Assembly (NCBI GenBank): GCA_017473115.1
Contig: JAFUNC010000001.1
Location: 1-64,000 of the forward strand
Source of the DNA: Lachnospiraceae bacterium
Lineage (GTDB): Bacteria > Bacillota > Clostridia > Lachnospirales > Lachnospiraceae
Direction of reading: 5' to 3'
Length of the DNA stretch: 64,000 bases
Positions 1 through 64,000 of this stretch are shown in pieces. A program made the position numbers and the translations under genes. The notes under the pieces are model-generated. The model had not been told where the DNA came from. It searched no databases and saw only the letters and a list, made by a program, of their open reading frames with translations. How positions within the stretch are numbered: position 1 is the stretch's first letter; each line of letters begins with the position of its first letter.

Positions 1-356
1 AATGTATGACCGGTCAAAACCAAAGGATAATAGGGCAATACAAAATCTATATTGCATTGCTTGGCCAATTTGATTAGCCCCTTTGCCTGTTTGGGTTTTG
101 GATATTTCAACATCCCACCGCCTACCAGATAAAAGCAAAGTTTTCGCTTTTCTTTTTTATGCTTATACCATACTACGGTAGAGCCTGCCACCTGAGCAGT
201 TTCTATATCCAGCTCCGCATCTGACATGTTGGGAATCACCACACCCTTATATGCCTTTCGAAAAAGTTTTTGGCTCTTTTCAGGTGGCAGTGCCATAATT
301 TTTTGCATGTTTAACACTTTAAACATTTTTAGTAAAAATTTGTACTTAAATGACAT
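1..356 (-). CDS. alpha/beta hydrolase (esterase-like), 3' end outside window
   Basis: The visible 118 residues begin at an ATG at 356 with AGGAGAA upstream and stay open to the window edge. Residues 77-81 read LVGGG, in the position of the HGGG oxyanion-hole motif of acetyl-esterase/lipase hydrolases, and a strand follows with IDFVLPYYPL, as in that fold. The catalytic serine region is beyond the edge, so activity cannot be judged. It is the most distal visible gene of the minus-strand operon that starts near 5130, downstream of a DUF6796-like gene. The substrate is unknown; a role in modifying the same small molecule as the two methyltransferases of this operon is only a guess. Confidence 0.55.
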   Translation of the reverse strand, partial: MSFKYKFLLKMFKVLNMQKIMALPPEKSQKLFRKAYKGVVIPNMSDAELDIETAQVAGSTVVWYKHKKEKRKLCFYLVGGGMLKYPKPKQAKGLIKLAKQCNIDFVLPYYPLVLTGHT

Positions 357-420
357 AACCAATTTCTCCTATCTTCTCAACAATCCGACCTACCAAAATA
401 CAGGTTTCGTAAGAATAACT

Positions 421-1032
421 CTATCCCACAAACAAAAGTCCCAGAAACATCACAGTTCCTGCAATATTTCCCTTAGCAGGAAGCTTTGTAGGCAAAAGAA
501 TAATAAACAATGGCAATGTATTAAATACACATACCCATCTCGGTAAATCCGTCTGTCCACTAACTACCGCTATAAAAAAGGTCACTGCAAACACCAACAA
601 ACCTATGTAACCCGCATACATCGTAACAGCTGTTTTCTTAAAAAACTCCGCCACCGCTTCCGAAGCTTCTTTTGACCTTCCCATTCTCACAAAAAACCAT
701 TCCACCGTTCCGCAAAAGACATGGTGGGAAACGATCGGCAAAAAATATACGATTGCCGCTATGTACATAATGGTCGCACATACTGTCGAAAAATCACTCA
801 TCCAATCCGCAAGCCCGATATATCCGAATACAGACATGGTAAGAGCCAATACTCCAAGCAACATTCCAAACATGATGTTTTTTAAAGACATTCCTTCAAA
901 GCTTTTATATGCTTTGTCATAATCATTTAATGTGGTAAGGTCCACCTTTCCTTTGGGACCATATGCAAATAAACAATCTGTAATTCCGCAAAGAATGTGA
1001 CCTACCATAGCAGCTAGTAATAGAATTTTCAT
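421..1032 (-). CDS. DUF6796-like multi-span membrane protein (paralog 1)
   Basis: This 203-residue hydrophobic protein has about six predicted membrane segments. Near the N-terminus it carries GHILCGITD (residues 11-19) and near the C-terminus DLPRWVCVFNTLP. Three other proteins here (2834-3487, 3544-4191, 5268-5924) have the same two landmarks, so the window holds four paralogs. It is closest to the 5268-5924 copy: both have GH-[IL]-LC near the start and a Phe/His-rich middle. The family name DUF6796 is from memory of Clostridia annotation and is uncertain; no function is known. Start ATG at 1032 follows GGAGAAATAATACC. Position between the frameshifted membrane gene and the hydrolase implies one transcript. 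Confidence 0.7.
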   Translation of the reverse strand: MKILLLAAMVGHILCGITDCLFAYGPKGKVDLTTLNDYDKAYKSFEGMSLKNIMFGMLLGVLALTMSVFGYIGLADWMSDFSTVCATIMYIAAIVYFLPIVSHHVFCGTVEWFFVRMGRSKEASEAVAEFFKKTAVTMYAGYIGLLVFAVTFFIAVVSGQTDLPRWVCVFNTLPLFIILLPTKLPAKGNIAGTVMFLGLLFVG

Positions 1033-1081
1033 GGTATTATTTCTCCATCTTATCGTTTCTTAAAAGCATTAAAACTACACC

Positions 1082-1378
1082 TTACCAAATCACCGTGCAT
1101 ATCCACGCCATCAATGCACACATAAAAGGGTATGCTATCAGCCTTACCATCTGTTCTTTTTTATTATATCCAAATTGGTTGTACCCCTCGCACCCTTCTG
1201 TTTCCGGAAAATAATGCTGGAAGAAATATGTTCTCGTAATCAAAAAATAATCCAAAAACAAAATGTCAAATATTTTCTCTCCGTACAGAACAATCAAAAA
1301 CCGTGCATAAAACTGCTTAATTGGGGCATTGGGTAAAGTGCTACCGCCGTCCAAATCGCCAAAAACATAACCGTACAA
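1082..1378 (-). pseudogene. 3' part of a frameshifted two-repeat membrane protein
   Basis: This frame continues, one base out of register, the membrane protein that starts at 1929. It contains KIFDILFLDYF, which mirrors NLFDLLVIDLVWW in the upstream part, and a final membrane segment ending in WICTVIW. The first residues before QFYARFL have no convincing start signal; the open frame is simply entered after the end of the upstream coding region. Restoring one C in the CCCC run (GGGG on plus at 1323-1326) would join the two parts as ALYPMPPIKQFYARFL. It is therefore better read as the C-terminal half of one broken gene than as an independent small gene. Confidence 0.5.
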
Positions 1379-1929
1379 AACAGAATCGTAATGAATATCG
1401 TTGTAAGCGTACCTTCAAAAGAACCAAGAATGCTGTATATTTCTTTTGTTCTCAACACTACAGCACTGATAAAAGCCGCGCACAAAAACATCAACATTCC
1501 GCGATAAAAGGCATCCACATGCTTCCCCGGATTTCGATATAATTCCCTGTCTGCATCCAGTCCTTCAATTTTAGTTCTTTTGGTATTTCTCCACCACACA
1601 AGGTCGATAACCAACAAATCAAATAAGTTAAGTCCCTGCCCCAAGATAAGAAAATACACAAAACATCCCACAAAGCCCTCTTGGGGGAACAACAATCCAA
1701 CCAAAACAAATACCACACTGAATAAAATCAAATTGGAAACAAAGGATTGCATCATGGTTTTCGGTTTGGGAATCATCGCTACAAGCAAATCGTTGCTTCT
1801 TACTCTATTTTGTATTTCATCCGGGTAGGAATAAAAGCTTTTCATATTCTTTTTTAATGTACCGGTTCCCAAATAACACATCAGAAAGAAAAACCCGTAT
1901 AAAAGAATTAAGACTAAAATCTTAAGCAT
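1294..1929 (-). CDS. membrane protein of unknown function, probably truncated by a frameshift
   Basis: Starts at ATG 1929 with GAGGAG seven bases upstream. The 211-residue product has a first TM segment, then a membrane pair followed by NLFDLLVIDLVWWRNTKRTK, a soluble loop, and further hydrophobic segments. After about residue 196 (YPMP) the reading changes to a short tail, QLSSFMHGF, and stops, while the -1 frame continues for about 80 residues with a second NLFD-like motif. The intact protein was probably about 280 residues with two similar halves. The gene sits in the methyltransferase/DUF6796-like operon. The function is not recognised. The break could be real inactivation, phase variation in a short C run, or an assembly error. 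Confidence 0.55.
   Translation of the reverse strand: MLKILVLILLYGFFFLMCYLGTGTLKKNMKSFYSYPDEIQNRVRSNDLLVAMIPKPKTMMQSFVSNLILFSVVFVLVGLLFPQEGFVGCFVYFLILGQGLNLFDLLVIDLVWWRNTKRTKIEGLDADRELYRNPGKHVDAFYRGMLMFLCAAFISAVVLRTKEIYSILGSFEGTLTTIFITILFCTVMFLAIWTAVALYPMPQLSSFMHGF
1323..1326 (-). other. putative frameshift site in a CCCC run
   Basis: On the minus strand the coding sequence reads CCA ATG CCC CAA. Moving to the frame that stays open needs one extra C in this four-base run. The repaired reading joins two halves with matching membrane topology and matching FD-containing motifs. Confidence 0.45.
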
Positions 1930-2007
1930 TTAAGTTCTCCTCTTAATGTCAACATAATTGATATATTTTTATATTCCTCTGCAGTTCTCATTTTTCTTAT
2001 TCCCTCA

Positions 2008-2811
2008 CTACTTTCTTAAGATTACAATCTTATTTGAAATATTGGCCACCACGGGAATCTTTTTTACAATACGATAAATTGGTACAAACACTGCCATACC
2101 TTCTGCCAGCGAATAGTCTGCAACATGTTTAAAAGCAGGCAATTTCTCTGCCAGAAGCTTACCGTTTTTAATGCCCCATGTAAACTTCGCTTCGCTTTGG
2201 TCTATGGACTTTTCCTTTATATTTTTTACGATAAAAGGATTCATAACCTCCACGAGAACCGTGGCTTTTTTGAACTTTTTATCGATAATATCAAAGATCT
2301 TTACCACATCTTCCTCGGAAAGATACATGGTGAGGCCTTCGATAATGACAAGAACAGACTCCCCGGCATATTCAATTTTATCTGCCCAGGCTTCGTCCAT
2401 TGCCGACTCTGCAAACTGATAAATTACCGGTCCCTGTTCTTCCATAAATCTTGAACGCACATTTATGGTATCAGGCAAATCAATGTTGTACCATCTTTTA
2501 TATTTTCCTTCGTTACGATAACATCTGGTATCCAATCCGCAGGCAATGTTCACTACGATTGCATTTTCATGCTTGCGCAGATAGTCCGATACCATTTTAT
2601 CCAACAGAATCGTTCTTGCAATGACTCCGTTTCCCATGGCTGCGTCCTTATCCGCAAGGGTGAAATCGTAATCCAACTTCTCTACAATTTCCACCGCTTT
2701 TTCATCATGAATAACAGCATTTTCTTTTTTCGTTTCCTTTGCTCTTGCGTACATGGTCTGCAACATGGTTTCCGGCACACCGTTGATTGAAATTTTTTCT
2801 TGTTTGTTCAT
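2008..2811 (-). CDS. class I SAM-dependent methyltransferase, LCM family (copy 2)
   Basis: The 267-residue protein has the Ppm1/leucine carboxyl methyltransferase-type SAM site VNIACGLDTRCYRN (about residues 87-100), an acidic strand end YNIDLPD, and the IIEGLTMYLSEEDV segment typical of COG3315 O-methyltransferases. Members methylate carboxylates or hydroxyls of small molecules, including polyketides; the substrate here cannot be told. Start ATG 2811 follows AGGAAAG. It is a paralog of the protein at 4265-5098, and the pair brackets two DUF6796-like membrane genes in the same operon. That arrangement suggests the methyltransferases and membrane proteins work together, which is inference from context only. 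Confidence 0.85.
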   Translation of the reverse strand: MNKQEKISINGVPETMLQTMYARAKETKKENAVIHDEKAVEIVEKLDYDFTLADKDAAMGNGVIARTILLDKMVSDYLRKHENAIVVNIACGLDTRCYRNEGKYKRWYNIDLPDTINVRSRFMEEQGPVIYQFAESAMDEAWADKIEYAGESVLVIIEGLTMYLSEEDVVKIFDIIDKKFKKATVLVEVMNPFIVKNIKEKSIDQSEAKFTWGIKNGKLLAEKLPAFKHVADYSLAEGMAVFVPIYRIVKKIPVVANISNKIVILRK

Positions 2812-2833
2812 TCTTTCCTGTCCTCGATTCTAT

Positions 2834-3487
2834 TTATCCTATAGTACTGATGGCCACAACCAGGCACATCAGAGAAGTACCTATACTGTTCATAATGATA
2901 GCTGGCATATCATAAAATACATCCTTATCCACAGCTCTGAGAATCCAACCGATGACACTTGTCACTATTGGATTACATACAAGCATCCATGTGGGCACAT
3001 CCAAATAACCGTTCAAGATGGCCGCTATAAAGCAAAAGGTGGGTACCAAAAGCGGTATATACAATATCACAAAGGGAACCTTTAATGCCGTATAGTATCC
3101 CTCCAACACATCATCCGCCAGCTCAAACTGATTCGTTTTCATGATACGTTTATAGAGAATCGGCTGAATGCTTAAAGTCGTATGTATAAAAAAAGCTCCC
3201 ATGGTTCCAACCAAAGCAGTCAGTTTAATCACAAATGCCATGGTTGCATTTGAAGGTTCCACCTGCATGGCAAGTGCATAGTATCCAAGTCCTCCCAAGG
3301 GACAACCTATCATTCCACAGATTACAGAAAGCCGAAACCTCCACTCGCTCATTTTCAGCCAGTTGCTGTCAATGTTTTTTGAGGTTCCAAGCTTCTCATT
3401 TCCTTTCCCCTTTAAATCCATAAGCATATCTCCGGTAGCGGTACACAAACCACCACACACACCTAATATTGCAAAAATGAAATTCAT
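2834..3487 (-). CDS. DUF6796-like membrane protein (paralog 2)
   Basis: I choose the ATG at 3487, which follows GGAGGGAAAGGA and gives 217 residues beginning MNFIFAILG. A longer open frame to 3628 adds a Cys-rich stretch overlapping the upstream gene and has no ribosome site. Landmarks are GGLCTATGD near the N-terminus and DVPTWMLVCNPI near the C-terminus. It is most like the neighbour at 3544-4191 (same LQP.LYKR-type loop: IQPILYKR here, KPMLYQR there), so the two probably arose by tandem duplication. About six membrane segments; function unknown. Confidence 0.7.
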   Translation of the reverse strand: MNFIFAILGVCGGLCTATGDMLMDLKGKGNEKLGTSKNIDSNWLKMSEWRFRLSVICGMIGCPLGGLGYYALAMQVEPSNATMAFVIKLTALVGTMGAFFIHTTLSIQPILYKRIMKTNQFELADDVLEGYYTALKVPFVILYIPLLVPTFCFIAAILNGYLDVPTWMLVCNPIVTSVIGWILRAVDKDVFYDMPAIIMNSIGTSLMCLVVAISTIG

Positions 3488-3543
3488 TCCTTTCCCTCCT
3501 TTACGACTTTTTACCAAATCACAAAGTCCGACAATAATAATTC

Positions 3544-4191
3544 CTACACTCCCATCCCTGCCACAAGCAGTACAATTGCAAACATGGAAAAGCCTACACC
3601 TAAAGTTCCTATGATTTTTACACCGCACTTTTTCAAAGCCATAAGTACGATTGTAGAAACAATCGGATTCAATAGAATAAAAAGTTTCGGTACATTAAGC
3701 GCGCCTGTTAATATTGCTACCGATACCATAATCGTAGTTCCCAAATAAAGGCTAAGAAAACCTAATACCATAGGCACCATAGTAGTTTTATCTATGCTTT
3801 TTATTGCATTCTCTGCATCTTCTATTCCCAGTTTGCCATGCAATCTTTGATATAGCATCGGTTTCTGGCAAAAGACAACATGACAGAGAAGCCCTGTATA
3901 TGCACCCACAATGGTATTTATTTTTAGTGCCATACCCAATGCAGGGCTGTTTACTGTAATCAGTTCAGCCAGCATCCACATGGTAAGATAGGTTCCCGGT
4001 TGTCCTAAAAATGATAACCAGAAGGAAAGTGTAAATCTGCTTTCCGGCACTTCTGCCCACCATAAGGATATCCTCCCGTGCTGTAGTTTTTGCGACTCTG
4101 CCTTTCCCGGTTTTACCAAAGGCACATCTGCCAGCGCACATATTAAACCACTTATAATACCTATCATTCCGATAATCATATAAACATTCAT
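3544..4191 (-). CDS. DUF6796-like membrane protein (paralog 3)
   Basis: The ATG at 4191 (MNVYMIIGMIG, 215 residues) has GGGAG eleven bases upstream and aligns with the start of the neighbouring paralog. ATG 4212 and TTG 4215 would add seven or eight residues without a better ribosome site. Landmarks are SGLICALAD near the N-terminus, KPMLYQR in a central loop and NVPKLFILLNPI near the C-terminus. It has about six membrane segments. It lies directly downstream of the first methyltransferase gene of the operon. No function is known for the family. Confidence 0.65.
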   Translation of the reverse strand: MNVYMIIGMIGIISGLICALADVPLVKPGKAESQKLQHGRISLWWAEVPESRFTLSFWLSFLGQPGTYLTMWMLAELITVNSPALGMALKINTIVGAYTGLLCHVVFCQKPMLYQRLHGKLGIEDAENAIKSIDKTTMVPMVLGFLSLYLGTTIMVSVAILTGALNVPKLFILLNPIVSTIVLMALKKCGVKIIGTLGVGFSMFAIVLLVAGMGV

Positions 4192-4264
4192 AAAACCGGT
4201 TACTCCCAACATCAACTATACTACTATATTCTGCAACATCTGAAATTACACAACTCGTCAGATT

Positions 4265-5098
4265 TTATGCAAATGTAATCTCTATCATCTGACACCTTTT
4301 TGTTTTATCCACAAAACGGAAGATACAATTAGCCACAAAGCCGTACCTTTTATCAAGAGGTCTGTATCCTGTCATATAGCCCTTGCGGATAACCTGTGTA
4401 AAATCAGTGCTCCATTGCTTTAATTCAGACTCATCCTCAACGCTGAAATAAACACCTACGCTGTCCATATCCGATGACTCCAACCAGGTCTTCGCCATGC
4501 TTTTTAAACCGGTAGCACTGGTAGCATCAAACACAATTTTTCCGCCTTTAAATCGCTTCGCCATAGCTGTGAACAGTTTCTTCACATCTTCCTTTTTAAA
4601 ATAATAGAATACGCCGGACGCAAAAAACACTATTCCGTCCTCTTCTCGGTAATCAATCTGCTCAAACCATGAAAAATCCATGACATTTGCAGCAATATTG
4701 GTTTCTCTCTCCCGTTCCGGAATCAACTCATTTCGAACTGCTATCACATCCGGAAAATCAATATTGTAGCCTTTTGCCGTTCCATTATCAACCTGTCGAA
4801 AGGTGGTATCCAGTCCACAACCGATATTTACCACGCAGGCATTTGGATGCGACTTTAAATAATCCCTGCATACGCTTGCCATATCATATTGTCTGGTGGC
4901 ACCCATAATGGCACCAATCTTCGCTTTCATCCTTCCGGGTGCTTTAAATTCATAATCCACTCGTTCAAAGAGTTCCTGACAATCCCTGTCATTAAAAATA
5001 TCCGGGTACATGTCCATTGCAAATTTGCGTCCGTACAAAGGAATCATTAAAGTTTCCTGTACAGTACCTTTTTGAATTTTATATTTTTTATTGCTCAT
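4265..5098 (-). CDS. class I SAM-dependent methyltransferase, LCM family (copy 1)
   Basis: First gene of the operon. I choose the ATG at 5098 (277 residues, MSNKKYKIQ) because GAGG lies seven bases upstream; the longer frame to 5122 would start inside the operator, upstream of any ribosome site. SAM-binding motif VVNIGCGLDTTFRQV is at about residues 89-103, YNIDFPD follows, and VFFASGVFYYFKKEDV matches the post-SAM strand of the COG3315 family. The substrate is unknown. The start is 17 bases from a palindromic DtxR-type operator, and the predicted +1 falls inside that operator, so expression is probably repressed when iron (or a related metal) is abundant. Confidence 0.85.
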   Translation of the reverse strand: MSNKKYKIQKGTVQETLMIPLYGRKFAMDMYPDIFNDRDCQELFERVDYEFKAPGRMKAKIGAIMGATRQYDMASVCRDYLKSHPNACVVNIGCGLDTTFRQVDNGTAKGYNIDFPDVIAVRNELIPERERETNIAANVMDFSWFEQIDYREEDGIVFFASGVFYYFKKEDVKKLFTAMAKRFKGGKIVFDATSATGLKSMAKTWLESSDMDSVGVYFSVEDESELKQWSTDFTQVIRKGYMTGYRPLDKRYGFVANCIFRFVDKTKRCQMIEITFA

Positions 5099-5114
5099 TT
5101 CTGCCCTCACTTCG

Positions 5115-5130
5115 GTTAGCATTTGCTAAC
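5115..5130 (-). promoter_or_regulatory. DtxR/IdeR-type operator, methyltransferase operon
   Basis: Inverted repeat GTTAGCATTTGCTAAC with perfect 7-base arms. It matches the three other GTTAGYNNNNGCTAAC sites of the window (7539, 18261, 18388), two of which precede feoAB. It starts three bases after the -10 box and covers the predicted transcription start. Confidence 0.75.
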
Positions 5131-5133
5131 TAG

Positions 5134-5162
5134 ATTATACAATTCTTTTTCCTCATTGTAAA
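5134..5162 (-). promoter_or_regulatory. sigma-A promoter of the methyltransferase/DUF6796-like operon
   Basis: Minus-strand TTTACA (5157-5162) and TATAAT (5134-5139) are separated by 17 bases. The -10 abuts the operator at 5115-5130. Confidence 0.75.
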
Positions 5163-5183
5163 GTTGCTTTTAATCTACTTATA

Positions 5184-5214
5184 AAAAACAAAAGAGGCGA
5201 TAAAAACCGCCTCT
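5184..5214 (-). terminator. rho-independent terminator of the LytTR/DUF3021/DUF6796-like operon
   Basis: Stem AGAGGCG/CGCCTCT (5193-5199 with 5208-5214) followed on the minus strand by a T-rich run. It separates the upstream operon from the promoter at 5134-5162. Confidence 0.75.
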
Positions 5215-5267
5215 CCTGACAAATTTATGCCACACTTCTGACATTTTCTTTTTTATTTACAAATCTC

Positions 5268-5924
5268 TTATGAGTTCTTACCATACTTTCTCATCAAAAA
5301 ATACAGTCCGAAAAACATCATACTGCTGCCCACATTCATTGCCCCCATTCCTGCAAAAATAATAGCTGCCACCATAGTAAAAGGTATGGTATTAATCAGG
5401 CAGGCCCATTTCGGAAAACAGGTTTTCTTTCGGATAACCGCAATGAAAAGTGTCACGCATACCATAAATACGCCGATGTTGCACATTGCGGATGTTACGG
5501 ATGTTTCAAAAAAGTAAGACAGCATAATTTCATGCGCCTGCTCTGTGGCTCCTGCTTTTACAAAGTGCCACAGCATACTTGTACAGGTAAAATGCATTAC
5601 CGCACCTGCCACACAGGTAAGCGCTGTACCAATCTGCACCACGCGGGCAGATTTGCCGGCCGTAGCTTTTAGAATGTTCGCAATCTGAAAATAACCGGGC
5701 ATAATAAGCATCATGGCAATTACACCAACTATGCCGGAAATTGTGAACTGTAAAGACGATGCTCCCTGCAACATGGTAGCGGTTTTTTCATAATCGAATA
5801 ACCCCATTACATCCAATCTGCCATTCGGCAAAAAATACAACAACAAATCGCCGCCAAGCCAGCATAACAAATGACCAAAAGCTCCGCACAACAATAATTT
5901 AGAATTTACGCTTTCACATTTCAT
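5268..5924 (-). CDS. DUF6796-like membrane protein (paralog 4)
   Basis: The 218-residue protein starts at an ATG with AAAGGTGA upstream. It shows GHLLCWLGGD (residues 17-26) and CFPKWACLINTIPF near the C-terminus, and is closest to the copy at 421-1032. About six membrane segments. Unlike the other three paralogs it is transcribed from the upstream operon with a LytTR regulator and a DUF3021 protein, and ends at its own terminator. Different regulation of otherwise similar proteins in adjacent operons suggests related roles under different signals. Function unknown. Confidence 0.7.
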   Translation of the reverse strand: MKCESVNSKLLLCGAFGHLLCWLGGDLLLYFLPNGRLDVMGLFDYEKTATMLQGASSLQFTISGIVGVIAMMLIMPGYFQIANILKATAGKSARVVQIGTALTCVAGAVMHFTCTSMLWHFVKAGATEQAHEIMLSYFFETSVTSAMCNIGVFMVCVTLFIAVIRKKTCFPKWACLINTIPFTMVAAIIFAGMGAMNVGSSMMFFGLYFLMRKYGKNS

Positions 5925-5945
5925 ATTTTATTCACCTTTCAATAA

Positions 5946-6410
5946 CTACACTTCATCTTTTAACCGATTTTGGAACCGCTGCAAGTCTTCGTTTAAATGC
6001 TTTGCATCAATGGTTCTTTTAATTTTATAGATTAAATAAGAACACAAATACGCACACACCATGTATAATCCAAAGCAAATGCATACAACTACACTACCCT
6101 CGAACCAACCGCCGAAATGACCTGCAACGGCATACACTAACGCACTGAAAATTACCGATATCCATTCTCTAAGTCTTAAAGCATCAACTTCATCAAAATC
6201 ATAATGCAACAGATTCTGTATCCAACCTATTAAATATGCTAAAAGAACCATCTCCAACATATGTAAGATACTTGCCTGTGTGAAGTTGGTAATCCATCTG
6301 TAAATACAATAAAAGCAAAGGATTAAAAAAAACATCAAACAACACTTGATTTCGACTCCGATTTTTTTGGTCAGATAACATTCAAACAGGTATTTTATTT
6401 TCTTACTCAT
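5946..6410 (-). CDS. DUF3021 membrane protein, LytTR partner
   Basis: 154 residues from ATG 6410 (an in-frame TTG lies just before). Four predicted membrane segments and a charged C-terminal tail fit DUF3021. This family is usually encoded directly after a single-domain LytTR regulator, as here: its start lies inside the last codons of the LytTR gene (8-base overlap), implying translational coupling. Known pairs form membrane-inhibited transcription systems in which the membrane protein restrains the DNA-binding partner; that role is inferred from family and position. Confidence 0.85.
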   Translation of the reverse strand: MSKKIKYLFECYLTKKIGVEIKCCLMFFLILCFYCIYRWITNFTQASILHMLEMVLLAYLIGWIQNLLHYDFDEVDALRLREWISVIFSALVYAVAGHFGGWFEGSVVVCICFGLYMVCAYLCSYLIYKIKRTIDAKHLNEDLQRFQNRLKDEV

Positions 6411-6852
6411 CAAAAGCCTCTCCTTTCAATCTTCTGCGAAACTCGGACGCATAGGTTCGCGAAATGATAATATGCTCACCGTTACACATCGTGGCATCAA
6501 TACGATTTGATGCCAGACTATCCAACACTTTTACCTTATCAATGTTCATTATCATTGATTTACTGCATCGGAAAAATCGAAGGGAATTCAACATTCTTTC
6601 AAGCTGGGTAAGCGTGTACTCCACCCGTACAACATCATCTTCCAAGTAAACAAAAGTCTTTCGGTCGACACTTTCGATATAAAGAATTTGCTTCACATCT
6701 ACCACAATATGAGATCCGTCTTTGCTTCCAACGAGTTTCTTTTCCGCGAAACTCATAAAATTCATGATATGCTCTACTTCCTGATTCAGATTCTGATATC
6801 TGAGGATCAGTTCATCATCACCCTGTTTTATCTGCTCAATTGTGTATTTCAT
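6403..6852 (-). CDS. LytTR-family DNA-binding transcriptional regulator
   Basis: 149 residues without a receiver domain. A short N-terminal helix region is followed by a LytTR domain from about residue 42: DVKQILYIESVDRKTFVYL, LRFFRCSKSMIMNIDKV and the C-terminal ISRTYASEFRRRL are characteristic. It is the first gene of a three-gene operon with DUF3021 and a DUF6796-like gene. An inverted repeat (6898-6906 with 6930-6937) overlaps its promoter, so autoregulation is likely. The inducing signal is unknown. Confidence 0.9.
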   Translation of the reverse strand: MKYTIEQIKQGDDELILRYQNLNQEVEHIMNFMSFAEKKLVGSKDGSHIVVDVKQILYIESVDRKTFVYLEDDVVRVEYTLTQLERMLNSLRFFRCSKSMIMNIDKVKVLDSLASNRIDATMCNGEHIIISRTYASEFRRRLKGEAFDE

Positions 6853-6887
6853 AGGACATCCTCTTTATTTTGTAAATTTACGATTTC

Positions 6888-6937
6888 ATTTTATCAATGT
6901 CGCATTTATCTTGCAATATCACATAACATAAGTGACA
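6888..6937 (-). promoter_or_regulatory. LytTR operon promoter with inverted-repeat operator
   Basis: Minus-strand TTGCAA (6911-6916) and TAAAAT (6888-6893) are 17 bases apart. Imperfect inverted arms TGTCGCATT (6898-6906) and AAGTGACA (6930-6937) lie in the spacer and just upstream of the -35, a plausible LytTR autoregulatory site. Confidence 0.55.
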
Positions 6938-6961
6938 CTTTTTGCTGCGCAAGCTACACAT

Positions 6962-6999
6962 AAACAAATCGCCGCCACCCTTATAACGGGCGCCGGCGA
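6962..6999 (-). terminator. probable terminator downstream of the HMA-domain gene
   Basis: GC-rich stem TCGCCG..CCC (6969-6980) pairs with GGG..CGGCGA (6988-6999); the minus strand continues with a T-rich GATTTGTTTATG. It insulates the LytTR promoter. Confidence 0.5.
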
Positions 7000-7138
7000 C
7001 TGATTCTCCTATCCTTTTCTACCATTCTTTTATAACTTTGCTTAGTTTCTTATCAATATCAATTCTTGTAGCCTTGCATTCCCTCGGATACTGTTTCCCT
7101 TTCAATTCATCAAATGCAATACGCTTTCCCTAATCATT

Positions 7139-7492
7139 TTAACGAATTTCCACTACCTTATACCCTGCCTTTTCAATCACGGCACGAAGGGCATCATCCG
7201 ACACTTCTTTTTCCATGGATGCAATCGCCTGCTTCTTACTTAAATTTACCTTACCGGCAACGCCCTCCATTTCATTTAAGACACGCTCTACTCTATTTTT
7301 ACAATGGTCACAGGTCATCCCCTCAATAATGATTGTTTTACGGGCAATTACATTTTTTAACTTCTTTTTCTTCACTTTTACGGATGAACCACCGCCGCAA
7401 CAACTGCTCTCTCCCTTAAAATGTTTCACGGTATAAATTACGCCGATGATAACAACAATGACCAAAACTCCAATAATAACAATGTTTTCCAT
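7139..7492 (-). CDS. membrane-anchored heavy-metal-associated (HMA) domain protein
   Basis: 117 residues from ATG 7492 (GGGAAG upstream; the frame can be opened at TTG 7516 but with a poorer start). One N-terminal membrane segment (about residues 3-22), a CCGGGSS patch (31-37), a Lys-rich stretch and a CopZ-like HMA domain with GMTCDHC (58-64). The N-terminal half resembles FeoB-associated Cys-rich peptides, so it looks like a fusion of that anchor to an HMA domain. A DtxR-type operator lies directly upstream, after a strong promoter. A role in handling iron or another transition metal at the membrane is inferred; HMA domains most often bind Cu(I) or Zn(II). Confidence 0.8.
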   Translation of the reverse strand: MENIVIIGVLVIVVIIGVIYTVKHFKGESSCCGGGSSVKVKKKKLKNVIARKTIIIEGMTCDHCKNRVERVLNEMEGVAGKVNLSKKQAIASMEKEVSDDALRAVIEKAGYKVVEIR

Positions 7493-7538
7493 TTTATATG
7501 TCTTCCCTTTATTCAAAGTACATTTTTTATGCCTTGCG

Positions 7539-7554
7539 GTTAGTTATTGCTAAC
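7539..7554 (-). promoter_or_regulatory. DtxR/IdeR-type operator of the HMA-domain gene
   Basis: GTTAGTTATTGCTAAC matches the GTTAGYNNNNGCTAAC consensus shared by four sites in the window. It begins eight bases after the -10 box of the promoter at 7563-7591. Confidence 0.75.
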
Positions 7555-7562
7555 TACAATTT

Positions 7563-7591
7563 ATTCTATCCCTCTTTTTTTAAGAAGTCAA
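7563..7591 (-). promoter_or_regulatory. sigma-A promoter of the HMA-domain gene
   Basis: Minus-strand TTGACT (7586-7591) and TAGAAT (7563-7568) with a 17-base spacer, followed by the metal-regulator operator. Confidence 0.7.
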
Positions 7592-7644
7592 CTCTGCTTT
7601 TTTATTCTTTTATAAAATTAAATCGTTTATTTTTCGTAAATGTT

Positions 7645-7787
7645 GTGTGAATCTTTTTATTTCATAAAGAACCGTTTTCAACAGCGTCAGTACTTAACGA
7701 GCAGAACTGTAACGTACTGCGAGTTTAGTACTGCTACGTCTGTGGAACGAGCGAGAGCGTGTTCTGTTGAAATAAAAAGATTCACAC
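7645..7787 (+). repeat. 145-bp structured palindromic element, copy 1 (candidate RNA)
   Basis: Perfect 20-bp outer stem (7645-7664 with 7768-7787), extended imperfectly toward 7608 and 7813. Inside, the core shared with the copies at 38664 and 59441 reads CGTTTT (7673-7678), GCGTCAGTACTT, TAGTACTGCTACGT and CGAGCGAGAGCG. GAAC (7669-7672) can pair with GTTC (7761-7764). GC-GAGA-GC (7751-7758) forms a GNRA tetraloop hairpin, and tandem GA mismatches flank the apical GCAG/CTGC stem; both point to plus as the sense strand. No protein gene is inside. It fills most of the 459-base gap between the HMA gene and the MoxR operon. Confidence 0.75.
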
Positions 7788-7951
7788 CACTCTCAAAAAC
7801 GAATTTTATAAAAAGTATCAAAAAAATACTTTCTTTTGCAACCTTTTTGCATTATACTTTGTTTTATAAGTAGAAGCGAACAAAAAAGTATTGTAAAAAA
7901 CACATTTACATACAGGAATCGCATTTAACATAAACAGATTGGAGAAGCAGT

Positions 7952-8938
7952 ATGAACAACACAAGAATCACTTCAGAAGAAATGGAGAAAAGCAGACTCA
8001 TTATTCAGAATATTAACAACTACTATTATTCTAAAATGGTAGGCCAGTTTCAGTTGGGTACCTCCCTACTGGTAACTTTGATGTGTAACGGACATATTTT
8101 GGTAGAGTCCGTACCGGGCCTTGCCAAAACCACCGCTGCCAAAATTATGACTGAAGCGGTGAACGGTAGTTTTTCACGTATCCAGTGTACACCGGACCTT
8201 TTACCCAGCGACATCATCGGTAGCCAGATTTTTAACTACTCTACCAACTCATTCGAAACCAAAATCGGTCCCGTTATGGCAAACTTCCTTTTATTAGACG
8301 AAATCAACCGTTCCAGTGCCAAGACACAGTCAGCCATGTTGGAAGTAATGCAGGAACGCCAGGTCACCATCGGCGGCGAATGTTTTGAGATGCCTGAAAT
8401 TTTTACGGTAATCGCAACACAGAACCCCATCGAGCAGGAAGGTACCTATCTCCTTGCCGAAGCACAGTTGGATCGTTTCTTAATCAAAGAGAAATTATTT
8501 TATCCGAATAAAAACGAAGAATTCGAAATTTTAAACCGTATTGAAAAAGATGTGTTTGCTACACGTCAGTCAGTGGCATCCATTGAAGATGTAGCCTTCC
8601 TTCAGGCACTTACCAGACGTGTTTACTTGGACGATTCCATTAAACAATATATTATTCAGATTATTGATGCCACAAGAAATCCCGTAGCATATATCGGACC
8701 TCAGTTGGCACAGTATATTACCTTGGGAGCAAGTACCCGTGGCGCCATCGCTCTGATGGAAGCAGCTAAGGCAATCGCCTTAATCAACGGCAGAGACTTT
8801 GTCATCCCCGAAGACGTAAAAAATGTAATCTACAGCGTTTTAAGACATCGTATTTCTTTGAATTACGCTGCAATTGCAGACAACGTAACCTCAGAAAACA
8901 TTATTAACAATATTTTAGGAGTAATCCCTACACCATGA
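7952..8938 (+). CDS. MoxR-family AAA+ ATPase
   Basis: 328 residues. Walker A VPGLAKTT (about 54-61), Walker B LLLDEIN (about 113-119), sensor-1 region TVIATQNPIEQEGTY and the arginine finger context EAQLDRFL are all present, as in MoxR proteins. MoxR ATPases act as chaperones for vWA-domain proteins encoded next to them; here a DUF58 gene overlaps by four bases (ATGA) and two vWA genes follow. It is the first gene of a six-gene plus-strand operon. GGAGAAG precedes the start. Client and cellular process are unknown. Confidence 0.93.
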   Translation: MNNTRITSEEMEKSRLIIQNINNYYYSKMVGQFQLGTSLLVTLMCNGHILVESVPGLAKTTAAKIMTEAVNGSFSRIQCTPDLLPSDIIGSQIFNYSTNSFETKIGPVMANFLLLDEINRSSAKTQSAMLEVMQERQVTIGGECFEMPEIFTVIATQNPIEQEGTYLLAEAQLDRFLIKEKLFYPNKNEEFEILNRIEKDVFATRQSVASIEDVAFLQALTRRVYLDDSIKQYIIQIIDATRNPVAYIGPQLAQYITLGASTRGAIALMEAAKAIALINGRDFVIPEDVKNVIYSVLRHRISLNYAAIADNVTSENIINNILGVIPTP

Positions 8939-9810
8939 TAAATCATATTACTAAAATTCAAGCCAAGGTTAGTGTTTATGCAAAAAAGAAAACCAGCAAT
9001 ATTTTCGACGGCTCCTACAAATCCATTTACACCGGTAACGGTATGGATTTTGAAAACCTTCGAGAATACATACCCGGCGACAACATCAGGGATATCGATT
9101 GGAAGGCATCTGCCCGAAATAAAAATCTCCTGATTAAAGAGTACATCGCCGAAAAGAAACACAATGTTATGCTGGTATTTGATACAGGCAAAAATTTTAT
9201 GGCAGATACCCAGGCAGGCGAACTGAAAAAGAATGTTGCACTAAATGCAGGCGGCACCCTTGCTTACCTCGCGGCACAGAACAGGGATAATGTAGGTGCA
9301 ATTTATAACCGCAACGGTATGATTCAGTTTTTCCCGCTTCGAATGGGCGTGAATCACTTGGAACACATTCTCACGTCCTACGAGAAAGAAGATTTTGCCG
9401 GTTACGACAGTGACATTAATAAAACTTTGGACTACATTATCAAAAATATACCCAAAAAGATGATTATTTTCGTAATCACGGATGCCGGCGGCATTCATAA
9501 TATCAGCGACAATACCATCAAAAAACTCTGTGTACAACACGATTTGCTTTTTGTAAGCATAGGAGACGCTACATTAACCGGTCATCCGTCATTTGACGTC
9601 CGTCGTTCCCGTTATGTCTCAGAGTACATTACCGGCAATAAGAAACTGATGGATTTGGAAAAGAAAACCCGTGAGAAAATCGCTTACGAGAACTCGCGCA
9701 AACTTCTCCGCAACCAGATTGTTACTACGGAAATTCACAGCGAAAATGATATTATCGATAAAAGTTTGGAATTATTAGAAAGGCATAAATATGCAAGCAA
9801 TAACCGTTGA
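8935..9810 (+). CDS. DUF58 domain protein (MoxR operon)
   Basis: 291 residues. The DUF58 signature GMDFENLREYIPGDNIRDID (about 36-55) is followed by WKASAR; a vWA-like fold lies behind it (VMLVFDTGKNF). DUF58 proteins are a constant part of MoxR/vWA operons and are thought to be membrane-proximal partners of the ATPase. Starts inside the end of the moxR gene and overlaps the next gene by 20 bases, so it is translationally coupled on both sides. Confidence 0.9.
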   Translation: MINHITKIQAKVSVYAKKKTSNIFDGSYKSIYTGNGMDFENLREYIPGDNIRDIDWKASARNKNLLIKEYIAEKKHNVMLVFDTGKNFMADTQAGELKKNVALNAGGTLAYLAAQNRDNVGAIYNRNGMIQFFPLRMGVNHLEHILTSYEKEDFAGYDSDINKTLDYIIKNIPKKMIIFVITDAGGIHNISDNTIKKLCVQHDLLFVSIGDATLTGHPSFDVRRSRYVSEYITGNKKLMDLEKKTREKIAYENSRKLLRNQIVTTEIHSENDIIDKSLELLERHKYASNNR

Positions 9811-10258
9811 GATGCAAGAATCTTTTTCTTACTGGCCTGTTATTTTATTTATTATCATCGGATTAATAGGAACCGGTTTGATACTGTTTCTTCGCATAAA
9901 ACCCAGAAAAAAGAAACCCCGGGTACCCGTACCCAAACCTGTGGCTCCGGCCAATATCATGGCTTTAAAAGCAAAATATTTGAAGGCTTTGGATGATATC
10001 GGCGAAAAACGAAACGCCAACAAAATCAACGACCGCCAGGCCTTTCAGGCCGTCAGTCGCGTTGTCCGTAACTTTGTATACGCCGCTACCGGCATCAAAG
10101 TTCAGAATTTTACATTGATGGAAATTCATGCAGCAGGAATTCCACTTTTATATGAATTGATTTCCCAATGCTACATACCGGAATTCGCCATTGAAAATAA
10201 TACAAATATTTATGAAGTAATTAACAAAGCAAGGACGGTAATCTCACAATGGAATTAA
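9791..10258 (+). CDS. single-pass membrane protein of the MoxR/vWA operon
   Basis: 155 residues: a membrane segment at about 13-35, a basic Pro-rich linker (RKKKPRVPVPKP) and a helical cytosolic domain with VSRVVRNFVYAATGIK. By position (between DUF58 and the first vWA gene) and topology it corresponds to the small anchor proteins (DUF4381-like) of Bat-type operons, but the sequence match is not secure. An internal ATG at codon 8 is an alternative start. It overlaps both neighbours. Confidence 0.7.
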   Translation: MQAITVEMQESFSYWPVILFIIIGLIGTGLILFLRIKPRKKKPRVPVPKPVAPANIMALKAKYLKALDDIGEKRNANKINDRQAFQAVSRVVRNFVYAATGIKVQNFTLMEIHAAGIPLLYELISQCYIPEFAIENNTNIYEVINKARTVISQWN

Positions 10259-11265
10259 TGCACCCGATAGTACTCTTTATCGGCATTCCTCTTGTCTGTA
10301 TCCTGATTCTTTTTTCTCACAGAAAAAAAGATACCTTCGGGAAAGGAAAAAAGGTTGCCAATACCAAGTTCATAGAAGATACTCCTCTGTACAAAAAACT
10401 GATGCGGGAATATAAAGTTTTTACCATAACATCTATGATAAGCCTGTGGATTTGTCTTATTCTCGTCGTTACCATGCTGGCACGCCCCGTAAAAGTAGAT
10501 GTTGTCAGTACGGAACTGCGTAACCGTGATATTTTTATCTGTATGGACGTTTCCACCTCCATCGACGAATTAAACCTTGAAATCTGTACCGAATTAAAAG
10601 AAGTGGTCAAAGGGTTGGACGGTGAACGTTTCGGAATCAGTATTTTTAACGGTAAATCCGTTCTTTTGGTTCCTCTCACTTCCGATTACGATTACGTATT
10701 GGAAATGCTGGACAAACTGGAACGCTGTTTTAAGCAGAGTATTGCCTACGAAAACGGTAATTTATCATATGATGGGTTTGATTTATACGGCTTTAAATAC
10801 GACGGTACCCTGTGGGAAGACGGCCGCGGCAGTTCTTTTATCGGCGACGGTCTGGCTTCCTGCCTGTATAACTTCCCGGATTTAAAAGAAAATGATGACC
10901 GCAGCCGTATGATTATTTTTATCACGGATAATGAATTAAACGAAATCACAGGTACCTCTTTTGTGACTTTGGAAGAAGCGGCAACACTTTGCGCCGCAAA
11001 CAATGTAAAAGTATATGCAGTAACACCGCAACGCTTCGCAGACCCCGTTACCTTCCAAAATGCAATTAACAGTACCGGCGGCAAGCACTATGCCCACACT
11101 TCCGATAAAATATTTGACCAATTGTTACACGATATCAAACTGACCGGCACATCCGTTATGGAGGATACCAAAGTCATAATAACCGACAAACCGGAAGTAT
11201 TGTTTATTTTTGTAATGATTCTTATGGGCATACATTTCTTCTTTAGCAGAAAGGCAAAGTTATGA
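10249..11265 (+). CDS. vWA-domain membrane protein, BatA-like
   Basis: 338 residues. N-terminal membrane segments at about 5-23 and 60-80 precede a von Willebrand A domain with the metal-site motif DVSTS (100-104); a C-terminal membrane segment (VLFIFVMILMGIHFFF) closes the protein. The arrangement is that of BatA proteins, which present a MIDAS domain on the outside of the membrane and are handled by the MoxR ATPase. It overlaps the upstream gene by ten bases and the next by four. Ligand unknown. Confidence 0.9.
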   Translation: MELMHPIVLFIGIPLVCILILFSHRKKDTFGKGKKVANTKFIEDTPLYKKLMREYKVFTITSMISLWICLILVVTMLARPVKVDVVSTELRNRDIFICMDVSTSIDELNLEICTELKEVVKGLDGERFGISIFNGKSVLLVPLTSDYDYVLEMLDKLERCFKQSIAYENGNLSYDGFDLYGFKYDGTLWEDGRGSSFIGDGLASCLYNFPDLKENDDRSRMIIFITDNELNEITGTSFVTLEEAATLCAANNVKVYAVTPQRFADPVTFQNAINSTGGKHYAHTSDKIFDQLLHDIKLTGTSVMEDTKVIITDKPEVLFIFVMILMGIHFFFSRKAKL

Positions 11266-12224
11266 TTATAAATCCTATTATTCCGATTTGGCTTATGATC
11301 ATCCTATGTGGAGTTTTCTTGATTTTTAAGCGAAAAGGAGCGTTTCATTTTATCAGGCAGATTGTGATTGTGGTTTTACTTTTTCTCATTAATCTGCGCA
11401 TTATGGTGCCGGATCCCGACGCCGAAACCGTGCAAAAAAAGGTAGATGTATTGTTTGTCGTAGACAACACCATCAGTATGCAGGCCTTAGACTACGGCAC
11501 GGACAACAGCACACGAATGTCTGCAGTCAGAACCGACTGTGCCTACATTATGGAAAAACTTCCCGGTGCCCAGTTCTCTGTGGTTTCTTTTGCCGATACA
11601 AGAGCGCAACTTTTACTTCCTTATACCATTGACACCACAAATGTCATGTGGACCTTAAACAGTCTGAAAGGCCAGGCAAGTTTGTATGCCACCGGTAGCG
11701 ATTTCGAAAGCGTTTTAACTTATATGGAAGAACTGCTGGATCGGGAAAATGACCACCTGCAGATTGTCTTTTTTATCAGCGACGGCGAAATGACTCAGAC
11801 CCACATCTATGAACTAGAATCCCATCCCGCATTAAAAGATTATATCGATTGCGGTGCGGTTTTAGGATACGGTACGGAAAAAGGCGGCAAAATGTACGCA
11901 CCCGCATTCTCCAGTGATGAAGAATTGGAAGAACTTTATTATTACGATGAAAATTACGACCGCCAGCCCGCCCTCTCTTGCATTGATGAGGAGAATCTGC
12001 AAACCATTGCTTCCGATATGGGTGTAGATTATGTACATATGACCGAAACAAGTCAAATTGATGCTACCATCAACAAGGTTTTAAAAGAAATCGAAACTGC
12101 CGGTGATTCCATGGAAGAAGACACCATAGCAGGTTATTCCGATACCTTCTTTTATCTCCTGATTCCCTTCCTTCCTTTGCTTATAATTGATTTTATTTAT
12201 TACAGCAGAAAGGTTATTTTGTAG
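11262..12224 (+). CDS. vWA-domain membrane protein, BatB-like
   Basis: 320 residues with N-terminal membrane segments (about 5-23 and 32-50), a vWA domain and a C-terminal membrane segment. The metal-site motif is DNTIS (68-72), so the usual first Ser of DxSxS is replaced by Thr. A conserved FFISDGEMT segment follows. Partner of the preceding BatA-like protein; the four-base overlap (ATGA) suggests coupled translation. Confidence 0.9.
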   Translation: MIINPIIPIWLMIILCGVFLIFKRKGAFHFIRQIVIVVLLFLINLRIMVPDPDAETVQKKVDVLFVVDNTISMQALDYGTDNSTRMSAVRTDCAYIMEKLPGAQFSVVSFADTRAQLLLPYTIDTTNVMWTLNSLKGQASLYATGSDFESVLTYMEELLDRENDHLQIVFFISDGEMTQTHIYELESHPALKDYIDCGAVLGYGTEKGGKMYAPAFSSDEELEELYYYDENYDRQPALSCIDEENLQTIASDMGVDYVHMTETSQIDATINKVLKEIETAGDSMEEDTIAGYSDTFFYLLIPFLPLLIIDFIYYSRKVIL

Positions 12225-12242
12225 AAAAGGAACATTGTAATT

Positions 12243-12857
12243 ATGAAAAGAAAAATTATCGCAGTAGTTTTTATACTGTTCATTATGCTCTGCTGCTTCC
12301 TGTTTTTCCGATATATTTTTATATATAATAAGGGCAATCAATTGTATGAACGCTTTGATTATCCCGGTGCCATTGAACAATATCAAAACGCATTGGAAGC
12401 CCATCCGCCTCACTTTAAAGAATGCTCGGTTCGCGTAAATCTGGCCCTTGCCATGATTTATAATATGGGCGAAGATTTTGCAGCTCCGGAAAATATCGAA
12501 AACAGCATCGAAACTTTAACGGAAGCCAGAGATATCCTTCTGGAAGACGGCTGTGCTTCGGATGAAGGCGTCGGACACAGCGAGCCTGCTCAGAAGTTAA
12601 AAGAGGAAATTGACAAACTGCTGGAGCAGTTACAACAGCAACAAGAATCCCAGTCCGGCGGCTCCGAAAACGAAAATGACGGTTCTCAGGACCAGCAGGA
12701 TGGCCAATCCTCCGTGAATGAGGAAATCGAGCAACAGATTCAACAGGAATTACAGGATATTCAGACCGGTGCTTATGAAGAACGTCAGGAATACCAGCAG
12801 TTGGAAGATGAATTAAATTCCGAGTTGAATTTTGAATATGGATTTGATATCTGGTAA
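12243..12857 (+). CDS. TPR-like membrane-anchored protein, BatC-like
   Basis: 204 residues: an N-terminal membrane anchor (about 5-24), a TPR-like unit (GNQLYERFDYPGAIEQYQNAL, shown in Pfam terms by its W/G/Y/A spacing), and a long Gln/Glu/Ser-rich low-complexity tail. This matches BatC, the last gene of many MoxR/vWA operons, where the tail is thought to mediate assembly of the vWA partners. Followed by a strong terminator. Confidence 0.8.
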   Translation: MKRKIIAVVFILFIMLCCFLFFRYIFIYNKGNQLYERFDYPGAIEQYQNALEAHPPHFKECSVRVNLALAMIYNMGEDFAAPENIENSIETLTEARDILLEDGCASDEGVGHSEPAQKLKEEIDKLLEQLQQQQESQSGGSENENDGSQDQQDGQSSVNEEIEQQIQQELQDIQTGAYEERQEYQQLEDELNSELNFEYGFDIW

Positions 12858-12870
12858 ATATGTATAACGA

Positions 12871-12912
12871 AAAATCTCAACGACCGGCTAATCCGGACGT
12901 TGAGATTTTTTC
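12871..12912. terminator. bidirectional terminator between the MoxR operon and pgaD
   Basis: AAAATCTCAACG (12871-12882) pairs with CGTTGAGATTTT (12898-12909) with an inner CCGG/CCGG extension; T-run on plus and A-run on the left side serve both strands. The last codons of the minus-strand pgaD gene lie inside the stem. Confidence 0.8.
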
Positions 12913-13427
12913 TCTTCTTTCTTTTCTTCTTTTTTATCTTTTCCACCCATACCCAAATCAGCAGGTATGATGTTTTGCTCGATTACCACATATCTCTCAC
13001 TCTGCATTTTTTCAATGATTGCAGGGTCTAATTCGAACATTTCACTTAATTCTTCATTGCTGACAGAAGGCTGGAATGTTCTGCGGTGTAATTTTCCAAA
13101 CTTATGATAATTATAATTCTTCCAAACAATCAATAAAATGCCGAATATCAAAAAGGCTATAAAATAGATAAAGAAATACTCCTGAATGACCAACACCATT
13201 TCCCTGGTATAAAAGAGAAATTCAAACAGCGGCCAACCGTACTTAATTGCCAGAGAACCGTAAATCAAATATACAACATATGTTAAAAGCACTGACCATC
13301 CTAAAATGGTTAAAATCCATTCTATGATTTTCTTCCATAACTTTTGCTTGCCGTATATTAAATGGTTCTCAATATCATATTCTACTTCCTGATTCAACGG
13401 TTTTTGATGTATCTTGTCAAAACCCAT
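12888..13427 (-). CDS. pgaD: PgaD-like accessory protein of poly-beta-1,6-GlcNAc synthesis
   Basis: 179 residues with two membrane segments (about 35-58 and 80-102), preceded by a polar N-terminus and followed by a cytosolic tail with LHRRTFQPSVSNEELSE. The two-TM layout, length and position directly after a PgaC-type glycosyltransferase identify it as PgaD-like. In Gram-negative systems PgaD binds c-di-GMP together with PgaC; an HD-GYP gene upstream in the same orientation is consistent with such control but does not prove it. AAAGGAG precedes the start. Confidence 0.75.
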   Translation of the reverse strand: MGFDKIHQKPLNQEVEYDIENHLIYGKQKLWKKIIEWILTILGWSVLLTYVVYLIYGSLAIKYGWPLFEFLFYTREMVLVIQEYFFIYFIAFLIFGILLIVWKNYNYHKFGKLHRRTFQPSVSNEELSEMFELDPAIIEKMQSERYVVIEQNIIPADLGMGGKDKKEEKKEEKKSQRPD

Positions 13428-13493
13428 ACAATGCTCCTTTCTAAGGCAAAAACATATTATAGTCCGCCTCCGGCATCTTTACTCCATATACTG

Positions 13494-14708
13494 TTACAGA
13501 CCGCGGTCAGGACTGTCCCATGTAGCCGTCTTTTTCCGCTTTCTTAAAAGTGCCGGAATACTTACAATTACAATAATGGCGTTGATATACCAATAAAGAA
13601 ACGGGTACCAGACAGCCGTTACCGCATTTTTAAATAACTGTTTATCGTACTTTGTATCCAGAAGAATGGCTACCATAAATTGAATCAATCCAACCACGGA
13701 CAAAAACAAACTCTTCCAAATATAAGGAAATACAAAAAACTCATCCTGACGGAACCATCCGATAATCATCAGTATCGTCAAAAACAACCAACACAGTGCC
13801 CAAACAATGGAAATCAACTGTTCTATGTATACCGGCGTCATACGACGTGTTTTCCAGTCTTTGAAGATATTGCCGTGACGGCGGATAATCTCCATACCGC
13901 CTTCTGCCCATCTTTTACGCTGCTTGTACAAGCCTTTTACGGTCTCAGGTACCAACATCATACAAAGTGCCCTGGGCTCATAGCGGATATCCCAGAACTT
14001 CTTTTCCAGTTTCCAGGTAACACCAATATCTTCGGTAATCATATCGCGATCCCACAAACGGCAGTTTAAAAGTGCTCTTTTACGGAACGCAACTACCACA
14101 CCGGATACAGTCATAACCTTACCCCATATTCTCTGGGTTCTTTTAATTAAACTGATGATACTGGAGTATTCACACAACTGAATCTTCGCAAGCAGGGAAC
14201 TACGATTTCGCACACGGGGATTTCCCGTAACCGCGCCTACACGCTCTCCGTTAAACGGATTCGTAAAATGAGGAACAATATAATTTAACGCATCCGGCAT
14301 AATATAGGAGTCTGAATCCACACCCATAAGAATTTCGCCTCTTGCCGCAATCAAACCCAGATAAAGGGCATTGGCTTTCCCGTTATTCTCTTTTAAATCA
14401 ATAAATCGCAATCTGTCATAAATCGGCAACAGTTCCTGTATCACTTCCGAAGTCCGGTCACTGCTTCCGTCATTAATCGCAATAATTTCATAATTGGGAT
14501 AACGCAACTGAGACAACTCCGCTACCGTAACTTCGATGGTTTCTTCCTCGTTATAACAGGGAACCAATATGGACACCATCGGCGTTTCATATAAGGGAAG
14601 CGGCTTTTTTCTTTCATTGCTGAAATAAAATATAATTGCGCCCACAATCCACGCCGCCGACATAATTGCCGGATACCAAAATACAAAAATCTCTATATAT
14701 CGAAGCAT
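13494..14708 (-). CDS. pgaC: family 2 glycosyltransferase, PgaC/IcaA-like polysaccharide synthase
   Basis: 404 residues. N-terminal membrane segment, then a GT-A domain with ILVPCYNEE, NDGSSD, DSDS, the acid TEDIG and the QRKRW processivity motif, then three or more C-terminal membrane segments. This is the pattern of processive beta-glycan synthases such as PgaC/IcaA (N-acetylglucosamine polymer). No IcaB/PgaB deacetylase is seen nearby, so the polymer identity is inferred. Downstream gene is pgaD-like. Confidence 0.85.
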   Translation of the reverse strand: MLRYIEIFVFWYPAIMSAAWIVGAIIFYFSNERKKPLPLYETPMVSILVPCYNEEETIEVTVAELSQLRYPNYEIIAINDGSSDRTSEVIQELLPIYDRLRFIDLKENNGKANALYLGLIAARGEILMGVDSDSYIMPDALNYIVPHFTNPFNGERVGAVTGNPRVRNRSSLLAKIQLCEYSSIISLIKRTQRIWGKVMTVSGVVVAFRKRALLNCRLWDRDMITEDIGVTWKLEKKFWDIRYEPRALCMMLVPETVKGLYKQRKRWAEGGMEIIRRHGNIFKDWKTRRMTPVYIEQLISIVWALCWLFLTILMIIGWFRQDEFFVFPYIWKSLFLSVVGLIQFMVAILLDTKYDKQLFKNAVTAVWYPFLYWYINAIIVIVSIPALLRKRKKTATWDSPDRGL

Positions 14709-14782
14709 TCTCTTGCCTTCCTTTTATATTTCTATAACACACTAACGGGTTATATCGACATAATTTGACAAAAATATTAATG

Positions 14783-14819
14783 AAAAAAACAGAATCTTCA
14801 CCAAATATGAAGATTCTGT
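14783..14819 (-). terminator. terminator of the HD-GYP gene
   Basis: Perfect 12-bp stem ACAGAATCTTCA (14789-14800) with TGAAGATTCTGT (14808-14819), followed on minus by seven T. Confidence 0.85.
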
Positions 14820-14841
14820 CACGAACAAAAATCTGTATTTT

Positions 14842-15465
14842 TTATTTATCACATACATTACCGTTTTTTACAACGCTTATAACCTCTTCCCAGTTATCCA
14901 AAACATATCGTCCGATTATCGGGTCATACATGGTTCCCAGATTTTTTTCAATTTCATTATAACAGTATTCAAAAGACATTGCCTTTCTGTAACAACGATT
15001 GGAAGTCATGGCATCAATACTGTCACAAATGGCTAGAATTCTTGCGCCTACGGGAATTTCAGCACCTTTGGCTCCTGTAGGATACCCTTTGCCGTCATAT
15101 CGCTCGTGATGCATCAACACAATATTGGACAATTCACTTAAGCGATGGGACTTATTTAAAATATCCGCACCAATCTGCGGATGCTTTTTTATAAAAGCAA
15201 ACTCCTCATCCGTCAGTCTGCTGTCTTTGTTCAAAACCGCATCCGGCACACCGATTTTACCAATATCATGTAAATGGCCGGCAATATGTATCTTCTCGGT
15301 ATCATGCTCCTTAAGTCCCATTAGACGACACACCACCAATGCCATATCACTGACTCTGTGAGAATGGCCTGCCGTATAAGGATCTTTCGCATCCAACGCC
15401 GATGCTATACATTCCACAATTTCATGAAAATCTATTTCATTGGAACAAAAATCACACTCATGCAT
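14842..15465 (-). CDS. HD-GYP domain phosphodiesterase
   Basis: 207 residues from ATG 15465 (GGAAGGAG upstream); the frame extends to 15516 without a ribosome site. A short N-terminus with a Cys pair (CDFC) precedes an HD-GYP domain: HSHRVSDMA, HDIGKIGVPD, HPQIGADIL and HHERYDGKGYP. HD-GYP enzymes hydrolyse c-di-GMP. There is no receiver or sensor domain, apart from the small Cys-containing N-terminus. The gene has its own terminator, so it is probably monocistronic although adjacent to pgaCD. Confidence 0.9.
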   Translation of the reverse strand: MHECDFCSNEIDFHEIVECIASALDAKDPYTAGHSHRVSDMALVVCRLMGLKEHDTEKIHIAGHLHDIGKIGVPDAVLNKDSRLTDEEFAFIKKHPQIGADILNKSHRLSELSNIVLMHHERYDGKGYPTGAKGAEIPVGARILAICDSIDAMTSNRCYRKAMSFEYCYNEIEKNLGTMYDPIIGRYVLDNWEEVISVVKNGNVCDK

Positions 15466-15565
15466 TTTTATTCTCCTTCCAAAATCACTGTTTTTCTTCT
15501 GTTTACTATAACACATTCTCTAATATTTTGAATATAGAAATTCCCTAATTTTATCCACAACAAAA

Positions 15566-15585
15566 CCTCCACCCGAAGGCGGAGG
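15566..15585 (-). terminator. terminator of the feo operon
   Basis: CCTCC..CC stem closed by a CGAAGG-type loop, followed on minus by TTTTGTTG; placed about 40 bases after the FeoB-associated peptide gene. Confidence 0.65.
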
Positions 15586-15626
15586 CTCTGTTTTGAGATT
15601 ATGATTAAGTATGTTGGTCAACCAAA

Positions 15627-15806
15627 TTAGTCTTGGGTTTGTTCTGCAGCAGTGCCGCAATTACAGCCGCCCTGACGCTTTTTTGCGCATTCGCCGGCAT
15701 GGGGACATCCCACACAAACCGCACCTTTTTTCTTCTCTTTTATTATGTATGCCACTGCTCCGCCTATAATCAGGAGGATAACTGCTACAATAATAAAATT
15801 CTCCAT
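15627..15806 (-). CDS. FeoB-associated Cys-rich membrane protein
   Basis: A 59-residue protein read directly from the minus strand: one membrane segment (about 3-22), a Lys patch, then CVGCPHAGEC and GCNCG. The one-TM plus four to six Cys pattern, size and place just after feoB identify the FeoB-associated family. Members are thought to assist or regulate Fe(II) transport by FeoB, perhaps in the role of FeoC. It is co-oriented with feoB and ends before the terminator at 15566-15585. Confidence 0.85.
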   Translation of the reverse strand: MENFIIVAVILLIIGGAVAYIIKEKKKGAVCVGCPHAGECAKKRQGGCNCGTAAEQTQD

Positions 15807-15883
15807 ACGTTACCTCTTTATAAATAATCATTTATCTGTTTTAATGCGAACCGGTTTTAAGAATAATTCATATTTTATTATGA

Positions 15884-17899
15884 TTATGCAACTTTCTTCA
15901 ATTCGTATTCTTTCTTCATTTTCTTGTTGGTGTTAACAATGAGACCAATAATAACTGCCACAATAGCAACTACTGCAACAAGACCACCAATTGTTCCGCC
16001 AATGTTTAAGGTTGCAGGCGCAGTGAACAAAGTACCGATAGTATATACCAAATATCCCACGGTAAAACCGGTTGCAAACTGAAGCATAATTCCGCCGAAG
16101 AGCCACTTCTTATCCTTAATTTCGGAATTCATGGCACCCATCGCTGCAAAGCAGGGAGGTGTATAAAGGTTAAACATAAGGTAAGCAAGTGCTGCAACCT
16201 TCGTAAGACCCATAGCAACCGCAACTTCATTTGCGCCACCTGTTAATGCTAATTCTTCTGTATCAATAAAGTTTGTTAGTGCATAGCAAACGGCCAATGT
16301 ACCAACAACGTTTTCTTTTGCAATAAAACCTGTAATGGCTGCTGCCGCAAGCTGCCAAGAAACAATACCCACGATAGGAACCAAAAGGTATGCAGCAGGA
16401 GAAGCAATCGTCGCAAGAATAGACGTATTTTCCATACCTTCTTCTACCAACTGGAACTGCCAATTGAAACTCTGCATAATCTGTACCACGGTATTACATA
16501 CCAGAATGATGGTACCTGCTTTTACGATGTATGCCCAACCACGTGAACACATGGAAAGGAATGCAATCTTCAAACTGGGAAGTTTGTATTCAGGAAGTTC
16601 GATAATAAAGAAGGACTTTCTATATTTATGTCCTGCAATTTTATTTACAAGCAATGCGCCGAGTAAGATAAAAAGAATACCTACAAAGTACATTACAACA
16701 CCAACCCACTTTGCATCTGCAAAGAATGCGCCTGCGAACAATGCGATAACAGGAAGTTTCGCACCACAAGGCATAAAAGGTGTTAACATAGCAGTAGCCT
16801 TACGTTCTCTTTCGTTACGGATGGTACGACAAGCCATAACACCGGGAATTGCACAACCGGTACCGATTACCATAGGGATAACAGACTTACCGGAAAGACC
16901 TACTTTTTTAAAGATAGGATCCAATACAACCGTTGCTCTTGCCATATAACCGCAGTCTTCCAATAAAGCAATGAGGAAGTACATTACCATTACCAAAGGG
17001 AGGAAACCAACTACGGCACCTACACCACCGATAATACCATCCACTAATAAAGCCTGAAGGAAAGGATGAGCACCTTCTACAAGACCGGCAACCCATTCCT
17101 GGAATACTTCAATCCATCCGACTAACCAATCGGCAATCCATGTACCTACGGTAGACTGTGAGATGTAGAATACAAGCCACATTACCAAAGCAAAAATAGG
17201 AATACCTAAAAGGGGATGAGTGATAACCGCATCGAATTTATCCTGCGCGTTTTTCTTATTTGTTTCTGTTTTACGTTTTTCAACAGAAGCCACGATTCCG
17301 TTTACGAAATCAAAACGCTTCTTATCCGCTTCAACAACCTGCTTTTTATCATTTAAATCAATATCCGCCTGTACATAAGGTGCCTTCTGCGCCTGTCCTG
17401 CGCGTTCTACCGCTGCCTTAACCACTTCATTAAGACCATTGTGATCGCCTGATGACGTAGATACGGTTTCGATTACAGGGCATCCTAACTTCTCAGACAA
17501 TGCATTTTCATCGATTTCGTTACCTTTTTTATCGTTGACGTCACTCTTATTTAACGCAACAACAACCGGAATTCCCAATTCCATAAGCTGTGTTGTAAAA
17601 AACAAACTGCGACTCAAATTTGTTGCATCAACAATGTTAATAATAACATCGGGATTTTCATTTTTAACATAACCGCTGGTAATACTTTCTTCTGAAGTAA
17701 AAGGCGACATTGAATATGCGCCGGGAAGGTCGACTGCAATTAATTCTTCTGCACCTTCATAAAAATTCTTTTTAATGGGGCTTTCCTTTTTATCCACAGT
17801 AACACCGGCCCAGTTACCAACACGTTCCTTACGACCTGTAAGCGCATTGTACATGGTAGTTTTACCACTATTCGGATTACCTGTTAATGCTATTCTCAT
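15884..17899 (-). CDS. feoB: ferrous iron transporter FeoB
   Basis: 671 residues. N-terminal G domain with G1 GNPNSGKTT (7-15), G3 DLPGAYS and G4 NKSD, a helical GDI-like region, then a membrane domain with two Gate motifs; GTGCAIPGVMACRTI is the conserved Cys-containing segment. FeoB imports Fe(II) across the cytoplasmic membrane with GTP hydrolysis. CAGGAG precedes the start. It follows feoA and is followed by the FeoB-associated peptide, all under two metal-regulated promoters. Confidence 0.97.
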   Translation of the reverse strand: MRIALTGNPNSGKTTMYNALTGRKERVGNWAGVTVDKKESPIKKNFYEGAEELIAVDLPGAYSMSPFTSEESITSGYVKNENPDVIINIVDATNLSRSLFFTTQLMELGIPVVVALNKSDVNDKKGNEIDENALSEKLGCPVIETVSTSSGDHNGLNEVVKAAVERAGQAQKAPYVQADIDLNDKKQVVEADKKRFDFVNGIVASVEKRKTETNKKNAQDKFDAVITHPLLGIPIFALVMWLVFYISQSTVGTWIADWLVGWIEVFQEWVAGLVEGAHPFLQALLVDGIIGGVGAVVGFLPLVMVMYFLIALLEDCGYMARATVVLDPIFKKVGLSGKSVIPMVIGTGCAIPGVMACRTIRNERERKATAMLTPFMPCGAKLPVIALFAGAFFADAKWVGVVMYFVGILFILLGALLVNKIAGHKYRKSFFIIELPEYKLPSLKIAFLSMCSRGWAYIVKAGTIILVCNTVVQIMQSFNWQFQLVEEGMENTSILATIASPAAYLLVPIVGIVSWQLAAAAITGFIAKENVVGTLAVCYALTNFIDTEELALTGGANEVAVAMGLTKVAALAYLMFNLYTPPCFAAMGAMNSEIKDKKWLFGGIMLQFATGFTVGYLVYTIGTLFTAPATLNIGGTIGGLVAVVAIVAVIIGLIVNTNKKMKKEYELKKVA

Positions 17900-18010
17900 G
17901 GGGACTATTCTCCTGTTCTACAATTGTGGGTCAGATAGTATGTAATCTTTCCCTATCACTTTTCTGATTTTTTAAAAGTAATACATGCATTCTCTACTGT
18001 TTGTATGTAC

Positions 18011-18235
18011 TTATTCCGGTTGTTCCACTAGAATTGCTTCTGCCAACTGGTTATCAATGTTGTATCTTCCGTCTTTAATCGCAACAACACAACCACGCTT
18101 CTTACGGGCTATCACCGTAATCGGCTCACCGCTGTAGCAACCCAGAGAAAAAAGAAATGCGTCCAGTTCTTCATCCTCCGTAACAACCTCTTTTACGATA
18201 TACTCCTCTTCGAGGTTCACTTCATTTAAGTTCAT
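18011..18235 (-). CDS. feoA: FeoA-like SH3-fold protein
   Basis: 74 residues from ATG 18235 with AGGAG upstream (an in-frame GTG at 18253 lies before the ribosome site). Contains the FeoA beta-barrel pattern LGCYSGEPITVIARK and ends with ILVEQPE. FeoA binds FeoB at the membrane and is needed for Fe(II) uptake. First gene of the feo operon; two DtxR-type operators lie upstream. Confidence 0.9.
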   Translation of the reverse strand: MNLNEVNLEEEYIVKEVVTEDEELDAFLFSLGCYSGEPITVIARKKRGCVVAIKDGRYNIDNQLAEAILVEQPE

Positions 18236-18260
18236 TAGGTGCGCTCCTATCACTTGTTCG

Positions 18261-18276
18261 GTTAGTATCCGCTAAC
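18261..18276 (-). promoter_or_regulatory. DtxR/IdeR-type operator, proximal feo promoter
   Basis: GTTAGTATCCGCTAAC, 25 bases before the feoA start. It begins twelve bases after the -10 (TATTAC, 18289-18294) of a promoter with -35 TTTACA (18312-18317). Confidence 0.8.
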
Positions 18277-18288
18277 TCTTCTTTAAAT

Positions 18289-18317
18289 GTAATAACACAA
18301 AAAAAAATGTTTGTAAA
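18289..18317 (-). promoter_or_regulatory. proximal feoAB promoter
   Basis: Minus-strand TTTACA (18312-18317), 17-base spacer, TATTAC (18289-18294), upstream of the operator at 18261. Confidence 0.55.
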
Positions 18318-18387
18318 GCGTTTTTTTTGCTAAATCCGCCTCTTTTTTCATATTTTATGCTATTTTTATTAAATTGATGCCACAAAA

Positions 18388-18403
18388 GTTAGTTTTTGCT
18401 AAC
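18388..18403 (-). promoter_or_regulatory. DtxR/IdeR-type operator, distal feo promoter
   Basis: GTTAGTTTTTGCTAAC. On minus it begins seven bases after a TATAAA -10 (18411-18416) with a weak TTTAAA -35, the same geometry as the other three sites. It may instead, or also, affect the divergent regulator gene. Confidence 0.7.
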
Positions 18404-18460
18404 TTCTGCTTTTATAGTGAAAAACATTTTCTTTTTAAAAAATACGCATAGGGCAGACTG

Positions 18461-18489
18461 TTGAATTTTTCCCTTTTTTATGATATTCT
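18461..18489 (+). promoter_or_regulatory. promoter of the DtxR-type regulator gene
   Basis: Plus-strand TTGAAT (18461-18466), 17 bases, TATTCT (18484-18489); start codon at 18519 follows AAAGGGGTG. Confidence 0.5.
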
Positions 18490-18518
18490 GTGACTAATAT
18501 GTAAAGGGGTGTTATCAT

Positions 18519-18875
18519 ATGAATTTATTAGAATCCGGTGAAATGTATCTGGAAACCATTTATACATTATCCAAGCGCAGCGACTTTGTACGCTCCATTG
18601 ACATCTGCGAAGAAATGGGGTTCTCAAAGCCCAGTGTCAGCCGTGCCATGAAACTGTTAAAAAATGACGGTTATATTGAAATGGAAACTACCGGCCGCAT
18701 CACCTTAACCGAAAAAGGGTTAAACGTAGCAACCAAGATTTACAACCGCCATACTCTGTTGACGGAATTCTTTATCAAACTTGGTATCAGCGAACAAACC
18801 GCCGTTGATGATGCATGCAAAATTGAGCATGTCATCAGCGATGAATCCATGGAGGCCATTCAAAAATTTATATAG
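18519..18875 (+). CDS. DtxR/IdeR-family iron-dependent repressor
   Basis: 118 residues: winged helix (about 8-65) and a short dimerisation/metal domain. Ligand positions match iron-type DtxR rather than MntR: EMYLETIY places Met9 where DtxR has Met10 (MntR has Asp), and RHTL, ACKIEHVISDE give His78, Cys100, Glu103 and His104. It is shorter than typical members and lacks the C-terminal SH3/FeoA-like domain. Divergent from feoAB, whose promoters carry two of the four operators in the window. It is the obvious candidate to bind GTTAGYNNNNGCTAAC. Confidence 0.88.
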   Translation: MNLLESGEMYLETIYTLSKRSDFVRSIDICEEMGFSKPSVSRAMKLLKNDGYIEMETTGRITLTEKGLNVATKIYNRHTLLTEFFIKLGISEQTAVDDACKIEHVISDESMEAIQKFI

Positions 18876-18948
18876 GAATAATTTTTCCTTTATAATAAAA
18901 ACGCGGGATAGTTTTGCATCTTCATAAAAATAATCAATATAAATATTT

Positions 18949-18980
18949 AAGGGCAATTCAGTATCTCTGAATTGCCCTTT
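18949..18980. terminator. bidirectional terminator between the regulator and the GH5 gene
   Basis: 13-bp stem AAGGGCAATTCAG (18949-18961) with CTGAATTGCCCTT (18967-18979), T-rich on both sides. Confidence 0.8.
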
Positions 18981-19035
18981 GCTTATTGTTTCATTTCTTT
19001 GATTATATATTTAGCATATCTTTTGCTTTACACGG

Positions 19036-20802
19036 TTAACGCACCTGTACGCTGGTTGCACTCACGGAATTGGTGGTAGACACAATCAGTCCGATATCAG
19101 ATACCGTTTTACCGCTTTCAATGGTTCCGTTGAAGGATTCCGGCGTTATAATCAACTTATTACCTTCTACCTTACCTGTCGCACACCAAATCTGATCGAT
19201 GTTTGCACTCTGCGCCAAATCAATCTCTACCGTCCAGCCTGTCACGGAAGAGCCGCCTTTGTTCTCAATACTGATGTTTAACTGGGTACAATATTTACCG
19301 CCGCTTTCCCAAGCGTTGGCTGCCGTTACGGTAGCATACAGGTTATTGCCGCTTCCGCTGCCGGAAGGGAGTGTTGCCTGTTGGTTATTTCCGCCATTAT
19401 TGGCATTATTGTTTGCATTCTGGTTATTATTATTCTGATTATTTGTGTTATTATCTGCCGTATTATTGGAATTACCGCCGTTTCCTGATGTAACAGGCGA
19501 CTGTCCGTTTAACAGGCCCGCACCTTGATCAGTATGTTCGTTCAATACGCCCACTAACCATTTGCCGGATTCAGACAGTTCATCATAGGTCCAGCCTGAC
19601 TTTTTATGACATCCGCTTGAAATTAAGGAAGAAGACTCTGCCTTGTTGGACAAATTCCATGCCACAAAACCGACATCATACTGATCCAATAAATCAATCC
19701 ATACATTAGCCTGCTCGATATTGTTATGTCCGTTTCCGGAAGCATCACAAATACTGAACTCCGAAATAATCACGGGAAGGCCTTTGTTGATGGCCGTAGT
19801 CATTCGGTTCCGGATATCATCACGATGGGTTTCCGCATAAAAATGCACCGCATACACAATATTATCGTACTCCGTAATAGGGTCATTTGCCGCATCATCC
19901 ACATACTGACACCAATTAGGTGTTCCTACAATGATAATGGCATTAGGGTCGTTGGCACGGATGACAGGTATCACTTCCAAGGCATAACTTTTTACCTGGC
20001 TCCAACTTGTACCGCCATTGGGTTCATTACAGATTTCATATATTACATTGTCTTGATCTTTGAATTCCTTGGACATTTCATCAAAGAATGCAATGGAATC
20101 ACTTTTATACTTGTTGGGATCCAAATCATGTAAAATATGCCAGTCCACGATAGCGTACATTCCCAAATCCGTAGCGTAATTAACACCATCTTTTACAAGA
20201 GCCTTTAAACTGTCTTTATTGCCGCCTTCACAGTAACCGCCGTTCTCGGCCGTATACATGGCAAGGCGGATGGTATTTGCTCCCCAATCATCTCGAATGG
20301 AAAGAAACGCATCTTTATTTACATAGTCCGGAAACCATGCAAGTCCGTGTGTACTTACCCCTGCAATCTGAAAAGTTTCGCCATTGGCATCTACGATTAC
20401 GGTACCGTCTACCCGCAATGCCCCGTGCATTTCATAAGGTGTTCCGGTTGCTGCGGTAACGTTTTCCTCCGTTTCCGTGTTCTCTTCTGTCACGGATTCC
20501 TCCTCTTTTACCTCTTCAGAACTTGCGGCCTGGGAATTACTTTCTTCGGAAACCTCTTCTTTTACGTCATCATGCTCCGAAGTTGTTTCTGAACCTGCTG
20601 TCTGCAAGGATTCCTCTTCGCTTTCTTCCGTACTGCCTGCACTCTCCGTAGAATCATCCGTATCGCTGCTAACCTCCGAAGATACCCCGGAGTCGTTTCC
20701 GGATATAATCTCCACTACATTATTTACGTATTTACAACCCGTAACGGCAAACAAAGCAATTGCTATTAACATTATCACCCATAATTTTACTGTTTTTTTC
20801 AT
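19036..20802 (-). CDS. GH5 endoglucanase-like lipoprotein with CBM2
   Basis: 588 residues. Lipoprotein signal with VTGC (Cys23), then a Ser/Glu-rich acidic spacer to about 120. The glycoside hydrolase family 5 domain spans about 125-425, with the acid/base in ICNEP (Glu260) and nucleophile in ISEFS (Glu348). An Asn/Gly-rich linker (about 445-490) leads to a C-terminal CBM2-type cellulose-binding domain with paired Trp (AWESGG, VTGWTVEI). Expected activity is endo-beta-1,4-glucan hydrolysis at the outer face of the membrane. The layout suggests a cell-anchored enzyme rather than a cellulosomal one, since no dockerin is present. Confidence 0.92.
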   Translation of the reverse strand: MKKTVKLWVIMLIAIALFAVTGCKYVNNVVEIISGNDSGVSSEVSSDTDDSTESAGSTEESEEESLQTAGSETTSEHDDVKEEVSEESNSQAASSEEVKEEESVTEENTETEENVTAATGTPYEMHGALRVDGTVIVDANGETFQIAGVSTHGLAWFPDYVNKDAFLSIRDDWGANTIRLAMYTAENGGYCEGGNKDSLKALVKDGVNYATDLGMYAIVDWHILHDLDPNKYKSDSIAFFDEMSKEFKDQDNVIYEICNEPNGGTSWSQVKSYALEVIPVIRANDPNAIIIVGTPNWCQYVDDAANDPITEYDNIVYAVHFYAETHRDDIRNRMTTAINKGLPVIISEFSICDASGNGHNNIEQANVWIDLLDQYDVGFVAWNLSNKAESSSLISSGCHKKSGWTYDELSESGKWLVGVLNEHTDQGAGLLNGQSPVTSGNGGNSNNTADNNTNNQNNNNQNANNNANNGGNNQQATLPSGSGSGNNLYATVTAANAWESGGKYCTQLNISIENKGGSSVTGWTVEIDLAQSANIDQIWCATGKVEGNKLIITPESFNGTIESGKTVSDIGLIVSTTNSVSATSVQVR

Positions 20803-20928
20803 TTTTTCCTCTGTTACTTTTATATTAACTCATACATCAACGCAACGTGTTTCGGAAACCGCGCATCTTTTATGATATCGTTTCCACTCACAAGTCTATC
20901 ACACGTCGCCCGTTCTCACAAGCGGACT

Positions 20929-22227
20929 TTAGTCATCAATGTCAAAATTTTCCAGCATGGATTTCTTTGCAATCGGTCTGGTATCTCCATGTTTTACCAT
21001 TATCATGGTGAAAAATGCTAAAACTGAGAATCCGCACGCATAGGGGAACAGCGTTGTGTAACTAACCATCTGTAATAATACGCCGGACAAAACCGGAGTC
21101 AGAATCTGTGCCGCCATTGAGAATACATAATAATATCCTGTATATTTTCCCACATCCCCGTCGTTGGCAATTTCCACTACCATGGGGAATGAATTCACGT
21201 TGATTGCGCCCCAGCACACACCCACAATAACAAATCCCAAATTAATCATAAAATGATATTGTGTAAAAAGACCGACATAAAAAAATCCGATAAACAATCC
21301 TATGATACCCATAAGGATACTTTTTTTACGACCGATTTTACTTGCCAGAAAACCTAACGGAATATAACTGATAACCGCCGCCACGGTTGCCACCATCGGA
21401 CAATCCGCGTAACCGCCGTTTTCCAGTTCCCAAACTTCCGTTGCATAACGCGAAAACGCACTGGTAACTGCATTGTAAGCCATATACCAGAATGCCACGG
21501 ATAAAAGAAGAAAAATTAAACTCTTTTTCTTCGGTTTGCTTAATTTACGCTTACCTCCGTCTGTAACACTTTCCTCTTCATCCTCTTCCATCAGTTCCGG
21601 ATGCGCTTTCTCCAGGGTACGTGCCTCTTCACCCCACTTTTTTTCATTCACGGTTAACATCATAACCGAAATACTGATTATCATAAAAATAATTACGGAC
21701 CAGAACAATGCCGTATAGTCAGGAGTCTTACCGTCTCCTACCACAAGTCCCGTCATCACAAGCGCATAGATAGCGCCTACGGTACCCATCAGATTTATAA
21801 TCGCATTGCCCTTACTTCGCAAAGGTCTCGGTGTCACATCCGGCATTAACGCCACGGAAGGAGAACGGAAGAATGCCATAAAAAGCAATACCAATCCGGT
21901 GGAAATCAAAAACAGCGGCAGATTTCTCGCATTATCACCAATGGGCATAAACGCAATGGCAATTACGGTCAGTGCCGTACCGACTACGATAAAAGGCTTT
22001 CTCTTGCCCCATTTGGTATCCACCTTATCGGAAAGCGTTCCGAACAACGGCAGTAAAAACAGAGCCAATACATTATCGGCCGCCATTACAACACCGGTAA
22101 CGATTTCATTCATACCAAAACTGTTTTTTAGTATCAGCGGAACAATATTGTCATAGGTCTGCCAAAAGGAATAAATTGCCATAAATGCAAGTCCTGTCAA
22201 TATTGTTCTTCTATAATTTAATTTCAT
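20929..22227 (-). CDS. MFS transporter, SLC45/GPH-like sugar permease
   Basis: 432 residues from ATG 22227, preceded by CAGGAGG; the frame extends to 22254 without a ribosome site. Twelve predicted membrane segments, with the MFS loop LPLFGTLSDKVDTKWGKRKPFIV after the second helix, a form seen in sugar:cation symporters of the SLC45/GPH type. A charged loop rich in Glu/Lys splits the halves. It lies next to the GH5 lipoprotein gene in the same orientation, so import of a released oligosaccharide is plausible but not shown. Confidence 0.8.
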   Translation of the reverse strand: MKLNYRRTILTGLAFMAIYSFWQTYDNIVPLILKNSFGMNEIVTGVVMAADNVLALFLLPLFGTLSDKVDTKWGKRKPFIVVGTALTVIAIAFMPIGDNARNLPLFLISTGLVLLFMAFFRSPSVALMPDVTPRPLRSKGNAIINLMGTVGAIYALVMTGLVVGDGKTPDYTALFWSVIIFMIISISVMMLTVNEKKWGEEARTLEKAHPELMEEDEEESVTDGGKRKLSKPKKKSLIFLLLSVAFWYMAYNAVTSAFSRYATEVWELENGGYADCPMVATVAAVISYIPLGFLASKIGRKKSILMGIIGLFIGFFYVGLFTQYHFMINLGFVIVGVCWGAINVNSFPMVVEIANDGDVGKYTGYYYVFSMAAQILTPVLSGVLLQMVSYTTLFPYACGFSVLAFFTMIMVKHGDTRPIAKKSMLENFDIDD

Positions 22228-22376
22228 AAGGAACCTCCTGAAATAACACGACAAAAAGCGTTGCGTTTTTCTATAAAAAAGAGTACCATAAAAGAGAGAA
22301 AAAAGAAACTTTTTCGGCTATTTTATCTTTTTTTAAGATTTTATAAAAAGTCGAAAATGACTTTTACGGAGGACAA

Positions 22377-22997
22377 ATGAAAGTATATATTATTTATATT
22401 GTAGGCATTATCCTCGCCTATATGATTGGAAGTGTCAGCACTTCCCTGATTGTATCCAAGGCCAAAAACAAAGATCTCCGCTCGGGAGGTTCCAAGAATC
22501 TGGGCGCATCCAATACCACTCTTTTGATGGGCTGGAAATACGGTGTACTGGTAGGCGTTTGCGATATTCTCAAAGGAACTCTCGTGGTACTCCTTGCCAA
22601 ATGGATTTTCCCGGAGTACACCTACCTTCCCTTCTGTGTTGCCACGGCAGCCGTGCTGGGACACATTTTCCCCTTTTATCTCAAAGGAAAAGGCGGCAAA
22701 GGGTTTGCCACTTACGTAGGTATCATGCTTGGACTGGATTGGCGCTTTTTTATCATTATGGGAATCGGCATTATTTTGATTACGCTGATTACGGATTATA
22801 TCGCATTGGCTACTTTCACAACGGTAACTACATTCCCGATTTGGCTGTTTTTTATGAGCCCCGTAAAATGGGCATTTCTGATTCCCGTCATCGCTTCTGT
22901 GATTATTATCGTGAAGCATTTTGAAAACATCAAACGAATGATTAAGAAAGAAGAACTGGGCCTTCGGGCATCTTTTAAGAAAAAGAAAGCATCATAA
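22377..22997 (+). CDS. plsY: glycerol-3-phosphate acyltransferase PlsY
   Basis: 206 residues with about five membrane segments. The three PlsY motifs are visible: GSKNLGASNTT near residue 40, the glycine-rich GHIFPFYLKGKGGKGFAT near 98-115, and KHFENIKR near the C-terminus. The enzyme transfers the acyl group from acyl phosphate to glycerol-3-phosphate, the first step of phospholipid synthesis in most Firmicutes. GGAGGAC precedes the start. Divergent from the MFS gene. Confidence 0.95.
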   Translation: MKVYIIYIVGIILAYMIGSVSTSLIVSKAKNKDLRSGGSKNLGASNTTLLMGWKYGVLVGVCDILKGTLVVLLAKWIFPEYTYLPFCVATAAVLGHIFPFYLKGKGGKGFATYVGIMLGLDWRFFIIMGIGIILITLITDYIALATFTTVTTFPIWLFFMSPVKWAFLIPVIASVIIIVKHFENIKRMIKKEELGLRASFKKKKAS

Positions 22998-23019
22998 AAT
23001 TGAATATTTAAATAGTATA

Positions 23020-23056
23020 AAAAAGTCTCGGAACATTTTCCGAGACTTTCATTTTT
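23020..23056. terminator. bidirectional terminator between plsY and the DegV gene
   Basis: AAAGTCTCGG (23022-23031) with CCGAGACTTT (23040-23049), A-run left and T-run right. Confidence 0.8.
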
Positions 23057-23076
23057 ATTCATTTCTACACTGTCTG

Positions 23077-23955
23077 TTACTCAAGAACACCCTTGGTCGT
23101 TTTACCCACATGGCAAAGTGCGATTGCTCCCGGGCCGGTATGCGCACCGATTACGGGACCGATATCACTAAGGATAATTTCGGTATCGGGATACTCAGCC
23201 TTAATCATATCTGCAAGATGGTTTACGTCTTTCTCACAATCACTGTGAGAGATAAATACGTAGGGAAGTTCTTCAAACTTCTGCGTTTTCTTTAGCATAT
23301 CGAACAACTCATTAATGGAAGTTTTACGGCCACGTACTTTACCGATATTGGAAAGTTTACCATTCTCATCCACAATGATAATCGGCTTAAACTGTAATAC
23401 GGTACCTGCAACCGCAGAAGCCGCGCTAATACGTCCGCCGCGCTTTAAAAAGAATAAATCATTGACTGTTACGTGATGATGCACACGCTGTTTCATGGCT
23501 TCTACCGCTTCTAATGTCGCTTCAATGCTTTCGCCGGCTTCACGAAGTTTCGCCGCATGATACACCACAAGTCCCTGCCCTACGGAACCGCACAACGTGT
23601 CTGTATGCAGAATCTTTCTGTCGGGATATTTCTCTTTTAATTCTTCCAGTACCATTGCACCATTGCTGTATGTAACCGACAACCCGGATGAAAATCCCAA
23701 ATATAAAATATCCTTGCCCTCATCCAGCGCCGCTTTCATATTCTCTTCAAAATGTCCCAATGTAACCGCCGAGGTTTTGGCATTGGCACCGTTTCTTAAC
23801 TGTTCATAAAAATCCTTAATGTCAATATCCCTGTTCAACACGGGAGGTTTATCATCAATAATAACTTCTAACTGCATTACCTTCAAATCAAACTGCTCAA
23901 TCACCGCTTTGGGAAGGTCACAGGATGAATCTGTGAAAATCTCAAAATTTGCCAT
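23077..23955 (-). CDS. DegV family fatty-acid-binding protein
   Basis: 292 residues with the DegV start FEIFTDSSCDLPK, the TSAVTLGHFEENM loop, GSVGQGLVVYHAAKL and the late IGPVIGAHTGPGAIAL motif. DegV/FakB proteins bind fatty acids for phosphorylation by FakA; other DegV paralogs have unknown ligands, and no fakA is seen nearby. AGGAG precedes the start. Single gene with a terminator on its 3' side. Confidence 0.92.
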   Translation of the reverse strand: MANFEIFTDSSCDLPKAVIEQFDLKVMQLEVIIDDKPPVLNRDIDIKDFYEQLRNGANAKTSAVTLGHFEENMKAALDEGKDILYLGFSSGLSVTYSNGAMVLEELKEKYPDRKILHTDTLCGSVGQGLVVYHAAKLREAGESIEATLEAVEAMKQRVHHHVTVNDLFFLKRGGRISAASAVAGTVLQFKPIIIVDENGKLSNIGKVRGRKTSINELFDMLKKTQKFEELPYVFISHSDCEKDVNHLADMIKAEYPDTEIILSDIGPVIGAHTGPGAIALCHVGKTTKGVLE

Positions 23956-24069
23956 TATACGTACTCCTTACGATTGTTTTTCTCTTCCTTAACAGTTTAA
24001 CCGCAGTACATCCCATTAGGCAAATTATATTTTTATAAATAAAATTACGACTTTCTAAAATAATTATAA

Positions 24070-24116
24070 AAATCTCCCTAAATAAGCCTCTTTATCGGTT
24101 CATTCCAGGGAGATTT
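24070..24116 (-). terminator. terminator of the hybrid kinase operon
   Basis: AAATCTCCCT (24070-24079) pairs with AGGGAGATTT (24107-24116); the minus strand runs into five T. The loop of 27 bases is long. Confidence 0.6.
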
Positions 24117-24142
24117 CCATGTAATTATTCAATTGATATCTT

Positions 24143-26620
24143 CTATATTGTCATAAGATACTCCACATCAAAGCGCACAATCGCCGCCTGAATTTCCTCA
24201 CACTGCTTCGCATACGTTTCCGGCACCTTATAGTTCTTCAACTCTGCTGCCAGTTCATCCAATGCCGAGATATCCATATTCTCCGCCGCTTGTCGTATTT
24301 TATCTACAAATTCTTTCCAGCCGAACTCCTCTAACGGCGTAAGGTTTTCTTCATCACTGCCTGCAAATTCTTGCAATATTTCTTTGTAGGCCAGCCACTT
24401 CTCTATGAAAATCGGCATCATTGCATCGATAGGTCCTCTTTGGTTATTACGGGCCGCATCTTCCATGACCTTGGCCATTCCCGCCAAAGGAATGATTCCA
24501 ACCGTCGCTGCGGAGTTTTTCATACTGTGAATTTTGGTACAGTATTGTTTAAATCCGTTCTCCTCATCCATCTTCTTATACAGTTTCTGTAATTCAAGAG
24601 CCTCCGCTTCCAAAGAATCACGGAAAAAAGCCAATGTCTGCAACAGATCCTCACGACTGTTAAAATGCTTTTCCGCATATCCCCAGTCCAAACCGTTTAC
24701 AATGGGCAGTTCTTCAGCAGGTTCTTGAGGTTCCGCAATATTCTCCGGCTCTACTGTATGCAGGAGCTTCTTTTTCAAAAGAGTTTTTATAACCTTTTCC
24801 AATTTATGATAATCAATGGGTTTTGAGAGGTATGCACGGAATCCCTCTTTGATAATGTAGCGGTCTTTCGCACCGATAACGGCGTTGGCGGTTACCACCA
24901 CCACCGGCGTCTTTTTACAAGGATACTCCTCCATTTCTTTCATCTTATGATACGTCTCAATACCATCCATTTCCGGCATCATATGATCCATAAAAATAAT
25001 ATCATAATAGTTCTCGCGCACCATCAAAAGACATTCCGCGCCACTGGCCGCCTCATCTACCTGAATTTTGGTTTTAGATAAAAGTGCCCTGAATACCTTA
25101 CGATTCATTTTATTATCATCAACAACCAGAACTTTGGCATCCGGCGCTTCAAATAAAGGTGTATAGGTATAGTTTTGTTCCGGTTGCTCATCCTTATTCT
25201 TTTTGACTTCCGCAATCGTGGTATTCTCCACAATACCCTGTTGCAGAACAAAAGAAAACTCCGAACCTTTTCCGTACTCGCTTTCCACCTTCATTTTACT
25301 TCCCATTTCTGCCAGCAGACGAAAGGTAATGGGTAGACCGAGACCGCTGCCCTCCACATTACGGTTTTTATTAATATCAAATCTCTCGTAGGGAATCATA
25401 ATCCGGTCAATATCTTCCTGCTTGATACCCTGTCCGGTATCTTTTACCGCAAAATAAATCTGCGCCTGCTTCTCATCGCTCTCCGGTTTCAGACCTACCT
25501 GCATGGATACGCAACCTTCTGACGTATATTTAAAAGCATTTCCCAAAAGATTTACAAGAACCTGCTTAATATGAATGTCGTCACCGTATAACTTATCCGG
25601 AATATTCTGGTCAACCTCTACATAAAAGTCCAACGACTTTTCTTTTGCCTTAAAATCCATCATACCGGTTACTTCATCCAACATGTTGCTGAGACTATAT
25701 TCTACGGGCACAATGGCCATTTTACCGGCTTCAATTTTGGTAATGTCAAGAATATCATTGATAATACTTAACAGCGACTTCGTCGCCCCTTGGACATCCG
25801 CCGCATATTCCTTGATTTTGTTCTGATCATCCTCACGCAAAATCATCTCTGTCATACCTACCATGGAATTAATGGGGGTACGTATTTCGTGAGACATATT
25901 GGCAAGAAAATCCGTCTTGGCACGATTGGCAATATCGGCACGCTGTGTTTCTTTTTTCAGCAAATCAACAAGAATGGCGTCCGGATTCTCTACCATAAGA
26001 TAAAAGCACAAATTAAGCAGGGTAATACCCAGACAGGAAATCAATGCCGTAGGTACAAATGCCTGATAAGCGGCAATTAACGCCTCACTCAGCATAACAA
26101 TTAAAATTGCCCCATTTTTACGTCTCGGTAATAACCGGCCATATCGAAACAGCATTACAATAATCAGAAGGACATAAATTGCAATACTGATATAAATATT
26201 AATGGGACCGGGGCCATAAGAGTAATTGCCTTGAGGTGTCTCTTTAAAATAAATCGGCAGGAAAATAACACCAAAAAAAGAGATGACCAGCGGAATATAG
26301 ACCCATCGCATCTTTTTATACCGCTCACCAATCTCTTCTTCGATAACCGTTTCAATGTATTTATATACAACAAAAAAAATCGCCAACATGAATGCCATAA
26401 AACCCTGATGTACCAATCTGTTGATCCAAGGCGCTACCGTATCCATATTATGTACGGTAATTACAGATAAAACATCCATAATCAACTGCAAAAAAGAAGT
26501 AATCAAAAGTGCAGAGTACCACTTATGCGAGCGTGTCTTCTCTTTAGCAGAAACAAAATAGAATAACGCAATAAAGAAAACAATAATACAACAGATAATT
26601 TGGGTTTTACACATAATCAT
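24143..26620 (-). CDS. hybrid sensor histidine kinase with receiver and Hpt domains
   Basis: 825 residues. Seven or so N-terminal membrane segments (1-210) form the sensor, followed by HisKA (FLANMSHEIRTP, His244), HATPase (NLLGNAFKY, DTGQGI, GSGLGLPI), a receiver domain (VLVVDDN, FMDHMMPEMDG) and a C-terminal Hpt domain (KIHSMKNSAATVG). The phosphorelay can therefore run within one protein. It lies three bases after the single-domain receiver gene at 26624-27022, a likely partner. The signal is unknown. Confidence 0.92.
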   Translation of the reverse strand: MIMCKTQIICCIIVFFIALFYFVSAKEKTRSHKWYSALLITSFLQLIMDVLSVITVHNMDTVAPWINRLVHQGFMAFMLAIFFVVYKYIETVIEEEIGERYKKMRWVYIPLVISFFGVIFLPIYFKETPQGNYSYGPGPINIYISIAIYVLLIIVMLFRYGRLLPRRKNGAILIVMLSEALIAAYQAFVPTALISCLGITLLNLCFYLMVENPDAILVDLLKKETQRADIANRAKTDFLANMSHEIRTPINSMVGMTEMILREDDQNKIKEYAADVQGATKSLLSIINDILDITKIEAGKMAIVPVEYSLSNMLDEVTGMMDFKAKEKSLDFYVEVDQNIPDKLYGDDIHIKQVLVNLLGNAFKYTSEGCVSMQVGLKPESDEKQAQIYFAVKDTGQGIKQEDIDRIMIPYERFDINKNRNVEGSGLGLPITFRLLAEMGSKMKVESEYGKGSEFSFVLQQGIVENTTIAEVKKNKDEQPEQNYTYTPLFEAPDAKVLVVDDNKMNRKVFRALLSKTKIQVDEAASGAECLLMVRENYYDIIFMDHMMPEMDGIETYHKMKEMEEYPCKKTPVVVVTANAVIGAKDRYIIKEGFRAYLSKPIDYHKLEKVIKTLLKKKLLHTVEPENIAEPQEPAEELPIVNGLDWGYAEKHFNSREDLLQTLAFFRDSLEAEALELQKLYKKMDEENGFKQYCTKIHSMKNSAATVGIIPLAGMAKVMEDAARNNQRGPIDAMMPIFIEKWLAYKEILQEFAGSDEENLTPLEEFGWKEFVDKIRQAAENMDISALDELAAELKNYKVPETYAKQCEEIQAAIVRFDVEYLMTI

Positions 26621-26623
26621 ATT

Positions 26624-27022
26624 TTACTTACCCCTCAATGCTTCTTCAATGACCCCCATCATATTCATGGCATTTACAGGCTTCAAAATATATCCTGCGG
26701 GACGCAAACTTAATAACTGCTGAACAATGTCAGCCTCTGCTGCGCTGGTCAGAAAAACAATCGGAATATCTTTGTATTCATCATTCGCTTTTAACTGGAT
26801 ATACAAATCCCTGCCATTGATTTCCGGCATATCATAATCCAATAGGATTAAATTAGGCTTTCTCTTCTCCATTGCCATATAGGCCTGATTTGCAGACGCT
26901 GCTACGGAAACCGAATATCTTTCATCCAAGAGCACTTTCATGTTTCTTAATACTAATGCATTGTCATCAATAATTAAAATATGTGCACTGTTTGTTTTGT
27001 AAAATGTATATGTATTTGCCAT
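26624..27022 (-). CDS. single-domain response regulator (REC)
   Basis: 132 residues, a stand-alone receiver: HILIIDDNALVLRN, LILLDYDMPEINGRD with the phospho-acceptor Asp, FLTSA and the conserved Lys in GYILKPVN. There is no output domain, so it acts as a phosphate relay or by protein contact. It is immediately upstream of the hybrid kinase gene in the same operon. Confidence 0.9.
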   Translation of the reverse strand: MANTYTFYKTNSAHILIIDDNALVLRNMKVLLDERYSVSVAASANQAYMAMEKRKPNLILLDYDMPEINGRDLYIQLKANDEYKDIPIVFLTSAAEADIVQQLLSLRPAGYILKPVNAMNMMGVIEEALRGK

Positions 27023-27149
27023 TTCTTCACCCCGTCCGGTACGAATACCTTTAAAATATCGTATCCTTACTAAAACACATTATAACAAATGTATATCAAA
27101 AAGAAAATACATATTTTAGGATTACCATGCATTTGGAATGTATTCGTTT

Positions 27150-28121
27150 TTAGGATTGCACAAATTGGCGTATAATCGGAATTCCTATGGATACATCCGT
27201 TCCGGTTTCTTCATTGATTTCCATATGAAAGCGGAAGAATATCGTATTACCGGCGCTATTATTGTAGGGTAGGGCATAAGCCATTGTATAAACGTTCTCG
27301 CCGATTGCGATATTTTCCCAAAAACTTGCTTCCGTATAAGACAAATTCTCTCCGCCATAATCCAAGGAGGACAAAAAGTATATACCGTAGTAACGACAAT
27401 AATAATCGGTGAAATAACTGGGAAACATATCTGCAACAGACGCTACCTCGGCGGAAACAACTGATAACAGACTTGCAGCCTCCGTTCCGGGGATTTTTTG
27501 CTGATTATAAAAATCCTTTCCGTTCAGAATTAAATTTACCTCCTCCGTACTTACCGCATCATATGTAGGCGTCTGAGTACTTAGGAGTCGGATATAATAA
27601 ATAGTCTCCGTTTCCGAATCCACAATCAGTTCCATTCGGCCACCCAGTTCCGGTATATCAAAGATCATATACCAAAACATCAAAATCACTCCGTCTTCAT
27701 AATCGTTCCCGTATACAATGTAGCAATCACAGGTCTTTAAATCCGTGGCATTCATACGCGCAGAAACACTGTTAAATGTAATCGGCATCATTTCTTCCAA
27801 ACACTTCATATATGTCTGATTTTTTACGCCGGCAATCAATACATTGAACTCATTGATATCTATGCTCTTAGCAATTTTAGATATGGTTATGTTTCCATAA
27901 CCGATACCCGCCAAACGATTCATTCTTGCATTTACTTCACGGGGATAATCAGACTCCTTGGTAAGTACTTCAAATGTTTCGCGATTGGCAAACTGTATTC
28001 TGTCCAACTGCCGGTAATCCGTTACCATAAAAACAGCCTTAGGCAGAAATACAGCCAGAGCGAGCGATATTATTAAGATAAAAATGCTCCAGACAGAGCC
28101 TGCCTTTTTCTTTCGTTTCAT
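27150..28121 (-). CDS. membrane-anchored exported protein of unknown function coupled to a two-component system
   Basis: 323 residues with a single N-terminal membrane segment (about 10-32) and a large extracellular part lacking a recognisable domain. It contains RVxYG-like and MEL-IVDSETETIYYIRLLS beta-strand patterns reminiscent of secreted sensory partners, but I do not recognise the family. Its start overlaps the end of the upstream kinase gene by four bases, so it is made together with the kinase and regulator. A role as an extracellular modulator of the kinase, as in YycH-type proteins, is inference from position. Confidence 0.65.
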   Translation of the reverse strand: MKRKKKAGSVWSIFILIISLALAVFLPKAVFMVTDYRQLDRIQFANRETFEVLTKESDYPREVNARMNRLAGIGYGNITISKIAKSIDINEFNVLIAGVKNQTYMKCLEEMMPITFNSVSARMNATDLKTCDCYIVYGNDYEDGVILMFWYMIFDIPELGGRMELIVDSETETIYYIRLLSTQTPTYDAVSTEEVNLILNGKDFYNQQKIPGTEAASLLSVVSAEVASVADMFPSYFTDYYCRYYGIYFLSSLDYGGENLSYTEASFWENIAIGENVYTMAYALPYNNSAGNTIFFRFHMEINEETGTDVSIGIPIIRQFVQS

Positions 28122-29635
28122 ACTTCCTCCCGAGGTCTTGAAAATAAAATTTGTACCACAGTACCTTCTCCTAACTTACTGTGAATATGCATGGTTGCAT
28201 CATGTAGGGTGACAATTTTCTGACAAAGCGCCATACCGATTCCTGCACCCCCCTCTTTTCGGGAACGGGACTTATCTACCATATAAAATGCCTCCGTAAT
28301 ACGGTGGATTTCTTCCTCCGGTATCCCTCTTCCGTTATCAGATACCTTAATTTCATAACTTCCCTCTGCCAGGCGAATTCCATGAAGACTTACGCTTCCC
28401 CCTTCTTCCACGGCTTTGACTGCGTTGTCGCACAAATTATATAGCACGGATAAAATCAAGTCTTTATCCACATATACCCATGCTTTCTCCATGGATATTT
28501 TTCCTTTTATATTCTTCTTTTCAAAAACAGGACGCATGGTAATACGGAGATTCTCTTCCAGTTCCTTCGTGGAAACCGCTTTGGTTTTCAGAGGATTTTT
28601 ATCTACCTCTGCCAGTTCCAGCAGTTTGTGGGACAGATTCTCCAAACGTTTTCCCTGGGTATAGATGTAATAATATGCTTCACTCCGCTCCTCATCCGTC
28701 ATATCCACGGTATTTAGCATATCTGCATAACCGATAATAGATGTCAGCGGCGTTTTCAATTCATGAGCAAAAGCGGTTGTAAAACTTTCCTTCTGCAATG
28801 CCTCCAGTTCTTTTTGATGCATATGATCTACAATAGCATCTGTCATTTGGTTGAAATTCTCCGCCAAGGTGCCAATTTCATCATTCCCGGACACTTCGCA
28901 ACGCTTTTCATAATTGCCTTTCGTAATATCATTTACCACATGATTCAAATTACGAATCGGTCTTGTAATATAACGCGACAATATAAAAATGCATACACCA
29001 CCCAGAACCAACAAAATTCCGAGCGAAATACAATATCGCGTCAGCAACATTTGTCTTGCCTCATAAACCTCCGTTATGTTACGACTCATCCCAAGGTAAA
29101 TGCCCTTGTCATTGACATAGGACTTGCATACCGTAACAATATAATATTCATCATTTATTTTAGCCACGGATACGGCATAATTATCCTCTTTTTCCGGAGT
29201 AACAGTAGCGGATATCACTGTATTTGCCTCTACATCATAACTGACAATCTCCGTCTGTTCCATAAGTTCCGTAAGATTTCGAGGAAGTGCATTCCCTACC
29301 TCTTTTATTTTATGGGCAAGTTCTTCATTGATACCCGCATTGCAGTAATACTGCGTAGTATCATCCCATACAAGACAATAATTTCCGTTGGTCTCTATAC
29401 CAAATGCAATACTATCCATAACATTTGGCACAGCATAATCCTCGCCAAAACTAGCCAACGGCATATATGCATTTTCAAAAATCAATTGAAACATACCGCT
29501 TTCGGCATTGGCACGGTCCATTTCTCTATCCATTGCTTTTGTAAAATACGACGACAACATCCAAATACCAAACACCGTAAAAATTGCAGTCAACAATGCT
29601 GTCATCATAAAAAAAAGTTTATTGGCAAATTTCAT
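28118..29635 (-). CDS. sensor histidine kinase (HAMP, HisKA, HATPase)
   Basis: 505 residues: membrane segment at about 6-28, extracellular sensor to about 198, second segment about 199-218, HAMP, then HisKA with FAHELKTPLTSIIGYAD and HATPase with NLCDNAVKA, DNGRGIP and GGAGIGMAL. Partner of the OmpR-type regulator encoded just upstream and of the exported protein just downstream. GGAGAT precedes the start. Confidence 0.93.
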   Translation of the reverse strand: MKFANKLFFMMTALLTAIFTVFGIWMLSSYFTKAMDREMDRANAESGMFQLIFENAYMPLASFGEDYAVPNVMDSIAFGIETNGNYCLVWDDTTQYYCNAGINEELAHKIKEVGNALPRNLTELMEQTEIVSYDVEANTVISATVTPEKEDNYAVSVAKINDEYYIVTVCKSYVNDKGIYLGMSRNITEVYEARQMLLTRYCISLGILLVLGGVCIFILSRYITRPIRNLNHVVNDITKGNYEKRCEVSGNDEIGTLAENFNQMTDAIVDHMHQKELEALQKESFTTAFAHELKTPLTSIIGYADMLNTVDMTDEERSEAYYYIYTQGKRLENLSHKLLELAEVDKNPLKTKAVSTKELEENLRITMRPVFEKKNIKGKISMEKAWVYVDKDLILSVLYNLCDNAVKAVEEGGSVSLHGIRLAEGSYEIKVSDNGRGIPEEEIHRITEAFYMVDKSRSRKEGGAGIGMALCQKIVTLHDATMHIHSKLGEGTVVQILFSRPREEV

Positions 29636-29704
29636 GTTTTATCTCCAAAGAGTATTTATATGGGACAGCCCTTGTGCTTTCCGTTTCAAAAAATACTCTG
29701 CCTT

Positions 29705-30358
29705 TTACACATTAAGTCGATATCCTACTTTATAAACCGCAACAATTTTATCTTCCCATTTTAACTTCTTCTTAAGGCGCTGCACGTGCAAATCCACGGT
29801 ACGACTCTGTTCCGCGTACTCACCGCCCCATACACTTTCATAAATGGCATCGCGATAAAGAGCAATATTGCGATTTCGCACAAACAATAATAACAGGTCA
29901 AATTCCTTCATGGTTAATGAAATTTCTTCCTCTCCTTTTTTCACCAATCGGGAGGTTTCATTAATGACAATGTCATGCACTTCAACGATCTGATTCGATT
30001 TATTGTAACGTCGTAATACCGCTTCCACTCTTGCCAGTAATTCCACAATTTCAAAAGGCTTGGGCAAATAATCATCCGCTCCCAGACGCAATCCTTTTAC
30101 TTTATGTTCCGTACTTCCCAATGCCGTCAAAAAAATCACCGGAAAATTTAATTTTTTAGCATATTCCAAAAGTTCATAACCATCAATTCCCGGAAGCATG
30201 ATATCCAATAAAATCAAGTCAAAACTTTCATTCATCATAAAATCTGCCGCTTCCGTTCCGTTCTGTGCCCAGACACAGGAGTATCCTGCCTTGGTCAAAT
30301 TCACTTTTACAAGGTTTGCAATCGGTTCTTCGTCTTCAGCAATGAGTATTTTTAACAT
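29705..30358 (-). CDS. OmpR/PhoB-family response regulator
   Basis: 217 residues from ATG 30358 (GAGGA upstream); an in-frame extension to 30403 lacks a ribosome site. Receiver domain with ILIAEDEEP, LILLDIMLPGIDG and LPKPFE, and a C-terminal winged helix with YRDAIYESVWG and RTVDLHVQRLKKKL. First gene of a three-gene operon with the kinase and the exported protein. Confidence 0.93.
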   Translation of the reverse strand: MLKILIAEDEEPIANLVKVNLTKAGYSCVWAQNGTEAADFMMNESFDLILLDIMLPGIDGYELLEYAKKLNFPVIFLTALGSTEHKVKGLRLGADDYLPKPFEIVELLARVEAVLRRYNKSNQIVEVHDIVINETSRLVKKGEEEISLTMKEFDLLLLFVRNRNIALYRDAIYESVWGGEYAEQSRTVDLHVQRLKKKLKWEDKIVAVYKVGYRLNV

Positions 30359-30503
30359 AAGAATTCCTCTTTTGGGTAAAGTGTATCTTTTCTTCTGAAG
30401 CATTCGTTGAATACCTTATCAGTATAGCACGATTTCATTCAAAAGAAGTCTTTTTCACGGTAATTGTAAAAGAAAAATGTATCAGGTTTGTATCAAAAAC
30501 ATA

Positions 30504-30526
30504 CCCCGCGGTTATATTCCGCGGGG
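30504..30526 (-). terminator. terminator of the chemotaxis receptor gene
   Basis: CCCCGCGG (30504-30511) with CCGCGGGG (30519-30526), then GTATGTTTTTG on the minus strand. Confidence 0.7.
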
Positions 30527-30586
30527 CATAATTTCAAATAGACTTTTTCAATTTCATATATTCTCGTATAAGCAATTCGGTCAGTC

Positions 30587-32299
30587 TTAATATGTATATT
30601 TCTTTACCTGTTCACTTAACTTCTCTGAATGTTCAGAATTGATACGCGAAGTTTCACTCAAATTCTCCAAACTTTCTGCTATCACACCGGTAGAACGTGC
30701 AAGATCATTGGCCTCTTCTGCCGTTGTAAAAATAGTTGAAGCAATGTTCTGAACATCTGCATTTATACCTGCGATATTCTGCGAAATATATGCGCTTTGA
30801 TTTCCGATTTCAGTCATCTGGTTACCGATGGTATCCGTAGTCGCACCGTATTCTTCGCCCAACGCCGCAAAGGAATCATAATCTGCAGCAACATCTTCGG
30901 ATACAAAGCGAATCATCTCTTCCAGAACCGCAGTAAGTTCGCCTACCGCCGACTGCACCTGACCGTTAATTTCATTAATTTCTGCGACAGCACGGTCAAT
31001 CTGATCACTTAAGTTCTCAACCTCCGTTGCAACTACCGCAAAACCACGACCTGCATCACCTGCTCTTGCCGCTTCAATCTGTGCATTTAAACTTAACATT
31101 CTGGTCTGATTTGCAATAAGACCGATTTCTTCCGCAATCTGTTTTACACGCATAATTTGCTGTGCATCTTCACCGGCCTGCTCCATTCTGCCCTGCAACT
31201 CGCTGATGGAATTCATTGCATTCTGACGGTTGGTAACCGCTTGTGCGGAAGTCACCTGTGCATTGGAATTTGCCTGCTGTACCATTTGGCAAATAGCGTC
31301 TACATTCCTTGCAAAAGCAGCCACCTGCTCTGCACTTTCAGAAAGACTTTCCGAAAGAATTTTACTGGATGTAGCACTTTTCTCCATATTGACGCTGATG
31401 TCCTCAATTTCAGTGTTCATCCCCGACATAATACGGGTATTTTCGTCCACCGTGGTTTTTAACTCATCACCCGTAACCAAAATCTCTTCCGTTGAAGTCG
31501 CAACTTCTTTTACAAGTTCGCGAATCTGGCGAATAAATGCATTCATATTGCCCGCGATTACTTCCAATTCGTCGCCACTGTAAATATCAATTTCTTTGGT
31601 TAAGTCTCCGGAACCGCCGGATAATTCTTTTACCTTATTATTCAACTTCTTCATGCCACGCTTGAACTTGCTCATCAAAAGCCCCAAAAGAAGAAGACTT
31701 ACCCCATAGGTTCCCACAAAAACAATAATAACCAAATTCCGCAGGGCGGTCATCTGCTCATCAATCCAATTCGCACTGATATCAACACCTACTGCACCTA
31801 CAACCGTATCACCATCAAATATCGGACTGTATGCCGATACATGACTTCCCCACTCGTCTGTAAACGGCTCGTCATCTGCCGCCGTAATCGCATCCGAAAA
31901 AGCAATTACCAAACCTTCTGTAGCCTCACATTCGTCGCCGATTGCCGCCGGCTCTTCCGGGTCGGAATCCACAACAAAAATAAACTGTTCTTCGCCTACC
32001 TGGCGCAAAGTATATATATACTCAATCTCTGCATTGTCACGGAACAAAGAAAGTTCATCAATAATCGTATTGTATGCTTCGCTTCCTTCATCACCGGGCT
32101 GAATATCTTTCAACAAATCGCCGCTGACATTCATTGCCGCGCACTGGGCAATATTTTTAACATTGGTTTGAATCTGTCCGAATAACGCAGATTCCGAACG
32201 CTTATAAGCCGCAATTCCAAGTACAGCATTTCCCGCGAGCAACAGGATTGCAAGCCAAATAAACAACTGATTAAAAATACTAATCTTTCGTACCTTCAT
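30587..32299 (-). CDS. methyl-accepting chemotaxis protein
   Basis: 570 residues. Membrane segments at about 10-32 and 188-210 enclose an extracellular Cache-like sensor with [22 protein letters not shown] and [14 protein letters not shown] segment and a long coiled coil follow, with the conserved tip [23 protein letters not shown] near residues 410-430. AAGGAG precedes the start. No other chemotaxis gene is nearby; the ligand is unknown. Confidence 0.93.
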
Positions 32300-32472
32300 A
32301 CATTCCTCTCCTTTACACTATAGTTTCCCCATATTAGATATGTTTCAATAAATTCTGACATTATTCCCCAGAGAATTTATACAACAATTATACTACAAGC
32401 GACTTATTATGAAAAGGTAAATATATAAAAGTGACTTAAAAAAACCTCTCAGGCATTCCCTACTTCTCCGGC

Positions 32473-32964
32473 CTACACTGCCACATCTTCCTTCGGTTTA
32501 AACTCAATTACCAAATTCATATTCAAACCATCCGCCAAACGCTTCAATGTCGATACGGAAGGATTCGCCAAACCACGCTCTATCTTACTTATGTCCGCCT
32601 GATAAATTCCGGTCTTCTCCGCCAATTCCTTCTGCGTCATACCCACTGTTTCCCTTGCCAAAGATAACCGATATGCTAACAAACGATTCACATCTGCCTT
32701 TGCTTTCTTAGACATCTCAATAAGAATGCCATCTTCCCAAAGAGTCTGTGCATCCACATCCAAATCATCATTCCACGAAACACCATAACCACCGGCGTCA
32801 ACTTTAACATCTTTAAATAACTTCTTATCTTCTTTCAAGTTCTGAAACTGCGGAAATCTTGTCAACATATAATCCATATTATAGTTCTTCACTTCACCGT
32901 TCATAAATTCAACATCCAGTGAAAAATCATCTTTCCCAACAGCAGAAATAATCTTATTCGTCAT
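32473..32964 (-). CDS. DUF2442-HTH (XRE) protein, probable antitoxin/regulator
   Basis: 163 residues from ATG 32964, which has GGAG at proper spacing; ATG 32970 is too close to it. N-terminal DUF2442-like domain (FSLDVEFMNGEVKNYNMDYML, DVKVDAGGYGVSWNDDLDV) and C-terminal Cro/C1 HTH (MTQKELAEKTGIYQADISKIERGLANPSVSTL, here quoted in part: MTQKELAEKTGIYQADI). Together with the DUF4160 gene eight bases upstream it forms a pair seen widely in bacteria and often listed as a candidate toxin-antitoxin module. The HTH would bind the palindrome at 33260-33281. Confidence 0.8.
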   Translation of the reverse strand: MTNKIISAVGKDDFSLDVEFMNGEVKNYNMDYMLTRFPQFQNLKEDKKLFKDVKVDAGGYGVSWNDDLDVDAQTLWEDGILIEMSKKAKADVNRLLAYRLSLARETVGMTQKELAEKTGIYQADISKIERGLANPSVSTLKRLADGLNMNLVIEFKPKEDVAV

Positions 32965-32977
32965 AACCATCTCTCCT

Positions 32978-33232
32978 CTATTCTATCGGACGCAAGGTTG
33001 TAAACTCCTGCGTCTCCCACATCTCCAACAACTGTTCTTTATAGTAAACAATAAAATTCGTTACAAAACTTCTCATCTTCTTATCCAAATCGCCTTCAAA
33101 CATCTCGCCGTCATCTAATGAAAATAACCCAAACGCTTCTCCATATTGCGCATGAATATGCGGTGGATTATGTTCCTTTTGTCTTAAGTACATTCTGAGG
33201 ATGATTCCTCGAAATCTTGCGATTACCGGCAC
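32978..33232 (-). CDS. DUF4160 protein, probable partner of the DUF2442-HTH protein
   Basis: 84 residues from a GTG at 33232 that follows AGGAGGTGGCAGG. It has the family signature RMYLRQKEHNPPHIHAQYGE and ends just before the DUF2442-HTH gene. DUF4160 proteins are small and almost always paired with DUF2442; a toxin role has been proposed for the pair but is not established here. Confidence 0.8.
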   Translation of the reverse strand: MPVIARFRGIILRMYLRQKEHNPPHIHAQYGEAFGLFSLDDGEMFEGDLDKKMRSFVTNFIVYYKEQLLEMWETQEFTTLRPIE

Positions 33233-33257
33233 CCTGCCACCTCCTTTCTTTGATTTT

Positions 33258-33286
33258 ATAATATAGGATATATCCTATATTGTCAA
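33258..33286 (-). promoter_or_regulatory. promoter with perfect palindromic operator, DUF4160/DUF2442 pair
   Basis: Minus-strand TTGACA (33281-33286), 17 bases, TATTAT (33258-33263). A perfect 22-bp palindrome (33260-33281, centre GGATATATCC) fills the spacer and touches both boxes, so binding would block RNA polymerase. This is classic autoregulation geometry. Confidence 0.8.
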
Positions 33287-33303
33287 GCAAAAAAATATAT
33301 AAT

Positions 33304-33338
33304 AAAAAAACTCCCGCAACCGTCTGATTCCGGGAGTT
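33304..33338 (-). terminator. terminator of the lipoprotein gene
   Basis: AACTCCCG with CGGGAGTT, followed on minus by seven T. Confidence 0.8.
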
Positions 33339-33380
33339 CATTCAACTTATTCCATTTTAAAATGACCATTTGATTAAGTA

Positions 33381-34094
33381 TTAATTTACATTTTCTTGAA
33401 TGTAATCAGCATACGGAGTTACCCACATATCACCATAACGAAGTGTATCCGAAACTGAGCTTAATAAAGCTTCGAAACTTGTTTTGGGTTCTTCCGACCA
33501 AAATTCACCAAATTTATCTCCATTGCTTGCAATAGCATATTCATCAAATTGAATTGCTAATAATCGATCTTCAATATTTAATGTGACATCTTGAAATAAA
33601 ACTCTGTTAGCATAATTAACTTCATCATTAAACTCAATAGCAGAACCCTCCATATGCCAATTTGTTATAGCATACGCATCCGCAGTTGATTCTATCCCCT
33701 CCTCATATATAACCGCCAAATCTTCCATGGTATATCCCCATGTCGTCAATATGGTAATCAAGTCCTCTTCCGTAATATAATCCAAATTCGCCGCTATTAC
33801 CAATGATTTAATATATTCCGGATCATCGTACACATATTTTTCTGCTAATTCATCACATAAGGCAATAATTGTATTTGCGGAATAATCAACCTCAACCGTC
33901 TCTTCACCGATTTCTTCCGACAGCGCTTCCGAATTCTCCTCGCCGACTTCCTCTAAATTTATACTCTCCTCTGCCACAGAAGCAGTCTCCGAACTCACTT
34001 CCTCTTCCTTAACCGCATCCTTATTGCTACAGCCAACAAACATGATTGCCATAAGAGACATAAGCAATATAGCATTTAATACTTTCCTTTTCAT
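33381..34094 (-). CDS. lipoprotein of unknown function
   Basis: 237 residues with a lipoprotein signal (MFVGCSN, Cys22), an acidic Ser/Glu-rich stretch (about 25-70), and a mainly helical C-terminal domain with repeated ITEEDL/YTMEDL-type segments. I do not recognise the domain. The layout (lipobox, Glu/Ser-rich spacer, small domain) is the same as in the GH5 lipoprotein, suggesting a shared habit of surface display in this organism. AAGGAGG precedes the start; single gene with terminator. Confidence 0.7.
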   Translation of the reverse strand: MKRKVLNAILLMSLMAIMFVGCSNKDAVKEEEVSSETASVAEESINLEEVGEENSEALSEEIGEETVEVDYSANTIIALCDELAEKYVYDDPEYIKSLVIAANLDYITEEDLITILTTWGYTMEDLAVIYEEGIESTADAYAITNWHMEGSAIEFNDEVNYANRVLFQDVTLNIEDRLLAIQFDEYAIASNGDKFGEFWSEEPKTSFEALLSSVSDTLRYGDMWVTPYADYIQENVN

Positions 34095-34203
34095 GGTCTT
34101 CCTCCTTAAATTTCTTTTATCCTACTTTATCATACTTAATACTACTTTTCAATATTTTATCGCACATAATGTTATGTTACATATTAGAAGGCAGGTGATA
34201 AAA

Positions 34204-34374
34204 ATGAAACCATTAAAAACAAAAGTCAGCATTACTTTAGATGAAGATATCGTTGAAAAACTCAAGAACTTAGCAGAAGCAGATGACCGTTCTTTCAGCC
34301 AGTATATTAATATGATTTTAAAAGAACATGTAAGCAAAAAAGTATGCGACAAAAAAACCGGAGATGCAAATTAA
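34204..34374 (+). CDS. small ribbon-helix-helix DNA-binding protein
   Basis: 56 residues from ATG 34204 with AGGTGAT upstream; the frame is open to 34024 but that part overlaps the lipoprotein start and has no ribosome site. The sequence KTKVSITLDEDIVEKLKNLA followed by RSFSQYINMILKEHV is a typical Arc/MetJ ribbon-helix-helix. No toxin-like gene is adjacent. Target unknown. Confidence 0.8.
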   Translation: MKPLKTKVSITLDEDIVEKLKNLAEADDRSFSQYINMILKEHVSKKVCDKKTGDAN

Positions 34375-34390
34375 TGCATTTCCGGTTTTT
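34355..34390 (+). terminator. terminator of the ribbon-helix-helix gene
   Basis: AAAACCGG..ATGCA pairs with TGCAT..CCGGTTTT around a short loop and runs into T on plus; the stop codon lies inside the stem. Confidence 0.75.
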
Positions 34391-34453
34391 GTTTCATACT
34401 TATGATTTTTATATGATAAAAAGAATTAAGAAACAAGTTCCTTTTATCTAAAA

Positions 34454-35966
<1,513 letters not shown>

Positions 35967-35971
35967 CGGCT

Positions 35972-36001
35972 ATTATATAACACCTTTTTATGTATTTGCA
36001 A
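35972..36001 (-). promoter_or_regulatory. gdhA promoter
   Basis: Minus-strand TTGCAA (35996-36001), 18 bases, TATAAT (35972-35977). The leader of about 165 bases follows. Confidence 0.7.
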
Positions 36002-36202
36002 TCTTTTTTTACTTTTTTTTGATAAAGCGTTACAATATGCAATTATATTTTGTCGAATATGCGCGCATTATGTATGCGGGCCGGAAGAGGAGAAGACCGG
36101 CCCGCCAGAAACACACAACACTATAAAATGAACATTTCGATATTTGGATAAATATCAAAATCGATATTGGCATTTATAATTTTAATAAAAGCAACTTTCG
36201 TA
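36002..36202. other. intergenic stretch between gdhA promoter and the spoIIQ-like gene
   Basis: Holds one GC-rich hairpin, GCGGGCCGG (36076-36084) with CCGGCCCGC (36097-36105), without a clear T-run. It may be a weak terminator for the spoIIQ-like gene. Nothing else recognised. Confidence 0.35.
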
Positions 36203-37054
36203 TTAAGGTAAAACATCCATGGGATTTACGGCAACGCCGTCTTTGGTCATCTTAAAATACAGATTACTTCCCTCACTGCTATAATATACACTGGGCTCGG
36301 CCACGGTTCCGATTACGGTTCCTGCTTCAACGACATCACCCGCTTTTACGGAAACATTATCCAACTGACCGTAAGTAAGTTCATAACCTTCGCCGATATC
36401 CATAACAATAACATTTCCCAATTCGGTGTTGCTGTAAACTTCTTTAATGACACCATTTGCAGATGCGTGTACATTTTTACCGATTTCCGCCTTGATGACC
36501 AACGCCGGATTATAACGGTACTGTCCAAGTGTCTCAAAGTAAATTGTCTTGTCCATACTGTAATTCATAATCAAATCACCGTATAAGGGCCAATCCATTT
36601 TCATTGCGGTAGGAAAATTATAATTTGCGGCAATAGCATTTTCTGCTCCGGCCTCTACCCCGGAATCACTCTCTTCCTGCTCCGATACGGAATCGGATTC
36701 ATTTTCCGCTGTCTTGCTGTCTTCCTGTTCCCCTGCCTCTTTCGCCGTTACCTTTTCACCGGTAAGTTGTGCCTGTACACCGGGAGAATCAACTTCCCAA
36801 AAGTCGGGATCCGCATCCAAATCATCCGCAACAATCAAATCCGGTTCGTAAACATTCAGATTTTCAGCAATTTCACTGGTTTTATCAGCCACATTCTGTC
36901 CTTCCAATTCTGACAAATCCACACGGTATTCATCGCTCTCTTTGCTTTGCTCTCTCACATAAACACCTGCCATGGTCAATGCGGTTAAAACAAAAGCAGA
37001 TGCGGAAATCATAATTATTCTTTCTTTTCTTAAACTATTCTTTTTTCTTCTCAT
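36203..37054 (-). CDS. SpoIIQ-like LytM (M23) protein, catalytically degenerate
   Basis: 283 residues: basic N-terminus, membrane anchor at about 14-30, acidic linker to about 145, then a LytM domain (GNVIVMDIGEGYELTYGQL, VSVKAGDVVEAGTVIG). The zinc-binding His positions are missing: the first-motif region reads NPALVIKAE and HLHF is replaced by NLYF. This loss of catalysis is typical of B. subtilis SpoIIQ, the forespore half of the SpoIIQ-SpoIIIAH channel; clostridial SpoIIQ often retains His. Just downstream of spoIID in the same orientation, which supports a sporulation role. Confidence 0.8.
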   Translation of the reverse strand: MRRKKNSLRKERIIMISASAFVLTALTMAGVYVREQSKESDEYRVDLSELEGQNVADKTSEIAENLNVYEPDLIVADDLDADPDFWEVDSPGVQAQLTGEKVTAKEAGEQEDSKTAENESDSVSEQEESDSGVEAGAENAIAANYNFPTAMKMDWPLYGDLIMNYSMDKTIYFETLGQYRYNPALVIKAEIGKNVHASANGVIKEVYSNTELGNVIVMDIGEGYELTYGQLDNVSVKAGDVVEAGTVIGTVAEPSVYYSSEGSNLYFKMTKDGVAVNPMDVLP

Positions 37055-37199
37055 AAAAAACCTCGTTTCCGTGCTGTGTAAACACTTAAGATAAAAGTAT
37101 TTTTACCATTTTGAAAACGATTATTCACTTTACGATATAAAACATTTTTCGTTTGTAAGTTTAAATTTTTTAAAAATAAGATATCTCTCCAAAAGTACA

Positions 37200-38138
37200 T
37201 TATGCCGAAATATCGCTTCTGTTTTCCTTACGTATTTCAATGCCCGGATAATAGTATTCCAAAATCTCCGCAAAACTCCAACCTTTCAATGCCAATGCAT
37301 TGGCACCGTATAGACTCAAACCGAATCCGTGACCGCATCCTCTTATATAAAAAATATACACACCCTCTTTATAATCATATTCAAAACAGGCCGATGGCAA
37401 AGCATAATATGCACAAAAATCTTCTCCGCTTATTTCTGTTCCTTTGATGCGCACTAATAATGCATAGCCACGGGAATCACTTGCAAGCACTTCAAAATCT
37501 TCCCCCAGGCTTTCCCCTCTTATTTCTCTGGTTGAATAATATCCGTTGGCATACATATCCTCCGCAGACTCCACGGAACGGATATACGGCAAGGGAGTTT
37601 CCCAAACCTCACTGTCCCTCGTAATGCCGGAACTCAATTTATGAAACGGCACTTCCACAATTTCTCCCTCATAAAAAAGAACGATACCTTCCGTAGTTGT
37701 TACTACGTTTTGATATCGTTGTATATTCGCTTCATATTCTTTTCCCCACAGAATCCGAAGTTCTTCATCTGTATAAAAACTTTCCCTTGCAAGAGTTTTC
37801 TCATGCAACACACTGCTGACGGCATTGCTGCGCAATATGATTGCAATGGCTTTCAATGTTTCATCTTTGTATGCAACCTCTGAATTTCTGGCAAGGGCTC
37901 CTACCAGATAAGTTTCAATTTGAATACATTCCTTTTGCTCTCCTACCTCCACACATACGGTTTGGGACATAGTCCCGAACTCCGCCACGCCTCTCGGCTG
38001 TATTCCGTTAATCGCCAAATGTAATATGTAGGGTAAAATGCAAATGAAAAAGGAAACTGCACTGATTAGAATCATTCGCTCTTTCAATACCGCTTCCTTT
38101 TCCAACTTTTTCAATTTTTTCCTTCTTTCTGTGTTCAT
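37200..38138 (-). CDS. spoIID: stage II sporulation protein D, peptidoglycan lytic transglycosylase
   Basis: 312 residues from ATG 38138 (CGGAAG just upstream; a TTG at 38150 is the alternative). One membrane segment at about 22-42, the SpoIID fold with ETYLVGALARNSEVAYKDETLKAIAI, and the closing GCGHGFGLSLYGANALALKG plus ILEYYYPGIEI. SpoIID cleaves septal peptidoglycan during engulfment. Followed by the spoIIQ-like gene, as is common in Clostridia. Confidence 0.93.
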   Translation of the reverse strand: MNTERRKKLKKLEKEAVLKERMILISAVSFFICILPYILHLAINGIQPRGVAEFGTMSQTVCVEVGEQKECIQIETYLVGALARNSEVAYKDETLKAIAIILRSNAVSSVLHEKTLARESFYTDEELRILWGKEYEANIQRYQNVVTTTEGIVLFYEGEIVEVPFHKLSSGITRDSEVWETPLPYIRSVESAEDMYANGYYSTREIRGESLGEDFEVLASDSRGYALLVRIKGTEISGEDFCAYYALPSACFEYDYKEGVYIFYIRGCGHGFGLSLYGANALALKGWSFAEILEYYYPGIEIRKENRSDISA

Positions 38139-38224
38139 ATACTTCCGCAATCACATCATAATCACGATTCCCCGATAGGCATTCAACTTAATAAAACGTC
38201 TATCTCTGTTTCAGTATATGCACA

Positions 38225-38510
38225 CAGCCGATGTTACATGCTCGAATATATCCTCCCTGCAACATCTTTATAATCTAAAGCCGTTTACTCCTACTTCGAA
38301 TGAACCCCAAGCCTCTAAGAAACGTCCGTCACAATGTCGACCTCGCCCTATTGTTGCTCCTGCTACAGAATTCACAGAAATGTCACTTTCTTTGTTATTG
38401 GTTACAACAGAAACCTCAACAGTTGAAAGTGACACCGCTCCATCAGCCTCTTAAAAAATTGACCTCCACCCGAAGCGGACTATCGACTTAACAAAGTCGC
38501 ATCCATGTCT
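38225..38510 (-). ncRNA. candidate structured RNA upstream of spoIID (class unassigned, raiA-motif-like?)
   Basis: No convincing gene lies here, but the minus strand shows several stems: CGACTT/AAGTCG (38484-38499), TCCGC/GTGGA (38465-38479) followed by T6, a perfect 10-bp stem TGTCACTTTC/GAAAGTGACA (38425-38434 with 38381-38390) with an inner GGTT/AACC pair, and GATGTTGC/GTAACATC (38259-38266 with 38230-38237). Open frames crossing it have no ribosome site. Density of stems and lack of coding signal suggest an abundant RNA; I considered the raiA motif of Firmicutes but cannot confirm its consensus. Boundaries are approximate. Confidence 0.4.
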
Positions 38511-38663
38511 AATAGTATGTATCCCCTTGAACACATCCGCTACCTTGTCGCGTTTAGATTTTTTGTAAGTTTAAGATATCACACTTTTAGATAAAAATAA
38601 ATACCTTTTTACCAATAATAAACAAATTGACACGAAATAAAAAAAGGAGGTTTTATATGGAGA

Positions 38664-38811
38664 ACAAGAGTAAATCACCTTATATATGTTCTCACGGACG
38701 CTTCCGCTCGCTTATGTCACGTAACGGTACATAGGATTGCAAAAAACGCAATCCAAGTACCGACGGTCATAAAACGCCGCTCGAACAAAATATAAGGTGA
38801 TTTGCTCTTGT
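38664..38811 (-). repeat. 145-bp structured palindromic element, copy 3 (candidate RNA)
   Basis: 22-bp outer stem (38664-38685 with 38790-38811; one mismatch or wobble) whose sequence is unrelated to the outer stems of copies 1 and 2. In minus orientation the core reads CGTTTT, CCGTCGGTACTT, TATGTACCGTTACGT and CGAGCGGAAGCG, matching the other copies. The tetraloop is GGAA (GAGA in the others), the apical stem is GGATTGC/GCAATCC, and the GAAC/GTTC pair of the others is swapped to GTTC/GAAC. All these are structure-preserving changes. Confidence 0.72.
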
Positions 38812-38850
38812 GCTTAGATAAAAACACTTGATCATATAATTATCTAAGCA
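38811..38850. repeat. 11-bp perfect inverted repeat beside element copy 3
   Basis: TGCTTAGATAA (38811-38821) and TTATCTAAGCA (38840-38850) separated by 18 bases. It abuts the outer stem of the element; no T-run. Function unknown. Confidence 0.5.
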
Positions 38851-38902
38851 CATATTATACTTATCCGCACTTAAATATATAATTTGTACATATCAATAAG
38901 CA

Positions 38903-38940
38903 TAAAAAATGTGCAATACATCATCCGACATATTGCACAT
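38903..38940 (-). terminator. terminator of the aconitase-family gene
   Basis: 10-bp perfect stem ATGTGCAATA (38909-38918) with TATTGCACAT (38931-38940), six T on minus. Confidence 0.85.
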
Positions 38941-38949
38941 CTTATCATC

Positions 38950-41238
38950 TTAAATTCTATTGTAGTTAATTAAGCAGCCCTTCAAAATGATTTCGCGCTC
39001 TTCATTGGTTAATTCTCCAACCTTAAGTTCGAATTCAGTAGTCTTACCATCGGCAATAGTGTAAGCCTTAATAATTTCGGTCTTATCTTCGATTGCCTTA
39101 CGGATTCCGGGTACGTAGATATAGTCCAAGTTCTTGAAAGGAAGTTCACCTTCGGGAATTAAGAAGGGAAGCATACCCCAGTTAATTAAGTTGGAGCGAT
39201 ATCTCTTGGTAGCGTATTCGTTGGCAATGTTTGCCCAGCCGCCAAGTACCTTCTGGCAACTTGCAGCCTGTTCACGGGCAGAACCGTCGCCGGGTTTTAC
39301 TGCGAAGATTGTGCTACCGATACCGATGTTCTTCTTTTCTACGCCGGGGAAGTTTGCTTCAATAGTATCGTAAACTGCTTTTAATTCAGCCACTTCTTCT
39401 ACGGGGCACTTGCCGTCTTCTCTTGCCTTCTCAGCCTTCTGCACTTCCTTGGCTCTGCCTACATAAGCAGGGTCTTTTCTGGAAAGTGTGAATTCTGCCA
39501 AGCCCAAAGGATTGGAACGGAAGGATGAAGTTTCACCGGAAGGAATCAACTCATCAGTGGTGGTTACGGGATCGTGAATCTCAGATACAACCTTTAACAG
39601 CAAGTCATCTGTTAATTCGCACATTGCAGGCCAGTCTTTAATGTTGGGACCAAACTTAATATCTACGGAAGGATCTGCCACGCCCTTGGAGTCGTATACA
39701 CGATTTGTGTAGATGCTGCTGTCAAAGTAATATTTGTATTTGCTTAACTCGCCGTCAAATTCAGCCGCAGAAGTAAGAATACCCTTATTAGCAGCAGTTG
39801 CTGCGATAGAACGGGCATCCATAAGGGCAACAGATGAAATCTGGCCGTTCTGGAGCTTAGAACCTTCACGGTTGGGAAAGTTACGGGTTGAGTGTCTGAT
39901 ACTTAATGCATTGTTTGCGGGTGTATCTCCTGCACCGAAGCAAGGTCCGCAGAATGCAGTCTTCATAATGGCACCGGACTGCATAATGGTTGCTGCACAA
40001 CCGTTCTTCACCAATTCCATATATACGGGCATAGATGCGGGATATACGCTTAATGTAAATTCATCCGCACCGATGAAGTTTCCTTTTAAAATGTCCGCAG
40101 CAGCGCAGATATTCTCAAAACCGCCGCCGGCACAACCTGCGATAATACCCTGGTCTACATAGAGTTTACCATTACGCACCTTATCTTTTAAGGTGTAATC
40201 CACAGCACCGTCAAGGCTGACTGCCGCACGCTTCTCCACATCATCGAGGATGTCCATAAGGTTGGCATTCAATTCATCGATGGTGTAAGTGTTGCTGGGA
40301 TGGAAAGGCATGGCAATCATAGGCTTAATTGCAGACAAATCAACTGTGATTACGCCGTCGTAGTATGCCACTGCTCCGGGATTTAACTCCTTGTACTCTT
40401 CTTTACGACCATGAATCTCATAGAATTCTTCCACCTGAGCATCAGTCTGCCAAATAGATGAAAGACATGTGGTTTCTGTGGTCATTACATCGATACCGAT
40501 ACGGAAATCGGGAGTTAAAGATGCCACACCGGGACCTACGAATTCCATTACTTTATTTTTAACATAGCCGTTGGCAAATACTGCACCGATAATAGCAAGG
40601 GCAACGTCCTGAGGACCAACACCCTTGGCAGGTGCACCTGTCATGTATACTGCCACTACACCGGGCATGTTAATGTCGTATGTCTGATTTAATAACTGCT
40701 TAACAAGTTCGGGACCGCCTTCACCCATAGCCATGGTACCCAATGCACCGTAACGGGTATGAGAGTCGGAACCGAGAATCATCTTGCCGCCGCCTGCCAT
40801 CATTTCACGGGCAAACTGGTGAATAACCGCCTGATGAGGGGGTACATATACACCGCCGTATTTTTTCGCACAGGAAAGACCAAACATGTGATCATCCTCG
40901 TTAATGGTGCCGCCTACCGCACATAAAGAGTTGTGGCAGTTGGTAAGTACATAAGGAATAGGGAACTTTTCAAGTCCGGATGCTCTCGCGGTCTGAATAA
41001 TTCCTACGAAAGTAATGTCGTGGGAAGTCAACTTATCAAATTTGATTTTTAACTTATCCATATTACCTGAAGTATTATGGCTTTCGAGAATTCCATAAGC
41101 AATGGTTTCTTTTCTTGCTTCTGCTTCGGTTACATTCTTACCGGTTTTCTGAGCAATAATTGCTGCCGCATCGGCATTGTCATACACAAGTTCAGTACCG
41201 TTAATAAGATATGCACCGCTGTTGCTTAACTGAATCAT
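38950..41238 (-). CDS. aconitase-family hydratase
   Basis: 762 residues, with the aconitase fold and the iron-sulfur motif [11 protein letters not shown]. The first cluster Cys lies in [11 protein letters not shown] rather than the usual GSCTNSS, so this is a divergent subfamily common in Clostridia and usually labelled aconitate hydratase. [20 protein letters not shown] and the swivel-domain [10 protein letters not shown] (phosphate/substrate arginine) are conserved. Citrate/isocitrate interconversion is likely but not certain for this subfamily. AGGAGG precedes the start. The phosphoesterase and phosphorylase genes follow upstream on the same strand. Confidence 0.85.
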
Positions 41239-42224
41239 TATAAATCCTCCTCTTTTATTTCATCGCCGGTTATGTGAAGCACAATTCCGCTTCTAACAAA
41301 ACCTGCGTTGCCTACAATTTGAATCACCGGCTTTTCGCCTTCTATATAATCTTTATCATAAAAATGAACGTGTCCTGCCAGAACCGCCACAACCGGACTG
41401 TCTTTGGCTGTCGTAGCCTCCACAAAGGCCGCAGATTCTTCCGAAGGATAGATGCCTCCGTAATTACCGCCTCCGATGACTACCGGCGAACTCCACACTT
41501 CTTTGGCATGCCCTAATACGGATTGCGTCATAAAAGGAACATGAACAAGCACAATCACAGGCTTACCCATTTGCAGAACTTTCAAATACTCATTCAAAGC
41601 ATCGGGATGTACCTGATTGGAACTGTTATCGACGGATACTACCAGAAACTCTCCCATATCCATCACTTCAATAGTCCCTTTTTCTTCAATGACCGGCTGA
41701 AGCAACGGAATGTATTCTGTCTGCGCTTTTTCGGTCATATATTCCCAAGGGTACGTCCAATCGTGATTTCCCAGCGTATATAAATAGGGCATTTGTAACT
41801 TGGACACATTTTCATTTAAAAATGCAATGTTGGATGCAGAAGGATAATCTATAATATCGCCACCAAACAACACCGCATCCACGCCTCTTTCATTGGCGTA
41901 TTCCATCCAGTACGGAAACTGTTCTTCTGCCGGCACGCCCGCCGCATCACAAAATCCCGGATACCGACTGTCTGCATTTTCTTTTATCTGTGCATCATCT
42001 TCTTCAGATTGCACTATCACATGGGTGTCCGTAATGAAAAGCAGTTCGTAGTCCTTTTCAAGCCCTTCAATGACCAAGTGCTCTTCTTTAACATGTTCCT
42101 GCGCAATCATCACTTCCACGGTATCTATTTTATTTTGGTATAGCTTTGCCATAAATAAGCAAAGCAATATGCACATTACCGCAATGCCCGATAATATGCA
42201 TATTGTCTTTGATTTGTTTTTCAT
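41238..42224 (-). CDS. membrane-anchored metallophosphoesterase
   Basis: 328 residues with one N-terminal membrane segment (about 8-28) and a calcineurin-like phosphoesterase domain: [27 protein letters not shown] and AGHVHFYD give the metal ligands. The catalytic part faces outward. Its start codon shares a base with the glgP stop (TAATG), so the two are translationally coupled, and its stop shares a base with the acn-like start. Substrate unknown. Confidence 0.88.
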
Positions 42225-44734
42225 TATTTCTTTAATACAACCTTGTCAAGTTTCCAGATTTCATCAACATACTGCTGGATAGTTCTGTCAGAAGTAAACT
42301 TACCGGAGCATGCTACGTTTAAAATAGCGCTTTCTGCCCAGCGTGCTTCGTCCTGGTATGCTTCTTCCACCTTCTTCTGTGCTGCCGCATATGACTTGAA
42401 GTCCTTTAAGATAAAATATGTGTCAGCCTTAGAAGTACTTTCGGTATTCAAAAGCGAATTGTAAAGGTGACGGAATCTCTCTGTATCATCGGGAGAATAT
42501 GTTCCGTTGATTAACTGCATCAATACCTTACGTACGTCCTGATCGTTGTTGAAGATTTCCATAGGATCATAGCCGCCGTTGTTTTCAAAGTTGATAACTT
42601 CGTCTGAAGAAAGACCGAAAATAAATGCATGCTCTGCACCAACTTCTTCTACGATTTCCACGTTAGCACCGTCCATAGTTCCCAATGTAAGGGCACCGTT
42701 CAACATAAACTTCATGTTACCTGTACCGGATGCTTCCTTAGAAGCGGTAGAAATCTGCTCAGATACATCTGCTGCCGCAAAAATCCATTCAGCATTGGAC
42801 ACACGGTAGTTTTCAATAAATACAACCTTAATCTTTCCGTTGATTGATGCATCGTTGTTGATCACATCAGCAACTGCGTTGATTAACTTAATGGTAAGTT
42901 TCGCATTACGGTAACCTGCCGCTGCCTTAGCACCGAAAATGAAAGTTCTGGGATAGAATTCCATATCGGGATGTTCTTTTAATTCATTGTAAAGATACAT
43001 TACATGAAGGATGTTGAGCAACTGTCTCTTGTACTCATGCAATCTCTTAACCTGAACATCGAAGATAGAGCGAGGATCTACTTCAATACCGTTGTGCTCT
43101 AAAATATATTTTGCAAGGCGAACCTTATTCTGATACTTAATGTTCATGAACTCAGCCTGAGCCTTTTTATCCTTAGCATATACTTTAAGGCCTTCCATCT
43201 TGGGAAGATCTGTAATCCACTCGTCACCGATGTGGTCGGTTACCCAATCTGCAAGAAGGGGATTACCGTGAAGAAGGAATCTTCTCTGGGTAATACCGTT
43301 GGTCTTGTTGTTGAACTTCTCGGGCATCATCTCATAGAAATCTCTTAATTCCTGATTCTTTAAGATTTCGGTATGAAGTCTTGCAACACCGTTTACAGAG
43401 TAGCCTGCAACGATAGCAAGGTGAGCCATTTTAACCTGACCGTCGTATACGATAGCCATTTTACGAATCTTATCCTGGTTTCCGGGATATTTTGATTCGA
43501 TTTCACAGATAAATCTGCGGTTGATTTCTTCTACAATCTGGTAGATTCTGGGAAGAAGACGGCTGAATAATTCGATAGGCCATTTCTCCAAAGCTTCTGA
43601 CATGATTGTATGGTTGGTATAAGCACAGGTATTGGTTGTTACATACCATGCTTCATCCCATGTAAGATAATATTCATCCATAAGGATACGCATTAATTCG
43701 GCAATTGCTACGGTAGGATGTGTATCGTTTAACTGGAACGTTACTTTTTCATACAACTTCTTAATATCGTCATGATTTCTCATATACTTCGCTACTGCTT
43801 CCTGAACAGATGCAGAGATGAAGAAGTACTGCTGTTTTAATCTTAATTCCTTACCTGCATAGTGGTTGTCGTTGGGATAAAGTACTTCAACGATGTTTCT
43901 TGCAAGGTTTTCCTGCTCAACAGCCTTCTGGTAATCACCCTTATCAAAAGAGTCAAGGCGGAAGCAGTCGATAGGCTGAGCATCCCAGATACGAAGGGTA
44001 TTTACGATGCCGTTTCCGTAACCTACGATGGGAAGGTCGTAAGGAACAGCCTTAACAGCCTGATAGCCTTCCTGGTAGTAGTTGTTTCTGCCGTTTTCAT
44101 CTACTCTAACATTTACATATCCGCCAAAACGAACTTCCTTGGTATATTCAGGACGACGAAGTTCAAAAGGATTACCGTCTGCAAGCCAGTTATCGGGAAC
44201 CTCTACCTGATATCCGTCTCTGATTTCCTGCTTGAACATACCGTAACGGTAACGGATACCGCATCCGTATGCAGAATATCCCAAAGTTGCAAGGGAATCA
44301 AGGAAACATGCTGCCAAACGGCCCAAACCACCGTTACCGAGTGCTGCATCGGGTTCCTGATCTTCTACGATATTGATATCAACACCAAGTTCTTCCAAAG
44401 CATCCTTTGCATCCTTGTATGCCATAAGGTTAATCATGTTGTTACCGAGCGCACGACCCATTAAGAATTCCATTGACAAATAGTAAACTGTCTTGGGATC
44501 TTCTTTTTCGTATGCTTCCTGGGTCTTTAACCAGTTGTCAACAATCTGATCCTTGATTGCGTAAGATACAGCCTGGAAAATCTGCTGCTCTGTCGCTTCA
44601 TCCATGTTTTTACGATACAATGTCTTAACGTTGTATAAAACGCTGCGCTTGAACAATTCTTTGTCAAACTTGAACACTGCATTTGCTGCTTTGGTTTCTT
44701 TCTTTGCAGGTGTTGCTTTTTTTGCTGCTGCCAT
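42224..44734 (-). CDS. glgP: glycogen/alpha-glucan phosphorylase
   Basis: 836 residues, the usual GT35 length. Landmarks include YYLSMEFLMGRALGNN, EPDAALGNGGLGRLAACFLDS, the catalytic DTHPT region NDTHPTVAI and the PLP-lysine segment ASGTGNMKFMLNGAL. It releases glucose-1-phosphate from alpha-1,4-glucans. A Lys/Ala-rich N-terminal tail of about 18 residues (KKATPAKKETKAA) is added. GGAGG precedes the start. Confidence 0.95.
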   Translation of the reverse strand: MAAAKKATPAKKETKAANAVFKFDKELFKRSVLYNVKTLYRKNMDEATEQQIFQAVSYAIKDQIVDNWLKTQEAYEKEDPKTVYYLSMEFLMGRALGNNMINLMAYKDAKDALEELGVDINIVEDQEPDAALGNGGLGRLAACFLDSLATLGYSAYGCGIRYRYGMFKQEIRDGYQVEVPDNWLADGNPFELRRPEYTKEVRFGGYVNVRVDENGRNNYYQEGYQAVKAVPYDLPIVGYGNGIVNTLRIWDAQPIDCFRLDSFDKGDYQKAVEQENLARNIVEVLYPNDNHYAGKELRLKQQYFFISASVQEAVAKYMRNHDDIKKLYEKVTFQLNDTHPTVAIAELMRILMDEYYLTWDEAWYVTTNTCAYTNHTIMSEALEKWPIELFSRLLPRIYQIVEEINRRFICEIESKYPGNQDKIRKMAIVYDGQVKMAHLAIVAGYSVNGVARLHTEILKNQELRDFYEMMPEKFNNKTNGITQRRFLLHGNPLLADWVTDHIGDEWITDLPKMEGLKVYAKDKKAQAEFMNIKYQNKVRLAKYILEHNGIEVDPRSIFDVQVKRLHEYKRQLLNILHVMYLYNELKEHPDMEFYPRTFIFGAKAAAGYRNAKLTIKLINAVADVINNDASINGKIKVVFIENYRVSNAEWIFAAADVSEQISTASKEASGTGNMKFMLNGALTLGTMDGANVEIVEEVGAEHAFIFGLSSDEVINFENNGGYDPMEIFNNDQDVRKVLMQLINGTYSPDDTERFRHLYNSLLNTESTSKADTYFILKDFKSYAAAQKKVEEAYQDEARWAESAILNVACSGKFTSDRTIQQYVDEIWKLDKVVLKK

Positions 44735-44811
44735 TTTCTTTCCTCCATATAGTTAGTTAAGAATGTGTTTACACATTCATAAAATGTTTTCCCCAAAACA
44801 TTGCTATATAT

Positions 44812-47800
44812 TTACTGCTTCTGTACGCCGATGGTTACGTCTTCCCCGTTGACATTCCATTCTTTTGCGCCGTCACAGTCAGCACCGTAAACGATTTCGT
44901 CTGCCAGTACTTTTACAGAGATTGCATTTTCGTTCTTTTTCACAACGTCAGCAACTCTGTCATTTCCGCTGATATAAACCTTAATATGGTCCATAACTTC
45001 AAATCCGGAATCCTTACGCATGGTCTGAACCTTGCTGATTACCTCATACATAAAGCCTTCTTCGATTAATTCTTCCGTCAGGTTGGTATCCAAAATAACA
45101 GTTACATTGTTGTCTGCTTCGGTTACATAGCCTTCTTTCTGCTTCATATCGATAAGAAGATCTTCTTCTGCGAGAGATACTTCGGTTCCGTCCACATCAA
45201 AGGTTAACGCACCCTTTTCTTTTAAAATATCCATTGCATCGTTGCCGTCAACACTGCCGAGATACTTCTGGATGCCGCCCAACTGCTTACCGTACTTAGG
45301 ACCTACGGTACGAAGCTGAGGCTTAAAAGTATAGGTGGTAAATTCTCTTACCTCATCGGTAAAGACAACCTTTTTCACATTTAATTCATCTTCGATGATT
45401 TCCTGATAAAATTCGCCCAAGGTAAAAGGAGCTTTTACAAACATGGTCGCGATAGGCTGGCGATTCTTGATGTTTGCGGTATTTCTGCATGCACGACCTA
45501 AAACTACGGTCTTTAATACCGCTTCCATATCCTCTTCCAACTTTTTATCGATCATGGATTCGTCCGCAACGGGGAAATCACATAAGTGAACACTTTCCGG
45601 TGCGTTTGCATCGATGCTGCAAACCAAGTTGCGGTAAATCTGCTCTGTCATAAAAGGAATCATGGGTGCTGCAACCTTAGAGATGGTTACAAGGGCTGTG
45701 TAAAGTGTCATGTATGCATTGATTTTATCCTGCTCCATGCCCTTAGCCCAGAAACGCTCACGGCCGCGACGCACATACCAGTTACTCATTTCATCTACAA
45801 ACTCCTGAAGTGCTCTTGCTGCTTCGGGGATGCGATAGTTTGCCAAATCATCGTCCACTTCCTTGATTACGGAATTCATCTTGGAAAGGAGCCACTTGTC
45901 CATAACCGGTAATTTATCGTATTCCAATGTATATTTGGTTGCATCAAAATTGTCGATGTTTGCATACAGAACGAAGAATGCGTAGGTATTCCAAAGAGTA
46001 CCCATGAACTTACGCTGGCCTTCCTGTACTGCCTTGCCGTGGAAACGGTTGGGTAACCAGGGAGCAGAGTTAATGTAGAAATACCAACGGATGGCATCTG
46101 CACCGTAAGTCTCCAATGCGTCGAAAGGATCAACCGCATTACCCTTGGATTTACTCATCTTCTGTCCGTTTTCATCCTGTACATGGCCCAAAACGATTAC
46201 GTTCTCGTAAGGTGCCTTATTAAATAAAAGTGTAGATTCTGCTAAAAGTGAGTAGAACCAACCTCTTGTCTGGTCAACCGCCTCAGAAATAAACTGAGCA
46301 GGGAACTGTGCCTCAAACTTATCCTTATTTTCAAAAGGATAGTGGTGCTGTGCAAAAGGCATTGCACCTGAGTCAAACCAGCAGTCGATTACTTCGGATA
46401 CACGCTTCATGGTGCCGCCACACTTCTCACAAGGGAAGGTAACTTCATCAATGAAGGGTCTGTGTAATTCCACACCGCCTTCGGGATAGTTATCGCTTAA
46501 CTGCTTTAATTCCTCGCGGCTTCCGATGGAATGCATATGTCCGCATTCGCTACATTCCCAAATGTTAAGGGGTGTACCCCAGTAACGGTTACGGGAAATA
46601 CCCCAATCCTGGATATTTTCCAACCAGTCACCGAAACGACCCTTACCGATGGATTCGGGAATCCAGTTAATGGTGTTGTTGTTACGGATTAAGTCCTCTT
46701 TTACAGCGGTCATCTTGATGAACCAAGATTCGCGTGCGTAGTAAATCAGCGGAGTATCACATCTCCAACAGTGAGGATAACTATGTTCGAATTTCGGTGC
46801 ATCGTAGAGAAGACCGTTCTTTTCAAGTTCAACCAATACATGCTTGTCCGCATCCTTACAGAAAGTTCCTGCCCAAGGAGTTTCCTTGGTCATTTCACCC
46901 TTGGAGTCAACCAACTGAACAAAAGGTAAGTCATAGTTGCGGCCTACATTGGCATCATCTTCACCGAATGCGGGAGCAATATGAACCACACCGGTACCGT
47001 CTGTCAATGTTACATAAGTATCGCAGGTTACGAAATATGCCTTTTTATTCTGCTTTGCACAGATTTCAACCGCATGGTCAAACAAAGGCTCATATTCCTT
47101 GTATTCCAAATCTTTACCGATATATGTTTCAAGGATTTCATAAGCAGGCTTGCCCTCTTCTGCTAATCTTCCGAGAACGGTGTCAAGAAGGGCTTTGGCC
47201 ATATAGTACACATTGCCGTCAGCTGCTTTTACCTTGCAGTATTCTTCATTGGGATTTACACAAAGTGCCACATTAGAAGGTAAGGTCCAAGGTGTGGTTG
47301 TCCATGCCAAAATGTATGCATCTTCGCCTTTTACCTTGAAACGGGCAATAGCGGAGCGTTCTTTTACATCTTTATAACCCTGTGCCACTTCATGAGAAGA
47401 AAGGGATGTTCCGCAACGAGGGCAGTAAGGCACAATTTTAAAACCTTTGTATAAAAGGCCCTTATTCCAGATTTCTTTCAATGCCCACCATTCGGACTCG
47501 ATAAAATCATCATGATATGTTACATAAGGATCGTCCATGTCAGCCCAGAAACCAACGGTTCCGGAGAAATCCTCCCACATACCTTTGTATTTCCAAACAC
47601 TTTCCTTACACTTACCGATAAAAGGTTCCAGACCGTATTCTTCAATCTGCTCCTTACCGTCAAGTCCCAGTAACTTTTCTACTTCAATTTCAACAGGAAG
47701 TCCATGAGTATCCCAGCCTGCTTTACGGGGAACCATATAACCTTTCATGGTTCTGTAGCGGGGAATCATGTCCTTGATAACACGTGTTAAAACGTGACCG

Positions 47801-47967
47801 ATATGAGGCTTTCCGTTTGCGGTAGGCGGTCCGTCATAAAAGGTATACGTTTCGCCTTCCTTACGGTTCTCCATACTTTTACGGAAAATATCCTGCTCTT
47901 TCCAGAAGTTCTCTACTTCTTTTTCACGCTGTACGAAATTCAAATCCGTTGCAACTTTGTTGTACAT
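44812..47967 (-). CDS. ileS: isoleucyl-tRNA synthetase
   Basis: 1051 residues, class I. HIGH motif in GKPHIGHVL (about 51-59) and KMSKSKGNAV in the catalytic core; a long CP1 editing domain with WTTTPWTLPSN lies between. The length, start region and motif form are those of type 2 (eukaryote-like) IleRS, which is generally mupirocin-tolerant. The start ATG 47967 follows AAAGGAG. A short leader with a terminator-like hairpin precedes it and no T-box is found. Confidence 0.95.
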   Translation of the reverse strand: MYNKVATDLNFVQREKEVENFWKEQDIFRKSMENRKEGETYTFYDGPPTANGKPHIGHVLTRVIKDMIPRYRTMKGYMVPRKAGWDTHGLPVEIEVEKLLGLDGKEQIEEYGLEPFIGKCKESVWKYKGMWEDFSGTVGFWADMDDPYVTYHDDFIESEWWALKEIWNKGLLYKGFKIVPYCPRCGTSLSSHEVAQGYKDVKERSAIARFKVKGEDAYILAWTTTPWTLPSNVALCVNPNEEYCKVKAADGNVYYMAKALLDTVLGRLAEEGKPAYEILETYIGKDLEYKEYEPLFDHAVEICAKQNKKAYFVTCDTYVTLTDGTGVVHIAPAFGEDDANVGRNYDLPFVQLVDSKGEMTKETPWAGTFCKDADKHVLVELEKNGLLYDAPKFEHSYPHCWRCDTPLIYYARESWFIKMTAVKEDLIRNNNTINWIPESIGKGRFGDWLENIQDWGISRNRYWGTPLNIWECSECGHMHSIGSREELKQLSDNYPEGGVELHRPFIDEVTFPCEKCGGTMKRVSEVIDCWFDSGAMPFAQHHYPFENKDKFEAQFPAQFISEAVDQTRGWFYSLLAESTLLFNKAPYENVIVLGHVQDENGQKMSKSKGNAVDPFDALETYGADAIRWYFYINSAPWLPNRFHGKAVQEGQRKFMGTLWNTYAFFVLYANIDNFDATKYTLEYDKLPVMDKWLLSKMNSVIKEVDDDLANYRIPEAARALQEFVDEMSNWYVRRGRERFWAKGMEQDKINAYMTLYTALVTISKVAAPMIPFMTEQIYRNLVCSIDANAPESVHLCDFPVADESMIDKKLEEDMEAVLKTVVLGRACRNTANIKNRQPIATMFVKAPFTLGEFYQEIIEDELNVKKVVFTDEVREFTTYTFKPQLRTVGPKYGKQLGGIQKYLGSVDGNDAMDILKEKGALTFDVDGTEVSLAEEDLLIDMKQKEGYVTEADNNVTVILDTNLTEELIEEGFMYEVISKVQTMRKDSGFEVMDHIKVYISGNDRVADVVKKNENAISVKVLADEIVYGADCDGAKEWNVNGEDVTIGVQKQ

Positions 47968-47988
47968 GATATGTACTCCTTTCTATCT

Positions 47989-48037
47989 AAAAAGCCCGAA
48001 AATGGGCGCAACTATCCCAAGGATAGACGCAGTCCAA
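47989..48037 (-). promoter_or_regulatory. short hairpin leader of ileS with terminator-like stem
   Basis: Minus strand: a GCG-CTATCC stem pairing with GGATAG-GCGC (about 48007-48032), then GCCC-ATTTTC-GGGC (47994-48007) and five T. The second stem shares bases with the first, so they may be alternative. No T-box consensus (AGGGTGGNACCGCG) is present. Confidence 0.5.
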
Positions 48038-48041
48038 ACCT

Positions 48042-48070
48042 ATTTTATCTTTGAAAGGTAGGGTTGTCAA
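48042..48070 (-). promoter_or_regulatory. ileS promoter
   Basis: Minus-strand TTGACA (48065-48070), 17 bases, TAAAAT (48042-48047). Confidence 0.8.
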
Positions 48071-48091
48071 GATAAAGGTGCGGAATTCATA

Positions 48092-48126
48092 AAAAACGCT
48101 TTGGAAACAATTCCAAAGCGTTTTTT
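48092..48126 (-). terminator. terminator of the CotH/VTC/DUF4956 operon
   Basis: AAAAACGCTTTGGAA pairs with TTCCAAAGCGTTTTT around a short loop; T-rich on minus (and on plus). Confidence 0.85.
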
Positions 48127-48152
48127 ATCGTTATCGTTTCAATATACGTATG

Positions 48153-48830
48153 TTAAATTCCCACTTCGCCGTCATGGGACATTAAGGCTACCGTATTCAC
48201 CTGTTCCAATTTTTTAATCTCTTTTACCATCTCGGCATCTTTTTCTTTTATGGATACCAAAAGAAGCAAGTCCATATTGTCCGAAGTAAGATTTCTGGAT
48301 TTTACCTTGTACTTTTTCACATAGTTACCTACCACTTCCATAATGGCATCTTCCGCATCCGGATCTTTTGCATTAATCACCAACAGTTTCGGCTCTTTGA
48401 CTGCAGGAAGGAATTCAAGCACTACCACCGCTATTGTTACAAATAATGAAACAATCAGTACTAACTCGAACAATCCTGTTCCGCAAACGATACCGGCAGA
48501 AATTGCCCAAAATAAATAAACCAAATCCATGGGATTCTTAATTGCGGTTCGAAATCTTACGATAGACAACGCACCTACCATACCGAGGGAAATCACAACG
48601 CTGGACTGAATTGCAAGAATAATTGCAGCAGTCAGCATGGTCAGTGCCACCAGCGAAATATTAAAACTTTTGGAATAAAAAGTCTTCTGCGACATCAATC
48701 GGTACACAAAATATATGTATAGTCCCACACATGCCGCAATCAGCATGGTTACGCATATATCAGTGGTTGTGATATTGGAAGCAACAAATCCTTCCAAAAA
48801 AGATTTTTTAAGTACATCTGCAAAACTCAT
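48153..48830 (-). CDS. DUF4956 membrane protein
   Basis: 225 residues with about four membrane segments in the first 135 residues and a soluble ferredoxin-like C-terminal domain. SLGMVGALSIVRFRTAIKNP is the DUF4956 signature, similar in style to MgtC/MotA-like membrane loops. It is the last gene of a three-gene set with VTC and CotH proteins; this trio is common in Clostridia and other bacteria, but the joint function is not settled. Confidence 0.9.
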   Translation of the reverse strand: MSFADVLKKSFLEGFVASNITTTDICVTMLIAACVGLYIYFVYRLMSQKTFYSKSFNISLVALTMLTAAIILAIQSSVVISLGMVGALSIVRFRTAIKNPMDLVYLFWAISAGIVCGTGLFELVLIVSLFVTIAVVVLEFLPAVKEPKLLVINAKDPDAEDAIMEVVGNYVKKYKVKSRNLTSDNMDLLLLVSIKEKDAEMVKEIKKLEQVNTVALMSHDGEVGI

Positions 48831-48858
48831 TTTTCCTCTTCCTTTTCTAATATAAAAT

Positions 48859-49557
48859 TTATAATCCTATTTTCTTCCTGCACATAACATACTTCGAAAA
48901 AGCCGTATGGCGGAGCATTGACAATTCCATCTCTCTTCGTATGAATTCCGGAAAGAATTCATCATATTTTACTTCCAGAATATGATAACCCGAAGTCAAC
49001 ACAGGCTGTAAATGTATTTCTTTCTTTCCGAATTCCTCTATTCGGCCGCCGGCTGAAATATTCCTGTCAAACGTAATTCGCACATTCCCGGCCTGATAAA
49101 CATAAGGTGTTCTTTGGTACTCTACGATTACCTTAGGCTTCATCAGTTTGGTTTTTTGCTGTGCCGCAAATTTTTGAATCAATTCCGAATCTTCTTCCCG
49201 CGGGCAATACTCTCCTTTTAAAAGGGCGTCGCACTGTTCCCTGCTTAAACGGGAGGATTCTTTGTGATTTTTACCGTTGCGCTTTTCCTTGCACTCCAAC
49301 GTAATATAATCCATATTTCCGTCATAGATGCGGATACGCATTTTCTCGCGGGCATCTACACCGTCTATATTCTCATAAAAACAACTGTTTGCAACATCAT
49401 CAAAGTATACGCTTCTTACTGTATACGTTCCCTGTTCACCCGCATGACTGTCCCGGTGACAGATATTTTTGATTCTCGCCTCAATCAATGCAAGTTGCAT
49501 ATCACTGCACAGATACTTGATTTCGTTGCGATATTTCTTTTCTATTTTATCATTCAC
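48859..49557 (-). CDS. VTC-domain (polyphosphate polymerase-like) protein
   Basis: 232 residues forming a VTC/CYTH-type tunnel domain: RNEIKYLCSD at the start, TVRSVYFDD, KMRIRIYDG, LECKEK and a late LEVKYDEF, which are the basic and acidic tunnel residues. Yeast Vtc4 domains polymerise polyphosphate; the bacterial role is inferred. It overlaps the cotH-like gene by eight bases. Confidence 0.88.
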   Translation of the reverse strand: MNDKIEKKYRNEIKYLCSDMQLALIEARIKNICHRDSHAGEQGTYTVRSVYFDDVANSCFYENIDGVDAREKMRIRIYDGNMDYITLECKEKRNGKNHKESSRLSREQCDALLKGEYCPREEDSELIQKFAAQQKTKLMKPKVIVEYQRTPYVYQAGNVRITFDRNISAGGRIEEFGKKEIHLQPVLTSGYHILEVKYDEFFPEFIRREMELSMLRHTAFSKYVMCRKKIGL

Positions 49558-51226
49558 CGATTAACTCTTCCTCCAACCAGTCTCTTCTTCCCTGAAGAAA
49601 CTCTTTTATAAAACGGAAATCTTCATCTACATTTTCCCTGCCCATCAGTACGGCTTCCATTTGAACAGACTCATAGATGGTATTTTCATATTCATCCAAA
49701 CCGTTTTCAATCAACTCATCCAGATACGGCATCAGTTCTTCCGCGTACAATTCTTTTACTGCCTCTTGAAAATCAGGTTTTGCCCACAACTGCTCACTCC
49801 AAATGGCGCGATTTACATACAGGTCTTTCGGGTCTCTTAACATTTCCTGATCACCCCACAGACTGTTTCCTATGCCCGTGTCAAAATCCCAAACCGGACC
49901 GGCATACATTTTATCCTCTCCTTCCGGCTTATAAAAGAAATAACTGGAAAAACCCGCATCAATATTCTTGCTGATTTCTTCAATCAGGTAACGCAGGGCA
50001 AACGATTCCAAATCAATATAATCCAAATAATATTTCTCATTGGAATTATAACCGTCCGGCGCATACAGGGCTTCCTCAAACTCCTGTACATACGAAGAAA
50101 TATACAACACCTGATTATAAGACGCATGCTCGGGACCCTTTACCAGTATGGGAATTCCTTCCCTCGTAATAAAACCGCTGCTCTCCAGATTATATCGGTG
50201 AATGTAAGTTTCCACTTCCAGAAGATAACCTCCCGAAATATCTGCGGGATCGTTCTCTACCAGATATCCCTTCACCGCAATCTCTCCCGGAACATTAAAT
50301 TGGCTGTACTCGTCCAGAGGAAGATCATTTAAAACCTCCATTTGCTCTTCCAAATCACCGATTTCCAACCGTCCGCTTGCCACGGTAATCTTTTCCGTCA
50401 GCAGATAACAGCCATAGTATTCATTATCGATATACAAGTCTACCCATTCCGAATCTACACTGTTTTCCAAACCGCATTCCACGGCCATATCCATAAAAAT
50501 CTTGTTTCGCATACAGGTAGCATCCAAAGCACCACCCTGTAAAACCCAGCCTCTGCCGGGAGTCATACCCAATAAAGAAACCAAACCTTCCGTTTTAAAT
50601 GTATAACTCTTCTTGGCCGCACTCCAACTGGAATTACCGCGTCCGTGAAAAGATTCCATATTACCCGCATACTCCGGTTCCCCGGTTCCGGACAGCACGG
50701 AAATCTCTCCGTTAACCATATTGGCCTTATCTTCATGCACATAGTCCATTTGCCCTTCGGTATGAATCCAAACCGAAGGAAGTGCAGAACCTTTCATAAT
50801 CTGAAACGTGACTGTCCTATCATTCACCGTAACGTTATAATCTTTATTTTCTTCGAAAACATAAGATGTAGCCGATTTCTCTTCTACCGGATTCCCTTCA
50901 AATTCAACTATGCAGTTTTCTGCTCCGGAAGAAACAACATAGACTTCCGACAAATTCATATAATCCGGAAGGAATAAGTAATTTCTTTCATCGGCATAAC
51001 CCTGCTGCATATTTACTTTGGCAATTGTATACTCCTCGCCGCGCATTTTAGTACTACTGCTAAAATCCATGCGCTGTTCAACCAGTGATATCTGCACTTC
51101 ACCCTCTGCATTATGTATATTAAGGAATATCACTGTTTTTGGGTGTTTGAATACTCCCACATACACCAGAAGAAACAAAACACTCAATACTACAAGGAGT
51201 AATGCGGCTTTTCTTTTCTCGAACAT
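49550..51226 (-). CDS. CotH-family protein kinase-like protein
   Basis: 558 residues from ATG 51226 (AGGAAAC upstream); the frame continues to 51328 without a ribosome site. Single membrane segment (about 8-27), an immunoglobulin-like stretch, and a CotH domain with FHGRGNSSW, LDATCMRNKIF and WDFDTGIG. CotH of Bacillus is a spore-coat kinase; membrane-anchored CotH proteins linked to VTC and DUF4956 are a separate, uncharacterised branch. First gene of the trio. Confidence 0.88.
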   Translation of the reverse strand: MFEKRKAALLLVVLSVLFLLVYVGVFKHPKTVIFLNIHNAEGEVQISLVEQRMDFSSSTKMRGEEYTIAKVNMQQGYADERNYLFLPDYMNLSEVYVVSSGAENCIVEFEGNPVEEKSATSYVFEENKDYNVTVNDRTVTFQIMKGSALPSVWIHTEGQMDYVHEDKANMVNGEISVLSGTGEPEYAGNMESFHGRGNSSWSAAKKSYTFKTEGLVSLLGMTPGRGWVLQGGALDATCMRNKIFMDMAVECGLENSVDSEWVDLYIDNEYYGCYLLTEKITVASGRLEIGDLEEQMEVLNDLPLDEYSQFNVPGEIAVKGYLVENDPADISGGYLLEVETYIHRYNLESSGFITREGIPILVKGPEHASYNQVLYISSYVQEFEEALYAPDGYNSNEKYYLDYIDLESFALRYLIEEISKNIDAGFSSYFFYKPEGEDKMYAGPVWDFDTGIGNSLWGDQEMLRDPKDLYVNRAIWSEQLWAKPDFQEAVKELYAEELMPYLDELIENGLDEYENTIYESVQMEAVLMGRENVDEDFRFIKEFLQGRRDWLEEELIGE

Positions 51227-51373
51227 GTTGTTTCCTATGCCGATTATCTTTCTAAAAGATAATAAAACACTCTTTCCTTTCCTGCATTTTAGCGCTCTTA
51301 TTTTACTATATCTTATATGGCAATGCAAGGCATACCTAAGATACCCGCCCTCTGCATTTTAAGATGAAAAAGG

Positions 51374-52342
51374 TTACTCCGCCTTTTCTCCGCATACCAT
51401 ACGTTCCAGTTCTTCCATACTTTCCGCTTCGTTAATCCTTCTGCGGAGTGCGGCAGAATTATGATACCCGCTTGTATACCAGGCCACATGCTGTCTCATT
51501 TCCCGGACAGCGGTATACTCGCCTTTGCATTCCAAAAGCATCTTTCCGTGACGAAGAATCATCTGTTGCATTTCTTCCATCGGCGGCTTTCCCACAACTT
51601 CTCCGGTTTCAAAATATTTTATTATATTCTGAAAAATCCACGGGTTTCCTCTGGCCGCCCGCCCAATCATAATACCGTCACAACCGGTTTCTTTCATAAG
51701 GCGTTTGGCACTTTCGCCGTCTGTTACATCGCCGTTGCCGATTACCGGAATGGATAACGCATCTTTTACCCGGCCAATGATTTCCCAATCAGCAGTTCCC
51801 GAATAAAACTGTTGTCTGGTACGTCCGTGCACCGCCACTGCCGCCGCACCGCTTTCCTGGGCAATCCGGGCAATCTCTACCGCATTGATGGAATCCTCAT
51901 CAAAACCGGCACGAATTTTAACCGTAAGAGGTTTGCAGATAGCACCTGCCACCGCCTCCACAATCTGCCCTACCAAAACAGGATTTTTCATCAAAGCACT
52001 GCCTTCGCCGTTATTTACTACCTTCGGAACCGGACACCCCATATTAATATCCATAATCTGAAAAGGCAATTCTTCAATACGCTTCGCGGCTTCTGCCATC
52101 ACATCCGGCTCGGAACCGAATAATTGCAGGGATACACAGGTTTCTCTCGGATCTATTTTCATCATATCCCAGGTTGCTTTATTATGATAGGTGATGGCTT
52201 TGGCACTTACCATTTCCATACAATTCAGTCCCGCACCCATTTCACTGCATAAAACACGAAATGGCAGGTCTGTTACTCCTGCCATGGGTGCCAAAATAAA
52301 AGGATTTTTTAAGTTTACATCTCCAATCTGTAAGGTGTTCAC
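51374..52342 (-). CDS. dusB: tRNA-dihydrouridine synthase
   Basis: 322 residues from a GTG at 52342 that has GGAGGAAAGC upstream. FMN TIM-barrel with FILAPMAGVTDLPFR, NMGCPVPKVVNNGEGSALMK (containing the catalytic Cys) and VHGRTRQQFYSG. Reduces uridines in the tRNA D-loop. It begins immediately after the coaX stop (TAGGTG), so translation is probably coupled. The subtype DusB is a likely label, not proved. Confidence 0.93.
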   Translation of the reverse strand: MNTLQIGDVNLKNPFILAPMAGVTDLPFRVLCSEMGAGLNCMEMVSAKAITYHNKATWDMMKIDPRETCVSLQLFGSEPDVMAEAAKRIEELPFQIMDINMGCPVPKVVNNGEGSALMKNPVLVGQIVEAVAGAICKPLTVKIRAGFDEDSINAVEIARIAQESGAAAVAVHGRTRQQFYSGTADWEIIGRVKDALSIPVIGNGDVTDGESAKRLMKETGCDGIMIGRAARGNPWIFQNIIKYFETGEVVGKPPMEEMQQMILRHGKMLLECKGEYTAVREMRQHVAWYTSGYHNSAALRRRINEAESMEELERMVCGEKAE

Positions 52343-53128
52343 CTAATGCTTTCCTCCGCTCTTTTGATTTTTTTCATAAATCAGGCGCAAGCCCTCTAAC
52401 GTCAACTGTCTGTCGTAGATATCAATCGCATCGGTTTCTTCACTGATAATGCTTCCCAATCCACCGGTTGCTACTACTTTTAAATTTTCAAGACCGCTTT
52501 CTTCTTTTACTTTCTTAATAATGTACTCGGTCTGTCCGATTTGCCCGTATACAAGACCGGCCTGCATACTGCTGATTGTCTCTTGGGCTAAAATCGACGC
52601 CGGTTTCTTAATTTCAATCTTCGGCAGTTTTGCGGTATCTTCCCACAAAGCCCTTGCGGAAATTTTAATACCGGGCGCAGTGATACCTGCTGCAAAAGAA
52701 CCGTCTTCCGTTACCAAATCATAAGTGGTCGCGGTGCCGAAATCCAACACAAGCACAGGACCGCCGTACTTTTCATAGGCCGCTACCGCATCCACAATAC
52801 GGTCCGCACCTACTTCTCTGGGATTCTCAGTAATGATTTTAATACCGGTTTTAATGCCGGGGCCTACAATCAAAGGCTTGGTTTCAATATAACGCTCAAT
52901 AGAACCGACCAAAGCATGCATTACATTGGGTACAACGCTGGCAATGATGGCACCCTCTATTTTCTTTTTATCAATGTTATTTAATTTGAGCAAATCACAA
53001 ATTGCCATGCCGAACTCATCAGAGGTTCTCTCTAATTTTGACATTAATTTGAATTTGACTAAAAGATTGTCGCCGTCATATACGCCGAAGTTGGTATTTG
53101 TATTACCTACGTCTACAACCAGAAGCAT
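52343..53128 (-). CDS. coaX: type III pantothenate kinase
   Basis: 261 residues from ATG 53128 (GAGG upstream; an in-frame start at 53143 precedes it). ASKHA-fold marks are [26 protein letters not shown] and [20 protein letters not shown] closes the nucleotide site. It performs the first step of CoA synthesis. Followed directly by the dihydrouridine synthase gene. Confidence 0.95.
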
Positions 53129-53194
53129 AAGATTACCTCGCATTCATTTTGCTCTTATTGCATTTTTCAGCATTATTACCGAATTCCGTAAATT

Positions 53195-53551
53195 CTATTC
53201 TTCCACTTCCTTAAGCAGTTCTTCTATCGATTCGCCCTGCACAAAGACACGATGATAAATCTTTAAAGATTCAAAAAATTCTTGGCGGTTTCGTCTGATT
53301 TCCTGCACTAAAAGTCCACTGGAAATTTCATCGTAATAAATGTCGGTTTCGTCCGCATTGGTTTCCAGGGAAAGACTGCCGTCCTCTTCAAACACCATGG
53401 TAAAAACGCCGCCCACTTCCTCGGTAAAAAGCACGCAGATAATCTGCAACTCATCTTTTACCGCCTGAGGAAGTTTGGAAAACTGCTCATTTAAATAATA
53501 TTTCTGTTCATAAGCATTGGCTCCGCAGAGCACAACTCTTTTATCACTCAT
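53195..53551 (-). CDS. conserved small protein, DUF6145-like
   Basis: 118 residues from ATG 53551; a TTG two codons earlier is possible. The sequence [18 protein letters not shown] and [13 protein letters not shown] matches a small soluble family I remember as DUF6145 from Lachnospiraceae (name uncertain). Function is unknown. Its start overlaps the end of argF by eight bases. Confidence 0.7.
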
Positions 53552-54551
53552 TCTCAAATGCCCCCAGTGTTGCCGCCATCATCGCTTTGATGGTATGCAT
53601 TCTGTTTTCAGCCTCATCAAATACTCTTGAATATGAAGATTCAAACACTTCATCCGTTACTTCCAATTCACTCAATCCATATTTTTCACCAATCTGCTTA
53701 CCGATAGTGGTTTTATGATCATGATAAGAAGGCAGGCAATGTAAAAAGATTGCATTTTCTCCGGCATTCTTCATAACATCCATCGTAACACGATAAGGAG
53801 TCAAATCCTTAATTCTTTCTACCCATACATTATCAGGCTCACCCATGGATACCCATACATCGGTGTAGATAACATCCACATCCTTGGTACCCTCTTCCAC
53901 ATCTTCGGTAAAGCGTAAGGTTGCACCGCTTTCCTTGGCATATTCTTCGCACTGCTTAATCAATGCTTCATCAGGGAAATATCTCTTAGGCGCACAAGCG
54001 GTAAAATGCATACCCATTTTCGCGCAGGCAATCATAAGGGAATTACCCATGTTGTAGCGTGCATCACCCATGTATGTTAATTTTACGCCTTTTAAGCGGC
54101 CCAACTGTTCCTGAATGGTTAAAAGATCTGCCAGCATCTGTGTAGGATGGTATTCGTTGGTCAAACCGTTCCATACGGGTACATCGGAGCATTTCGCAAG
54201 TTCTTCTACAATAGACTGTCCGTATCCGCGGTATTCAATACCGTCGTACATACGGCTCAATACTCTTGCGGTATCCGCAATGCTTTCCTTCTTGCCAATC
54301 TGGCTAACGGAAGGATCCAAATATGTAACACCCATACCCAGGTCAAACGCAGCCACTTCAAAAGAACATCTGGTTCTGGTACTGGTTTTTTCAAAAATCA
54401 GAACGATATTTTTTCCGCGAAGGACATCCATAGGGATGCCCTTCTTCTTTTTATCTTTTAAATCTGCGGACAACTTCAGGAAATATTCAATTTCTTCCGC
54501 TGTAAAATCTTTTAAGGTTAAAAAATCGCGACCTTTTAACTGCACGCTCAT
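53544..54551 (-). CDS. argF: ornithine carbamoyltransferase
   Basis: 335 residues. Carbamoyl-phosphate motif [16 protein letters not shown], the ornithine-site region and HCLP (with the catalytic Cys) are present. It forms citrulline in arginine synthesis, or works in reverse in the arginine deiminase pathway; no arcA or arcC gene is nearby, so the biosynthetic role is more likely. GGAGGAG precedes the start. Confidence 0.95.
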
Positions 54552-54641
54552 TTTAGTCTCCTCCGTAAATACTTTTCATCCATGAATCATTTAATATAAA
54601 ATTGATAAATTCAGTCGATATGCTTATTCTCTAATACCGCT

Positions 54642-55598
54642 TTATTTATTCAAAATTTCCTTTGCACTTGCTGCAAGACCTGCAATTCCCTGAATCTCGG
54701 AAGGAATGATAATCTTGGTGGCATTGCCGTTGGCTGCTGCCGCAAACGCCTCAAGGCTCTTTAACTTAAGAACAGCCTCGTCTGCACCTGCTTCACGAAT
54801 CATACGGATACCTTCTGCATTTGCCTGCTGTACTTTAAGGATTGCTTCTGCCTGACCTTCTGCTTCTTTAATCTTCTTCTCTTTCTCAGCTTCCGCACGA
54901 AGAATTGCAGACTGCTTTTCAGCCTCTGCTTCAAGGATAGCAGATGCTTTTTTACCTTCTGCTTCCAAAATCGCTGCTTTCTTCTCACCTTCTGCCTTGG
55001 TTACGGCTTCACGACGTTCACGTTCTGCCTTCATCTGCTTCTCCATTGCATCCTGGATTGCTGCAGGAGGCATAATATTCTTCAACTCAACACGATTTAC
55101 CTTAATTCCCCAAGGATCCGTAGCAATATCCAAAGACGCACGCATCTTGGTATTAATGATTTCACGGGAAGTAAGCGTCTGGTCAAGTTCCATCTCACCG
55201 ATGATGTTACGAAGTGTGGTTGCGGTTAAGTTTTCAATTGCCATAAGAGGATTTTCCACACCGTATACAAACAATTTGGGATCCGTAATCTGATAAAATA
55301 CGACGGTATCAATACGCATGGTAACATTATCGCTGGTAATAACGGGCTGAGGCGGGAAATCCACAACCTGTTCTTTTAAAACAACTCTCTTGGCAATTCT
55401 GTCTACAAGCGGCAGTTTAAAGTGAAAACCTACAGACCAGGTTCCCTGATAAGCACCGAGACGTTCCACAACGTAAGCCTGCGCCTGGGGAACAATCTTA
55501 AAGCATGATAATGCTACAGTTACCAAAATCACTAAAAGTACAATGAGTACACATAATAATGCACCTAAGCCTTCACCGGCCAAAAACATTCCATTCAT
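54642..55598 (-). CDS. SPFH/band-7 (stomatin-like) membrane protein
   Basis: 318 residues: an N-terminal membrane segment (about 11-32), an SPFH domain (QAYVVERLGAYQGTWSVGFHFKLP, in part) and a long Ala/Glu/Lys coiled coil (about 190-265). Such proteins form ring oligomers in membrane microdomains. It is paired with an NfeD-like gene 17 bases upstream, the standard arrangement. Confidence 0.93.
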   Translation of the reverse strand: MNGMFLAGEGLGALLCVLIVLLVILVTVALSCFKIVPQAQAYVVERLGAYQGTWSVGFHFKLPLVDRIAKRVVLKEQVVDFPPQPVITSDNVTMRIDTVVFYQITDPKLFVYGVENPLMAIENLTATTLRNIIGEMELDQTLTSREIINTKMRASLDIATDPWGIKVNRVELKNIMPPAAIQDAMEKQMKAERERREAVTKAEGEKKAAILEAEGKKASAILEAEAEKQSAILRAEAEKEKKIKEAEGQAEAILKVQQANAEGIRMIREAGADEAVLKLKSLEAFAAAANGNATKIIIPSEIQGIAGLAASAKEILNK

Positions 55599-55615
55599 TC
55601 CTTTTTTCCTCCATT

Positions 55616-56098
55616 TTACTTATACTGAAAAATTTCCTGATTGTCTGCATTGTGCTCCTGCGGGCATTTTACGACAATTAATTTAACCCCTTCAATCGCG
55701 TGAACCAAAGCAAACTCTCCTTTTTCAAAGGTTATGGCGTCTTCTTTGGAGCGGGCTGTCCATTCCAAACCTGAAGCAATTGCCACACCGGTTGCACGGA
55801 CATTATCCACTGCCTCCGTAACCATTACTTTTTTACCGATTAAGTCCTCCGAATTGGTCTTCTGGATTTTATCCGTAAAATATTTCTTGGCAATCGGTTT
55901 GGTAAAAAGCAACGTAATGGCAGACACTACCACAAATGCAATGAGCTGCAACCACCAGGGACCGCCGAACACTGCTACCACTGCCGCAAAAAGGGCACCA
56001 ATCGCGAACCAGATGCAAACCAGACCCAACGTTGCCACTTCCACAACAACCAGGGCAATCATAATAACCAGCCATACAATAGCCATGATTAAAGACAT
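55616..56098 (-). CDS. NfeD-like membrane protein
   Basis: 160 residues with three closely packed membrane segments (about 5-70) and a C-terminal OB-fold (LIGKKVMVTEAVDN, GLEWTARS, VEGVKLIV-type strand). This is the short NfeD lacking the protease domain. Partner of the SPFH protein that follows. AAGGAGG precedes the start. Confidence 0.9.
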   Translation of the reverse strand: MSLIMAIVWLVIMIALVVVEVATLGLVCIWFAIGALFAAVVAVFGGPWWLQLIAFVVVSAITLLFTKPIAKKYFTDKIQKTNSEDLIGKKVMVTEAVDNVRATGVAIASGLEWTARSKEDAITFEKGEFALVHAIEGVKLIVVKCPQEHNADNQEIFQYK

Positions 56099-56203
56099 CT
56101 GTTGTACCTCCTTTGAAAATTACTTCCATCATACAACAAAGTATTTTAAGATTCAAGTATATTCCCATCCTTAATTTGTATATCCGGCCGGTGCTTTTAC
56201 CAT

Positions 56204-56254
56204 AAAAAAAGTTCCTTTTCTCACATATATTTTACGTAAGAAAAAGAACTTTTA
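56204..56254 (-). terminator. terminator of the SleB-type hydrolase gene
   Basis: Imperfect stem AAAAGTTCCTTTTC with GAAAAAGAACTTTT; seven T on minus. Confidence 0.65.
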
Positions 56255-56267
56255 TTATTTTTATTCA

Positions 56268-57338
56268 TTAATAAAATACGTGGTCGCCCAGAACATATCC
56301 GGTCTTATTTCCCGCACGTCTGAAGTATAAAGCATCGCCAACCGTAGTTTCACCTGCTAAAGCTGCTCTTGCGGCCTGAATACATTCATCATTCACACCG
56401 GCTGCCAATCGGGCTGCTACCTTACCGTTTCCTGCGGGTGTAAACTGCCCCGGTGCATAAATTACTTCCGCAATGGTATTCGGGAATCGTCCGCTTTTAA
56501 CGCGGTTACAAACTACCGCACCAACTCCGAGTTTACCTTCATAACTCTGATTACCGGCTTCACACTGAATCAATGCTGCAAGAAGCATCACTTCTTCTTC
56601 CGAACCGGGAAGTGCTCCCAGATTGGTCGTTAACTGTGCTTTTTCCAATGCCAACAGGTATTCGCGCTCACGAATCTGCTCCATGGTTTCGCCGTCTTCT
56701 ATGAAAAATTCCGTACTTACAAATTTACTGGATATATAACCTGTATATTTGCCGTATTCAATGGCAACCCATCCGTCCAGTTCTTCCACAACTTCATACT
56801 GGCTGTCAATTTCCAAAAGGCCGTATACACCGGCATCCTGAGAAGGTTCTTTACGAACTCTTAATGCCTCCGCTTCAATGGTAGCAATGGTAACACCTAC
56901 CTCTTCTGCATATGCCCAGGCTTCATCGCCAAATAAAAGGTAATCATTACTTACCCAGCCTACCAGTTCGCCGGATTGTAACTTAGTCCATCCGTCTGCT
57001 CGCTCTAAAATGGTTCCGCCGCAATCCTCATAAAGTAAACCTACTTTTTCAGATTCACTGTTGGCTTCTGCGCGAACATTTACCGATTTGTCCACATTGG
57101 CCATAACCAGTTTGCTGCGCTCTTCCACTTCTTCTTGCGCTTCGTCTACTTTGTCTTGAAAAGACGTATCTTCCGAAAGAATATCTGCCTCTACGACTAC
57201 AGATGCACCTGCATTCAAATCAAAATCGTGATCTGAATCGGTTGCCCGCACGGTCAGTGTCGCCCAATCTCCGGCCAAAACGACAAGAACAACGGCCAGA
57301 AAAAGACACAAACCACGCTTTCGTGCGTTGGTATTCAT
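56268..57338 (-). CDS. SH3b-containing SleB-type cell wall hydrolase
   Basis: 356 residues: signal peptide (about 1-32), acidic helical region, two SH3b domains (about 78-138 and 148-210), and a C-terminal Hydrolase_2 domain with AALIQCEAGNQSYEGKLGVGAV (Glu as catalytic acid) and GDALYFRRAG. SleB/CwlJ-type enzymes cleave spore cortex or vegetative peptidoglycan. The SH3b pair points to cell-wall attachment. It is a single gene and spore association is not proved. Confidence 0.9.
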   Translation of the reverse strand: MNTNARKRGLCLFLAVVLVVLAGDWATLTVRATDSDHDFDLNAGASVVVEADILSEDTSFQDKVDEAQEEVEERSKLVMANVDKSVNVRAEANSESEKVGLLYEDCGGTILERADGWTKLQSGELVGWVSNDYLLFGDEAWAYAEEVGVTIATIEAEALRVRKEPSQDAGVYGLLEIDSQYEVVEELDGWVAIEYGKYTGYISSKFVSTEFFIEDGETMEQIREREYLLALEKAQLTTNLGALPGSEEEVMLLAALIQCEAGNQSYEGKLGVGAVVCNRVKSGRFPNTIAEVIYAPGQFTPAGNGKVAARLAAGVNDECIQAARAALAGETTVGDALYFRRAGNKTGYVLGDHVFY

Positions 57339-57441
57339 TATCTTCCTCCATATTTTTCCACAAATGTTACAACTTTGTTACGTTCACCAATATTAACAAA
57401 GAAATGTAGTTTTGTCAAATTTTTGCTTTTATTTTATGAAA

Positions 57442-57474
57442 AAAGTACGTTTTTATGCTATAAAAACGTACTTT
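57442..57474 (-). terminator. terminator of proC
   Basis: 15-bp stem AAAGTACGTTTTTAT with ATAAAAACGTACTTT and a 3-base loop, six T on minus. Confidence 0.8.
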
Positions 57475-57561
57475 CTTTGTGGAATATTATATACTTTTTC
57501 CTGTCAAATTTCTTCTTTATGCTGAACTTAAACCTGCATTTTCTTCATACTTTTGTAATAT

Positions 57562-58356
57562 TTACAGTTTCTTTGACTTATCAATACAAGCCTCAACTGC
57601 ATCCATAATCGCTCCGCGGAAATTCATTTCTTCCAACACTTTTACTGCCTGAATAGTGGTTCCGCCGGGAGAGCAAACCATATCTTTTAATTCACCGGGA
57701 TGTTTTCCGGTTTCCAGCACCATTTTGGCACTGCCCATAACTGCCTGCGCAGCAAATTCGTAAGCCTTTCCTCTGGGCATGCCTGCCGCCACCGCAGCAT
57801 CCGCCATCGCTTCGATAAACATAAAAACATAAGCCGGCGCACTTCCGCTGACACCTACAACCGCATCCATTTGGTTTTCGGGAACTTCCACCGCACGTCC
57901 AAAACTTTTCAGAAGTTTCATAACTTTCGCCATATCTTCTTCCGTTACATACTCATTTTTACAGCAACCGGTACATCCTTCGCCCACCAATGCCGGAGTA
58001 TTAGGCATACATCTGACAACTTTTACCTTACGGCCAAGATTCTCTTCAAAATATGCCAGGGTCTTACCGGGAGCAATGGATACCACAATACAATCTTTAC
58101 GGACATCATCCTTAAAAGTACGTAATGCTTCATCCATAAACTGAGGTTTTACCGCAAGAAAAAGAATATCTGCTTCTTCCGCCACCGTAGAGTTGCTGGT
58201 ACACGTATTAATTAAATAAGTAAGTGCTGCTTCGTCTGCTGCTGCCGCCGAAATATCCGAACCGTAAATATCCTTAGGTTCCACCCCTGCTTTAGCAATA
58301 ATTCCGCCGATAATGGCCCTTGCCATGTTTCCCAAACCAATAAAACCGATTTTCAT
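57562..58356 (-). CDS. proC: pyrroline-5-carboxylate reductase
   Basis: 264 residues. NADPH-binding GFIGLGNMARAII at the start, LAVKPQ, MPNTPALVGEG and the C-terminal catalytic motif with SPGGTTIQAV. Catalyses the last step of proline synthesis. Its own terminator follows. Confidence 0.95.
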   Translation of the reverse strand: MKIGFIGLGNMARAIIGGIIAKAGVEPKDIYGSDISAAAADEAALTYLINTCTSNSTVAEEADILFLAVKPQFMDEALRTFKDDVRKDCIVVSIAPGKTLAYFEENLGRKVKVVRCMPNTPALVGEGCTGCCKNEYVTEEDMAKVMKLLKSFGRAVEVPENQMDAVVGVSGSAPAYVFMFIEAMADAAVAAGMPRGKAYEFAAQAVMGSAKMVLETGKHPGELKDMVCSPGGTTIQAVKVLEEMNFRGAIMDAVEACIDKSKKL

Positions 58357-58550
58357 ATTTTTACCCTTCCTTGCTTTCTGATATGTATGAAAAAATTCTT
58401 TTAGAAATGTCAGAACCTGTCCTATATTACATTCCTTTTTCCTATATGCAATACATTACACTCTTTCATTATATCTTCTTCCCGCCGTAAAACAATACCA
58501 TAAAAAGAATTATTTTCATAAAAAACGGCAAAGATTTTTCTTTGTATACA

Positions 58551-59351
58551 TTATTTTTCGCTTCTTCGCTGACGATATGCCTCATACATCAGGATGGAAG
58601 CCGCCACAGATGCATTTAAAGATTCCACGCAGCCCTCCATAGGCAAATAGCAACAGTTCCCTGCTTTAGCAACTGTTTCGGAGCGAAGACCGTTTCCTTC
58701 GTTACCGATTACAAACGCACTTCCTTCCATATAAGAATAGGTATCATAGATTTCACTGGAATCCAAAGCCGCCGCATAAACATTTACACCCTGTTTCTTT
58801 AATTCTACAATAACGCTGCCCAAATCTTCCGTATAAAAATGCGGTACCCTGTATACCGATCCCATGGTAGAACGAATCACCTTCGGATTGTAAATATCCA
58901 CACAATCTTTGCTCATAATAATACCGGTTACTCCGGCTCCCTCTGCAGTTCGTAAAATGGTACCCAAATTCCCGGGATCCTGAAGATTCTCAAGTAATAC
59001 AAATAGCGGCTTGTCCGTCGCCTTTAATAAATCCTCAAGTTTGTCCTCTTTTATGGCAATGACACATAAAATTCCCTGCGGTGTCACCGTATCGGACATT
59101 TTTTTGTATACATCATCCGAAACTACTTCATAAGGCACTTTTTGTAAACGCTCTTTGCACGCCGCCTCCAATTCGCCTTCTTTTTTCAGAAAACTTTCCG
59201 ATACATACACTTCGCAAAGCCTGTCAGCCGGCGCCTCAAGAAACATTTTACAGCCCTCTGCAATAAACTTCTGCTCCTTTTTACGGAGTTTCGCCTTTTC
59301 ACGCAAAGTACATACCCATTTAATTTTACCGTTGGATGCTGATGTAATCAT
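58551..59351 (-). CDS. TrmH/SpoU-family RNA 2'-O-methyltransferase
   Basis: 266 residues: an N-terminal substrate-binding domain (about 1-95) and a SpoU knot domain with LLENLQDPGNLGTILRTAEGAG, VIGNEGNG and LPMEGCVESLNASVAASI. This matches RlmB-like 23S rRNA methyltransferases, though the modified nucleotide cannot be told. GGAGAAG precedes the start. Confidence 0.92.
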   Translation of the reverse strand: MITSASNGKIKWVCTLREKAKLRKKEQKFIAEGCKMFLEAPADRLCEVYVSESFLKKEGELEAACKERLQKVPYEVVSDDVYKKMSDTVTPQGILCVIAIKEDKLEDLLKATDKPLFVLLENLQDPGNLGTILRTAEGAGVTGIIMSKDCVDIYNPKVIRSTMGSVYRVPHFYTEDLGSVIVELKKQGVNVYAAALDSSEIYDTYSYMEGSAFVIGNEGNGLRSETVAKAGNCCYLPMEGCVESLNASVAASILMYEAYRQRRSEK

Positions 59352-59440
59352 TCTCTTCTCCTACTAAAAAAAGCGAAATGCTTAACACTTCGCTCAAAAA
59401 AATAATCCCGATTTGCTGATTTAGTTTCCAACATTAACTA

Positions 59441-59585
59441 CTGTGTGGATATTTTTATTCCATAAGGAACCGTTTTGAATGCGTCAGCACTTAATGAGCA
59501 AGAAGTATTTCTTGCGAATTTAGTACTGCTACGTATTCAATCGAGCGAGAGCGCGTTCTGTTGGAATATAAAATAATCCACACAG
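59441..59585 (+). repeat. 145-bp structured palindromic element, copy 2 (candidate RNA)
   Basis: Outer stem (59441-59462 with 59562-59585) extended by a further imperfect stem (about 59406-59425 with 59600-59621, TCCCGATTTG paired). Core reads CGTTTTGAATGCGTCAGCACTT, shown here in two parts: CGTTTTGAAT and GCGTCAGCACTT, then TAGTACTGCTACGT and CGAGCGAGAGCG, near-identical to copy 1. The apical stem is GCAAGAA/TTCTTGC with loop GTAT, and TTGAAT pairs with ATTCAA where copy 1 has TTC-ACAG/CTGT-GAA: changes on both sides that preserve pairing. It occupies the gap between the rRNA methyltransferase and pfkA. Confidence 0.75.
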
Positions 59586-59627
59586 CACGCTTGTACTAAA
59601 AACAAATCACCAAATCGGGACTACACC

Positions 59628-60602
59628 TTACTGTGATAACTGTCTGCTTACCATGAACTCGTATTCAGGAATGTCCTTCGTCATTGCAAGTGCTTCATCA
59701 ATGTCAAAATCCGTAAAATCACCATTTCGATAACCAACTACACGGTTTGTCTTGCCTTCGCAAAGAATGTCTGCTGCATAAGCACCCATAATGGACGCAT
59801 AAAATCTGTCCTTACATGTGGGCGAACCACCACGCTGCATGTATCCCAAAATGGTTGCGCGGGTTTCAATACCGGTAGCTGCTTCGATACGTCTTGCCAT
59901 AGAGGTAGAATGACCGATACCTTCTGCATTGATTATGATATGATGCTTTTTTCCTTTTTTACGGTTCTGGATAATGTTGTTAATGATATTCTGCTCGTTA
60001 TAGTCGTATTTCTCGGGAATTAAAATATCCTCTGCGCCGTTGGCAACACCACACCAAAGCGCAATATATCCTGCGTTACGTCCCATAACTTCAATGATAC
60101 TGCATCTTTCGTGAGAAGATGACGTATCACGCACCTTGTCGATTGCCTGCATTGCGGTATTAATCGCTGTGTCAAAACCGATGGTGTAATCGGTACATGC
60201 AATATCAAGGTCGATGGTTCCGGGAATACCTACGGTATTAATCCCTTGCTTGGAAAGTGCCAACGCGCCACGGTAAGAACCGTCGCCGCCGATTACCACA
60301 ATACCGTCAATACCGTGCTTGCGACAAATTTCCGCACCTTTTGCCTGACCTTCCTCCGTTACAAATTCCGAACAACGCGCAGTACCTAAAATCGTACCAC
60401 CCTTCTGAATCGTATCGGAAACCGAAGACTTATTCATATCAACGATTTCTTCTGCAAGAAGTCCCTGATAACCTCTTTTTATACCTTTAACGGCAACGCC
60501 GTTCTGGATTGCTTTACGTACTACGGCACGGATTGCCGCATTCATACCGGGCGCATCACCGCCACTGGTTAAAACTCCGATGGTTTTGATTGTATCAGAC
60601 AT
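59628..60602 (-). CDS. pfkA: ATP-dependent 6-phosphofructokinase
   Basis: 324 residues. GVLTSGGDAPGMNAA at the start, GGDGSYRGA with Gly at the ATP-deciding position, PGTIDLDIACTDYTIGFDTA keeping both catalytic Asp residues (the usual Asn between them is Leu), and MGRNAGYIALW. Commits fructose-6-phosphate to glycolysis. GGAGGCAG precedes the start. dnaE lies upstream on the same strand. Confidence 0.95.
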   Translation of the reverse strand: MSDTIKTIGVLTSGGDAPGMNAAIRAVVRKAIQNGVAVKGIKRGYQGLLAEEIVDMNKSSVSDTIQKGGTILGTARCSEFVTEEGQAKGAEICRKHGIDGIVVIGGDGSYRGALALSKQGINTVGIPGTIDLDIACTDYTIGFDTAINTAMQAIDKVRDTSSSHERCSIIEVMGRNAGYIALWCGVANGAEDILIPEKYDYNEQNIINNIIQNRKKGKKHHIIINAEGIGHSTSMARRIEAATGIETRATILGYMQRGGSPTCKDRFYASIMGAYAADILCEGKTNRVVGYRNGDFTDFDIDEALAMTKDIPEYEFMVSRQLSQ

Positions 60603-60768
60603 ATCTGCCTCCTGTTACAACATTTACTGACCGCAGTGCTCCCAAAAGAATACCAATCCTCTTTTATATTTAAAAGACATCCTTCTTAAGTTTTCACACA
60701 TTCCGTCCACAATATCATAATCTAATTCTTTGCGGTTTTCAATCTTTTTATGAGAAAAGAAATGGGTT

Positions 60769-63700
60769 TTATTGCACAACAATGCTTTCATCACCCAATT
60801 TTTCTTTTAATTTGTCCAAAAGAAGTCCTTCCGCATTCACGGTAAGACTGCGGCCCAAAGACTTCATCTGCTTCTCTTCCGCCAGATAAATGACAACTTC
60901 ATCCCTTCCGTCAGAATCTGACAGCAACCGGCGAATCTCCACTTCCAGTGCATCGTGTTCTTCCTTATTGCGAAGTTTTATCCACAACTTACGGGGTTTG
61001 TCGGAGAAACTTTCCACTTTTTCACAAATTACTTTCGCATCTTTCTCTTCTTCAATCTGTACACGTCCGGATATAAATACCTTGGCATCCTCCGCAATTT
61101 TGGTTGAAAACTTCTCAAACGCCTTTGGGAACATAATTACTTCTACGCTACCCACCAAATCTTCCAAAGTCACATACGCCATCATTTGATTGCTCTTGGT
61201 ATATTTCACACGTTTTTCCGTAATCATACCGCCGATGGTAACACGTTCTTCATCACGTACCTTAATACTGTCCTCGTCTGCCAGTCCGGCACCTTTTTCG
61301 CCTTCACCGCTTTCTTCACGATAAAAGTCCGTGGTAATGTTGGTGGCATATTTTTTAAGAAGTGACAGGTACGATTCTAACGGATGTCCGCTGATGTATA
61401 CACCAAGCACCTCTTTTTCAAAAGTGAGTAAAAGTTCTTTATTAAATTCACCCACATTGGGAAGCGCGATTTCAAAACTCTCTTTTTCATCCTCGCCGGC
61501 CAAGTCAAACAGGGTCACCTGACCTGCCATACTGTTCTTTTTATCCTTATGGACACGGTCCATAGCCTGCACATAAATACTTAAGAACTGCTTTCTTGTA
61601 CCGCCAAGACTATCGAATGCTCCCGCCTTGATAAAATTCTCCACCGCGCGCTTATTCACGTCTTTGTCTGCCATTCGCACAATAAAATCATTGATATTCG
61701 TAAAAGGACCTCTCGCCTCACGTTCTTCTACAATAGATTCAATCACCGGGCGCCCCACACTTTTAATTGCGGTTAAGGCATAACGGATGGCATTGTCGGA
61801 TACCGAGAAATTAACCTCACCCTTATTGATATCGGGGGGAAGAATTTGAATCCCCATTTCTTTTGCTACCTGAATGTATTCCGAAACTTTACCTGCGTTG
61901 GTGATGACAGAAGTAAGCAATGCCGCCATATACTCTACGGGATAATAGTATTTCAAATATGCGGTCTGATAAGAAACCACGGCGTACGCCGCCGCATGGG
62001 ACTTGTTGAATGCATACTTGGCGAAATCAATCATTTTATCATAAATCTGATTACCCACTTTATCACTGATGCCGTTGCCCACACAACCCGGAATATTCAG
62101 TTCTTTGTTACCGTATACAAAATATTCGCGCTCCTTCTCCATAACCGCGGTTTTCTTTTTACTCATGGCACGGCGCACCTCATCGCTTCGGCCAAGGGTA
62201 TAGCCACCCAGGTCACGCACAATCTGCATAACCTGTTCCTGGTATACGATACATCCGTAGGTCGGTGCTAAAATAGGCTCCAATTCCGGGCAAAGGTAAG
62301 TAATCGCTTCCGGATTATTTTTACCGCCGATATACTGGGGGATAAAATCCATAGGACCGGGACGATACAAAGAAATACCCGCAATAATGTCTTCCAGACT
62401 CTGAGGCTTTAACTCTTTCATGAAACTCTTCATGCCGCCGCTTTCCAACTGGAACACACCTTCGCATTTTCCGGTTCCGATGTAGTCGAGAACCTTTTTG
62501 TCCGCATAATCAATTTCTTCCATCACAAGATGAATCCCTCTTGTTTTCTCGATGGTACGCTGGGCATTCTGAATTACCGTAAGATTGCGAAGTCCAAGGA
62601 AATCCATTTTTAAAAGTCCTAATTCTTCCAGTGTTGTCATGGTGTACTGAGTGGTAATGGCACCGTCACCGCCACGACTTAAAGGCACAAAATCATCTGC
62701 CGCACTGGGACAGATCAAAACGCCTGCCGCGTGCATGGACGTATTTCGCGGAAGACCTTCCAAGCGCATACTCATATCAATCAGATGCTGAATCTGTAAG
62801 TCGTTCTCATATTTTTCTCTTAGTTCCGGATTCATTTCCAAGGCTTTTTGAATCGTAATATTAAGTTCCTGAGGAATCATTTTGGCAATGCTGTCTGCCA
62901 GAGCATAGGGCAAATCCAATACACGTGCCACATCACGGATGGCATTCCTTGCTGCCATAGTACCGAAAGTAACAATCTGTACCACCTTTTCAGCACCGTA
63001 TTTTTTACCAACATAATCAATGACTTCCTGACGTCGTTCCACGCAGAAGTCAATATCAATATCAGGCATGGAGATACGTTCCGGATTTAAGAAACGCTCG
63101 AACAGCAACTGATAATGAATCGGGTCAATATTAGTAATATGCAGACAATAAGATACGATGCTTCCCGCCGCACTGCCTCGGCCCGGACCTACCATAATAT
63201 CATTGGCTTTCGCATAATTGATAAAATCCCATACAATCAGGAAATAATCCACATAACCCATCTGCTCTATTACCTGAAGTTCATACTTCATACGTTCCAT
63301 CAGGGTACCGTCATCATTAGGATAATGTTTCGCAAAACCATCTTCACAAAGTTTATGAAGGTAAGATACGGGAGTATATCCCTCCGGCACCTCATAGTGT
63401 GGTAACTTCGTCTCGTGAAAACGGATTTCCACGTTACAACGCTCCGCAATTTTTACAGTATTATCCAAAGCCTCCTGGGCATAGGGGAACAAAGCCCGCA
63501 TTTCTTCCTCGGACTTCACGTAATACTGACCGCCGTCATAACGCATACGGTCCTCATCGGTAACTTTTTTACCGGTCTGAATACATAATAAGAGGTCGTG
63601 GGCCTCCACATCATCTTCATAAGTGTAATGCACGTCGTTAGTTGCAACCAAAGGGATGTTTAACTCCTTGCTCATCTTCATAAGCGCCGTATTTACGGTA

Positions 63701-64000
63701 GCCTGGTCCGCCATGCCGTGGTCCTGTAACTCCAGGAAATAATTGCCCTCGCCAAAGCAATCCAGATACTTTAACGCCTGCTTCTTCGCCTCTTCATAAA
63801 GACCCTTAATGATATAACGCTGCACTTCGCCCGCAAGACAAGCCGACAACGCAATAATGCCTTCGTGGTACTCCCGCAACACTTCCACATCCACACGGGG
63901 CTTATAGTAATATCCTTCCGTAAAACCTTTGGATACAATCTTCATCAGATTCTGATAACCCAAATCGTTTTCGGCAAGCAAAACAAGATGGTAATATCTG
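60769..64000 (-). CDS. dnaE: DNA polymerase III subunit alpha, 5' end outside window
   Basis: About 1077 residues are visible; the frame is open to the window edge and reads [18 protein letters not shown], so the true start lies beyond it. PHP-domain part, then polymerase core with [27 protein letters not shown] (catalytic Asp residues), [16 protein letters not shown], a helix-hairpin-helix region and a C-terminal OB fold ([16 protein letters not shown]). This is DnaE rather than PolC. pfkA follows. Confidence 0.95.

Follow-up and report, generated by a model that had tools for sequence, protein, structure and literature searches.

Three intergenic places in one 64,000-nucleotide stretch of a Lachnospiraceae genome, referred to here as the window, share a folded architecture whose paired segments change together, and the question is what kind of entity such a fold belongs to. 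A reading made from the sequence alone offered three candidates: a new small-RNA class, a non-autonomous mobile element, or a relative of HEARO/omega-type RNAs. What emerges is a family of short non-coding elements that seemingly has not been described before.

A covariance model (R1) built from 22 copies in the window's own genome matches all three places, so they belong to a single family with one architecture; they are 3 of 46 matches genome-wide. The copy at 38664 lies on the opposite strand relative to the other two, and the common architecture appears when it is read on the minus strand. The features are as follows.

7642 to 7664, plus strand: copy 1 inner stem, left arm, pairing with 7768-7790 (inverted-repeat list, 23 nt, 96%)
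7666 to 7765, plus strand: copy 1 conserved core, a three-way junction (covariance model, 103.3 bits)
7751 to 7758, plus strand: copy 1 GC-GAGA-GC tetraloop hairpin, loop at 7753-7756 (sequence reading and pair counts)
7768 to 7790, plus strand: copy 1 inner stem, right arm (inverted-repeat list)
38661 to 38685, minus strand: copy 2 outer stem arm, its sequence unrelated to copies 1 and 3 (25 nt, 92%)
38693 to 38783, minus strand: copy 2 conserved core (covariance model, 65.4 bits)
38700 to 38707, minus strand: copy 2 GC-GGAA-GC tetraloop hairpin (minus-strand reading)
38790 to 38814, minus strand: copy 2 outer stem, second arm (inverted-repeat list)
59403 to 59427, plus strand: copy 3 distal (TIR-like) arm TAATCCCGATTTGCTG..., pairing with 59599-59623 (inverted-repeat list, 84%)
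59441 to 59458, plus strand: copy 3 inner stem, left arm, pairing with 59568-59585 (inverted-repeat list)
59464 to 59559, plus strand: copy 3 conserved core (covariance model, 92.2 bits)
59545 to 59552, plus strand: copy 3 GC-GAGA-GC tetraloop hairpin (sequence reading)
59568 to 59585, plus strand: copy 3 inner stem, right arm (inverted-repeat list)
59599 to 59623, plus strand: copy 3 distal (TIR-like) arm, second (inverted-repeat list)

The arms of copy 2 and copy 1 rank first and second among the 23 inverted repeats of at least 15 nt in the window, and the two arm pairs of copy 3 rank 4 and 12. The distal arms of copy 3 reach a pairing score of 33 against a maximum of 20 in 100 shuffles, and the region 7620-7815 has folding energies of z = -8.2 as RNA and -6.8 as DNA. 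Much of the sequence-only reading holds: the outer stems of the three copies are unrelated in sequence yet paired, the apical stems all differ, and the tetraloops are GAGA in copies 1 and 3 and GGAA in copy 2. The reported swap of GAAC/GTTC for GTTC/GAAC compared non-equivalent positions and has to be dropped; in the 38664 copy the stretch is part of the outer stem and not of P1. The span given for copy 1, 7645-7787, was in the right place but slightly narrow (the inner stem covers 7642-7790), and copy 3 was drawn too short, a further arm pair lying outside it at 59403-59427/59599-59623. No reverse transcriptase, transposase or HNH domain is found in the six nearest sketched open reading frames (ORFs) of the window, as had been noted; these are housekeeping genes, encoding an HMA-domain protein, a MoxR-type AAA ATPase, a SpoIID-domain protein, an aconitase family protein, a SpoU methylase and a phosphofructokinase.

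Across the family, the architecture from the outside inward consists of a distal arm of about 18-25 bp in some copies, a spacer of about 10-18 unpaired bases on each side where it is clear, an inner stem of about 20-25 bp, and the core. The core begins with P1 (GAAC/GTTC, elsewhere GGAC/GTCC and others), followed by a 2-bp helix with the variants CG/CG, TG/CA and GG/CC. Inward of this helix, UUUU stands opposite AA, and a helix that is variable throughout comes after it; next are CGUC/GNUACG with a 2-nt bulge, GGUAC/GUACC, and a UUA/UA loop. Many core copies contain a YGAR/YGAR tandem G-A step following this loop. A small GNRA hairpin sits at the junction, and the core fold as a whole is a three-way junction. 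One copy in G019 (L322:249-303, contig 12) is a natural deletion variant in which the apical half of the core (P3 and the loop) is gone and P1, the GNRA hairpin and the paired arms are kept.

The fold is specific to one strand and is maintained by compensatory change, as the sequence-only reading had proposed. In the 22 own-genome copies, 95.4% of cells are paired, changes on both sides occur at 23 of 28 pairs, and there are 117 two-sided cells compared with 33 after shuffling and 5-20 when partners are slid. The same holds for 89 matches from 80 loci of other genomes (535 two-sided cells versus 157 shuffled and 38-92 slid; 94.9% paired), an alignment that was fitted to the model and so leans toward structure. 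The family is therefore not a set of three copies with no further covariation: the 46 matches in this genome and the 89 elsewhere covary.

The fold corresponds to no catalogued family in the searches made. Rfam reports no family in the window at the gathering cut-off, and in a search of Rfam 15 up to E = 5 at 14 loci the sole match over cut-off is a tRNA away from the element; the comparison with Rfam that had been proposed thus gives no family over cut-off on any element examined. Sub-threshold matches at element edges are ctRNA_pND324 (L028, 34.2 of the required 45 bits) and BTnc005 (L003, 19.4 of 174.8), neither of which covers the whole core. The suggested relation to HEARO/omega RNAs finds no backing: there is no HEARO match up to E = 5 at the 14 loci, and, judged by similarity clusters, no nuclease recurs as a neighbor among 124 flanking ORFs of 66 copies or among the own-genome ORFs. 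No description of the element was found in the largely open-access literature searched, and the element's sequence strings turned up only in work on unrelated subjects, judged by title.

The element is abundant and largely confined to one bacterial family. The 46 model matches in the window's genome (G000) come from a 2.23-Mb assembly that is 85% complete; there, a search by blastn alone recovers 27 distinct places when copy 1 is the query and 7 when it is copy 2, self included. With the covariance model, 26 of 30 sampled congeners are carriers, with 0-58 matches each, and the first sample as a whole had 28 carriers in 61 genomes, these being the window's genome, the 26 congeners and one genome of another genus. 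An even draw of 250 genomes across the family gave 99 carriers, in 98 of 249 genera (per-genome match numbers that reached 16 in this survey are to be read as at least 16). Class-wide, 9 of 391 genomes are carriers at E <= 1e-6, and all 9 belong to the window's own family. The exact core pattern occurs in at least 118 stretches from named genomes; among the 80 matches listed, the titles are mostly of Lachnospiraceae or related clostridia, together with a few MAGs titled as other groups that may be mislabeled. Viral contigs gave no instance of the exact core pattern, and single copies compared by blastn with phage and plasmid sequences found no match. In G134, contigs 26, 38, 46, 48, 54, 60 and 96 terminate within or right beside an element, a sign that short-read assemblies probably fail at very recent copies and that copy numbers are likely underestimates.

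Relative to the 46 own-genome cores, flanking genes in a mechanical ORF sketch are arranged --16, ++14, +-8 and -+8. Elsewhere, 66 of the 89 matches were examined for context; the 58 copies with both flanks called are arranged --26, ++15, -+10 and +-7, and the excess of -- over ++ is not significant (p = 0.86 in the own genome, 0.12 in the others, 0.15 combined). Placement is mostly intergenic and neutral to orientation. At about 150-230 bp the element has no room for a gene of its own, yet mechanical ORFs of at least 90 aa span 7 of the 46 own cores and touch 5 more, and 6 of 66 other-genome cores lie inside such an ORF. Three of the core-spanning ORFs (E36, E42 and E43; 342-348 aa) may be upstream run-ons of a neighboring gene whose own ATG is located beyond the element. 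Only two similarity clusters of neighbors recur among the 66 copies, with four and three members, and by eye these are an ABC ATPase and an aminoacyl-tRNA synthetase. The lack of orientation bias, along with so little recurrence of neighbors, makes cis-regulation unlikely. Two other ideas were set aside: a replication-strand bias, as orientations are mixed on most contigs by eye, and CRISPR-like guides, as the arms pair with one another. The spacer before the enolase gene (L112:8430-8862, G000 contig 2) holds two elements of different type in opposite orientation; both are kept in G001 and only one in G019.

In related genera the element takes the form of a miniature transposon, roughly 205 bp in size. 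In several of these genomes it measures about 202-210 bp and ends in TAGGYAATTGCGAAACTC and its reverse complement. The terminal inverted repeat (TIR) end is found 23-87 times per genome, against 0-3 for the reversed control, in six of six genomes of related genera. Direct repeats of 9-14 bp (score of at least 7) flank 16 of 43 end-pairs in these genera, and mismatched flanks reach an equal score in about 0.1% of control comparisons. The core is present by a script pattern in 14 of the 16 end-pairs with such target-site duplications (TSDs), and additionally by the model in L126. At L332, L333, L334, L340 and L341 the ends lie 81-151 bp apart and have no core by the script pattern; the L334 end-pair is flanked by a duplication of 12 bp that agrees at all but one position, so movement of the ends alone, with no core between them, may occur.

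An autonomous element with matching ends was also found. In G062 (L367:592-2361, contig 20), a complete IS1182-like insertion sequence (IS) with a 491-aa transposase has ends that match the element's within 2 and 3 mismatches, and it is flanked by a perfect 11-bp target duplication, TCATTTTAACC. Its transposase scores 47.9 bits with DUF772 and 70.8 bits with the IS1182 model, far under that model's cut-off of 270, so the label can only be IS1182-like. No core is apparent in this IS when read by eye. The search for transposases in the TIR-type genomes covered one Pfam family (PF01609) and eight fetched loci; a transposase with matching ends came from only one of the six genomes, and seven of the eight loci have no ends within 4 mismatches on both sides. 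Relatives of the IS are carried on plasmids of Butyrivibrio proteoclasticus and Roseburia, and in Agathobacter in pieces; on B. proteoclasticus pCY360 (L374) two copies of a related IS are separated by 14 bp and bordered by CATTTATTTAT repeats. The shared inverted ends, the TSDs and the IS with matching ends bear out, for related genera, the earlier suggestion of a non-autonomous mobile element.

The window's own genus presents a different picture. The IS1182-like transposase is shown as the element's partner in other genera only. Within the genus, a full-length transposase with matching ends is present in G002 and a partial one with a stop in G025, both of which have no cores; G021 has a transposase fragment and G007 a weak match, with 3 cores each. 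No IS1182-like transposase was found in G000 or in G001 (58 cores), and DDE_Tnp_1 matches are absent from G000, G001 and G027. MAGs often lose insertion sequences. The transposase family Y1_Tnp (PF01797) is absent from G000, G019, G027, G146 and G134; it is present in G001, G076 and G190, and its presence does not track element copy number. By eye, no TSDs are recognized around own-genome copies. The TIR-like arms are diverged in the window's genome, where only part of the copies resemble AGTCCCRATTYGTTT; that pattern has 43 matches against 8 in the control, and no transposase-sized pair was noticed among them. The own-genome family is old and often inherited in place.

What sets the element apart is that the core and the arms need not travel together. 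In G146, eight copies drawn from the top-scoring rows of 15 matches have cores that are 99.4% identical, and their arms are 63-70% alike at 10-20 nt (63% on the left), 53% at 20-30 nt on the left, and about 40%, or background, beyond 30 nt. Within each element the left and right arms nevertheless agree at 74-79% over the first 30 nt, and the arms of these eight retain a weak common similarity close to the core. Among copies in the window's genome, 27 pairs share at least 93% identity over the core; similarity in their flanks is 80% within the first 10 nt, 68% at 10-20 nt and about 44% between 20 and 60 nt, the last compared with 37-43% for unrelated pairs. Near-identical cores thus stand between differing arms in two genomes. 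G001 yields only 3 pairs at this level of core identity, and the similarity of their flanks declines less steeply (0.55-0.57 at 20-60 nt versus 0.37-0.45); copies in G134 look like whole elements with similar arms, so both patterns exist.

The ortholog set comprises 31 pairs at 25 loci, comparing G000 with fetched parts of G001, G019 and G027. At copy E23 versus G001, the flanks and inner arms are 95-98% alike, the core is 82% alike and the P2 helix has been exchanged; E33, E30 and E10 versus G001 resemble this case, and E18 versus G027 is unchanged. The core has therefore been replaced in place at several orthologous sites. Mean identities over all pairs are 82% for the core, 79% for the inner arms and 75% for flanks (30-100 nt); the core is on average no more diverged than its surroundings, so in-place replacement is shown for some loci only. 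A paralogous core from the same genome is closer than the ortholog in 23 of 31 pairs, a count that takes the best of about 45 paralogs with no formal null and is inflated by sub-family structure. The inner stems at these sites carry 47 two-sided changes that keep Watson-Crick pairing in 676 pairs, against about 4.5 expected if the sides changed independently (assuming that one in three chance pairs fits; 113 inner-stem pairs were lost to gaps). One-sided changes are 10 G-U, 14 A-C and 55 other mismatches. The core can spread without the arms, and the arms are locus-specific.

The reading preferred here, with a probability of roughly 0.55, is a family-wide non-autonomous mobile DNA element of the MITE type with a proposed mechanism for arm pairing and core spread. 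Terminal (distal) inverted arms are followed inward by a palindromic stem that is long and specific to its locus, and the conserved core, about 100 nt in length, stands at the tip. Pairing of the arms may be kept by hairpin-templated synthesis that copies changes across them, or by selection at the DNA level. The core would spread by recombination or gene conversion between copies, probably beginning when an extruded hairpin is cut or stalls replication, although gene conversion between stretches so short and imperfectly matched would be out of the ordinary. Recognition of the folded single strand by a protein, either a transposase or a host factor, may depend on the unpaired bases that the core conserves.

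A structured RNA aboard a mobile element is a less probable account, one in which the core is transcribed and acts in trans or in cis, either as a selfish guide-like RNA or as one that the host has adopted, with selection acting on the fold at the RNA level. If selection acts on RNA from a given strand, G-U should outnumber A-C among the noncanonical pairs. The arms show no such wobble preference: G-U/A-C counts are 18/22 in own inner arms, 25/51 in own distal arms scoring at least 26, and 65/79 elsewhere (70 elements). This favors a DNA-level hairpin, and the arms are read as strand-neutral DNA palindromes. The core differs, with G-U 62 versus A-C 16 in the 89 other-genome matches (40 of the 62 at three pairs), which indicates a strand-specific fold that could be RNA. 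The GNRA loop variants, the tandem G-A steps with covarying flanks, the bulges and internal loops fixed on one strand, and the strong RNA folding energy all speak in the same direction. In the own genus, however, the core has 22 G-U (1.3%) and 17 A-C in 1713 cells, 15 of the A-C at one pair, compared with 18 G-U (6.6%) and no A-C in 272 pairs from 13 tRNAs in fetched parts of G019, a small control in which ARAGORN's own model may disfavor A-C. DNA with GNNA-type loops, which are stable, could also look like an RNA fold. The core fold, tied to one strand yet short of wobble pairs, is read here as no less likely to be folded single-stranded DNA than RNA. The lack of an Rfam family over cut-off on an element, of a recurring neighbor gene and of an orientation bias also weighs against an RNA, and the new small-RNA class offered by the sequence-only reading is at most a candidate.

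Structure-directed insertion is an equally tentative alternative. Here the mobile unit would be the core plus about 10-20 nt on each side, entering or being exchanged at existing hairpin tips, and the arms would be host or older hairpins, with stem-loop replacement as proposed for IS1272. Near-identical cores within different paired arms, and similarity that falls 10-20 nt outside the core, speak for it, and in the portion of PMC5678879 drawn on here IS1272 targets inverted repeats irrespective of their sequence. Sites that lack the core in a relative bear directly on it. In G019, 21 queries have flanks no more than 150 bases apart, several naming one site, and the 14 core-free sites read show mostly short replacements and no clean junction. 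A plain hairpin with partly similar arms replaces the element at two G019 sites, upstream of enolase and opposite G001_L382, compatible with insertion into a hairpin or with a loss that left one. By eye, just the site opposite G001_L382, of the 14 read in the survey, shows such a hairpin, and a matching one is absent from the other 13. The weak similarity of the G146 arms near the core and the whole-element insertions with TSDs in other genera also count against it, and replacement at occupied sites fits conversion at least equally well. In the few copies inspected by eye, no direct-repeat spacers suggestive of loop duplication were seen. A bolder form, improbable to a similar degree, is a 'homing hairpin': a module of about 110 bp, folded as a single strand, which would copy itself onto hairpin tips throughout a genome independent of arm and gene, recognized by its fold and only occasionally provided with transposon ends.

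The remaining candidate, an ordinary host regulatory element (a terminator, 5' UTR regulator or mRNA stabilizer) repeated by chance, has in its favor the mostly intergenic placement and the enolase pair, both copies of which are kept in one congener, but is very improbable and largely refuted by the lack of orientation bias and of a recurring gene, the range of 0-58 copies among congeners, and the TSDs and TIRs in relatives.

The mobile-element reading places the family among MITEs, bcr1-like structured repeats, REPs and candidate mobile or repeat sequences. Integron attC sites, where a folded single strand is recombined by IntI beside cassettes, provide an analogy. MITEs mobilized by IS1182-like elements are likewise short, with inverted ends and TSDs in common with an autonomous element that bears the transposase. 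The element differs from them in its family-wide conserved folded core of 100 nt, unrelated to the IS, and in arms that differ by locus yet pair, with similarity fading 10-20 nt outside the core. In the part of PMC2267715 drawn on, bcr1 and other stem-loop repeats are like the element in being dispersed, about 150 bp long and of predicted structure, with features of mobile elements; bcr1 is described there as restricted to one species group (Bacillus cereus), and neither a three-way-junction core nor an uncoupling of core and arms is mentioned. IS1272, assigned in the excerpted text of PMC5678879 to the IS1182 family and described as targeting inverted repeats whatever their sequence, shares with the element a broad transposase family, the involvement of hairpins and paired ends. 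By the same partial account, newly inserted IS1272 has no duplications, in contrast to the 9-14 bp ones of the element's MITEs, and it replaces stem-loops; hairpin replacement is only a candidate for the element.

Two further groups invite comparison. MRSC-65-2, as far as the sections of PMC11109978 drawn on describe it, is likewise present dozens of times per genome, covaries strongly, keeps no set orientation to genes and has a structure possibly relevant as DNA. It consists of one long stem bearing a UYCCGG repeat and occurs in diverse phyla, whereas the element has a branched core and a model that matches within one family only. The REP/RAYT palindromes tagged GTAG or CGTC (PMC3733652, in part) are repeated extragenic sequences, and the element also contains CGTC and TACG; REPs are 20-40 bp there, the element's CGTC lies inside a helix, and the window's genome has no Y1 transposase. 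What differs from all of these, and is seemingly new, is the combination of a branched family-wide core, paired locus-specific arms and spread of the core without the arms.

A branched fold matched here by no Rfam 15 model is thus carried by about 40% of the sampled genomes of this family. The element offers a natural system for asking how pairing survives when, within a genus, both sides of a stem change at one locus, and whether the structure of a nucleic acid is enough by itself to drive the spread of DNA in bacteria. It also carries a caution: covariation, even when very strong, can be the mark of a mobile DNA hairpin and not of an RNA gene.
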